A stretch of 35,275 nt of DNA from Bacteroidota bacterium (GTDB lineage: Bacteria > Bacteroidota > Bacteroidia > AKYH767-A > 2013-40CM-41-45), in assembly GCA_026391945.1 (NCBI GenBank), contig JAPLDA010000074.1, positions 1 to 35,275 on the forward strand, given 5' to 3'. A model generated the notes under the pieces. It saw only the letters and a list, made by a program, of their open reading frames with translations. It did not search any database and was not told the DNA's origin. Positions 1 to 35,275 of this stretch are shown here, piece after piece; positions within the stretch are counted from its first letter, which is position 1, and every line of letters starts with the position of its first letter. Made by a program: the position numbers and the translations under genes.

Positions 1-1
1 T

Positions 2-169
2 GATAAAATTCTTTCTTTGAATATCGAGAACATTTTTGGTAAAGAAATTTTTAAACAAAAAAGCATTCAATCAGCCATTGATTTAAGAAGGGAACCAGCG
101 GGGGTTTATTTCGTGCATGTGGTAACGCAGAAGAAAAAAGTCTTGTCGGGGAAGCTCATTAAGGAATAA
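2..169 (+). CDS. C-terminal end of a T9SS-secreted protein (type-A sorting domain), 5' truncated
   Basis: The window opens inside an open frame that reads to a TAA at 167-169. The 55 visible residues have the pattern of the Por secretion-system (type A) C-terminal sorting domain: a beta-strand followed by NIFGKEIFK, a hydrophobic step, then PAGVYFVHV and a Lys-rich end KVLSGKLIKE. In this family the domain directs export through the type IX system and is removed or used for surface attachment. The rest of the protein lies upstream of the window, so its function is unknown. The same tail type recurs in the proteins ending at 16968 and 27617. Confidence 0.8.
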   Translation, partial: DKILSLNIENIFGKEIFKQKSIQSAIDLRREPAGVYFVHVVTQKKKVLSGKLIKE

Positions 170-173
170 GCAA

Positions 174-245
174 TTGTCCAAAAGATCATGCACGATTGGT
201 CGAATGGTCATCTTGTCTGTTGTCCGATCGTCCGTCATCTTCCGA
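174..245. repeat. dispersed intergenic word, TCGTCCGATCGTC family
   Basis: A low-information stretch lies between the T9SS tail and the acetyltransferase. It contains CAATTGTCCAAAAGATCATG, then GTCATCTTGTCTG and GTCCGATCGTCCGTCATC. Its reverse complement resembles the gap at 12807-12847 (TTTTGGACAAT, then CGATCGGACGATGAG) and part of 27741-27758 (AAGACGACAGACGATGG). It is non-coding, and I see no known element in it. Confidence 0.45.
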
Positions 246-321
246 CCTCCAGACTTTCGCATCACGTAATTTTTTCAGTAGCTTTACAGGTAATAGATTC
301 CTGTCACAGAATCACAACGCC

Positions 322-849
322 ATGAACTTCACCTTAAGGCCCTGGACGATGGACGACCTCAACGACCTTGTCCGTTATGCCAACAACAGCAACATCGCTA
401 AATTCATGATGAACCAGTTTCCGCATCCGTACACGGCTGAAAGAGGAAAAGAGTTCATCAGTTTTGCCATGAATGATCTTCCGCTGCACATCTTCGCCAT
501 CGACATCGACGGAAAAGCTTCAGGCGGCATCGGTATCTATCCTCTTGCAGACATACAATGCAAGAACGCCGAACTGGGATACTGGCTGGCGGAGCCATTC
601 TGGAACAAGGGCATCATCACACAGGCCATTATCCGGATGACGGAATATGGCTTTCATCATTTTGATATCGAACGGATATTTGCGCGACCATTCGGCTCCA
701 ACCTTGCTTCCCAGCGTGCTCTCGAAAAAGCAGGTTTTGTTCCCGAAGGAAGATTTGAAAAAACATTTTACAAAAACGGCGTGTACGAAGATGAGTTGAT
801 TTATGCAGTACGGAAAAGGGCTTCGACAGGCTCAGCCACCTCGGGCTGA
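322..849 (+). CDS. GNAT family N-acetyltransferase (RimJ/RimL-like)
   Basis: This is a 175-residue protein of the Acetyltransf_3 (RimJ/RimL) type, which transfers acetyl from acetyl-CoA to an amino group; the substrate cannot be told from sequence. It starts with the family-typical MNFTLRPWTMDD. It continues through ELGYWLAEPFWNKGI, the strand that leads to the acetyl-CoA loop, and ends with NLASQRALEKAGFVPEGRF, the conserved SxxxLEKxGF motif. I chose the ATG at 322 because the open frame upstream of it (from 196) is non-family sequence encoded by an intergenic repeat. The last 11 residues (ASTGSATSG and neighbours) are encoded by a CTTCGACAGGCTCAG repeat, so the natural C-terminus was probably just after YAVRKR. 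Confidence 0.85.
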   Translation: MNFTLRPWTMDDLNDLVRYANNSNIAKFMMNQFPHPYTAERGKEFISFAMNDLPLHIFAIDIDGKASGGIGIYPLADIQCKNAELGYWLAEPFWNKGIITQAIIRMTEYGFHHFDIERIFARPFGSNLASQRALEKAGFVPEGRFEKTFYKNGVYEDELIYAVRKRASTGSATSG

Positions 850-916
850 GCTTGTCGAATGGTGGCTGAGCCTGTCGAAGCCACAGCCTGAGCCTGTCGA
901 AGCCACAGCCTGAGCC
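821..916. repeat. cluster of CTTCGACAGGCTCAG palindromic repeats
   Basis: The word CTTCGACAGGCTCAG occurs at 821-835. Its inverse CTGAGC(C/T)TGTCGAA(G) occurs at 846-859 (one mismatch), 866-880 and 888-902, with a partial copy at 909-916. The first forward and the inverted copies can fold into a hairpin. The cluster begins inside the acetyltransferase gene and supplies its stop codon at 847-849. The same word is found four times at 11631-11715. I recognise it as an abundant REP-like word in Bacteroidota genomes; its function is unknown. Confidence 0.85.
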
Positions 917-1014
917 AAATTCCATCATTTGAATGTTTATTTTAACATTCATGGTGATCTTGCGGGAATATGTCGTATGTTTGCCAACTCATTGGAAGAT
1001 TGTATCTCAATCTG

Positions 1015-1047
1015 TTTGTAGCCCTCCTTTACAACTCGGTAAATTTT
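1015..1047 (+). promoter_or_regulatory. putative Bacteroidota promoter for the rhlE-csp pair
   Basis: A TTTG at 1015-1018 is followed after 21 bp by TAAATTTT at 1040-1047, one mismatch from TAnnTTTG. Spacing and order fit the -33/-7 promoter of the phylum. It would give a leader of roughly 70 nt before the helicase ATG. Confidence 0.35.
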
Positions 1048-1073
1048 ACATTTTTCTTCTTGATTTAAACGAT

Positions 1074-1094
1074 GACTGCGCCTGATGCGCGGTC
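1074..1094 (+). other. hairpin in the rhlE leader
   Basis: GACTGCGC and GCGCGGTC form an 8-bp GC-rich stem (one G-U pair) around a CTGAT loop, 27 nt upstream of the helicase start. No T-run follows, so it is not an intrinsic terminator. Because it sits in the leader of a presumed cold-responsive gene, it could be a regulatory RNA structure; that is inference. Confidence 0.4.
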
Positions 1095-1121
1095 CGTATC
1101 TGTAAACCTAAATAATCATTC

Positions 1122-2255
1122 ATGACCTTTACAAAATTAAATTTAATTGATCCGCTTTTATCTGAGCTGGAGAAACTGGGGTATGTTACCCCTACTCCTA
1201 TCCAGGTACAATCCATTCCGCACCTGTTGGATGGGAAAGACATTTTCGGCTGTGCACAAACCGGCACAGGAAAAACAGCGGCCTTCGCGCTTCCTATTCT
1301 TCAAATGCTGGAAGCAAAAAAAGATCACACTGCAAAACACATCACCAAAGCGCTTGTGCTGGCACCTACACGTGAACTTGCACAGCAGATCAGCGCTAAC
1401 TTTTCCGCTTACGGAAAAAAACTTTCATTCACACATGCCACCATTTTCGGCGGCGTTTCCCAGAATGCACAAATCAAAGACCTGAGAAAAGGTGTGGACA
1501 TCCTGATTGCCACGCCGGGACGGCTGCTCGACCTGATGCAACAGGGATTCATCAAACTGAACACCATCGAATATTTTGTTTTGGACGAAGCCGACCGCAT
1601 GCTCGACATGGGTTTCATCAACGACGTAAAAAAGATCATTGCAAAAATTCCGGCGAAACGCCAGACCATGTTTTTCTCTGCGACGGCTGCACCTGAAATC
1701 ATGAAACTTGCGAATTCGCTGCTTAAAGATCCGGTTCGTGTTTCCGTAACACCGGTTTCTTCAACTGCTTCGCTGGTTACGCAATCGGTGTATTATGTGA
1801 AAAAAGAAAACAAACGGTTTTTACTGAACCACGTATTGAAAGGCAATGCCATCGAACATGCGCTCGTGTTTACACGCACCAAACGCGGCGCCGACAAAGT
1901 CGCGAAGGACCTGAAGAGCAAAGGCATCAACGCGGAAGCGATCCACGGAAACAAATCGCAGAGTACGCGCGAACGGGTGCTGAAAGGATTTAAGAACAAA
2001 CACATCCGCGTGCTGGTGGCCACTGACATTGCTTCAAGAGGCATTGATGTGGATAAATTATCACACGTCATCAACTATGAAATTCCGGAGCAGGCAGAAA
2101 CCTACGTGCATCGCATCGGCAGGACGGGAAGAGCAGGAAGCACAGGCATTGCATTGTCTTTTTGTTCGCAGGATGAAATGTCGTACCTGAAAGACATCCA
2201 TAAATTAATCAAGAAAAACATCCAGGTGATCGAAGCACATCCGTTTGCTTCCTGA
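1122..2255 (+). CDS. rhlE: DEAD-box ATP-dependent RNA helicase, RhlE type
   Basis: This 377-residue superfamily 2 RNA helicase unwinds structured RNA with ATP, typically in ribosome assembly, RNA decay or cold growth. All family motifs are visible in order: Q-motif TPTPIQ (about 23-28), motif I AQTGTGKT (45-52), PTRELA, TPGR, DEAD (155-158), SAT (186-188), VATDIASRGID and HRIGRTGR (330-337). It ends about 40 residues after motif VI, so it lacks the long basic C-terminal tail of many RhlE proteins and resembles the short, core-only forms. A cold-shock protein gene follows 76 bp downstream on the same strand; helicase-csp pairs are usually cold-induced together. The leader carries a hairpin at 1074-1094. 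Confidence 0.93.
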   Translation: MTFTKLNLIDPLLSELEKLGYVTPTPIQVQSIPHLLDGKDIFGCAQTGTGKTAAFALPILQMLEAKKDHTAKHITKALVLAPTRELAQQISANFSAYGKKLSFTHATIFGGVSQNAQIKDLRKGVDILIATPGRLLDLMQQGFIKLNTIEYFVLDEADRMLDMGFINDVKKIIAKIPAKRQTMFFSATAAPEIMKLANSLLKDPVRVSVTPVSSTASLVTQSVYYVKKENKRFLLNHVLKGNAIEHALVFTRTKRGADKVAKDLKSKGINAEAIHGNKSQSTRERVLKGFKNKHIRVLVATDIASRGIDVDKLSHVINYEIPEQAETYVHRIGRTGRAGSTGIALSFCSQDEMSYLKDIHKLIKKNIQVIEAHPFAS

Positions 2256-2331
2256 AGCCGGAATCAACAACGCATTATTTATTAAAACAATTATTAACCG
2301 TTGCGGGAAGCCGTAACACAAAACAAAAAAA

Positions 2332-2520
2332 ATGACAAAAGGAACAGTAAAATTTTTTGATGAAGCCAAAGGTTTTGGATTTATCAAAGTCGATGAAGGA
2401 AAAGATATTTTCGTTCACGTATCAGGACTCAAAGAAGAGATCCGTGAAAATGATGAAGTGGTATTCGACATCCAGGAAGGCCAGAAAGGCCTGAATGCAG
2501 TGAACGTAAGCCGCGCTTAA
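2332..2520 (+). CDS. cspA: cold-shock domain protein (CspA family)
   Basis: This 62-residue single cold-shock domain protein is an OB-fold binder of single-stranded RNA/DNA that acts as an RNA chaperone in the cytoplasm. It opens with MTKGTVKFFDEAKGFGFIKV, which contains RNP1 (KGFGFI), and continues with RNP2 (DIFVHVSGL). The acidic ENDEVVFDIQEGQKGLNAVNV end completes the beta-barrel. Its length is normal for the family. It lies 76 bp after the helicase gene, in an A-rich leader with no clear promoter box of its own, so read-through from rhlE is likely. A strong intrinsic terminator follows at once, marking the end of the unit. Confidence 0.95.
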   Translation: MTKGTVKFFDEAKGFGFIKVDEGKDIFVHVSGLKEEIRENDEVVFDIQEGQKGLNAVNVSRA

Positions 2521-2531
2521 TTCATACTTCT

Positions 2532-2570
2532 AAAAAAAAGCTGATCCGTAACCCGGGTCAGCTTTTTTGT
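2532..2570 (+). terminator. intrinsic terminator after the cold-shock gene
   Basis: AAAAAAGCTGATCC pairs with GGGTCAGCTTTTTT around a short loop and is followed by GTTTT. The A-run/T-run symmetry would let it work from either strand, but only the plus-strand unit ends here. Confidence 0.85.
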
Positions 2571-2786
2571 TTTCAAATTTTTTTGAAGCAATACTTTGAA
2601 ACCGGCTGATGCAACCATTTTGTTTTTATTATCTTCACACATCCTTTAGCTCCTTGCCATGGAGAAGGAGTTTGCCTTTCTCTTTGAATGTTGCCAAAGT
2701 ACTCATGAATCCCTGATCCATTTACAGAAGCCGCATCAACTGTTTCTGCCTGATCGCCACTCATACCATAAAAATTCCATCACCTG

Positions 2787-3902
2787 ATGAACGGCTCTCA
2801 CATTCGTTTTATCGCTAAGGACAAAAGCACCAGCCTGTTTTTTGCCACGCTGCGTGAACGGGTGGATCAGTATTTCAGGAAAAATAATTTATCGAAACAC
2901 GCCAACACACAGATGGTGGTTAAAACCATGGTGCTGTTATCCGCCTACATTTTTCCTTTCATCATCCTCGTCACAATTCATCCATCGTTCAGCATTGGCC
3001 TGCTGTTGTGGGCGGTGATGGGATTTGCACTTGCCGGTATCGGCATGAGCATCATGCACGATGCCAACCACGGAGCGTATTCATCAAACAGCAATGTTAA
3101 CTATTGGTTAGGACACAGCCTGAACTTATGCGGCGGTTCTGTTTTCAACTGGAAGATGCAGCACAACATCCTTCATCATACCTATACCAACGTCTTCAGC
3201 AAGGATCATGACATCAGCGATAAACTCATCATGCGGTTTTCGCCTCACACCAAAGTGAAATGGTATCACCGGTTCCAGTTCCTGTATGCATTTTTGTTTT
3301 ACGGAATCCTCACCATCTACTGGACTTTCCTGAAAGATTTTATACAGTTCAAACAGTACATCAGGGAAGGTGTGAACAGGAATACAAGATCACAAAATCA
3401 AAAAGCATTTTTAAAAATCATCCTGAGCAAACTCCTGTACTTTTTTTTGTTTTTGATTCTTCCTTTGATGATTTTAAAAATGCCGGCGGGCGCATACCTG
3501 GCCGGTTTCCTGTTGATGCAATTCATTTCCGGAGTTGTGCTTACGGTTGTTTTCCAGCTGGCGCATACGGTGGAAAAAACCACTCATCCTACGCCGGATG
3601 AAAACCATACCATCGAAAACAACTGGGCGATTCACCAGATGAATACGACGGTGAATTTTTCGAGGAAGAGTAAAATGATTTCCTGGTATGTGGGAGGATT
3701 GAATTTCCAGGTCGAGCATCATCTCTTTCCTTCTATTTGTCATGTTCATTATCCGCAGATCGCAGGTATTGTAAAGACAACAGCGGAGGAATTCAACATC
3801 CCTTACTTAGAAAACAAAACTTTCTTTTCGGCATTCCGGTCGCATGTGAGGTTGTTGAAAGAATATGGAAAAATGCCACCCGAAAAAATGGCGGTTTCCT
3901 GA
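2787..3902 (+). CDS. membrane fatty-acid desaturase (acyl-CoA/linoleoyl-CoA desaturase-like)
   Basis: This 371-residue integral membrane di-iron desaturase introduces a double bond into acyl chains of membrane lipids, a usual route to keep membranes fluid. The three histidine boxes are present: HDANH (91-95), HNILHH (126-131) and QVEHHLFP (from 308). The Q in QVEHH is typical of the front-end/delta-6-like branch. Hydrophobic segments lie around residues 45-80 and 210-260. There is no fused cytochrome b5 domain, so electrons must come from a separate donor. It sits next to the rhlE-csp cold pair but after its terminator, so joint regulation is only suggested. The 266-bp gap before it shows no clear promoter. 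Repeat copy A begins 12 bp past its stop. Confidence 0.9.
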   Translation: MNGSHIRFIAKDKSTSLFFATLRERVDQYFRKNNLSKHANTQMVVKTMVLLSAYIFPFIILVTIHPSFSIGLLLWAVMGFALAGIGMSIMHDANHGAYSSNSNVNYWLGHSLNLCGGSVFNWKMQHNILHHTYTNVFSKDHDISDKLIMRFSPHTKVKWYHRFQFLYAFLFYGILTIYWTFLKDFIQFKQYIREGVNRNTRSQNQKAFLKIILSKLLYFFLFLILPLMILKMPAGAYLAGFLLMQFISGVVLTVVFQLAHTVEKTTHPTPDENHTIENNWAIHQMNTTVNFSRKSKMISWYVGGLNFQVEHHLFPSICHVHYPQIAGIVKTTAEEFNIPYLENKTFFSAFRSHVRLLKEYGKMPPEKMAVS

Positions 3903-3914
3903 CCGGTATTTTTC

Positions 3915-4033
3915 TCACTTTCCCCAAGCTTTGTCTTCGAGCATCGGAACGAAACGGAAATTTTTCAGCTTAGGTTTTCAAACTGACTGAATGATCTGAG
4001 ATGGATTCTTTTTTATCTTCGTTACTTTCTTTA
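3915..4033. repeat. 119-bp direct repeat, copy A (contains a copy of the pcm 3' end)
   Basis: This copy is identical over 119 bp to 4255-4373, with a period of exactly 340 bp. Positions 3917-3967 (51 bp) are identical to the last 51 bp of pcm on the minus strand. They could encode its final residues FRFVPMLEDKAWGK, but with a TGA stop and an in-frame TGA shortly upstream, so the copy is not a gene. The outer end forms one arm of a perfect hairpin at 4021-4045. Confidence 0.9.
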
Positions 4034-4254
4034 GAAGAAAGTAACCAAAGAATCGTGCGTTACAAAGGCAATTTTTTCACAGCCGCACATGCCATCGCTT
4101 CGAAAAACCACGGATTGAAAACACGCAAATGCGCAAACCTTAACTTCGTGTTTTCAACCGCTATTGCTGTGTAACGCTCCCGGCGTTGTTGTAAACTTCC
4201 AGCACCGGAAATGCATACATCAACTTAAATCATTCAATGAATTTCGAAAATCAT
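4021..4254. other. structured non-coding spacer with three hairpins
   Basis: This gap between repeat copies A and B has no plausible gene. It holds three perfect inverted repeats. GTTACTTTCTT/AAGAAAGTAAC is at 4021-4045 (11-bp arms, 3-nt loop). TTGAAAACACG/CGTGTTTTCAA is at 4115-4125 and 4147-4157 (11-bp arms, 21-nt loop). AACGC/GCGTT is at 4173-4187. This density of palindromes is unusual for the window and suggests a small mobile repeat or a structured RNA; neither is proven. Confidence 0.5.
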
Positions 4255-4373
4255 TCACTTTCCCCAAGCTTTGTCTTCGAGCATCGGAACGAAACGGAAA
4301 TTTTTCAGCTTAGGTTTTCAAACTGACTGAATGATCTGAGATGGATTCTTTTTTATCTTCGTTACTTTCTTTA
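4255..4373. repeat. 119-bp direct repeat, copy B
   Basis: This is the second 119-bp copy, identical to 3915-4033. Its 51-bp pcm-tail segment is at 4257-4307. It runs directly into the real pcm 3' end (copy C, 4373-4423), so two copies of the gene tail lie about 116 bp apart. The hairpin arm GTTACTTTCTT is present, but its partner arm is missing at the junction. Confidence 0.9.
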
Positions 4374-5042
4374 CTTTCCCCAAGCTTTGTCTTCGAGCAT
4401 CGGAACGAAACGGAAATTTTTCAACTCGTGTTTTTCAATGCCTGTTTCAGAAGTTTTAAGAATGGTGGTCATGGTTTGAATTTCACCGGCTCCGACGGGT
4501 ATCACTATGATGCCGCCGACTTTCAACTGTGTGACCAAATCGGCCGGAATGAAAGGCGCACCGCATGTCACCAGGATTTTATCGAAAGGAGCGAATGAAG
4601 GAAGTCCTTTGTAACCGTCGCCATAAAACATTTTGGGAGCATAGCCGATGCCGGGAAGAAACTTTTTCGCCTTGTCGAACAATTCTTTCTGCCGTTCGAT
4701 GGTGAATACTTTGGCGCCGAGTTCGAGCAGCACGCTGGTCTGGTAACCGCTGCCGGTGCCGATTTCAAGAACCTTCTCCCCTTTTTTTATGCCGAGTAAA
4801 GAAGTCTGGTAGGCAACCGTATAAGGTTGCGAAATGGTTTGCCCGGCGCCGATTTTAAAAGCCTGGTCATCGTAGGCCTGGTTGAGGAATGCTTTGTCGA
4901 GAAAAAAATGCCTCGGAACACGCATCATCGCTTCCAAAACAGGTTCATCATCAATTCCTTTCGCACGAATGGTTTCGATGAGTTTCTTTCTCATTCCCTG
5001 GTGCTTAAAATTATCTTCCGGCATATTCTTCATGGTCATCAT
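4371..5042 (-). CDS. pcm: protein-L-isoaspartate O-methyltransferase
   Basis: This enzyme repairs aged proteins by methylating L-isoaspartyl residues with S-adenosylmethionine. From the chosen start the protein has 223 residues, normal for the family. Visible features are RVPRHFF near residue 41, GQTISQPYTVAYQ (the substrate-binding QPY motif, about 67-79), SAM motif I VLEIGTGSGYQT (91-102), post-I FTIERQKEL, GDGYKG, and the terminal FRFVPMLEDKAWGK. I place the start at the ATG at 5042; 5039 and 5033 are in-frame alternatives, and the longer frame upstream has no family similarity. The last 51 bp are present twice more downstream (3917-3967 and 4257-4307). It is convergent with the desaturase and divergent from the Gfo/Idh/MocA gene. 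Confidence 0.92.
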   Translation of the reverse strand: MMTMKNMPEDNFKHQGMRKKLIETIRAKGIDDEPVLEAMMRVPRHFFLDKAFLNQAYDDQAFKIGAGQTISQPYTVAYQTSLLGIKKGEKVLEIGTGSGYQTSVLLELGAKVFTIERQKELFDKAKKFLPGIGYAPKMFYGDGYKGLPSFAPFDKILVTCGAPFIPADLVTQLKVGGIIVIPVGAGEIQTMTTILKTSETGIEKHELKNFRFVPMLEDKAWGK

Positions 5043-5182
5043 AAGGAAGTGCAAATAAATAAAACGGAAGTCATAGGAATGATGTCCCGTGGTTAAAATA
5101 TCAACAAAATAAAGTAATAAAGAATCGCTTTGTGGATGATCGATTAAAAAGGAAATTGATAATTTCGTGCACCTCAAAAGAG

Positions 5183-5190
5183 TACTTTTG
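5183..5190 (+). promoter_or_regulatory. Bacteroidota -7 box for the Gfo/Idh/MocA gene
   Basis: TACTTTTG matches TAnnTTTG exactly. Transcription would begin about 8 nt before the ATG at 5204, which supports that start. The -33 element is weak: the nearest TTG, at 5156-5158, is 24 bp away. Confidence 0.5.
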
Positions 5191-5203
5191 TAAAAACAGT
5201 TTT

Positions 5204-6193
5204 ATGAAGTTGAAAATAGGTGTGCTGGGCGCCGGTCATCTCGGGAAAATCCACCTCCGCCTGCTGAAGGAAATCACGTCAGCCGAACTGGTTGGCTTTT
5301 TTGATCATGATGAAGCAGCCGCCATCGCCGTTGAGAATGAAACGGGGGTAAAAAAGTTTGAATCCCTCGAAGCTTTGCTGAAGGAATGCGATGCCGTTGA
5401 CATCGTGGTGCCTACCCTTTCACATTACGAATGTGCGGTGAAAGCCATCAAGAAATCGAAACATGTTTTTATCGAAAAGCCTCTCACGCATACCGTATCG
5501 GAAGGAAAAAAACTCGTGTCGCTCGTGAACGAAGCTGATGTGAAAGCACAGGTCGGGCACGTGGAACGTTTCAACCCGGCATTTCTCGCGGCGAAAGAGT
5601 ACTTCAACCAGCCGATGTTCATCGAAACACACAGGCTGGCGGAATTCAATCCGCGAGGCACCGATGTATCGGTGGTGCACGACCTGATGATTCATGACAT
5701 CGACATTGTGCTGAGTGTCGTGAAATCATCTGTGAAAAAAATCAGCGCCAGCGGCGTGGCTGTGGTGAGCGACACTCCCGACATCGCCAATGCAAGAATC
5801 GAATTTGACAACGGCTGTGTTGCCAACCTCACCTCCAGCAGGATCTCGCTGAAGAACATGCGCAAGAGCCGGTTCTTCCAGCGCGATGCCTACATTTCCG
5901 TTGACTTCCTGAAAAAGAAAACAGAGATTGTAAGGTTGAAAAACGTGACCGGTGAACCGGGCCCGCTCGACGTGACCATTGATCTTGGAAAAGGAAAAGG
6001 CCTCAAGCAAATTTACTTCGACCAGCCGAAGGTGGAAGAAAGCAATGCCATCAAAATGGAACTGGAACTTTTTATCCGGTCGGTACTGAACAATACTCCC
6101 ACGGCTGTTCCCGTTGAAGAAGGTTACCTTGCGCTGCATACGGCGCACCAGGTGATGGAAAAACTCAACTCATCCTTAAACGTGCTGGTATAA
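5204..6193 (+). CDS. Gfo/Idh/MocA family oxidoreductase
   Basis: This 329-residue NAD(P)-dependent sugar dehydrogenase-type enzyme has an N-terminal Rossmann fold with GAGHLG (9-14). The EKPL motif (91-94) carries the catalytic-site lysine. GHVERFNPAF (118-127) and HDLMIHDID (159-167) follow in the C-terminal alpha/beta domain. VGHVERFNP is common in members that oxidise nucleotide-sugar or amino-sugar substrates, for example WlbA-like UDP-GlcNAc 3-dehydrogenases, but the substrate is not certain. The ATG at 5204 fits both the Rossmann start and the -7 box just upstream. A lipoprotein gene follows after 11 bp and a sugar-phosphate transferase after that, so a role in surface polysaccharide synthesis is a fair inference. 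Confidence 0.88.
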   Translation: MKLKIGVLGAGHLGKIHLRLLKEITSAELVGFFDHDEAAAIAVENETGVKKFESLEALLKECDAVDIVVPTLSHYECAVKAIKKSKHVFIEKPLTHTVSEGKKLVSLVNEADVKAQVGHVERFNPAFLAAKEYFNQPMFIETHRLAEFNPRGTDVSVVHDLMIHDIDIVLSVVKSSVKKISASGVAVVSDTPDIANARIEFDNGCVANLTSSRISLKNMRKSRFFQRDAYISVDFLKKKTEIVRLKNVTGEPGPLDVTIDLGKGKGLKQIYFDQPKVEESNAIKMELELFIRSVLNNTPTAVPVEEGYLALHTAHQVMEKLNSSLNVLV

Positions 6194-6204
6194 AATACTT
6201 CGAA

Positions 6205-7086
6205 GTGGAAACAGGAAAGTCATTCGTTCATATTCTGAAGCTGCGCAATTTATTTTCAGCAACGGCCTTCACCTGTATTCTTTTCCTGATGACTTCCTGC
6301 AACATCATCAATCCTGCTGAACCGGTTCCCGCTTATGTTCACATCGATTCCATTCCTTTTTCTGCAACCCTTACGGAAGGCGGCAACTCAAGCAAGATTA
6401 CAGATGCCTGGGTGTATGTTGACGGAAACATCGTGGGAGCATTTGAACTGCCGGCTACGTTTCCCGTTCTCTCTTCCGGGACACACCAGTTGAAAATCCG
6501 TCCCGGTATCCTGATTGACGGAATTGCAGCCACGCGAACAGCCTATCCTTTTTATATGGCTTACGATACCACGGTGAATTTCGATCCGGGAAAAACCATC
6601 CGGGCCATGCCGGTAAGTTCGTATACATCGGCGGCGAATATCCGTCTGGAGGATTTCGACCAGTCGGGAATCAGCCTCGTGAGCATGCCTTCAAGTGATA
6701 CGAGCATCAACATTGTGCAGGATGCCAACTGTTTTTACAACCACAGCGGGAAAGTGTACCTCGATGATGCCCATCCTTCTTTTGAATGTGCATGGAAAGA
6801 TTCCTTCCCGCTTTTCCCATCGCTGCCGGCCTATGTGGAGTTGAATTATTTTTGCAACAATGAATTTACGGTAGGCCTGATTACCTATACCACGCTGAAC
6901 ACCTATTCAACAGATATCGTCACGTACAAACCAACGGATACCTGGAGAAAAGAATATGTGAACCTGACTCCGCATACCGGAAATTATACCGGCATCACCG
7001 GGTATAAATTTTATATCAAGGCCACGAAGGCGACCGGCTTACCAGCCGCCATCCTTTATTTCGACAACATCAAAGTAGTGAATTGA
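6205..7086 (+). CDS. uncharacterised lipoprotein with PEGA-like N-terminal region
   Basis: This 293-residue exported lipoprotein has a basic n-region, a hydrophobic stretch (about 17-29) and the lipobox LMTSC with the lipidated Cys at 32. The residues after Cys (NIINPAEP) carry no clear surface-export signal. Residues about 60-130 (WVYVDGNIVGAFELPATFPV, then GTHQLKIRPG) resemble a PEGA-like carbohydrate-associated beta fold. The rest is beta-rich with aromatic residues and ends in ILYFDNIKVV, as in jelly-roll proteins. The only sensible start is GTG at 6205. The TGA stop overlaps the next ATG by one base (TGATG), so translation of the sugar transferase is probably coupled. I do not recognise a named family; a role in polysaccharide export or assembly is inferred from the neighbours. 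Confidence 0.75.
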   Translation: METGKSFVHILKLRNLFSATAFTCILFLMTSCNIINPAEPVPAYVHIDSIPFSATLTEGGNSSKITDAWVYVDGNIVGAFELPATFPVLSSGTHQLKIRPGILIDGIAATRTAYPFYMAYDTTVNFDPGKTIRAMPVSSYTSAANIRLEDFDQSGISLVSMPSSDTSINIVQDANCFYNHSGKVYLDDAHPSFECAWKDSFPLFPSLPAYVELNYFCNNEFTVGLITYTTLNTYSTDIVTYKPTDTWRKEYVNLTPHTGNYTGITGYKFYIKATKATGLPAAILYFDNIKVVN

Positions 7087-8498
7087 TGAACAAAAAAGTA
7101 CAAACCATCAAATACGTCATCGCTGACTGGCTTGCGGCTTCACTGGCATGGGGATTCTTTTACGTGTACCGGAAACTGGTGATCGAGTCCTTCAAATTCG
7201 GACACGACGTGGTGAAGTTCGAAGATAAATTTTTCCTGGGCGTGCTCATCATTCCATTCTTCTGGATTGTCGTGTATGCACTGATCGGGAGTTATAAAAA
7301 TGTCTTTCGCAAATCGAGGCTGCGGGAACTGGGACAAACTCTTTACATTTCTGTGATTGGCGTGCTCATCATTTTTTTCACGCTGCTTCTTGACGACACC
7401 ATCATCAGTTACAAAACCTATTACCATACTTTTTTCACTTTGCTGTCGCTGCACTTCCTCATCACGGCTGTTTTCCGTTTCATCCTTTCCACGAACATCA
7501 TCCATAAAATTCACAGCGGGAAAATTGCATTTAACTCGGTGATGATCGGGAGCAACCAGAAAGCACTTGCTCTCCTCAATCAGATGGAAACGGAATTCAA
7601 ATCGGAAGGAAACAGGTTCATCGGTTTCATCAACGTGGAAGGCAACAACGATTACCTGCTCGCCAAACACCTTCCGCATCTCGGAAAAATTTCTGATCTC
7701 TTCGACATCATCAAACAATACAAAGTGGAAGAAGCGTTCATCGCACTGGAATCTTCCGAACATGAAAACATCGGGAAGGTGATCAACCAACTGGAAGATA
7801 CGCCGGTGATTGTAAAGATCCTCCCCGACATGTACGATATTCTTTCCGGCTCTGTAAAAATGAATGCCATCTTCGGAGCGCCGGTGATCGAGATTTCGCC
7901 TGACCTGATGCCCGTGTGGCAGATTTCACTCAAGCGAATCCTCGACATTTCTCTTTCCGTTTTCGTGATGACGGTTTTTTCACCACTCTATTTGTTCACG
8001 GCTCTCGGTGTTTTGATTACTTCAAGAGGCCCGCTCTTTTACAGCCATGAACGGATCGGTTTGCACGGGCAGCCCTTCCGGATTTATAAATTCCGTTCCA
8101 TGTTCCTCGACTCAGAGAAAAGCGGACCGATGCTTTCCAGCAAACACGATAAGAGGATCACTCCTTTCGGCCGCTGGATGCGCAAAGTAAGGCTCGATGA
8201 AATTCCGCAATTCTACAACGTGCTCATCGGCGACATGTCGATTGTCGGGCCGAGGCCGGAACGACAGTATTTCATCGACCAGATCATGGAACTGGCGCCG
8301 CACTACAGGCACCTGCATAAAGTGAGGCCGGGCATCACATCGTGGGGACAGGTAAAATTCGGTTACGCTGAAAATGTAAACCAGATGGTGGAACGATTGA
8401 AATACGATCTCATCTACATTGAAAACATGTCGCTCGCTCTTGATTTCAAAATCATGATCTATACGGTGATGATTATTTTGAAGAGGAAAGGGAAGTAG
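7086..8498 (+). CDS. polyprenyl-phosphate sugar-1-phosphate transferase (WcaJ/exopolysaccharide initiating type)
   Basis: This 470-residue integral membrane enzyme moves a sugar-1-phosphate from a nucleotide sugar to undecaprenyl phosphate, the first step of exopolysaccharide or O-unit assembly. About four N-terminal membrane helices (within the first 140 residues) are followed by a cytosolic CoA-binding-like Rossmann region (NSVMIGSNQKALALLNQ onward). The bacterial sugar transferase domain starts near LKRILDIS (about 282). It has the reentrant helix, KFRSM (about 335), DEIPQFYNVL (about 370), the VGPRPER motif (about 386) and RPGITSWGQV. This is the full WcaJ-like architecture rather than the short PglC type. 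Start at ATG 7086, overlapping the lipoprotein stop. The sugar substrate cannot be told from sequence. Confidence 0.9.
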   Translation: MNKKVQTIKYVIADWLAASLAWGFFYVYRKLVIESFKFGHDVVKFEDKFFLGVLIIPFFWIVVYALIGSYKNVFRKSRLRELGQTLYISVIGVLIIFFTLLLDDTIISYKTYYHTFFTLLSLHFLITAVFRFILSTNIIHKIHSGKIAFNSVMIGSNQKALALLNQMETEFKSEGNRFIGFINVEGNNDYLLAKHLPHLGKISDLFDIIKQYKVEEAFIALESSEHENIGKVINQLEDTPVIVKILPDMYDILSGSVKMNAIFGAPVIEISPDLMPVWQISLKRILDISLSVFVMTVFSPLYLFTALGVLITSRGPLFYSHERIGLHGQPFRIYKFRSMFLDSEKSGPMLSSKHDKRITPFGRWMRKVRLDEIPQFYNVLIGDMSIVGPRPERQYFIDQIMELAPHYRHLHKVRPGITSWGQVKFGYAENVNQMVERLKYDLIYIENMSLALDFKIMIYTVMIILKRKGK

Positions 8499-8550
8499 AA
8501 ATCAAAGTCAAAAGTCAAAAATCAAAAATCAAAAATCAAAAGTTAAATAA
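8499..8550 (+). repeat. AAAGTCAAAAATCAAAA low-complexity spacer
   Basis: The 60-bp gap is almost entirely made of the word (A)AAATCAAA/AAGTCAAA, repeated six to seven times. The same word fills the start of the gap at 27622-27650 (AAGTCAAAAGTCAAAAG). It is not coding, and no promoter box is visible. Confidence 0.7.
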
Positions 8551-8558
8551 AAATCAAC

Positions 8559-9446
8559 ATGAACATTGCAGTAATCGGAGCAGGAACCATGGGAAATGGG
8601 ATTGCTCATGTGTTTGCCCAGAACGGTTTTCCAGTTGCATTGATTGATGTATCAGCAGATGCATTATCAAAAGCCGTGAGCACCATCACCAAAAATCTCG
8701 ATCGCATGGTGGCCAAAGAAAAAATAACGGCGGCTCAGAAAGAGAGTACGCTGAAAAACATCACCACGCATACCACCCTTGCTGAAGGGGTGAAGAATGC
8801 CGGCCTCGTCGTGGAAGCCGCCACGGAAAACGTGGATCTGAAATGTAAAATTTTCAGGGAGCTGGATCAACTATGCGATGCGACAACCATTCTCGCCACC
8901 AACACGTCTTCCATTTCCATCACCAAAATTGCTGCACAGACCAAACGTGCTGATAAAATAATCGGGATGCACTTCATGAATCCCGTGCCGGTGATGAAAC
9001 TCGTGGAAGTGATCCGCGGGTATGCAACGTCGGATGATGTCACCCAAACCATTCTTGAACTTTCAAAAAAACTCGGCAAGATACCAACGGAGGTGAATGA
9101 CTATCCCGGGTTTGTTGCCAACAGGATTTTAATGCCGATGATCAACGAAGCCATTTATACTTTGTTTGAAGGCGTTGCCGGCGTGGAAGAAATTGACACG
9201 GTGATGAAACTCGGAATGGCTCACCCGATGGGACCGTTACAACTTGCTGATTTCATCGGCCTGGATGTATGCCTTTCCATTCTCCGCGTGATGCACGACG
9301 GATTCGGTAACCCGAAATATGCTCCCTGCCCGTTGCTGGTGAACATGGTTACAGCCGGACATCTTGGTGTGAAAAGCGGAAATGGATTTTACAGTTATCA
9401 GAAAGACAGTAAGGAAGCGGTTGTTGCAAAAAGTTTCAAAAAGTAA
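8559..9446 (+). CDS. hbd: 3-hydroxybutyryl-CoA dehydrogenase
   Basis: This 295-residue NAD(P)-dependent dehydrogenase interconverts acetoacetyl-CoA and 3-hydroxybutyryl-CoA in butyrate/fatty-acid metabolism. The Rossmann motif GAGTMGNG is at 7-14. The catalytic set is complete by spacing to the family: Ser117 (NTSS), His138 (MHFMNPVP), Glu150 (KLVEVI) and Asn188 (FVANRI). It is the stand-alone two-domain form, not fused to an enoyl-CoA hydratase. Start ATG at 8559 after a low-complexity spacer. Its stop overlaps the convergent DUF4294 gene by 11 bp. Confidence 0.94.
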   Translation: MNIAVIGAGTMGNGIAHVFAQNGFPVALIDVSADALSKAVSTITKNLDRMVAKEKITAAQKESTLKNITTHTTLAEGVKNAGLVVEAATENVDLKCKIFRELDQLCDATTILATNTSSISITKIAAQTKRADKIIGMHFMNPVPVMKLVEVIRGYATSDDVTQTILELSKKLGKIPTEVNDYPGFVANRILMPMINEAIYTLFEGVAGVEEIDTVMKLGMAHPMGPLQLADFIGLDVCLSILRVMHDGFGNPKYAPCPLLVNMVTAGHLGVKSGNGFYSYQKDSKEAVVAKSFKK

Positions 9447-10047
9447 TTTGCCCGGATTCAATCTGCCGTACAATGTCTTCGATGGTTTTGTCTTTGCCCT
9501 CCGGCTCGTACGTATCTTTGAGATTGTGACCGAATAGGCGCGCCACTCCCTGGTCGAAGAATGCACTCAACGAACCACGCAGTTCTTTGATCAGTTCATA
9601 GGATGTATTTCCTGTTTCACGGTTGATGAGTTTGATGAGAACGTCGCCCTGGCTGATGCTCAGGTTTTTGATCTGCTCCTCAAAATCTATTTTCATCTGC
9701 TTCTCAGTTTCCTTGATGTACTTCTTCTTTTCTTTTGCATTGCTTAACGTGGCGGCATATTCGTTCATCTCGTTCAGCTTCACTGCAGCCAGCTTCGCAT
9801 ACGGATAAACTTTAATCACATTGAAGCGAAGGCGGTAGTAGGCCTGCACATTTTTCAGAATCATCGGATCGGCAAAATCCGCAACGGTCACCAACGGAAG
9901 ATTGATGACGGGAATCGTATCCTCACCAACGATGATGGCCGGAAGCCTGTAACGGCCTATCTTCACCGAATCCTGGGCTGATGTTTTTTGAAAGGAGAAA
10001 AAAAACAGGAGAAAAAATAAACAGGAATATTTGAAATGTTTCAGCAT
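9436..10047 (-). CDS. DUF4294 family exported protein
   Basis: This protein of about 203 residues belongs to DUF4294, a family I know only from Bacteroidota and without an assigned function. A signal peptide is clear: MLKHFKYSC, a long Leu/Phe core, then TSAQ as a likely signal-peptidase I site near residue 25. The mature part contains GEDTIPVINLPLVTVAD and the Tyr/Arg-rich YYRLRFNVIKVYPYAK, which is the family core. A Lys/Glu-rich helix follows, then LIKLINRETGNTSYELIKEL. I chose the ATG at 10047 because the signal peptide begins there. The gene overlaps hbd (opposite strand) by 11 bp and follows the biotin carboxylase gene by 47 bp, so those two may be co-transcribed. Confidence 0.82.
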   Translation of the reverse strand: MLKHFKYSCLFFLLFFFSFQKTSAQDSVKIGRYRLPAIIVGEDTIPVINLPLVTVADFADPMILKNVQAYYRLRFNVIKVYPYAKLAAVKLNEMNEYAATLSNAKEKKKYIKETEKQMKIDFEEQIKNLSISQGDVLIKLINRETGNTSYELIKELRGSLSAFFDQGVARLFGHNLKDTYEPEGKDKTIEDIVRQIESGQITF

Positions 10048-10094
10048 ATAAAATCCAACGAAATAACTATTGAATGATTGCCTGCAATCGCAGC

Positions 10095-11591
10095 TCAGTC
10101 GCGGTACTCCGCTCTCCTTGATTTCCATTGGGATGAATGTCCATTGACGGATCCGGAAGAAAGATGAATATTTTTTTTGCCATCGCGAAGAACTTTCAGA
10201 GCGATCAATGCAGCGATTTCACTTTCGGCGGGATCATTGTTGTCCAGCATTTCCGGTTTGAAATAATTCTTTACGAAATGCGTATCAAAATTTCCTGAAA
10301 CAAAAGCATCATGCTGCATCACCATGCGACAAAAACCAAGCGTGGTAGAGACTCCTGAAATGTGGTATTCATCAATGGCGCGGATCATCCGCCCGATGGC
10401 TTCACTCCTGTCCTTCCCATATACGATCAGCTTCGCGATCATCGGGTCATAGTAAATCGGGATTTCCATTCCTTCTTCAAACCCGTCATCCACGCGCACT
10501 CCGGGACCTTTCGGAGTCCGGTAGGTTTTCAAGGTTCCGATATCCGGTAAAAAATTATTGGCAGGATCTTCCGCGCAAACGCGGACTTCAATGGCATGGC
10601 CTTTCATTTCGATATCTCCCTGCCGGAAAGAAAGTTTTTCTCCGCGGGCAATTTTTATCTGTTCTTTCACGAGATCAAGCCCGGTGATGAATTCCGTTAC
10701 CGGGTGTTCCACCTGCAGCCTCGTATTCATTTCAAGAAAATAAAAGCTTTTGTTTTCATCAAGCAGAAATTCAACCGTTCCCGCTCCTGTATAATGACAG
10801 GCTTTGGCAACCTGCACGGCGCATCTTCCCATGACCTCACGAATTTCGGGAGTGAGAATAGAAGACGGTGCTTCTTCCACCACCTTCTGATGACGGCGCT
10901 GGATGCTACATTCACGCTCGAAGAGATGAACTACGTTCCCGTGCTGATCTCCCAGCACCTGGATTTCAATATGACGTGGCGACGTCACATACCGCTCAAT
11001 GAAAACGGAGCCATCACCAAACGATGACACGGCTTCACTCACGGCCAGTTTCATCTGCTCTTCAAAATCATTTTCATTCTCAACGATCCGCATTCCTTTG
11101 CCACCGCCGCCGGCAGATGCTTTGATGAGAATCGGGAAACCGATTTTTGCTGCAATTATTTTCGCTTCGTTCACATCATCAATGGCTTTTGATGTTCCGG
11201 GAACCAACGGAATGTTGTGCTTCTCCGCCGCCGCTTTTGCAGCCAGTTTACTTCCCATCATGCGCATGGAATCGCCTGACGGACCAATAAAAATAAATCC
11301 TTCCGCTTTTACACGATCGGCAAAATCAGCATTCTCAGAAAGAAAACCGTAACCGGGATGGATGGCATCGGCATTGGTTTTCCTTGCAGCTTCGATGAGG
11401 TTATCCATCACGAGGTACGACTGGCTTGAAGGCGGCGGACCGATGCAAACAGCTTCATCCGCATAACGTACATGCAAGGCGTTACGGTCGGCTTCAGAAA
11501 AAACGGCCACCGTTTTTATTCCCATCTCGCGGGCGCTGCGCATCACGCGTAAAGCGATTTCACCGCGGTTGGCAACCAGTATTTTTTTCAT
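10095..11591 (-). CDS. accC: biotin carboxylase subunit of an acyl-CoA carboxylase
   Basis: This 498-residue ATP-grasp enzyme carboxylates biotin with bicarbonate and ATP, for acetyl- or propionyl-CoA carboxylase. It opens with MKKILVANRGEIALRVMRSA. It carries HPGYGFLSEN (78-87), the glycine-rich ATP loop KASAGGGGKGM (157-167), ERECSIQRRHQKVVEEAPS (around 230) and EMNTRLQVEHPVTE (around 295-305). It stops without a biotinyl domain, so the biotin carrier must be a separate protein. No accB or carboxyltransferase is in the window. The C-terminal stretch FVKNYFKPEMLDNNDPAESE resembles carboxylases annotated as propionyl-CoA type in this phylum. A TACCTTTA box lies at 11611-11618, close to the start, but without a good -33 element. 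Confidence 0.92.
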   Translation of the reverse strand: MKKILVANRGEIALRVMRSAREMGIKTVAVFSEADRNALHVRYADEAVCIGPPPSSQSYLVMDNLIEAARKTNADAIHPGYGFLSENADFADRVKAEGFIFIGPSGDSMRMMGSKLAAKAAAEKHNIPLVPGTSKAIDDVNEAKIIAAKIGFPILIKASAGGGGKGMRIVENENDFEEQMKLAVSEAVSSFGDGSVFIERYVTSPRHIEIQVLGDQHGNVVHLFERECSIQRRHQKVVEEAPSSILTPEIREVMGRCAVQVAKACHYTGAGTVEFLLDENKSFYFLEMNTRLQVEHPVTEFITGLDLVKEQIKIARGEKLSFRQGDIEMKGHAIEVRVCAEDPANNFLPDIGTLKTYRTPKGPGVRVDDGFEEGMEIPIYYDPMIAKLIVYGKDRSEAIGRMIRAIDEYHISGVSTTLGFCRMVMQHDAFVSGNFDTHFVKNYFKPEMLDNNDPAESEIAALIALKVLRDGKKNIHLSSGSVNGHSSQWKSRRAEYRD

Positions 11592-11630
11592 AGAGTCGGT
11601 TCAAGAGCCGTAAAGGTAGGAAGAAAGTTG

Positions 11631-11715
11631 CTTCGACAGGCTCAGCAACCACTTTAGCTTCGACAGGCTCAGCTTACAGGCTTAGCTTCGACAGGCTCAG
11701 CTTCGACAGGCTCAG
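11631..11715. repeat. four direct copies of CTTCGACAGGCTCAG
   Basis: The 15-bp word is present without mismatch at 11631-11645, 11658-11672, 11686-11700 and 11701-11715, upstream of accC. All four have the same orientation, unlike the mixed orientation at 821-916. The spacing is irregular (12, 13 and 0 bp), which argues against a CRISPR array. Confidence 0.88.
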
Positions 11716-11813
11716 CTGACAACGGTGATAAAGTGGGCAAAGGCTATCACAAGGTTCACAAAGAAAAATCAAGATGAGGAGCTACCCAAACAAGTGGAAT
11801 AAACAAACAGAAA

Positions 11814-12701
11814 TTATCTTTTCGGAAAACGATAACCGATGAGCCGGTACACCAGTTTTGCCAGTGTATATTCAGAAAGAATCTGTCCTTCGATGGGCGC
11901 ACATTCAACGACATCAAAACCGACGACATTCTTCTTTTCAAAAACTTTTTTTAAAAATGCAAGCGTTTCCACCCAGAACAAACCATTTGGTTCGGCGGTT
12001 CCGACGGCCGGAATCACAGCCGGATCAAAACCATCGGCATCGATGGTGAGGTATACATTTTCAGAAAGCGTGGCGATGGCCTGTTCCATCCAGTCAGAAT
12101 TTTTCCGGATGGTATGCGCATAAAAAGTGTGAATGTTATCTGACGACTTAATCAAATCCGATTCTTCTTTGCATTGCGCTCTAATCCCGATTTGCGTAAG
12201 CGGAATTCCAAGATCATGAATGCGCGCCATCACGGATGCATGGGAATAGATGTTATCGTGATAAGAAGAACGAAGATCGGAGTGAGCGTCGATCTGAAGC
12301 ACGGAAATGTCTTTATACTTTTTCGCATGAGCTTTTACAAAACCAAGCGTAACGGTATGTTCAGCGCCCAATGAAACCACGTACTTTTCATCGCCAATCA
12401 GTTGATCCGTTGATTGCTCGATGAGATCAATGGCTGCAGCATCTACTTTGGTTCCGAAGTTTATTTCTTCCAGCGTGGCAATGCCACAGTGTCTGTAGGT
12501 TTCCACATCAAGTTCTTCATCATAAAATTCCACGAAGTGGGAAGCGTCGATGATGGCTTTCGGGCCTTTGGCGGAACCTTCGAGGTAAGAAGAAGTGTGT
12601 TCGTATGGCGCCGACTGGATCACGACTTTGGATTGTTCGTAAGAACAAAGTTCGCTTTCTTCAATGCCGAGAAAATTAGCGGCGGACGGTAAAGATTTCA
12701 T
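11814..12701 (-). CDS. speB: agmatinase (ureohydrolase family)
   Basis: This 295-residue arginase/agmatinase-fold enzyme probably hydrolyses agmatine to putrescine and urea. Metal ligands of the binuclear Mn site are all present: His115 in GAEHTVTLG, DAHSDLR (138-144: Asp138, His140, Asp142) and TIDADGFDP (Asp221, Asp223). GFDVVECAPIEG near the end is also typical. The ATG at 12701 is preferred: it is where family similarity begins, and a TATATTTG box lies just upstream at 12718-12725. No arginine decarboxylase is in view, so the substrate is assigned from family resemblance. Confidence 0.88.
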   Translation of the reverse strand: MKSLPSAANFLGIEESELCSYEQSKVVIQSAPYEHTSSYLEGSAKGPKAIIDASHFVEFYDEELDVETYRHCGIATLEEINFGTKVDAAAIDLIEQSTDQLIGDEKYVVSLGAEHTVTLGFVKAHAKKYKDISVLQIDAHSDLRSSYHDNIYSHASVMARIHDLGIPLTQIGIRAQCKEESDLIKSSDNIHTFYAHTIRKNSDWMEQAIATLSENVYLTIDADGFDPAVIPAVGTAEPNGLFWVETLAFLKKVFEKKNVVGFDVVECAPIEGQILSEYTLAKLVYRLIGYRFPKR

Positions 12702-12717
12702 CAGGAAATATTTTTTC

Positions 12718-12725
12718 CAAATATA
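12718..12725 (-). promoter_or_regulatory. Bacteroidota -7 box for speB
   Basis: On the minus strand this reads TATATTTG, an exact TAnnTTTG. It would start transcription roughly 10 nt before the ATG at 12701 and so supports that start over the upstream in-frame ATG at 12797. No TTG is seen at the expected -33 distance. Confidence 0.5.
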
Positions 12726-12764
12726 ATTCAAAGATTCAAGATTTTGGAACCATGAAGTAAGATC

Positions 12765-12850
12765 CAGGAATAAAGAATAAGGGAAAGCTTTACTCAATCA
12801 ACTTTTGGACAATCAGACGACAGACCATAAGACGATCGGACGATGAGGCC
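12765..12850. repeat. intergenic word cluster (AATAAAGAATAA, ACGATCGGACGATGAG)
   Basis: The spacer between speB and sucC holds AGGAATAAAGAATAAGG (also present inverted near 14155-14175) and a GACGACAGACCATAAGACGA / CGATCGGACGATGAG stretch (also inverted at 174-245 and in part at 27741-27758). Nothing coding is visible. Confidence 0.5.
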
Positions 12851-12862
12851 AACAGCTACGAA

Positions 12863-14056
12863 CTATTTACTCAACACCTCATTCACGAGATCAGCGGCTT
12901 CTTTGAGGAGGATTGCGGAAGAAACTTTTAAGCCGGAAGCATCGATGATTTTCTTTGCTTCCACGGCATTGGTGCCCTGCAAACGAACGATGATCGGAAC
13001 CGGTATCGCTCCGATGTTATTATAGGCATCCACGATTCCCTGCGCCACACGGTCGCAGCGAACGATGCCTCCGAAAATATTCACGAGGATGGCCTTTACA
13101 TTTTTGTCTTTTAAAATAATGCGGAAGGCCTGTTCTACGCGGGCTGCATTGGCCGTTCCGCCCACATCTAAAAAATTTGCAGGCTCTCCTCCTGCCAGTT
13201 TGATGATGTCCATCGTAGCCATGGCAAGACCGGCGCCGTTCACCATGCAGCCGACGTTGCCGTCGAGCTTCACATAATTGAGATCGTGTTCGCTCGCTTC
13301 CACTTCGGTAGGGTCTTCTTCCGATTTATCGCGCAGCGCAGCATAATCAGGATGACGGAACAAACCGTTGTCATCGAAATTCACTTTCGCATCCACGGCT
13401 AAAATTTTATCATCGGAAGTTTTTAACACCGGGTTGATTTCAAACAACGAAGCATCAATCGAATCGTATGCTTTGTACAATGAAGTCACGAACCGGATCA
13501 TCTGTTTGAATGCTTCACCGGATAACCCGAGATTGAAGGCAATTTTTCTCGACTGGAAACTTTGCAAGCCCACCTTCGGATCAATCTCTTCCTTGAAAAT
13601 CCGTTCCGGAGTTTTTTCAGCAACGGCTTCAATGTCCATCCCGCCTTCGGTGGAATACATGATGATGTTTTTCCCGGTCTGCCGGTTGAGCAGCACGCTC
13701 ATGTAAAATTCTTTGGTCGGTGATGCGCCAGGGTAATACACGTCCTGTGCGATGAGCACTTTGTGGACTTTCTTTCCCTGCGCGCCGGTTTGCGGCGTCA
13801 CGAGCTGCATGCCGATGATGTCGGTTGCTTTTTCTTTCACTTCGTCGAGCGACTTGGCCAATTTCACTCCTCCTCCTTTTCCTCTTCCTCCAGCATGGAT
13901 CTGTGCTTTCACCACCCACCATTGCGTGCCGGTGAGCTGTTGTAATTCTTTCGCTGCTTTCACAGCGAGTTCCGGTGATTCGGCAACGATGCCTTCCTGT
14001 ATAGCTACTCCGAAACTTTTTAAAATGGATTTGCCCTGGTATTCGTGGATGTTCAT
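12863..14056 (-). CDS. sucC: succinyl-CoA synthetase (ADP-forming) beta subunit
   Basis: This 397-residue beta subunit of succinate-CoA ligase performs the substrate-level phosphorylation step of the TCA cycle. The ATP-grasp region starts at MNIHEYQGKSILKSFG and includes KAQIHAGGRGKGGGVKLA (about 50-68). The C-terminal ligase domain has GAGLAMATMDIIKLAGG, FLDVGGTANA and NIFGGIVRCDRVAQGI. The length is normal. The alpha subunit gene (sucD) is not adjacent, so the two subunits are encoded apart here, unlike the sucCD operon of enterobacteria. The start ATG at 14056 is firm. A weak TACTTTCG box about 130 nt upstream could be its promoter. Confidence 0.95.
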   Translation of the reverse strand: MNIHEYQGKSILKSFGVAIQEGIVAESPELAVKAAKELQQLTGTQWWVVKAQIHAGGRGKGGGVKLAKSLDEVKEKATDIIGMQLVTPQTGAQGKKVHKVLIAQDVYYPGASPTKEFYMSVLLNRQTGKNIIMYSTEGGMDIEAVAEKTPERIFKEEIDPKVGLQSFQSRKIAFNLGLSGEAFKQMIRFVTSLYKAYDSIDASLFEINPVLKTSDDKILAVDAKVNFDDNGLFRHPDYAALRDKSEEDPTEVEASEHDLNYVKLDGNVGCMVNGAGLAMATMDIIKLAGGEPANFLDVGGTANAARVEQAFRIILKDKNVKAILVNIFGGIVRCDRVAQGIVDAYNNIGAIPVPIIVRLQGTNAVEAKKIIDASGLKVSSAILLKEAADLVNEVLSK

Positions 14057-14190
14057 GGTTGGTTAGGTATGAGAGGTGAGTGTAGGGGTGTTTGAGTATG
14101 AAAGTGTGTAAGTGTTTAGGTTAATTGGTTGATTAAGTTGACTGAGAGCAGTTATTCCTTACTCTTTATTCTTTATTCTCAATTCTTTTC
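14057..14190. repeat. intergenic word cluster upstream of sucC
   Basis: This is non-coding spacer. On the minus strand it reads CAACTTAATCAACC and then many short CAC/CTTA words; on the plus strand it contains CTTTATTCTTTATTCTCAAT. The same words recur at 27700-27727 (CAATCAACTTAATTCACTTA) and 12765-12780. There is no hairpin or known element. Confidence 0.45.
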
Positions 14191-14216
14191 CGCCTGCGAA
14201 AGTAATTTTTTTTGCC

Positions 14217-14738
14217 TTACGATAAATATTTTTCCTGGATTACCAGAAGATGATGCCGCTCATGTGCGAGAATAAAAAAAATGATATCGCGGACACTCAC
14301 CGATGCCCGGTTCGAAGTTCCCTTCCTGTCAAACATTTCTTCACTCATATTTTTAAATAAAGAAATGGTTGATTCCCTGATGGTTTCATATTCTTTCGCA
14401 ATGTTTTCAAGGGTTCTCTTGCGGTAATTTGAGTTCGCAACATAATCATCCTCTTCAAAGCCGGGTAAAGGAGTCTGATCGTTGCGGGAAATCCTGAGTG
14501 CGCGGTAAGAAAGAATCCGTTCGGTATCGCATAAGTGACCGACGACTTCTTTCAACTTCCATTTTCCTTCGGCATACGAACATGATGCTTTCTCCTCAGA
14601 AATTGTTTTTAAAAAATTCCTTCTTGTTGTTGACTGGCTGATGAAAGCTTCCAGCAAGTCATCTTCCGGAACATATCGGAGATAGGTTTGGTAGTAGGAA
14701 TACAGTTGATCAGGGGAAGGTTTATCAATCATTGCCAT
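14217..14738 (-). CDS. DinB-like / DUF664-type putative metal-dependent hydrolase
   Basis: This is a four-helix-bundle protein of 173 residues from the DinB/YfiT superfamily. In related members (bacillithiol/mycothiol S-transferases) three histidines bind a divalent metal. Candidates here are the His of VGHLCDTERILSYRALR and the two in ILAHERHHLLVIQE near the C-terminus. The LPGFEEDDYVANSNYRKRTL stretch is typical of the Bacteroidota members. Function is unknown, though thiol-dependent transfer or detoxification is the family theme. I chose the ATG at 14738 because a promoter-like pair sits just upstream; the ATG at 14732 is equally possible. Confidence 0.8.
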   Translation of the reverse strand: MAMIDKPSPDQLYSYYQTYLRYVPEDDLLEAFISQSTTRRNFLKTISEEKASCSYAEGKWKLKEVVGHLCDTERILSYRALRISRNDQTPLPGFEEDDYVANSNYRKRTLENIAKEYETIRESTISLFKNMSEEMFDRKGTSNRASVSVRDIIFFILAHERHHLLVIQEKYLS

Positions 14739-14754
14739 GATTTTTTTCAGTGAA

Positions 14755-14784
14755 TAAATGTAAGGAGAAGAATGCAATGCCAAA
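14755..14784 (-). promoter_or_regulatory. putative promoter for the DinB-like gene
   Basis: On the minus strand TTTG (14784-14781) is followed after 18 bp by TACATTTA (14762-14755), one mismatch from TAnnTTTG. The implied leader is about 10 nt, consistent with the ATG at 14738. Confidence 0.4.
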
Positions 14785-14811
14785 CGGAGATTAGTTGTTT
14801 TCTCATCATTG

Positions 14812-14958
14812 TTTTGAAGATAATCTTACATTATTGTCCTGTTAAAATTATATCACCCCTACGGAGTTTCGATCCCAACCTCTTTTTCATTCTATAATCG
14901 TTGCACTCCTTCGGAGTTTGTTAGAACCCATCTCAAAATTATTTTGAAGACAATCTTA
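14812..14958. repeat. nested repeat with CGGAGTTT units
   Basis: Two 17-bp copies of TTTTGAAGAYAATCTTA (14812-14828 and 14942-14958, one mismatch) flank two related units about 50 bp apart: CACCCCTACGGAGTTTCGAT (from 14854) and CACTCCTTCGGAGTTTGTTA (from 14904), each followed by AACC(C). The second folds as ACTCC-TTC-GGAGT. The reverse form AACTCCGAAGGAGTG is a word I associate with dispersed repeats in Bacteroidota; there is no gene in it. Confidence 0.55.
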
Positions 14959-15022
14959 TGCGAAAAATCACTTGTCAATTTGTACATTCGCATCGGTTGA
15001 AAGGAATCGACCAAAGAAAAAA

Positions 15023-15676
15023 ATGATCGTCGCAAAAAACATCAGGAAATCATACCAGCAACTCCAGGTTCTGAAAGGCATCAACCTTGAAATCAAAAAG
15101 GGAGAAATTGTTTCCATTGTCGGCGCTTCCGGTGCTGGAAAAAGTACGCTGCTTCATATCCTCGGAACACTTGATAAAACGGATGAAGGAAGTGTGACCA
15201 TCCACGACACGGAAGTTTCTTCTTTGTCATCCAAAAAAATGGCTGCGTTCCGGAACAGGCACATCGGTTTTGTTTTCCAGTCGCATCATCTTCTTCCTGA
15301 ATTCAACGCACTGGAAAATATTTGCATGCCCGCTTTCATCGCCGGGGAAAGTAAAAGTTCAGCAGAAAAAAAAGCCGCTGATTTGCTCGACATGATGAAC
15401 CTCACCGAACGGATGACGCATCGTCCTTCTGAATTGAGCGGCGGAGAACAGCAACGTGTGGCCGTTGCGAGAGCGCTGATCAACAACCCTTCTGTCATTT
15501 TTGCCGATGAACCTTCGGGAAATCTTGATTCTGCTTCGGCTCAATCCCTTCACCGGCTGTTTTTTGATTTGAGAAATAAATTGCAGCAGACGTTCGTTAT
15601 CGTCACACACAACGAAGAACTTGCGGGCATGGCCGACCGGAAGCTGACTATGAAAGACGGGATGATTGTTTACTGA
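15023..15676 (+). CDS. ABC transporter ATP-binding protein, LolD/MacB-like
   Basis: This 217-residue ATPase subunit belongs to the type VII (LolD/MacB/FtsE) group. It has Walker [10 protein letters not shown] (34-42), Q-loop [16 protein letters not shown], signature LSGGEQQR (about 138), Walker [13 protein letters not shown] (about 159) and the H-loop VTHN. The [19 protein letters not shown] segment is characteristic of LolD, the lipoprotein-release ATPase that works with LolC/E in the inner membrane. No permease gene is adjacent, so it is an orphan ATPase here and the Lol role is inferred. Start ATG 15023; an upstream in-frame ATG at 14972 adds non-family residues. The Kelch gene begins 23 bp downstream. 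Confidence 0.9.
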
Positions 15677-15699
15677 TCAAAGCTTAATTGATTTTACCT

Positions 15700-16968
15700 A
15701 TGAAAAGAATACCTGTTCCTGCTGTTTTCATTTTTCCATTCCTGGTTTTTTGTTTTCAATTTTTTATTTTGAATTCATCCGGGCAATCTCCGAATACATG
15801 GACACAGAAAGCCAGTTTCCCGGGCGTTCCAAGAGTGGGCGCGGTTACGTTCACGGTTGGAAACAAAACGTATATAGGAACCGGACAGGACAGCAGTTCG
15901 AATTTACTTTCTGATTTCTGGGAATATGATCCATCGACGAATGCATGGACTCCGCTCAACAATTTTTCCGGCGGCTCCCGGCGCGGAGCAACAGGATTTA
16001 CGATTGGTGCGAAAGGGTATATCAGCACGGGCTTCGACGGAACCAATGACCTGAAAGACTGTTGGGAATACGATCCGGCTACCGATTCATGGCTGCAGAA
16101 AAAAAATCTCGGTATTCCCATGAGCAATCCGAGACGTGATGCCGTTTCATTTACTGTGAACAACAAAGGTTACGTGGTGACAGGATACGATGGCAGCGTT
16201 AGTTACAACAAAGAATGCTGGGAGTTTAACGGCGACACCACCTGGGCAAGAAGAGCTGATCTCGGAAGCGGTTCCGCATTACAAACTGCGAGAAGATGGG
16301 CAACGGGTTTAACGATTGACACCGTTGGGTTTGTCGGGCTTGGATTCAACTCCTCGCAGGACTGGAGAAAAGATTTCTGGAAATACAATCTCGCCGCCAA
16401 CACCTGGACACAGGTTGCAGATTTCGGCGGAAACGCGCGCTCAGGTGCTTCAGGTTTTTCCATCAACGGAAAAGGATTTGTCGGCACGGGGAACAACACA
16501 TATCTCACCAGTGATTTCTGGCAATACAATCCCGGCAACAATACATGGACAGCGGTTGCCGCTTATGCTGCAGCCATCACCAACGGAATTGGTTTTTCAG
16601 TGAGCGGAAACGGTTACACCGGCCTGGGCCGCGACAGCATTTCCTTCCGCAATGATCTCTGGCAATACACTCCTGATTCGACCATCGGCATTCATGAACT
16701 CCGGGATCAAAAAATTTCAGTGACCGTTTATCCTAACCCGTTTCATACCACTGCCGTGTTGCAAATGGGTGTTGAAGGAAATGCATCATCTCAACCGTAC
16801 CGGTTTGTTTTGTTTGATGCAAACGGAAAAATGGTGCGTGATGAAATTCTTCGAAGCAAAATTTTCTTCCTCGAAAGAAAAAATCTTCCACCGGGAATTT
16901 ATTTTTACAGCATCGAAACATGGAAGGAGAAAAAAAATGTTTCCTCAGGAAAAATTGTCATCGATTAA
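15700..16968 (+). CDS. secreted Kelch-repeat beta-propeller protein with T9SS type-A sorting domain
   Basis: This 422-residue exported protein begins with MKRIPVPAVF and a hydrophobic signal peptide ending near SSGQS. Six Kelch blades follow, each with a Gly-rich strand such as GYISTG, GYVVTG, GFVGLG, GFVGTG or GYTGLG, and a closing D(F/C/L)W-Y-P...W motif (for example DFWEYDPSTNAWTPL). The tail from VTVYPNPFHTTAVLQM is a type-A sorting domain with FDANGKMV and LPPGIYFYSI. Kelch propellers usually bind proteins or glycans; the ligand is unknown. The stop is one base from the convergent selD stop, leaving no room for a terminator between them. Confidence 0.9.
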   Translation: MKRIPVPAVFIFPFLVFCFQFFILNSSGQSPNTWTQKASFPGVPRVGAVTFTVGNKTYIGTGQDSSSNLLSDFWEYDPSTNAWTPLNNFSGGSRRGATGFTIGAKGYISTGFDGTNDLKDCWEYDPATDSWLQKKNLGIPMSNPRRDAVSFTVNNKGYVVTGYDGSVSYNKECWEFNGDTTWARRADLGSGSALQTARRWATGLTIDTVGFVGLGFNSSQDWRKDFWKYNLAANTWTQVADFGGNARSGASGFSINGKGFVGTGNNTYLTSDFWQYNPGNNTWTAVAAYAAAITNGIGFSVSGNGYTGLGRDSISFRNDLWQYTPDSTIGIHELRDQKISVTVYPNPFHTTAVLQMGVEGNASSQPYRFVLFDANGKMVRDEILRSKIFFLERKNLPPGIYFYSIETWKEKKNVSSGKIVID

Positions 16969-16969
16969 T

Positions 16970-18028
16970 TCATTCCACCACCTCCACAACGAAGTCTTTC
17001 TTTTCAGTAATCCTTCCGACAGGAACATCGGAAATCGTAACACCGCAGGAACGTACGGCATCCAAAAATTCATTCACTGAAGAAGGATCGACTGATGCAA
17101 GCAGTCCGCCGCTCGTCTGCGGATCACACAACGGAATAAAGGACGGCCCTTTGACGCCGGTAATTTTATGCTGGTAACTGTTCCAGTTCCGGTACAGGCT
17201 GTCAGGGATGATCATTTGCTGAATATAACGTTCAAGTCCATTGATCAGCGGAACATCTTTGTAATTTACAACGGCTGATAAACCGCTGCCTTCGGCCATT
17301 TCAACGAGGTGCCCGAGCAAACCAAAACCGGTTACATCCGTGAGCGCATGCACGCCTTTCAAACCACCGATCTTCTCCCCTGCTTTATTCAACGTTGTCA
17401 TCACGCCGATGACCGTTTTCAAATCTTCTTCTGAAATTTTTCCTCTCTTCGATGCCGTAGAAAGAATTCCCGTACCCAATGGTTTGGTAAGAAAAAGCAA
17501 ATCGCCCGGTTTCGCAGTATTGTTTTTTTTCAGGTGATCTTTTTTCACCATGCCACTCACTGCCAATCCGAAAATCGGTTCGGGAGAATCAATGCTGTGT
17601 CCGCCGGCGAGTGGGATGTTCGCTTCATCGCAAATGGAACGTGCCCCGGCAATCACTTCCCGTGCAAGTTCAGCAGGAATTTTATTCACCGGCCAGCCGA
17701 GAATGGCAATGGCAAGAATAGGTTTACCTCCCATGGCAAATACATCGCTGATGGAGTTAGCGGCGGCGATGCGGCCGAAATCAAAAGCATCGTCGACGAT
17801 GGGCATGAAAAAATCGGTGGTGCTGATGAGGCAATTTCCGTCGGCCAGTTCCAGAACGGCTGCATCATCTTTACTTTCGTTCCCAACGAGCAAGCCCGGG
17901 AAGTTCAGTTTGCTGCCGCTGCCTTTCAAAATTTCTTCGAGTACAGAGGGAGCAATCTTGCACCCGCATCCGGCGCCATGGCTGAATTGCGTGAGCCTGA
18001 CAGGCTGCGGAGTTTCAATCATATTCAT
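16970..18028 (-). CDS. selD: selenide, water dikinase (selenophosphate synthetase)
   Basis: This 352-residue enzyme makes selenophosphate from selenide and ATP, the activated selenium donor. The active-site motif SHGAGCGCK is at 16-24 with Cys21 and Lys24, equivalent to Cys17/Lys20 of the E. coli enzyme; it is the cysteine form, so no UGA recoding is needed. AIR-synthase fold motifs follow: TDFFMPIVDDAFDFGRIAAA, GHSIDSPEPIFGLAV, LTDVTGFGLLGHL and PQTSGGLL. Its ATG overlaps the TGA of mnmH by four bases (ATGA), so the pair is translationally coupled. No selA, selB or selC is seen in the window, which fits use of selenium for tRNA modification. Confidence 0.95.
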   Translation of the reverse strand: MNMIETPQPVRLTQFSHGAGCGCKIAPSVLEEILKGSGSKLNFPGLLVGNESKDDAAVLELADGNCLISTTDFFMPIVDDAFDFGRIAAANSISDVFAMGGKPILAIAILGWPVNKIPAELAREVIAGARSICDEANIPLAGGHSIDSPEPIFGLAVSGMVKKDHLKKNNTAKPGDLLFLTKPLGTGILSTASKRGKISEEDLKTVIGVMTTLNKAGEKIGGLKGVHALTDVTGFGLLGHLVEMAEGSGLSAVVNYKDVPLINGLERYIQQMIIPDSLYRNWNSYQHKITGVKGPSFIPLCDPQTSGGLLASVDPSSVNEFLDAVRSCGVTISDVPVGRITEKKDFVVEVVE

Positions 18029-19077
18029 ATCAGTTGTTTTTCTTTTAGTTCGTTTGACAAAGCCAGTATTTTTTTCATAACATCATTCATGGATTCGTGA
18101 TGATTGCTTTCAACAGGAAATGTTCCTTCGGGTTTTCTCTGCGACATCCCGTAATCGTATGTCTTGTCGTAGTAAGATAAAATTTCTTCCAGCCATTTTA
18201 TTTTGTCGCCGTCCAGCAAAGCCTGCACCGCTTGCCTGGTGCGGAGTTCACCGAGTCTTTTCTGCAGCTTCATGGTATTTTCTGCAAGGATTTCCGCCGG
18301 AAATTTCCCGTAGTCATCCAAAATTCTTTTTACCCGTGACTCCATATCTGTTTTGATCTCGATGACGGGAGCCTTCCGCATGCATTCAAAAATCACATTA
18401 GGAATTTTAACAGAGCCGATGGTGATGCTTTCATTTTCGAGCCAGAGGATTTCGTCTTCATCCATCCCGTTCCATTCCAGCGCCAGCAGGTTTTCAAATT
18501 GTTCCGATCGTGGTTGCGGCTTTTCACCCAGCGCTCCGAACGCAGAGCCCTTGTGATGTGCCAGTGCTTCGAGGTCGATCACCTGTTCGCTGTGTTCCTT
18601 CAGTAACTTCAAGACATCGGTTTTTCCCGAACCCGTTCTTCCGCCGATGATGAAAATTTTTTTCGGTTGATGAAAACAGTTCAGCACCCAACCGCGAAAA
18701 GTTTTGTAGCCGCCTTTCAGCAAGGTCACTTTGAATCCCGCCATGCTGAGAACCCAGGCCATGATGTTGCTGCGCATTCCGCCGCGCCAGCAGTACAACA
18801 TCACGTGTTTGTCGCCCGTCAACGCATGAACCTTCCTCACCACATCGCCGAACTTACTTCCGACAAGATCAAAACCTGCAAGCACAGCTGCTTCCCGGCC
18901 TTTTTGTTTGTAGGTGGTACCGACTATTGCACGATGTTCATCGTTGAGCAACGGAAGATTGACGGCTGAAGGAATGTGGCCTTGTTTGAATTCCGACTCA
19001 CTCCGCGCATCGAGCAACAACGGTTGTTGCCGGCTGAGTTGATCCAGGAAAACATCTACCTCCAGAATTTCTGACAT
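18025..19077 (-). CDS. mnmH: tRNA 2-selenouridine synthase
   Basis: This 350-residue enzyme, also called SelU or YbbB, replaces sulphur by selenium at the wobble 2-thiouridine of Lys, Glu and Gln tRNAs, through a geranylated intermediate. The N-terminal rhodanese domain has the active-site Cys96 in YCWRGGMRS. A P-loop follows, GGRTGSGKT (145-153), with the second-domain motifs DLEALAHHKGSAFG and ESITIGSVKIP. The length fits the family. It lies first in a two-gene unit with selD, with a four-base overlap. A near-consensus promoter sits so close to the ATG that the mRNA may have almost no leader. Confidence 0.95.
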   Translation of the reverse strand: MSEILEVDVFLDQLSRQQPLLLDARSESEFKQGHIPSAVNLPLLNDEHRAIVGTTYKQKGREAAVLAGFDLVGSKFGDVVRKVHALTGDKHVMLYCWRGGMRSNIMAWVLSMAGFKVTLLKGGYKTFRGWVLNCFHQPKKIFIIGGRTGSGKTDVLKLLKEHSEQVIDLEALAHHKGSAFGALGEKPQPRSEQFENLLALEWNGMDEDEILWLENESITIGSVKIPNVIFECMRKAPVIEIKTDMESRVKRILDDYGKFPAEILAENTMKLQKRLGELRTRQAVQALLDGDKIKWLEEILSYYDKTYDYGMSQRKPEGTFPVESNHHESMNDVMKKILALSNELKEKQLI

Positions 19078-19081
19078 GAAA

Positions 19082-19111
19082 CAAAGGTAACAAGGAAACA
19101 GGGACGGGCAA
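19082..19111 (-). promoter_or_regulatory. near-consensus promoter of the mnmH-selD unit
   Basis: On the minus strand TTG (19111-19109), 19 bp, then TACCTTTG (19089-19082) match the Bacteroidota -33/-7 consensus with ideal spacing. Only four bases separate the box from the mnmH ATG (19077), so transcription should begin at or within a few bases of the start codon, implying a leaderless or near-leaderless message. Confidence 0.75.
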
Positions 19112-19128
19112 TTACCGGAACGGTGATT

Positions 19129-19983
19129 TCAGATTTTCTTTGCCTGCAGGCCGGTCAATTCATTCAACAACCATTTGGAGTTGCTGTTGAAATACCGTTT
19201 TTGCCGGAACGCTCCCACCCATTGAATGCCGGACACCACGTTGGTGAGAAAAATTTCATCGGCTTTGATGGCGTCGTCGACAGTAAGAGGAGCCTGGATG
19301 ATTTTTTTGCCACGTTCCGTCAGCAATTCAATGACCTGTTTGCGCATCACACCGGCGATGCAGCCTTCTGAAAGGGAAGGCGTTGCCACCACATCCTTTG
19401 CAACGAGAAAAATGTTCGAACTCACCGCTTCACAGATTCTTCCCTCGTCGTTCAGCAGGATGCAATCATCCAACCCGCTCTGTGATCGGTACATTCCCGC
19501 CATCACATGAGCCAGTGCGTTGGAAGATTTCAGGTTCGATAATTTGTTTACCGGTTTTGAAATTTCAGAAAAGACATCGATGCGCAACGGAGTTTCATTC
19601 AACTGGTATTCTTTTGTTTCGAGAGGTTCCGCTTCCAGGAGAAAAGAAACTTCATTGGAAACGGGCGCATAATATCCGCCGTCGTTCCTGAATACTTCCA
19701 TCCGGATGCGGCCGTTTCCCTTCAGGTCATTCACCTGGTCGAGGTGGCGGATCAGCAGGTACAAATTATGAAAATTAAAATCATCCCTCCACTTCATGCC
19801 CAGCATCTGCATGCTTTTCTTTAACCGGTCGAGGTGGCTGTCGAAAAAAAGAATGTCGCCATGCATGAGGCGGATGGTTTCAAACACGGCATCACCGTAA
19901 CGGAAAGCACGGTTGCCAGCCATCAGCACCGGCTGATCAGCCGGGAACACATCACCGTTATAGTTCACAAAATCAGCCATCAT
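19129..19983 (-). CDS. class IV PLP-dependent aminotransferase (branched-chain aminotransferase / aminodeoxychorismate lyase-like)
   Basis: This 284-residue fold-type IV PLP enzyme carries MAGNRAFRYGDAVFETIR near the start (the small-domain motif), the PLP lysine Lys152 in NLKSSNAL, Glu185 in CEAVSSNIFLV (pyridine-nitrogen contact) and GCIAGVMRKQVIEL (phosphate-binding). It is shorter than typical IlvE and has the tight PabC-like layout. It could therefore make 4-aminobenzoate for folate, or transaminate branched-chain or D-amino acids. The substrate cannot be settled here. The gene lies 54 bp after gmhB and 51 bp before the mnmH start, with the mnmH promoter in the latter gap. Confidence 0.85.
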   Translation of the reverse strand: MMADFVNYNGDVFPADQPVLMAGNRAFRYGDAVFETIRLMHGDILFFDSHLDRLKKSMQMLGMKWRDDFNFHNLYLLIRHLDQVNDLKGNGRIRMEVFRNDGGYYAPVSNEVSFLLEAEPLETKEYQLNETPLRIDVFSEISKPVNKLSNLKSSNALAHVMAGMYRSQSGLDDCILLNDEGRICEAVSSNIFLVAKDVVATPSLSEGCIAGVMRKQVIELLTERGKKIIQAPLTVDDAIKADEIFLTNVVSGIQWVGAFRQKRYFNSNSKWLLNELTGLQAKKI

Positions 19984-20037
19984 TCGTTGTGTAAAATTAC
20001 ATGAATGATTTGCCTGAAAAGTGCCCCGGCAAAAAAA

Positions 20038-20532
20038 TTAATTAACAAGATGAATAACACTTGTCAGCGAACTGTTCGGCGCGATGAGAATGGTTTTTAC
20101 CCCGGCTTTCTTTCCGGCTTCCGCATCACGCTCGGCATCACCGATGAAATAAGAGTTCGCAGCATCCACATCAAAACGGGCAATTGCTTTTTCGAGTAAG
20201 AGAGAACCCGGTTTACGACAAAGGCATTTTCCAACATCGGGATGGTGCGGACAATAGTACATCTCCAGGATTTCAATGCCGTGGTTTGCCAGGATATTTT
20301 TTAGATGCAGGTGCAGGTTCTCCACATCTTCCTTTGTATAAATTCCTTTGGCAATGCCGCTTTGGTTGCTGATCACAACGAACTGATACTTCTTTTCAGA
20401 ACATATTTTCAGCGCTTCCACGAGACCGTCATTTAGAATAAAATCTTCTTTCCTGAAGGTATATTCTCCCCGCTCCCTGTTGATGACTCCGTCGCGATCA
20501 AGAAAAATGATTTTGATTTTTTCAGATGACAT
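20038..20532 (-). CDS. gmhB: D-glycero-D-manno-heptose-1,7-bisphosphate 7-phosphatase (HAD-IIIA)
   Basis: This 164-residue HAD phosphatase makes ADP-heptose precursors for lipopolysaccharide core. It has motif I FLDRDGVIN with Asp12 (nucleophile) and Asp14, motif II SNQSGIAKGIY (55-65), and motif IV GDAERD with Asp132/Asp136. The zinc-binding loop YYCPHHPDVGKCLCRKP (Cys94, His96, Cys103, Cys105) is characteristic of GmhB and of the HisB phosphatase domain. A nucleoside- or histidinol-phosphate role is less likely because no his genes are nearby. The start ATG at 20532 overlaps the end of the rhomboid gene by 11 bp, so the two are co-transcribed. Confidence 0.88.
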   Translation of the reverse strand: MSSEKIKIIFLDRDGVINRERGEYTFRKEDFILNDGLVEALKICSEKKYQFVVISNQSGIAKGIYTKEDVENLHLHLKNILANHGIEILEMYYCPHHPDVGKCLCRKPGSLLLEKAIARFDVDAANSYFIGDAERDAEAGKKAGVKTILIAPNSSLTSVIHLVN

Positions 20533-21139
20533 GGCGGAAATAGATCAGTTGATCGAAGAACGATACGAGCAATGCCGGTTTTAAGATGACGGTTAAAAAA
20601 ACGCCGTACAATGCTCCCCAGAAATGAGCATCGTGGTTGATGTGGTCGCCGCCCTTCCTCGCAGCATAATAACAATACACCAGGTAGGCAACACCAAAAA
20701 TAATACTTGGTAAACGCAGGATTCCAAAAAGATAAAGAGGTTGCAACGGATAGAACAGGATGAATGCAAACACCACCGATGATACAGCACCGGAAGCACC
20801 AAGTGCATTGTAGGCCGGATCATTTTTATGTTTTCCGTAAGTGGGCAACACCGACATCATCATGCCTCCGAAATACAGCAGGATAAAATAAACGGTTGAC
20901 TTCTCCCCGAATACCACTCCGTAAGATTGCTCCACCATGTACCCGAACGAATACAACACAAACATGTTAATGACCAGGTGCATCCAGTCGGCATGGATGA
21001 GTCCGCTGCTGATGAACCGGTATCCTTGACGGTTTGAATGGATGATGTACGGATTGAAAATCATCCGGTTTCTCAGCTCATCCGACTGAAAAGCGAGAAA
21101 AGAAATGATGCAGGTGGCAACCAGGATGATTGTAGTCAC
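20522..21139 (-). CDS. rhomboid family intramembrane serine protease
   Basis: This 205-residue polytopic membrane protease cleaves transmembrane segments of other proteins. The catalytic Ser is 116 in GASGAVS and the catalytic His is 172 in HDAHFWGALYG. The oxyanion-region HLVIN (His54, Asn58) is also conserved. About six hydrophobic segments fit the minimal rhomboid core without an extra domain. The start appears to be GTG at 21139; no ATG gives the first helix. Stop-start overlap with gmhB is 11 bp. Substrates are unknown. Confidence 0.9.
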   Translation of the reverse strand: MTTIILVATCIISFLAFQSDELRNRMIFNPYIIHSNRQGYRFISSGLIHADWMHLVINMFVLYSFGYMVEQSYGVVFGEKSTVYFILLYFGGMMMSVLPTYGKHKNDPAYNALGASGAVSSVVFAFILFYPLQPLYLFGILRLPSIIFGVAYLVYCYYAARKGGDHINHDAHFWGALYGVFLTVILKPALLVSFFDQLIYFRHVI

Positions 21140-21212
21140 AAGACAAGTTTTAGTTTATCATTTATAAAATTCAAGACGCATTATTCTCCATTCATCCTGA
21201 TCAAACTTTTCA

Positions 21213-22352
21213 TCAGCAGATGACCTTCGCCGAAAAAAGTTCCTTCAGCTTTTCCACGGCGAAATCAATTTCTTCTTTTGTGCTGTATTTACTGAATGAG
21301 AACCGGACAGCAGGCCTGTCGGGATTCACCTTTAACGCTGACAAGACATGTGAGCCGACGTTGCTGCCGGAACTGCATGCACTGCCACCGGAAGCTGCAA
21401 TGCCACTGATGTCGAGGTTGAACAGCAGCATCTCGGAAATCGCGGAAGGAGGAAATGAAACATTTAACACTGTGTACAGGCTGTGATCGGGTTCATCGCC
21501 GTTGAATTCAACACCGGGAACCGATGCCATCAGTTTTTCCGTCATGTAATCTTTTAGTCCGCGGATGTAAGCCTGGTGTTCCTCCATGTGTTCATGCGCA
21601 ATCTCCATCGCTTTGGCAAGGCCGATGATGCCGTACACATTCTCTGTTCCGCCGCGCATGTTTCGTTCCTGTGAACCTCCGAAAATAAACGGATGAATTT
21701 TCACATTCCCGTTGATGTACAGGAAACCAATTCCTTTCGGACCATGAAACTTATGCGAAGCACAGGTGACAAACTGAACATTCAGTTCCCGGAGATCGAA
21801 AGCATAATGTCCCATCGTTTGCACCGTATCGGAATGGAAAACAGCATTGTATTTTGCACAGATCTCTCCTGCTCTTTTTATCGGGAGAAGATTCCCGATT
21901 TCATTGTTCGCATGCATGAGTGAAACGAGGCTGCGGTCGTTATTCGTCAGTAACTCTTCCAGGTGAGAAAGATTCACCCTTCCTTTTTCATCGAGGTCAA
22001 CGAAACTCAGGTTGATTTTTTCTTCCCGTTCGAGTTCCTGCAAGGTGTGCAATACGGCGTGGTGTTCGATGCGGGAAGTAATGGCATGTTTAATCCCGAG
22101 ATCCCGGACGGTGCATTGAAGTGCTGTGTTGTTTGCTTCCGTACCGCCGGAAGTAAAAAAAATTTCAGAAGGAGAAACATGCAGGAGTTTCGCAACCGTT
22201 TTCCTCGCCTTTTCAATTTCAGCACGCACTTCCCGTCCGTATGAATGAATGGAAGAAGGATTCCCGAAATGATTTTTCATCATCGGGATCATGGCTTCCA
22301 GCACATCCGGGTCGATGGGTGTGGTGGCTGCATTGTCGAGGTAAACTTTCAT
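21213..22352 (-). CDS. cysteine desulfurase (NifS/IscS family)
   Basis: This 379-residue PLP enzyme takes sulphur from L-cysteine as an enzyme persulfide. It opens with MKVYLDNAATTPIDP and carries TSGGTEANNTAL, the PLP lysine Lys201 in ASHKFHGPKG, RGGTENV, and the catalytic Cys326 in GGSACSSGS on the mobile loop. The short SSGS loop places it in the group I (IscS/NifS) class rather than SufS. No iscU follows. Nearby mnmH needs a thiolated tRNA made with desulfurase sulphur, so a supply role for tRNA thiolation is possible but not shown. It starts 117 bp downstream of the phosphohexomutase end. Confidence 0.92.
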   Translation of the reverse strand: MKVYLDNAATTPIDPDVLEAMIPMMKNHFGNPSSIHSYGREVRAEIEKARKTVAKLLHVSPSEIFFTSGGTEANNTALQCTVRDLGIKHAITSRIEHHAVLHTLQELEREEKINLSFVDLDEKGRVNLSHLEELLTNNDRSLVSLMHANNEIGNLLPIKRAGEICAKYNAVFHSDTVQTMGHYAFDLRELNVQFVTCASHKFHGPKGIGFLYINGNVKIHPFIFGGSQERNMRGGTENVYGIIGLAKAMEIAHEHMEEHQAYIRGLKDYMTEKLMASVPGVEFNGDEPDHSLYTVLNVSFPPSAISEMLLFNLDISGIAASGGSACSSGSNVGSHVLSALKVNPDRPAVRFSFSKYSTKEEIDFAVEKLKELFSAKVIC

Positions 22353-22448
22353 GGCGTCAGTTTCGTGTTTCGTTTTTTGAAGTCGGATGTGAGAGGAGAA
22401 TCAGCGGCATGTTCTCCCTGCATCGGTTATCATCTCCTGAACTTTAAC

Positions 22449-22469
22449 GATAAACTCTTTACGTTTATC
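22449..22469 (-). other. hairpin just after the phosphohexomutase stop
   Basis: GATAAAC and GTTTATC form a perfect 7-bp stem with a 7-nt loop immediately past the stop codon on the minus strand. There is no T-run, so it is at best a weak terminator or an mRNA 3' structure. Confidence 0.35.
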
Positions 22470-23889
22470 TTATTTCGCGATCGCACTGATCATGTCCTTG
22501 ATATCAAAGATAATTTTTTCAGCGAGATTCTCTGCTGTTGTCTGCGACCGGCTTTCAGCATAAATACGGATGATCGGCTCCGTATTGCTTTTGCGGAGAT
22601 GAACCCATTCGTTGTCGAACTCGATCTTTACGCCATCCACGGTATTCACCGGTTGTTTTTTGTATTTGTTTTTGATCTCATCGAGGATGTGATCCACATC
22701 AATTTCCGGTGTGAGTTCAATTTTATTTTTAGAGATGAAATAATTCGGATACGTAGCCCGGAGCATGGAGACACTCTTTCCGTATTTTGCAAGATGCGTG
22801 AGGAACAGGGCGATACCAACCAAGGCATCGCGTCCATAATGCAATTCAGGATAAATGATTCCGCCGTTTCCTTCGCCGCCGATCACAGCATGGTTTGCCT
22901 TCATCGCTTCCACGACATTCACTTCGCCCACGGCCGATGCAAAATACTTCCCTCCTGCTTTTTCAGTCACATCACGCAGCGCCCTCGTGGACGACATGTT
23001 GGAAACCGTATTGCCTTTTTTTGTCTTCAGAATATAATCAGCAACGGCAACGAGCGTGTATTCTTCCCCGAACATTTCCCCGTCTTCACACACAAAAGCC
23101 AGCCGGTCCACATCCGGATCAACGGCGATGCCGAGGTGAGCGTTTTTCTTTTTCACTTCTTTCGAAAGATCACCAAGATGTTCAACCAAGATGTTCAGGA
23201 AGCGGCTCCGGGTTATGCGGAAACTGTCCGTTGGGAATGCAATACAGTTCGGTGATTTCCTCCACGCCGAGCGCTCTCAGCAAAGCGGGAACAGCGATGC
23301 CGCCAGTTGAATTCACGGCATCCACGACGATTTTAAAATTTTTTTCTTTGATCGCTTTCACATCCACCAAAGGAAGAGCTACGACTTTGTCGATATGTTT
23401 CTGAAGATAATCCGGTGCCGTGAGGTATTTGCCGAGTTTGTTCACATCAGCAAAAGAGAACGATTCTTGAAAAGCGATTTTCAACACCTCTTCTCCGTCT
23501 TTTGCTGAAATAAATTCACCGTACTGGTTGAGCAGTTTCAACGCATTCCATTGTTTGGGATTGTGACTGGCAGTGATGATGATTCCTCCATCAGCCTTAA
23601 AATCGGCTACTGCAAGTTCAACTGTTGGTGTGGTGGACAGACCGAGATACACCACGTCCACACCCATTCCTTTCAACGTACCTGCTACGAGGTTCTGAAC
23701 CATCTCACCGGAGATTCTTGCATCGCGGCCGATGACAATAGATGTCCGTGCATTTTTCCGCGTACTGTTTTTCATCACCCACGTTCCGAAAGCAGCCGTA
23801 AACTTCACAATATCGGGCGGAGTGAGGTTGTCACCGCTTTTCCCCCCGATAGTCCCCCTGATTCCTGAAATAGATTTAATAAGTGCCAC
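22470..23889 (-). pseudogene. glmM: phosphoglucosamine mutase/phosphohexomutase gene, split by a 13-bp tandem duplication
   Basis: Two overlapping frames together make one alpha-D-phosphohexomutase. The first part (23889-23182, 235 residues) has MALIKSISGIRGTIGG and the active-site Ser108 in TASHNPKQWNALK, and ends PLPEHLG-stop. The second part (from 23189 if it uses the ATG there) continues DLSKEV, then the Mg-binding DPDVDRLAF, GEGNGG (sugar loop) and RKSNTEPIIRIYAES (phosphate loop). A 13-bp unit occurs twice in tandem at 23172-23197; removing one copy restores a single frame of 468 residues. GEGNGG rather than GEQSGH leaves GlmM, PGM or PMM activity open. I chose the GTG start at 23889 because the TATCTTTG box lies between it and the upstream ATG. 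It is broken as read, by a real mutation, a reversible switch or an assembly error. Confidence 0.85.
23172..23197. repeat. 13-bp tandem duplication inside the phosphohexomutase gene
   Basis: ACCAAGATGTTCA is present twice head-to-tail (23172-23184 and 23185-23197) with no mismatch. The unit length is not a multiple of three, so it shifts the frame. The protein pieces on either side both read EHLG, the expected sign of a recent duplication in coding sequence. Confidence 0.95.
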
Positions 23890-23915
23890 AACTGTTGCTT
23901 TTGAATTTGCGGATG

Positions 23916-23923
23916 CAAAGATA
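23916..23923 (-). promoter_or_regulatory. Bacteroidota -7 box for the phosphohexomutase gene
   Basis: On the minus strand this reads TATCTTTG, an exact TAnnTTTG. Transcription would start about 20 nt before the GTG at 23889 and downstream of the ATG at 23937, which favours the GTG start. A -33 TTG at good spacing is not visible. Confidence 0.55.
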
Positions 23924-24068
23924 ATCGGTTTTACCAATTCTGCAGCAGCAGTGAAAGAGGATCGTTTTCATGCATCAGGTTTCACATTCGCTCGAGCCCA
24001 TATTCAAATACCTGCCAGCCGAAAAATTTTCGAACTTAGGGCGACGACAACAGTGAATCAAAAAATAA

Positions 24069-24083
24069 TATCCTGACAGGATA
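24069..24083. other. short palindrome in the divergent gap
   Basis: TATCCT-GAC-AGGATA is a perfect 6-bp inverted repeat in the 296-bp gap between the phosphohexomutase and the PNGase F-like gene, followed by a T-rich run. It could be an operator or a weak hairpin. Nothing else in the gap is recognisable apart from the -7 box at 23916-23923. Confidence 0.25.
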
Positions 24084-24185
24084 AACTCTTTTTCTTTCTC
24101 ACCCATTTTTTGTTCTTTCACGGCTGGAATCCAACCCGCCTTATTCATCATCTCATTTCAAATTTATTTCCTCAAAAACAGATTC

Positions 24186-27100
24186 ATGAAACTGATCTTC
24201 AAACTGCTTATTCTTTCCGGTACAATCTTACTACTGAATCAAAAATTCACGTATGCGCAGGACACGATTCATGTTCAGTGTTTTACTTATGGCTCTTCAA
24301 CTGATTCTTCCATTGTATTTCCATACGATACGGTGAGGATTCAAAAAATATTGATGAACTACAAACTCCGCTGTCCTTATACCACGCAGTGCGGCGAATG
24401 GGATTACCTGATGTACACCTACCTGTTTCAACCGACGGGAAGATTTGACTCGGTGATGCATACGTATCCGAGTTATGTTGTAAACGGATCAAGCCCGGCA
24501 TCCTATTCATTCATGAATACGCCATCGTACAGCTATCATCCGTATTTTGAAAATCATGTTGTGCAGGACAGCATCATTTCATTCGACTCCACTTTGGTTG
24601 CAGCGAATACCATCAGCATGAACCATCCGTTGAATGCTGCGATTCCGGTTTGCCGCTCGCAGTACCTGTGGAAAGCAGTTGAATTAACCGCAGCCGGTTT
24701 ATCGGCAGGAAACATCACCGGTTTAAGACTGAATGTTCTTTCGCCGGGAAGCGAATTGAAACACCTGGTCATCCGCATCAAAGCGACTACGCGCGATACG
24801 ATCACAATTCTTGGATATGAAAGCACGGGCTTCATAACGGTGTATGACAGGAATACGACCTTCACTCCGGGTGGATGGAACCCGGTTGAATTCACCGGCG
24901 CATTTCTTTGGGACGGAGTTTCGAACCTCGCCGTTGATATCAGCTACGGCAACGATGGCAACGGAACTTCCACCTCCCTTTCAGGAAGCAACAGCGGGTT
25001 TCAGTCCGGCATCACCACTGCCAATGAAGACCGGAGTTTTTTCTTCCAGGGAACCGATAACATTTCTGTACCATCACAGCCATTCGGAAACCTCGACTCC
25101 AATGTCACCATCAGTTTCTGGGCAAACGGGAACCCACTTTTCCAGCCGCAGAATCAATCCATCTTTGAAGGCGTTGATTCGCTGAACCGTCGTGTTTTGA
25201 ACTGCCATCTTCCATGGAGCGATGGCGTGGTGTACTGGGATGCCGGGAATTCCGGAACCACAGCTTACGACAGGCTGAGCAAACAAGCCACCAGTCCTGA
25301 CTTTGAAGGGAACTGGGTTCATTGGGCTTTCACCAAAAATGTGAAGTCAGGAAGGATGAAAATTTACAAGAACGGTGCTTCCTTTATCCAGGCCACTAAC
25401 AAACGGAAGCTGATGAAAGGCATTAAAAAATTCCGCATCGGCTCCGGTGCAAATGGTACAAGCAACTACGATGGAAACATCGATGAGTTTGCTGTTTTTA
25501 ATACGGAAGTGGATGCCGCTACGATCAAAGACTGGATGAATAAAAAAATGGACAGTTCCCATCCATATTATTCCAACCTCCTCCTCTATTATACCTGTGA
25601 TAACAATTCGCTCACGGCGGCTTCCGATTCTGCTCCGGGAAATAATAATGGTTTGTTGTTCGGAGTTCCTGTGAGCAGTTTGTACACACCAACTTCCGTA
25701 TTCAAAGACCTGATGAATACGGATGAGCGACCTGATGTAATTTTTGAACAGGGTATTTATTTCTCACACGTGGACTCTGTCATGTTGGTAGATTCAACCG
25801 TAAATGCTCCCGTTACCATGGTCTATTTCAGCGACACATTGAACCCGACCGTACCAACGGATTCCCAACTGGTGTACCCGGTTTACTATAATCAATATGT
25901 ATATGATGCAGCCGGGCATGCCATCGATTCCGCTTTTGTGACACCCGATTCTGTGATCACACTCTATAATACTCATACCTGGGATCCGCCTTATGCTGTG
26001 CAAAACAGGTATGAACTCGGCAGGTATATAACACCGTATGGAAACGGGCTGAGCCTCGGCAACGGTTTCAACTGGGTATATGATGTGAGTGATTACCGGA
26101 CGTTGCTGCATGATACCGTTCACCTGAAATCCTATAACCAGCAGGAGTTGCTGGATCTTTCCTTTGATATGATCAAAGGAATTCCTCCGCGCGACCCGAT
26201 CAGCGTTCAAAACATTTACCCAGGAGGAGATTTTGTTTACGGCTCTGCAGGCAACCCGATTGAAAATCATTTCCCTCCGAAGAACATCTACATTGATTCC
26301 TCCGCACTAAACACACGGATCAAATACAGAACGACAGGACATGGAGAAGACGGAAATAACTGTGACGAATTTTGTCCGAAGATGCAGTACATCAATGTAA
26401 ACAGCATTCAGCGTTTCAGCCAGCTGGTCTGGAAAGACGATTGTGCGTTGAACCCTGTCTATCCCCAGGGAGGAACCTGGGTTTATGCACGCGCCAACTG
26501 GTGCCCGGGCGATGATGTTCCGACTTTCGATTACGAACTCACTCCTTATGCAACTCCCGGCGACAGTGTTTTGATTGATGTCAACTTCCAGCCTTATACA
26601 CTTGCATCCGGCGGATCAAATCCTCATTGCGTGGTGGAAACACAACTGATCGAATACGGAGCGCCGAACTTCACATTGGATGCAGCAGTGTATGACATCA
26701 AATCACCAAGCGACCAGCAAATGTATTTGCGACACAACCCGATCTGCAACAACCCGCTCGTCACCATTCAAAATACAGGATCAACAACCTTGACAAGCCT
26801 CACGATTACATACGGACAAGTCGGGGCTTCGCTCAGTACATTCAACTGGACAGGCAGCCTCACCCCGATGAAGAAAACTGATGTTCAGCTTGGCAACGTC
26901 AACTGGAATGCTGCCGGAAACCAATTCATCGTTACGGTGAGCAATCCGAATGGAGGAACCGATCAGTATGCCAATAACAATACGATGACGACCACGTTCG
27001 GCATTCCGCCGCAATTCGAAAATGCACTCATTTTTGAATTGCAGACCAACAACGAATCCTATCAGAATGCTTACACCCTGAAAGATGACCAGGGAAACGT

Positions 27101-27617
27101 GGTGTTCTCGCGAAGCAGTCTTACCGACAACACGCTGTATGAAGACACGATGTACCTTCCTTCGGGATGTTATGAGTTCAGGTTGACGGATTCAGGAGAC
27201 GACGGACTTACATTCTGGGCAAATCCCCCGGGCGGCGCGGGTTCCATGAAAATAAAAAGAGCTTCCGACGGAGCAGCGCTGAAAAGTTTCGGTTCTGATT
27301 TCGGAGCAGAGATTTACCAGCAGTTCACAGTAGGTTACATGGTGGGAATTGAAAACTCGAAAGCGGTGAATGACGTGCGTGTTTATCCGAATCCATCCAC
27401 GGGAAAAGTCAACTTCGATCTGAATTTCAGCAGCCGGCAGAATGCAACCATTGAATTGTTCAATGTAACCGGAGGCAAAGTGTACGCTGAAAGTGCAGAG
27501 CACATCATTTCAAAAAGAATAACGGCTGATTTATCTTTCCTCCGTTCAGGAATCTATTTTGTAAAAATCAAAACGGATGAACATGTGTATTATGAGAAGG
27601 TGGTGATGGGGCGGTGA
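24186..27617 (+). CDS. secreted PNGase F-like protein with LamG insertion and T9SS type-A sorting domain
   Basis: This 1143-residue exported protein has a signal peptide (about 1-25, ending TYAQ). Peptide-N-glycosidase F similarity begins with FPYDTVRIQKIL and CPYTTQCGEWDYLMYTYL (Asp73 matches catalytic Asp60 of PNGase F). It then breaks off and resumes at about 609 with ELGRYITPYG, YDVSDYRTLL, TGHGEDGNNCDEFCPK (Glu728 matches Glu206) and GTWVYARANWCPGDD. Between lie about 520 residues with a LamG/concanavalin-like domain (about 285-470). The position equivalent to Glu118 is Gln652 by eye. After the glycosidase part come a CARDB-like region, another beta domain and a type-A sorting domain from VRVYPNPSTGKVNFDL. 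PNGase F removes N-glycans from glycoproteins; activity here is uncertain because of the Gln. Confidence 0.85.
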   Translation: MKLIFKLLILSGTILLLNQKFTYAQDTIHVQCFTYGSSTDSSIVFPYDTVRIQKILMNYKLRCPYTTQCGEWDYLMYTYLFQPTGRFDSVMHTYPSYVVNGSSPASYSFMNTPSYSYHPYFENHVVQDSIISFDSTLVAANTISMNHPLNAAIPVCRSQYLWKAVELTAAGLSAGNITGLRLNVLSPGSELKHLVIRIKATTRDTITILGYESTGFITVYDRNTTFTPGGWNPVEFTGAFLWDGVSNLAVDISYGNDGNGTSTSLSGSNSGFQSGITTANEDRSFFFQGTDNISVPSQPFGNLDSNVTISFWANGNPLFQPQNQSIFEGVDSLNRRVLNCHLPWSDGVVYWDAGNSGTTAYDRLSKQATSPDFEGNWVHWAFTKNVKSGRMKIYKNGASFIQATNKRKLMKGIKKFRIGSGANGTSNYDGNIDEFAVFNTEVDAATIKDWMNKKMDSSHPYYSNLLLYYTCDNNSLTAASDSAPGNNNGLLFGVPVSSLYTPTSVFKDLMNTDERPDVIFEQGIYFSHVDSVMLVDSTVNAPVTMVYFSDTLNPTVPTDSQLVYPVYYNQYVYDAAGHAIDSAFVTPDSVITLYNTHTWDPPYAVQNRYELGRYITPYGNGLSLGNGFNWVYDVSDYRTLLHDTVHLKSYNQQELLDLSFDMIKGIPPRDPISVQNIYPGGDFVYGSAGNPIENHFPPKNIYIDSSALNTRIKYRTTGHGEDGNNCDEFCPKMQYINVNSIQRFSQLVWKDDCALNPVYPQGGTWVYARANWCPGDDVPTFDYELTPYATPGDSVLIDVNFQPYTLASGGSNPHCVVETQLIEYGAPNFTLDAAVYDIKSPSDQQMYLRHNPICNNPLVTIQNTGSTTLTSLTITYGQVGASLSTFNWTGSLTPMKKTDVQLGNVNWNAAGNQFIVTVSNPNGGTDQYANNNTMTTTFGIPPQFENALIFELQTNNESYQNAYTLKDDQGNVVFSRSSLTDNTLYEDTMYLPSGCYEFRLTDSGDDGLTFWANPPGGAGSMKIKRASDGAALKSFGSDFGAEIYQQFTVGYMVGIENSKAVNDVRVYPNPSTGKVNFDLNFSSRQNATIELFNVTGGKVYAESAEHIISKRITADLSFLRSGIYFVKIKTDEHVYYEKVVMGR

Positions 27618-27993
27618 GTGTTCTCAAGTCAAAAGTCAAAAGTTAAAAGAAAAGAAGCGAGACGCAAGAGTCAAGAAGCAAGATTGAGGACATTCAACCC
27701 AATCAACTTAATTCACTTAATCAACCAAGCAACAGAAGGTAGCAAGACGACAGACGATGGGACCACTGACAAGGGTTCCGGAATTAATATTTAGCCTCGT
27801 GCAACGAATGACAGCGAATGAACGTCTTTGGTTTTCTAAGGTAAAAAGCACCAGTTAATCGCAATAAAAAACGAAATAATTCTTTTTCGGGAGACGGAAT
27901 TGTCCTTCCTCATTTTTTCATCTTCGCTACAAGATTACATTTTTTTATTTTGTAATATAGCCATCTTCTTTAGTCCCTCTAATCACATTCACA
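27618..27993. other. 376-bp intergenic region made of repeat words
   Basis: The first 150 bp are low-information words: AAGTCAAAAGTCAAAAG (as at 8499-8550), GAGACGCAAGAGTCAAGAAG, CAATCAACTTAATTCACTTA (inverted near 14118-14140) and AAGACGACAGACGATGG (as at 12811-12846). The rest is AT-rich with TTATTTTG at 27945-27952, one mismatch from a -7 box, about 40 bp before the adhesin start. No gene is visible. Confidence 0.5.
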
Positions 27994-30900
27994 ATGAAAA
28001 GATTTATTTTTATTGCAGGTCTGCTTCTTTCAGTTTCCCTGTCGTCTTCTGCCTCCCACCTGATGGGTGGTTCACTTACGTATGAATATCTTGGTTTTAA
28101 TTCAAGCAATCAAACCAACAAGTTCCTTATTAAACTTCAGCTATTCAGGAATTGCGACACTTCTACCACTCCGCTTCCTGCTCAGCTTGCCAATTCTTAT
28201 CAACTGGGAATTTATCCGCAGGATACAACGAATCCGAATGCCGATAAAATATTGTACAACTCCTACACTATGGGCATGGCTCCCGGATTCCCTCAGTATG
28301 TGAACCCACCATCTCCAGGTGGTGCGTGCAGTTTCAGCACGACGGTATGCGTTCAGGAAGGTGTTTACCAGGACACGGTTAACATACCGTCGAGTGCGGG
28401 TGGATATCATTTGCTGATTGAATTGTGTTGCCGGAACTACAACATCCTTAACCTCGCCAATGTTCAGCAGCCGCCGGTAGGAACCGGGGTTGGTCAAACC
28501 TATTATGCCTTTATTCCTCCCAACCTTATCATTAACAGTTCCCCTCAGTTCAATGATGTACCTGTTCCGTTTATCTGTACCAGCGACACAACTTCACTTG
28601 TTAATACTGCAACCGATCCTGATGGCGACAGCCTTGCTTATTCATTTGTCACACCTTATAATTCATACACCACCAACGCAACACCGAACCCGACGTTTAC
28701 CATTACGATGCCGATACCGGATGTAACCTATCTCACCGGGTTTAGCCTTGCACAACCTTTTGGCGCCGGCGGTTACGCATTCATCGATTCCATCACCGGT
28801 CTTACTCAATACCACATTCCGACAATAGGTAACTATGTTGTATGCGTGGAAATACGGGAATACAGAAATGGTGTTCTCTTATCAACCACACGGCGCGATC
28901 TTCAGCTCATTGCCATTGCCTGTAACCCGAATCCTCCTCCTGTTTTATCTACAACAGGCGGAAGCGGAATTACTACTTATAATATCACCGAAGGACAAAC
29001 ACTTTGTTTTCCCGTTACCATGGTGGATCCGAATGGTGACAGTGTATTTGTTCATGCAAGCGGAAGCCTCTTTGATCCATTGCAGGTAAATCCTGCCGCC
29101 ACTCTTCCGAATGCAGCAGGTGATTCCATTGTAACGAGCCAGTTCTGCTGGACTACCGGTTGCGGACAGGGAAGATCGGCTCCTTATCAGTTTTCAGAAA
29201 GCGCACTCGATGATGGTTGTCCGCCGAAAATCACCAACGTCGTGTATTCCATTTATGTTCATCCGTTCGCCGGGCCAACCGTGATTAACGGGCCTGATTC
29301 TGTCTGCAACCAGCAGGCATCTGTCGCATACAACGTAGCAAGTGTATCAGGGATAACATACCATTGGATGATCGCAAACGGAACACAGGCATCGGGCGGA
29401 AATTCTTCCAACATCACGGTGAACTGGGGAAATTCCACCAGCGGAATTGTTTCCGTGTATGCCGTGAGCCAGTATGGCTGTACACGCGATACCATTCATA
29501 AAAATGTGGTGCTGAAACCGCTTCCTGTGGCCGATGCCGGCGTTGATTCCGTTTCTTTTTGCTCCGGACAAAATGCGTTGATTGGTGTTTCGCCAACATC
29601 CGGTTACACGTACTCATGGAATCCGACAGCAGGACTTGATACATCCACCATTTCCAACCCAACTGTTTCGCTTACGAATGCGACCACCAACCCGGTCACG
29701 CATCCTTATACCGTGACTGCCACTTTAAATGGTTGTTCCACTACGGATAACGTTGCCGTGATCGTAAAACCTTTACCGGTTTCGAATGCCGGAAACGACC
29801 GTGCAGTTTGTTCAGGCGATACCGTTCATCTTGGTACGACAAGCACTTCGGGATATATTTATTCGTGGACGCCATCATCCGGACTTGACAACACAGCCAT
29901 TTCAAACCCAACTGTGATTGTTTCCAACTCAACTTCATCAGCTGATACACTTACTTATTACCTCACCAACAACCTGAACGGATGCTTTACGGGCGACACC
30001 GTGCATGTGATTGTGAATCCTCTTCCAATTGTTGTTGCATCCGTGAACCCTGACACCATTTGCCAGTTGCAAACATCTTCTCTCCAGGGAACAGGTGCGA
30101 ATACATACAACTGGGCGAACATTCTTACACCGGGAACTTCCATCGGAACTACGAACCCATTAACAGTTTCTCCATCCATTCCGACCACTTACATTCTTAC
30201 CGGGACAGCTTCTTTGGTCGGAACATCGTGCATCAACAGGGATACTGTTTCCTTATTCGTAAAACCACTGCCTGTTTCAAATGCAGGAAGCGATCATTAT
30301 GTATGCTCAGGCGATACGGTAAATCTTGGTGTTGCTGCCACTTCCGGTTACACGTATCAATGGACGCCATCGGCGGGATTAAACAACAGCACAGTTTCAG
30401 ATCCGTTTGTCATTGTTGCAAATGCAACTTCTGCGGCTGACACGTTGAACTATACCGTAACCTCAACACTCAATGGATGTTCGACAACGGATGCGGTGAA
30501 AATCATCATCAATCCGTTGCCAATTGTGCAGGCCACTGCAACACCTGATACCGTTTGCCAGGGACAAACCGCCACACTCATTGGTGCAGGCGCGAACACA
30601 TACGACTGGGCAAATGCCCTGACGCCATCCGTTTCTATCGGAACCGGAAGTTCTCTTCCAGTGAACCCGACCATCGTCACTGTCTATATTGTAACCGGAA
30701 CAGCAAACCTCATCGGAACATCGTGTATCAACAAAGACACGGTTACCGTTTACGGAAGCCTGCTTCCGAATGTCGTTGCTACCGCCAGTCCTGACAGCGT
30801 TTGCGCGGGATCATCATCTACACTTACAGCAGTCGGCGGATTGTCTTACACCTGGGCTGCACTAACGGCTCCGAATGTGATTGTCGGCAGCAATCCAACA

Positions 30901-33012
30901 TTGACCATTACTCCAACAGCCACGGTTTCTTACATCACCACCGGCGTCAATTCATTCGGATGTATCAATAAAGATACGGTGACAGTCGTGTACAACCCTG
31001 TTCCGTTGGCCGATTCGATTTATGGAACTACTTCTTTGTGCCCGGGAGTAACAGGAGTTGGTTACCTCGCACTTCCTTATACAGCAACATCCACGTATCA
31101 TTGGATGATTCAAAGCGGAACGATTGCAAGCGGACAGGGAACAGACACCGTTTTTGCCAATTGGGATTCGTTAAGCGGACCGGGATTCATCAGTGTGATT
31201 GAGACCACTGACCGTGGTTGTATTTCGGATACCGTTTTACTGCCCGTCAACATCAATTTAATACTCACACCACACGCACCATTCGGTATCAACCCGATCT
31301 GTGAAGAGAACGCCGATTCATCCGTTTACAATACTTTTTTCACTCCCGGTTCGGTTTATACCTGGGACATTGTTTACGGTACAATTTTAAGTGGTAATGG
31401 AACCAACAACGTCGTTGTGAACTGGGATTCGACTGGAATTAATATGGGTGTCATCTGGTATGTTGAACACAGCACCACAATTGATACGGTATGTTATGGA
31501 AGATCCGATACTTTGTTTGTAACGATTCACCCGCGGCCGGTTACTTCCCCGATCCTCGGAACGTATGCACTGTGTGCTTATGATACGGGAAACCTTTACA
31601 TGGTAAACCCTTCATCGGGTTCAACGTTTGCATGGACAACCACCAGCGGGAGCATTGCATCAGGAAACGGAACCAATCTCATTCACCTCAACTGGTCGGC
31701 TGCCGGAACGGAAACCATCACGGTGGTGGAGACAAGCAGTTTTGGTTGCCTCGGTTTCCCTGTGGATACGGATGTACTTGTACGACCACTGCCGAATGCA
31801 TACGCGGGACCGGATACTTCCATTTGTTTTGGCGACAGCACGCTTCTGCAGGCAACCGGCGGAATCATTTATCACTGGACGCCTTCGCTGGGACTGAGCA
31901 GCAATGCCATCAGCAACCCGTATGCACACCCCGGATCATCCTCTCAATACAATGTGCTGGTCACCGATAATTTCAACTGTAAAAACACCGACTCTGTTTT
32001 AGTGACCGTTCATACGTTACCGAATGCCAATGCAGGATCGAACGTAGCCATTTGTTTCGGACACAATACAACACTGAATGCAAGTGGTGGCACGCAATAC
32101 CTTTGGATCCCCGGAACAGGGTTGAGTGATTCAACCATCTTTAATCCTGTTGCATCACCGGCTGCAAGCATTCAATATTATGTAATCGTCACCGATAACA
32201 ATACCTGTCACCAGATCGACAGCGTGATTGTCACCGTTCATTCTTTGCCGGTTGTGGATGCCGGACCGGATACTATTATCTGCAACGGATCCGGAACCCA
32301 ATTGCAGGCTACCGGCGGAAACACGTATCACTGGTCGCCTTCGGTTGGACTGAGCAATGTAAACATTTCCAATCCTGTCGCATCGCCTGCTGATTCGACC
32401 ACGTACACGGTGACGGTTACAGATGCAAACAACTGTCAGAACACCGACCAGGTGTTTGTGGATGTGAATGCCATGCCTCGGGCAGCATTCAATGCCTTGT
32501 ATGATCCGAGTTGCGACGGGCTGAGAGCAAAACTCGTTGACCTCAGCACCAATGAGCTGAATTCTGAATGGTTGTACGGCGACGGTACTTCACAATCTGT
32601 TTCCAATCCGATTCCGAATGATACGATGGTTCATATTTATCCTTACGGAACCACCGGCATCATCAGCCTCATCGCCATCAATAATTTCTGTCGCGATACG
32701 ATCACTGTTGAGAAACCGGACATTGGTATCGGAACTGCACTCGATTCACTCGCCAACGTATTTTCTCCGAACGGCGACGGCATGAACGATTGTTTCCAGG
32801 TAACTCCTACCGGCGGGTTGAATGACTGTGCCTTCATCACCATCTTCAACCGGTGGGGAAAAGTTGTTTTCGAAGGTGACACGCAGCATCGTTGCTGGGA
32901 CGGAAAAAATGACAGCGGAACTGAATGCGATGAAGGAGTTTATTTCTTCATTGTAAAAATCGGCAATGCAACGAAGAACGGTACGGTGCAGTTGATCCGG
33001 AAAAAACTATAA
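27994..33012 (+). CDS. giant PKD/Ig-like repeat surface protein with gliding-motility-type (T9SS type-B) C-terminal domain
   Basis: This 1672-residue exported protein has a signal peptide (about 1-20, ending SSSASH). An N-terminal region SHLMGGSLTYEYLG (about 21-340) follows that I know from many large Bacteroidota surface proteins. From about 430 it is a chain of PKD/Ig-like modules of 75-85 residues, each with an LPxxxAGxDxxxCxG start and Y-W-P-GL--ISNP core. Two adjacent modules repeat as a 165-residue pair (591-755 and 756-920), and three near-identical modules lie at about 1266-1489. The end, from ANVFSPNGDGMND (about 1588) to GTVQLIRKKL, is the gliding-motility-associated C-terminal (type-B) domain. 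Such proteins are exported by T9SS and act as adhesins or mobile surface fibres. Cys-rich pairs suggest disulfides. Confidence 0.9.
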   Translation: MKRFIFIAGLLLSVSLSSSASHLMGGSLTYEYLGFNSSNQTNKFLIKLQLFRNCDTSTTPLPAQLANSYQLGIYPQDTTNPNADKILYNSYTMGMAPGFPQYVNPPSPGGACSFSTTVCVQEGVYQDTVNIPSSAGGYHLLIELCCRNYNILNLANVQQPPVGTGVGQTYYAFIPPNLIINSSPQFNDVPVPFICTSDTTSLVNTATDPDGDSLAYSFVTPYNSYTTNATPNPTFTITMPIPDVTYLTGFSLAQPFGAGGYAFIDSITGLTQYHIPTIGNYVVCVEIREYRNGVLLSTTRRDLQLIAIACNPNPPPVLSTTGGSGITTYNITEGQTLCFPVTMVDPNGDSVFVHASGSLFDPLQVNPAATLPNAAGDSIVTSQFCWTTGCGQGRSAPYQFSESALDDGCPPKITNVVYSIYVHPFAGPTVINGPDSVCNQQASVAYNVASVSGITYHWMIANGTQASGGNSSNITVNWGNSTSGIVSVYAVSQYGCTRDTIHKNVVLKPLPVADAGVDSVSFCSGQNALIGVSPTSGYTYSWNPTAGLDTSTISNPTVSLTNATTNPVTHPYTVTATLNGCSTTDNVAVIVKPLPVSNAGNDRAVCSGDTVHLGTTSTSGYIYSWTPSSGLDNTAISNPTVIVSNSTSSADTLTYYLTNNLNGCFTGDTVHVIVNPLPIVVASVNPDTICQLQTSSLQGTGANTYNWANILTPGTSIGTTNPLTVSPSIPTTYILTGTASLVGTSCINRDTVSLFVKPLPVSNAGSDHYVCSGDTVNLGVAATSGYTYQWTPSAGLNNSTVSDPFVIVANATSAADTLNYTVTSTLNGCSTTDAVKIIINPLPIVQATATPDTVCQGQTATLIGAGANTYDWANALTPSVSIGTGSSLPVNPTIVTVYIVTGTANLIGTSCINKDTVTVYGSLLPNVVATASPDSVCAGSSSTLTAVGGLSYTWAALTAPNVIVGSNPTLTITPTATVSYITTGVNSFGCINKDTVTVVYNPVPLADSIYGTTSLCPGVTGVGYLALPYTATSTYHWMIQSGTIASGQGTDTVFANWDSLSGPGFISVIETTDRGCISDTVLLPVNINLILTPHAPFGINPICEENADSSVYNTFFTPGSVYTWDIVYGTILSGNGTNNVVVNWDSTGINMGVIWYVEHSTTIDTVCYGRSDTLFVTIHPRPVTSPILGTYALCAYDTGNLYMVNPSSGSTFAWTTTSGSIASGNGTNLIHLNWSAAGTETITVVETSSFGCLGFPVDTDVLVRPLPNAYAGPDTSICFGDSTLLQATGGIIYHWTPSLGLSSNAISNPYAHPGSSSQYNVLVTDNFNCKNTDSVLVTVHTLPNANAGSNVAICFGHNTTLNASGGTQYLWIPGTGLSDSTIFNPVASPAASIQYYVIVTDNNTCHQIDSVIVTVHSLPVVDAGPDTIICNGSGTQLQATGGNTYHWSPSVGLSNVNISNPVASPADSTTYTVTVTDANNCQNTDQVFVDVNAMPRAAFNALYDPSCDGLRAKLVDLSTNELNSEWLYGDGTSQSVSNPIPNDTMVHIYPYGTTGIISLIAINNFCRDTITVEKPDIGIGTALDSLANVFSPNGDGMNDCFQVTPTGGLNDCAFITIFNRWGKVVFEGDTQHRCWDGKNDSGTECDEGVYFFIVKIGNATKNGTVQLIRKKL
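29764..30753 (+). repeat. two-copy 495-bp internal repeat in the adhesin gene
   Basis: VKPLPVSNAG starts at residue 591 (29764) and again at 756 (30259), exactly 495 bp apart. Each unit holds the same two-module order: CSGDTV-LG...SGYTY-WTPS-GL, then NPLPIV, TICQxQT, GANTY-WANxLTP and GTSCINxDTV. The DNA copies are clearly diverged, so this is an old in-frame duplication of a module pair. Confidence 0.8.
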
Positions 33013-33094
33013 CCCAGACGCTACGACGAATGGGTTCTGCTTCCCTCCGAAGAAAAAATCAAATGCGATGAAGTTCAGGATGAAAGGAGAATCG

Positions 33095-35275
33095 CTACAT
33101 ATTCCTCCGGTACTGTCCTCCTACTTCAAACAAAGCATTCGTGATTTGTCCGAGTGAACAGACTTTCACCGCTTCCATCAATTCGGCAAACATGTTTTTG
33201 TTTTGCACGGCTGTAACCTGCAGGCGCTTCATGGTATCCGCTTTCCTGTCTTCGTTTTTCTGATGAAGATCTTTCAGCATGCTCACCTGGTATTCCTTTT
33301 CTTCAGTGGTTGCACGAATCACTTCTTTCGGTAAAACCGTTGGCGATCCTTTGCTCGATAAAAATGTATTCACGCCGATGATCGGGTATTCTCCCGTGTG
33401 TTTCATGGTTTCATAATAAAGACTTTCTTCCTGGATCTTTCCGCGCTGGTACATCGTTTCCATCGCACCAAGCACGCCTCCTCTTTCGTTAATACGATCG
33501 AACTCCGCCATCACGGCTTCTTCCACGAGGTCAGTGAGTTCTTCGATGATGAACGACCCCTGCACCGGGTTTTCATTTTTCGCAAGACCAAGTTCACGGT
33601 TGATGATTAACTGGATGGCCATCGCTCTCCGCACACTTTCTTCCGTCGGAGTGGTAATGGCTTCATCATACGCATTTGTGTGAAGAGAATTGCAGTTATC
33701 ATAAATGGCGTACAAAGCCTGCAACGTGGTACGGATGTCATTGAAATCAATTTCCTGCGCATGCAGCGAACGGCCCGAAGTCTGGATGTGGTACTTCAGC
33801 ATCTGCGAACGTTCATCGGCGCCGTATTTCAGTTTCATCGCCTTCGCCCAGATTCTTCTCGCCACGCGACCGATCACCGAGTATTCCGGATCCACGCCAT
33901 TCGAAAAGAAAAACGAAAGATTCGGGGCAAACAGGTTGATGTCCATGCCTCGGGAAAGATAATATTCCACATACGTAAAACCGTTCGAGATCGTCAGCGC
34001 CAGTTGCGTGATCGGGTTTGCGCCTGCTTCAGCAATGTGATACCCACTGATGGACACCGAATAAAAATTCCTGATCTTATGTTGAATGAAATAATCCTGG
34101 ACGTCTCCCATCAGCCGCAAAGCAAATTCCGTTGAGAAGATACAGGTATTCTGCGCCTGGTCTTCCTTTAAAATATCCGCTTGAACGGTTCCGCGAACAG
34201 AATGAAGCGTATGCTCTTTGATTTTTTTGTACACATCGGCAGGTAAAACCACATCACCCGAAACACCGAGCAGCATCAATCCCAGTCCGTCATTTCCTTC
34301 AGGAAGATTTCCCTGGTAAGCTGGACGTCTTATTTTTTTCTCTTTGTAAATTTTTTCAATTTTTTTCTCCACTTCTTTTTCCAATCCATGCTCTTTGATA
34401 TACAACTCACATTGTTGATCGATGGCAGCGTTCATGAAAAATGCACAGAGTATCGGCGCCGGCCCGTTGATGGTCATCGACACGGAAGTTTTCGGATCCA
34501 CGAGGTTGAAACCGCTGTATAATTTTTTTGCATCGTCCAGGCAACAGATCGAAACACCGCTATTCCCGATTTTTCCGTAGATGTCGGGACGAACAGCCGG
34601 ATCATGGCCGTACAGCGTCACGCTGTCAAAAGCTGTTGACAGGCGTTTGGCAGGCATCCCAAGACTCACGTAATGAAAACGGCGGTTCGTACGCTCCGGT
34701 CCGCCTTCGCCAGCGAACATGCGCGTCGGATCTTCGCCTTCACGTTTAAAAGGAAATACGCCGGCGGTAAAAGGAAATTCTCCCGGAAAATTTTCCTGCA
34801 GATTCCATTGAAGAATTTCACCCCATGCTTCATAACGAGGTGTGGCGACTTTCGGAATTTTGGTATGTGACAACGATTCTGTAAACGTTTTCACCTTCAC
34901 GTCCTTGTCGCGCACTTTATAGACAAAGAAATCGTCGTGGTACCCCTGCACCTTCTTCTTCCAACCTTTCAGAATTTTCTTATTGCTGCCGTCCAGTTTC
35001 AATTCCGTTTCATGATACAGTTCTTCCAGCTTTTTGATGAGCCTGTCTTTATCATCCATGGATGATTCCTTAATGGTCTCAATGGATTTATGAATTCCAA
35101 AAAGTCTTTGTGCGACTTCGCCCTGTTGTTTTGTCCACTTGTTATAGTTCCTGACTGTTTCGCTGATCTCGCCGAGGTAACGGATTCTCGCCGGCGGGAT
35201 GATGTAAATTTTTTCACTCATCTCGCCGGTGATTTCGAAATGAGAGTGCAGGTCCACCCCGCATTTTTCTTTCAG
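33095..35275 (-). CDS. icmF: fused isobutyryl-CoA mutase IcmF, C-terminal part (5' end outside the window)
   Basis: The open frame runs off the window edge with no start. The visible 726 residues hold the linker [19 protein letters not shown] and the whole TIM-barrel mutase domain. The signature [19 protein letters not shown], then [19 protein letters not shown], is that of IcmF rather than methylmalonyl-CoA mutase, which has TMYTGRPWT at this place. Other family motifs are [42 protein letters not shown] and [10 protein letters not shown]. In full-length IcmF the missing N-terminal part carries the B12-binding domain and the MeaB-like GTPase chaperone. The enzyme interconverts isobutyryl- and butyryl-CoA, and in some lineages pivalyl- or isovaleryl-CoA. 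Together with hbd, it suggests branched acyl-CoA use. Confidence 0.88.

Follow-up and report, generated by a model that had tools for sequence, protein, structure and literature searches.

A dispersed repeat between a desaturase gene and pcm in a Bacteroidota genome, and a probable cross-phylum class of hairpin-ended extragenic elements

The desaturase–pcm gap and its dispersed repeat

The window analysed, a stretch of 35,275 nucleotides from a Bacteroidota genome, carries genes for a fatty acid desaturase (PF00487; 2787-3902, plus strand) and, convergent with it, for protein-L-isoaspartate O-methyltransferase, pcm (PF01135; 4371-5177, minus strand; the listed open reading frame extends upstream of the likely start). 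A terminator-like site at the desaturase end (3892-3914, plus strand) is a consensus match alone. The gap between the two genes harbours, as the preliminary description had pointed out, two perfect 11-bp inverted repeats: a terminal hairpin, GTTACTTTCTT-TAG-AAGAAAGTAAC (4021-4045, minus strand), with arms at 4021-4031 and 4035-4045 around a 3-nt loop, and an inner body hairpin formed by TTGAAAACACG (4115-4125) and CGTGTTTTCAA (4147-4157). The third stem of importance is an 8-bp inverted repeat, the outer body stem between GCGTTACA (4057-4064) and TGTAACGC (4170-4177), which is also recovered in computed folds. Among 1,000 dinucleotide-preserving shuffles of 4021-4187, four contained one perfect repeat of 11 bp or longer and none contained two. 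The computed RNA fold of 4016-4200 has a z-score of -3.5 on the plus strand (none of 200 shuffles was equally good) and of -2.2 on the minus strand (6 of 200). Elsewhere in the window, at 819-904, nested perfect inverted repeats of up to 22 bp surround GGCTTCGACAGGCTCAGCC / GGCTGAGCCTGTCGAAGCC in a dispersed-looking palindrome, and letters resembling it were seen in the genome G028 (locus L016).

The three stems of the gap lie within a dispersed repeat element, here called E, which spans 4021-4190, its 3' limit being approximate (4177-4190). Its probable RNA strand is the minus strand, on which the hairpin would stand at the RNA 3' end. Next to the hairpin, the purine tract CAAAGAAT (4046-4053) is a mirror of the stem; the minus strand of this tract, UUCUUUG, is a putative third strand. 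A search of the genome with the region, of the kind the preliminary description had proposed, returned E, whole or in part and with its hairpin, at four further loci (C57, C82, C14 and C111). The C82 copy contains an additional stretch of about 50 nt, the C14 copy has the same extra stretch together with an internal loss, and at C111 the start of E alone is retained. Compensatory changes relative to the window are present in the C57 hairpin (GTTCC/GGAAC) and in the inner body stem (ACACG/CGTGT in the window versus ACATG/CATGT at C82). The body of E was found in no other genome among 395 of the class, save for one chance-like 31-nt match in G120, and body-specific pattern searches gave no match in genome contigs outside this genome and none in viral sequences.

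The surroundings of E appear to have been rearranged by duplication. A 119-bp direct repeat, composed of the pcm tail, 54 bp and 13 nt of E, occupies 3915-4033 and, with all 119 positions identical, 4255-4373. According to the preliminary description, the first palindrome ended at the edge of this repeat; the repeat in fact stops at 4033, the apex of the 25-bp palindrome, and for this reason its second copy retains one arm only. The further claim that the copy at 4361-4373 had lost its partner arm where it meets pcm was correct: this second E is truncated to its first 13 nt, is broken at the apex, and is joined by its left arm to the pcm end. The genuine pcm 3' end (KNFRFVPMLEDKAWGK plus stop; 4373-4423, minus strand) is one of three occurrences of the same 51 bp, the others being at 3916-3966 and 4256-4306. 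Both extra copies end in TGA, and the genuine gene in a TAA supplied by the junction with the hairpin arm. We infer that the 119-bp repeat is a local tandem duplication of the pcm 3' end with its break at the hairpin apex. Within 3915-4423 the pcm-end junction falls exactly on that apex, an arrangement that resembles hairpin-provoked template switching.

A reading of the flanking 51-bp repeats as a target duplication was dropped, because the sequence past the second copy resembles, by eye, the pcm 3' flank of the relatives G007 and G004, and because direct repeats surround the C14 copy of E (53 bp, 85% identical; L007 1405-1729) but none were found around the copies at C57, C82 and C111. The stretch AATGATCTGAGATGGATTC beside the element (window 3988-4010 and L033) resembles, inverted, a pcm downstream stretch of G004.

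A hairpin module in at least eight phyla

Genomes of the same order contain further repeats whose first hairpin is of this type, for example G030 (GTTACTTTC..CAAAGAA). In G017 and G028 the hairpin reads TTTCTTTTCTTT..CAAAAGAA and the bodies differ; G017 has 25 matches to its own version of the repeat. Beyond the order, the end hairpin GTTACTTTCTTT..AAAGAAAGTAAC followed by CAAAGAA, hereafter the module, recurs in at least eight phyla. A scan of a species-genome collection (84,980 genomes by description) for GTTACTTTCTT-N(2-18)-AAGAAAGTAAC gave at least 120 stretches with 126 hairpins, and CAAAGAA follows in one orientation in 111 of the 126, the orientation having been chosen to favour that tract. 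Hairpins with CAAAGAA-type tracts were found in Pseudomonadota, Bacteroidota, Bacillota, Desulfuromonadales, Lentisphaeria, Nitrospirae, Hydrogenedentota and Fusobacteriota, a range read in part from record titles, several records being metagenome bins.

With the extended pattern, between 1 and 80 copies were counted in each of 27 genomes picked for holding a match, and a backward-pattern control gave none in all 27. Copy numbers were highest in Lysobacter sp. yr284 (80), Caballeronia glathei (62), Silvimonas terrae (51) and Chitinophaga skermanii (49); no match was found in 20,395 E. coli records. The window hairpin itself was matched, on the minus strand, by R1, a model of 73 modules containing no sequence from this genome (43.7 bits, E 1.4e-9).

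The covariance models of Rfam 15 had no match in the window, and their seven matches in 18 loci did not fall on a module; with the threshold relaxed to E 1, there was none at 3903-4440 or at L084 1500-1950. Sequence-string and topic searches, which covered few of the subscription journals, found no published description of such a repeat class. A class of up to 80 copies per genome is present without a family in Rfam as searched and without a name that we could find. Its 25-nt core is near-invariant over eight phyla while loop and flank co-vary, which is unusual for an extragenic repeat and points to a shared constraint, either an RNA structure or a common protein partner.

Loop pairing, mirror tract and strand

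The loop of the module is complementary to the bases that follow CAAAGAA(A). At least four Watson-Crick pairs are possible in 74 of 109 distinct loop/downstream pairs (4 of the 126 hairpins were dropped for want of orientation); when the pairs were re-dealt 1,000 times, the mean count was 23.6 and the highest 37. Counting one per distinct loop, 42 of 73 showed the pairing (re-dealt mean 13.1, maximum 24); controls on the upstream side and with same-sense matching gave 21 of 115 and 13 of 109, respectively. In the 73-row alignment, all five pseudoknot pairs vary on both sides, and the covariation score of the whole structure is 0.198 compared with 0.086 after shuffling (0 of 500 as high) and with at most 0.089 in slid registers. 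Cells paired amount to 90.2% for the whole structure versus 82.5% shuffled, and to 67% for the pseudoknot helix, a figure that we think reflects register shifts in some families. Stems are conserved and covary across module copies, and the covariation indicates that the loop (P) and the flank (P') would form an H-type pseudoknot in most copies across phyla.

The purine tract 3' of the hairpin mirrors the right stem arm, and the two change length together. In this genome, stems with three T carry tracts with three A in the window copy (C22), C14 and C82, and four T go with four A at C57 and C111. Over the collected loci (191 of 393 raw matches kept, 187 of them with a readable stem), stem and tract lengths were 3-3 in 128 and 4-4 in 37; 3-2, 3-6, 3-8 and 4-3 occurred once each, and 18 were unreadable. 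The exact four-T hairpin was restricted to this genome among the 395 of the phylum scan. A prediction fixed beforehand, that four-T stems carry CAAAAGA, was examined in 369 genomes of another class, 18 of which matched, with a pattern that also permitted the three-A form CAAAG. It was true for 56 of the 59 four-T hairpins among the matches listed, these being the first places of each genome, and the rule was seen in 17 of the 18 matching genomes; the exceptions among those listed were G894:C1:122873, G1128 and G1148:C72. Loop pairing was also present in this four-T set, in 20 of 25 cases (control mean 3.8, maximum 10).

Base changes follow the same mirror relation: at L093 a stem C-G has become T-A and the tract G an A, and at L129 and L151 a stem T-A has become C-G and the tract A a G. 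As core stems are near-invariant, with 8 of 12 pairs never varying in the 73-row alignment, the case for a triple helix rests on length changes and this handful of base changes.

Intramolecular triplexes and H-type pseudoknots have a pyrimidine tract running parallel to a purine strand. The mirror relation would have this geometry on the minus-type strand, where the pyrimidine tract would run parallel to the purine strand of the stem, and is the signature expected of an intramolecular triple helix; the triple probably forms in RNA of that strand. It is unlikely that the tract only repeats a protein-binding site, or arose through slippage, with no triple helix involved. Purine tracts are simple sequence and both tracts look alike in the three-T form, as such an origin would have it, but the four-T and T-to-C variants have a tract that mirrors the stem arm instead of copying it directly, which counts against a simple second site, and this tract offers no better alternative pairing.

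The strand can be approached through G.U-type changes. At the single stem position left unconstrained on both arms by the search patterns, 59 distinct hairpins have T-A in 38, C.A in 11, G-C in 5 and five other combinations once each, with no T.G, so that a G.U pair would arise in 11 of 59 on the minus-type strand and in 0 of 59 on the other. The stem of the 73-row alignment agrees, with eight G.U against one C.A on the minus-type strand. Counts in the pseudoknot helix (7 versus 5 cells, 6 versus 2 distinct stems) do not decide the strand. G772 has changes in the left arm and in the tract but none in the right arm, a pattern that fits the minus-type strand only. An RNA of the minus-type strand is favoured, though not proven, and a structured RNA appears the better supported of the options named in the preliminary description.

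In the window, positions 4021-4052 hold the stem GTTACTTTCTT/AAGAAAGTAAC and then CAAAGAA, with three T in the stem and three A in the tract, but the loop of 3 nt makes P/P' pairing impossible; in G030 of the same order, the loop TACGTGA can pair with CACG. Judged by its sequence, the window copy is a reduced member of the class, with stem and mirror tract kept and the loop pairing absent, and any triplex there would be without the pseudoknot clamp.

Competing readings, possible action and related systems

Modules have a partly paired architecture. Of 59 modules with enough space for one, 20, about a third, have an inward-facing partner less than 1 kb away (238-693 bp), as in MITE-like elements; viewed from the other strand the same inward pairs are 20 of 68. 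Over all 79 modules, two outward and no tandem partners were counted. Repeated inverted units in a Caballeronia plasmid have a module at each end, and the window copy has no module partner.

The 841 ORFs of 120 loci include no gene family that goes with the modules, and a linked autonomous gene was rejected on this ground; the two largest ORF clusters, from 10 and 9 loci, are permease-like and ABC ATPase-like by eye. With a crude ORF caller, neighbouring genes are convergent in 27, divergent in 17 and tandem in 31 of 75 cases, and there is a weak bias to gene 3' ends, the upstream gene pointing at the hairpin in 62 of 101 cases and the downstream gene in 49 of 93. The matches in 13 plasmid records all lie outside annotated genes; annotation is sparse or missing in at least three of these records.

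We consider it rather probable, taking the dispersed repeat, the cross-phylum class, the pseudoknot and the triple-helix reading together, that the region is a copy of a dispersed non-coding repeat specific to its lineage, and that the hairpin at its end places it in a class of extragenic elements shared across phyla. The structure might instead act in DNA: an unknown transposase could recognise the module as a folded single-strand end and move these MITE-like elements in trans, with the mirror tract either forming a triplex or touching the protein. Modules at both ends of inverted units of 0.24-0.7 kb (inward in 20 of 59, outward in 2, tandem in 0), the repeated units of the Caballeronia plasmid and the many near-identical copies within single genomes speak for such a role, which would leave much the same sequence pattern. 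The bias of G.U-type changes towards one strand (11 to 0, and 8 to 1 in the alignment stem) is not needed for DNA, however, and no gene neighbour is shared among the 841 ORFs; we regard action in DNA, taken as a whole, as doubtful but deserving attention.

The hairpin had also been likened to those at the borders of REP- or MITE-like units, and the dispersed copies with conserved, covarying stems bear out this part of the comparison. Membership of the REP/RAYT family, with mobilisation by a Y1 tyrosine transposase, is extremely improbable and was rejected: the hairpin is an extragenic palindrome in many copies and the genome has one Y1_Tnp gene, but neither a GTAG nor a CGTC tag adjoins 4021-4045, the locus of that only gene (L062, 3.3 kb) holds no copy of the element, and the unit is 150-600 bp long and in most families includes a pseudoknot. 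In front of the Y1 transposase gene, at L062 1200-1500, there are short palindromes (CCCTTTCAGGGTTC, CCCGAAGGGATGACATAATTATA), possibly REPs belonging to that gene.

A bidirectional terminator between desaturase and pcm, the other early suggestion, would suit the convergent position and the palindromes. The hairpin at 4021-4045 is, however, A+T-rich, lacks the G+C-rich stem and T-run of an intrinsic terminator and was not called; called sites lie elsewhere (3875-3905 and a weak one at 4122-4135), and the gene pairs that flank copies at other loci have every orientation (27/17/31 of 75). We rejected the hairpin as an intrinsic terminator and hold a terminator role to be very improbable.

Returning to the structured RNA, its minus-type strand (opposite GTTACTTTC-CAAAGAA) would read in the order P' (4-6 nt), the pyrimidine tract UUUCUUUG, the stem arm GUUACUUUCUUU, a loop with P, and AAAGAAAGUAAC. 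Pairing of P with P' would close an H-type pseudoknot, and the pyrimidine tract could then lie along the purine strand of the stem in U.A-U and C+.G-C triples. A gene transcript running into the element would acquire a triple-helix hairpin on its 3' side that may block 3'-to-5' exonucleases and so protect the RNA, much like the ENE triple helices of eukaryotic transposon RNAs; elements with a module at both ends would protect transcripts from either side, and for the window copy this would concern the pcm transcript. We tentatively favour this block as the most likely action. It is possible, but distinctly speculative, that the class is a selfish repeat of many bacterial phyla whose terminal triple-helix pseudoknot, comparable to the eukaryotic ENE, caps the 3' ends of transcripts that run into it, so that the repeat maintains itself by making host mRNAs and its own RNA more stable. 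The class now has a ready sequence signature and a falsifiable structure.

Telomerase RNA contains an H-type pseudoknot with major-groove triples, in which the pyrimidine loop 1 runs parallel to the purine strand of stem 2. The module would share this arrangement, but it is dispersed in many copies and has no known protein partner. MITEs are short and non-coding and have inverted ends; module elements are likewise short and non-coding, with inverted ends in part of the copies, whereas the window copy is single-ended and neither a transposase nor a target duplication was recognised. The palindromes of REP/RAYT systems bear a GTAG or CGTC tag and are, like the module, extragenic, present in many copies and found in several phyla (PMC3733652), but the module has no such tag or nearby Y1 transposase, belongs to a longer unit and shows loop-to-flank covariation. 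ENE triple helices, such as those of MALAT1 and Evade/Copia93, occur in transposon and long non-coding RNAs; they are eukaryotic and use the poly(A) tail and U-rich internal loops, unlike the module, a self-contained bacterial hairpin or pseudoknot with a proposed function. In the ENE a U-rich strand lies on an A-rich one close to the 3' end of RNAs that include those of mobile elements, and the module would resemble it in this; for the Arabidopsis element Evade, deletion of the ENE is reported to lower RNA stability and mobility (PMC12501189).

What the first reader, a model, noticed from the sequence alone, without database searches (positions are those of the whole stretch)
24186..27617. 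LamG-containing block inserted inside the first domain of a PNGase F homologue
PNGase F has two adjacent eight-stranded domains. Here the segment matching PNGase F residues up to about 68 (ending after CGEWDYLMYTYL) and the segment that should follow at once (GRFITPYW in PNGase F, GRYITPYG here) are separated by about 520 residues that include a LamG/concanavalin-like domain. The catalytic domain is thus split in sequence and must fold around the insertion, or the insertion projects as a lectin arm. This could be a built-in glycan-recognition module on a secreted deglycosylase. The PNGase F comparison is from memory and by eye.
Basis: partly seen in the sequence, partly recalled or inferred. 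Interest (0 to 1): 0.75.

Follow-up and report, generated by a model that had tools for sequence, protein, structure and literature searches.

The report
Lectin-like block nested inside bacterial deglycosylase
A secreted bacterial relative of the sugar-removing enzyme PNGase F has a large lectin-like block spliced into the middle of its catalytic fold, actually an insert inside another insert, and natural relatives that lack one or both layers show that the enzyme fold does not need them.

Summary
ORF 24186-27617 (1143 aa) is a type IX-secreted PNGase F homologue. Its catalytic sequence is interrupted between residues ~85 and ~607, at the tip of the beta-hairpin that follows the catalytic Asp (D73 = PNGase F D60). 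All six PNGase F cysteines, D60, E206 and the W-D-aromatic and His/Glu active-site signatures are conserved.

A ~110-aa module (M) occupies the hairpin in a sister clade of ~750-aa homologues with no LamG. In the window protein M is itself split: residues 82-123 and 530-602 match one M profile in order, E 8e-7 and 7e-18. The ~405-aa block between them is an unnamed beta-domain (X) plus LamG.

I found 46 LamG-carrying homologues in about 20 family-level groups. Within the same strongly supported clade lie forms with only M (129 aa), a bare ribbon (50 aa) and a clean 18-aa loop, so the block has been lost (or gained) more than once.

Most likely this is an active PNGase whose LamG arm projects on a beta-ribbon from the hairpin. 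Binding to substrate glycan or host surface is inferred, not shown. I found no published description. New variant of a known kind, moderate interest.

The parts
24186..24257 (+). N-terminal hydrophobic segment, residues 1-24 (signal peptide, inferred)
   Evidence: sequence; modelled as helix 2-17
24258..24440 (+). PNGase catalytic domain, first piece, residues 25-85 (= PNGase F ~4-72)
   Evidence: phmmer and profile alignment to 1pnf; C63, C69, W72, D73 invariant in 42 homologues
24402..24404 (+). D73, equivalent of PNGase F catalytic D60
   Evidence: alignment; invariant
24441..24554 (+). Inserted module M, first piece, residues ~86-123
   Evidence: mid129 profile positions 1-40 match residues 82-123, iE 8e-7
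24555..25040 (+). Stalk strand (115-138) and unnamed beta-domain X (~140-285), start of the block nested inside M
   Evidence: no Pfam family; recurs in other proteins, including giant ones, of relatives; strands in model
25041..25685 (+). LamG / concanavalin-like domain, residues ~286-500
   Evidence: Pfam Laminin_G_3 288-447, 2.7e-14; present in all 42 long homologues; Foldseek matches to pentraxin and LamG structures
25686..25772 (+). End of nested block, residues ~501-529, with the start of the return stalk strand 518-539
   Evidence: model secondary structure
25773..25997 (+). Inserted module M, second piece, residues ~530-604
   Evidence: mid129 profile positions 39-112 match residues 530-602, iE 6.9e-18
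25998..26675 (+). PNGase catalytic domain, second piece, residues 605-830 (= PNGase F ~73-305; contains N-glycanase_C 700-796)
26145..26147 (+). E654, invariant Glu four residues after the E118-equivalent position (Y650); candidate replacement for E118
   Evidence: invariant in 42 of 42; alignment; role inferred
26340..26342 (+). H719, active-site His (= PNGase F W191; His in most family members)
   Evidence: active-site description in PMC12381499
26367..26369 (+). E728, equivalent of PNGase F E206
26676..27350 (+). C-terminal beta modules, residues ~831-1055
   Evidence: model strands; shared with homologues that lack the insert
27381..27605 (+). Type IX secretion C-terminal sorting domain, residues 1066-1140
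   Evidence: Pfam Por_Secre_tail 7.4e-17; NCBIfam TIGR04183

Best explanation
The protein is a secreted PNGase F-family amidase (N-glycan removal). The hairpin of its first jelly roll, just after the catalytic Asp, has been used as a docking point for added modules in two layers: a ~110-aa module M, and a ~405-aa block (unnamed domain X plus LamG) placed inside M. The catalytic double jelly roll folds from residues ~25-85 and ~605-830. The block leaves it through paired long strands as a projecting arm. The arm most likely serves as an accessory binding or tethering module that holds the enzyme on glycoprotein or glycan-rich surfaces; it is not part of the catalytic machinery. Shown: homology, split, nesting, conservation of active-site residues, natural forms without the block. 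Inferred: enzymatic activity, arm geometry, glycan binding.
For: Two-piece collinear match to PNGase F. D60, E206, W59 and all six Cys conserved. W-D-Y and His+Glu match the conserved superfamily active-site features of PMC12381499. The M profile, built from 17 LamG-free homologues, matches in two pieces on either side of the X+LamG block in most of the 46 long forms; best of 920 shuffled sequences 7.0 bits against 73 bits for the window. The tree places loops of 18, 50 and 129 aa inside the LamG clade, and the AU test rejects LamG forms as an exclusive clade. The sister homologue model superposes on whole PNGase F (345 columns, TM 0.74-0.76, E 2e-16) with the insertion site a single long hairpin. 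The block is better conserved (X 33%, LamG 38.5% pairwise) than M (28-29%), so it is probably under constraint. The host genome also encodes a GH92 family member and a second PNGase with two LamG domains fused N-terminally to an uninterrupted catalytic domain, a separate pairing of the same two domains. A T9SS tail is present.
Against: No activity or binding data exist. The position of E118 is Tyr here and Gly in most long forms, so the third catalytic carboxylate is not at the canonical place, although type II PNGases also have Gly there (PMC9522356). Model pTM is 0.52, so domain orientation is unsure, and coordinates could not be inspected, so no direct superposition of residues 25-85 + 605-830 was made. 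The direct Foldseek match of the window model to PNGase F covers only 242 columns (TM 0.55-0.58). LamG domains are often structural. No other glycan-degradation gene was found among the ten neighbouring ORFs scanned.
Confidence: 0.72

Rival explanations
1. The arm is a spacer or scaffold, not a lectin: X and LamG keep the catalytic module away from the cell surface or mediate protein-protein contacts, and do not recognise sugar.
For: X-like domains occur in giant (over 5000 aa) proteins of relatives, where structural roles are common; LamG is often a structural fold; natural homologues lack the block.
Against: LamG is the best conserved part of the insert; a paralogue in the same genome pairs LamG with PNGase in another topology, which suggests a shared binding need.
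Confidence: 0.35
2. The catalytic domain is a degenerate PNGase fold without amidase activity, used as a binding protein.
For: E118 is replaced by Tyr (Gly in most relatives) and W120 by Gln.
Against: D73, E728, H719, W72, W765, R769, W772 and E654 are invariant in 42 homologues. The D60 and E206 equivalents are essential in zebrafish Ngly2 (PMC12753239). Type II PNGases lack E118 and are active (PMC9522356).
Confidence: 0.12
3. Gene fusion or assembly artefact joining two unrelated genes.
For: The genome is a draft in 114 contigs, and a nearby gene carries a frame-breaking duplication.
Against: Single open frame and 45 homologues with the same junctions in other genomes, with full-length matches also in other classes of the phylum.
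Confidence: 0.01
4. M and the X+LamG block entered as one piece, and the LamG-free M of the sister clade is a remnant after loss, not an older layer.
For: The order of events depends on the root; the mid129 clade could descend from a LamG-bearing ancestor, and L038, inside the LamG clade, is M-only.
Against: In the mid129 clade all 17 members lack any trace of the block and have near-constant 127-129 aa spacing; M-first needs fewer events.
Confidence: 0.3

Closest known systems
PNGase F (Elizabethkingia meningoseptica, 1PNF) and the PNGase F superfamily (Pfam N-glycanase_N/C)
   Same: Double jelly-roll catalytic core, D60, E206, W59, six Cys, N-glycanase_C profile
   Different: ~520-aa nested insertion in the first jelly roll; E118 and W120 not conserved; T9SS tail and extra C-terminal modules
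PNGase F type II / PNGF-II (4R4X) and Phocaeicola massiliensis PNGase (7ZGN)
   Same: Loss of Glu at the E118 position
   Different: Their accessory bowl-like domain is N-terminal, not inserted
Group 1 Bacteroides PNGases (3KS7, 4QHB)
   Same: PNGase family with an insert, His in the active site
   Different: Their insert (~60 aa) lies between the two jelly rolls / after the F' strand (PMC8812541, PMC9522356), another site, with no LamG
Zebrafish Ngly2 (9LWG) and PNGaseL / PNGaseDo (PMC12381499)
   Same: PNGase core with accessory modules; PNGaseL and PNGaseDo carry T9SS tails
   Different: Accessory modules are described only N- or C-terminal to the catalytic module
Own-genome paralogue (contig C61, L084)
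   Same: LamG plus PNGase in one protein
   Different: Two LamG domains N-terminal to an uninterrupted catalytic domain (17-aa spacing)

Membership tests
PNGase F superfamily | N-glycanase_C profile match above curated cut-off | tested here: met
   70.8 bits against cut-off 25
PNGase F superfamily | N-glycanase_N profile match above cut-off | tested here: not met
   Absent in the window protein and in a copy without the insert; weak hits (best 0.0046) in 10 of 42 relatives. Uninterrupted homologues of this clade also miss the cut-off, so this reflects divergence. Homology of this part rests and on conserved Cys and catalytic residues
PNGase F superfamily | Catalytic Asp60 and Glu206 | tested here: met
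   D73 and E728, invariant in 42 of 42
PNGase F superfamily | Glu118 | tested here: not met
   Y650 here, Gly in most relatives; not universal in the family and so not defining
PNGase F superfamily | Double jelly-roll fold over both pieces | tested here: inconclusive
   Same strand pattern and order in the window model as in the sister model. The sister matches PNGase F over 345 columns, the window model over 242. No coordinates available
PNGase F superfamily | Amidase activity on N-glycoproteins | not testable with these tools
   needs the enzyme
LamG / concanavalin-like domain | Laminin_G_3 profile above cut-off | tested here: met
   54 bits against 27.6; all 42 relatives
LamG / concanavalin-like domain | Carbohydrate or ligand binding | not testable with these tools
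   needs a binding assay
T9SS cargo (type A sorting domain) | Por_Secre_tail at the C-terminus above cut-off | tested here: met
   61.9 bits against 27; about 150 such tails in the genome

The most novel reading that the evidence does not exclude
The hairpin after the catalytic Asp of PNGase F-type enzymes is a reusable plug-in site. Modules have been nested there in layers (M, then X+LamG inside M) and later lost in whole or in layers in natural lineages, leaving working enzymes. The LamG arm changes which glycoproteins the enzyme acts on, by recognising a second feature of the substrate or surface.
Probability: 0.3. Interest if true: 0.65.

Novelty: new variant of a known kind. Interest (0 to 1): 0.52.

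Why it matters
PNGase F is the standard reagent for removing N-glycans, and the relatives described in the papers read here carry accessory modules only at their ends. A widespread clade with a lectin-like block nested in the catalytic fold, plus natural relatives that lack each layer, gives a ready-made series (18, 50, 129 and ~540 aa at one site) to test how large insertions are tolerated in a jelly roll. It also tests whether a built-in arm changes substrate range. It could supply new deglycosylation reagents, and it shows how nested domain insertions arise and are undone.

Tried and rejected
Excising the insert and re-scanning for Pfam N-glycanase_N: no hit; uninterrupted relatives also fall below the cut-off, so the test is uninformative for this clade.

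Direct Foldseek match of the full model to PNGase F covered only 242 columns; replaced by modelling the natural short-loop sister L042. Coordinates of the models are not available in the Python box, so no superposition was made.

Artefact or gene fusion rejected: 45 homologues with the same junctions. Phage origin: no match in phage records; the named viral-fold matches are LamG / concanavalin-like or uncharacterised proteins.

Literature for this architecture: none found in the held library; the library lacks most subscription journals, so absence is weak. Nearby N-glycan utilisation genes: none among the ten neighbouring ORFs scanned.

Full report
Observation. The ORF at 24186-27617 encodes 1143 aa. 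Pfam finds N-glycanase_C (700-796, 1.3e-19), Laminin_G_3 (288-447, 2.7e-14) and a type IX secretion tail (1066-1140, 7.4e-17). phmmer against the PDB returns PNGase F as the best match in two collinear pieces, query 37-82 to chain 25-69 and query 608-807 to chain 75-285. A profile of 42 homologues strengthens this to 4e-37 with pieces 24-89 and 612-821. D73 and E728 are invariant in 42 of 42 long homologues.

Size of the interruption in the family. I collected homologues from 149 related genomes and a named genome collection, and measured the spacing from the catalytic Asp to the Gly of the G-R-Y-I-T-P-Y motif. PNGase F has 19. Uninterrupted homologues have 17-23 (24 rows with PNGase F). Two have 50, eighteen have 127-129, and 46 including the window have 526-547. 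All 42 long forms scanned carry both LamG and N-glycanase_C. Long forms occur in about 20 family-level groups, and full-length matches occur in genomes of other classes of the phylum.

The insert is nested. A profile HMM of the insert (117 positions) from the 17 LamG-free ~129-aa homologues of the sister clade was searched against the inserts of the long forms. In the window it matches in two pieces in order: profile 1-40 at residues 82-123 (iE 8e-7) and profile 39-112 at residues 530-602 (iE 6.9e-18). Most long forms show the same two-piece pattern at the same break; a few divergent ones match one piece only or weakly. The best of 920 shuffled inserts scored 7.0 bits against 73 for the window. 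So a ~110-aa module M sits in the catalytic hairpin, and the X+LamG block (~124-529) sits inside M. X (~140-285) matches no Pfam family. It recurs in other proteins of relatives, including frames over 5000 aa.

Evolution. A maximum-likelihood tree of the catalytic core with the insert left out groups the 46 long forms with four short ones: L038 (129, M only), L042 and L043 (50), and L073 (18), at 98/96 support. L073 lies deep inside, under branches at 100/98 and 100/97. Forcing the long forms to be an exclusive clade is rejected (delta lnL 167.5, p 9e-54). The block has therefore been lost (or gained) more than once. Loss is simplest, and L073 shows a clean return to a short loop. Whether M preceded the X+LamG block depends on the root and is not settled. 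The core is 48-52% identical pairwise, LamG 38.5%, X 33%, M 28-29%, so the block is better kept than the module around it.

Structure. The AlphaFold model of the window protein has mean pLDDT 84 and pTM 0.52: domains good, orientation unsure. In the 50-aa sister L042 (pLDDT 89, pTM 0.78) the site is simply two 23-24-residue strands with a tight turn, and this model matches PNGase F over ~345 columns with TM 0.74-0.76 and E 2e-16. The full window model matches only over 242 columns, as expected for a local aligner faced with a 520-residue gap. An uninterrupted homologue, L063, aligns to zebrafish Ngly2 in one stretch across the site.

Active site. The conserved superfamily features (PMC12381499) are an aromatic-Asp-aromatic/positive motif, and a His plus Glu from another loop. 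The window has W72-D73-Y74, H719 and E728. The E118 position is Tyr here and Gly in most long forms. [quoted passage not shown] E654, four residues on and invariant, is a candidate for that role (inference). In zebrafish Ngly2 the Asp and Glu equivalents were shown to be essential (PMC12753239). Activity is therefore likely but unproven, and tolerance of core alpha-1,3-fucose is a guess only.

Function of the arm. LamG domains bind sugars, calcium, proteins or nothing (general knowledge). What favours a binding role is conservation of LamG above its surroundings, secretion by T9SS, one GH92 family member in the genome, and a second PNGase in the same genome that carries two LamG domains in front of an uninterrupted catalytic domain. 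What speaks against an essential role is its absence in L073, L042, L043 and L038. I put a glycan- or surface-binding arm somewhat ahead of a pure spacer.

Novelty. PNGases described in the papers read here have accessory modules at their ends, or a ~60-aa insert between the two jelly rolls (PMC8812541, PMC9522356, PMC12381499). I found no description of an insertion in this hairpin, nor of nesting. The searchable library is incomplete. The catalytic family, LamG and T9SS tail are all known; the nested architecture and its removable layers are what is new.

Noticed in passing
window 22470-23937 (-), break near 23180-23205: A phosphoglucomutase/phosphomannomutase gene is split into two overlapping frames by a 13-base near-exact tandem duplication (GAACATCTTGGTT then GAACATCTTGGTG); a recent mutation or an assembly error.
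   Followed up: partly
L084 (own genome, contig C61 77500-83500): Second PNGase of the same genome: two LamG domains fused N-terminally to an uninterrupted PNGase core, a different solution to pairing the same domains.
   Followed up: partly
window 24555-25040; relatives G009:C10, G007:C18, G037:C174: Domain X (~125 aa, motif WDG.SN) is absent from Pfam but recurs, in places several copies per frame, in frames over 5000 aa of related genomes; a candidate new domain family.
   Followed up: partly
window 27994-33012 (+): The next gene downstream encodes a 1672-aa Ig/PKD-repeat protein with a CHU_C type IX sorting domain; relation to the PNGase unknown.
   Followed up: no
L028, L041, L048 and others, E206 region: In sub-clades of long forms the C204-C208 disulfide of PNGase F is missing or altered (CCEW, GEF), although the Glu is kept.
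   Followed up: no
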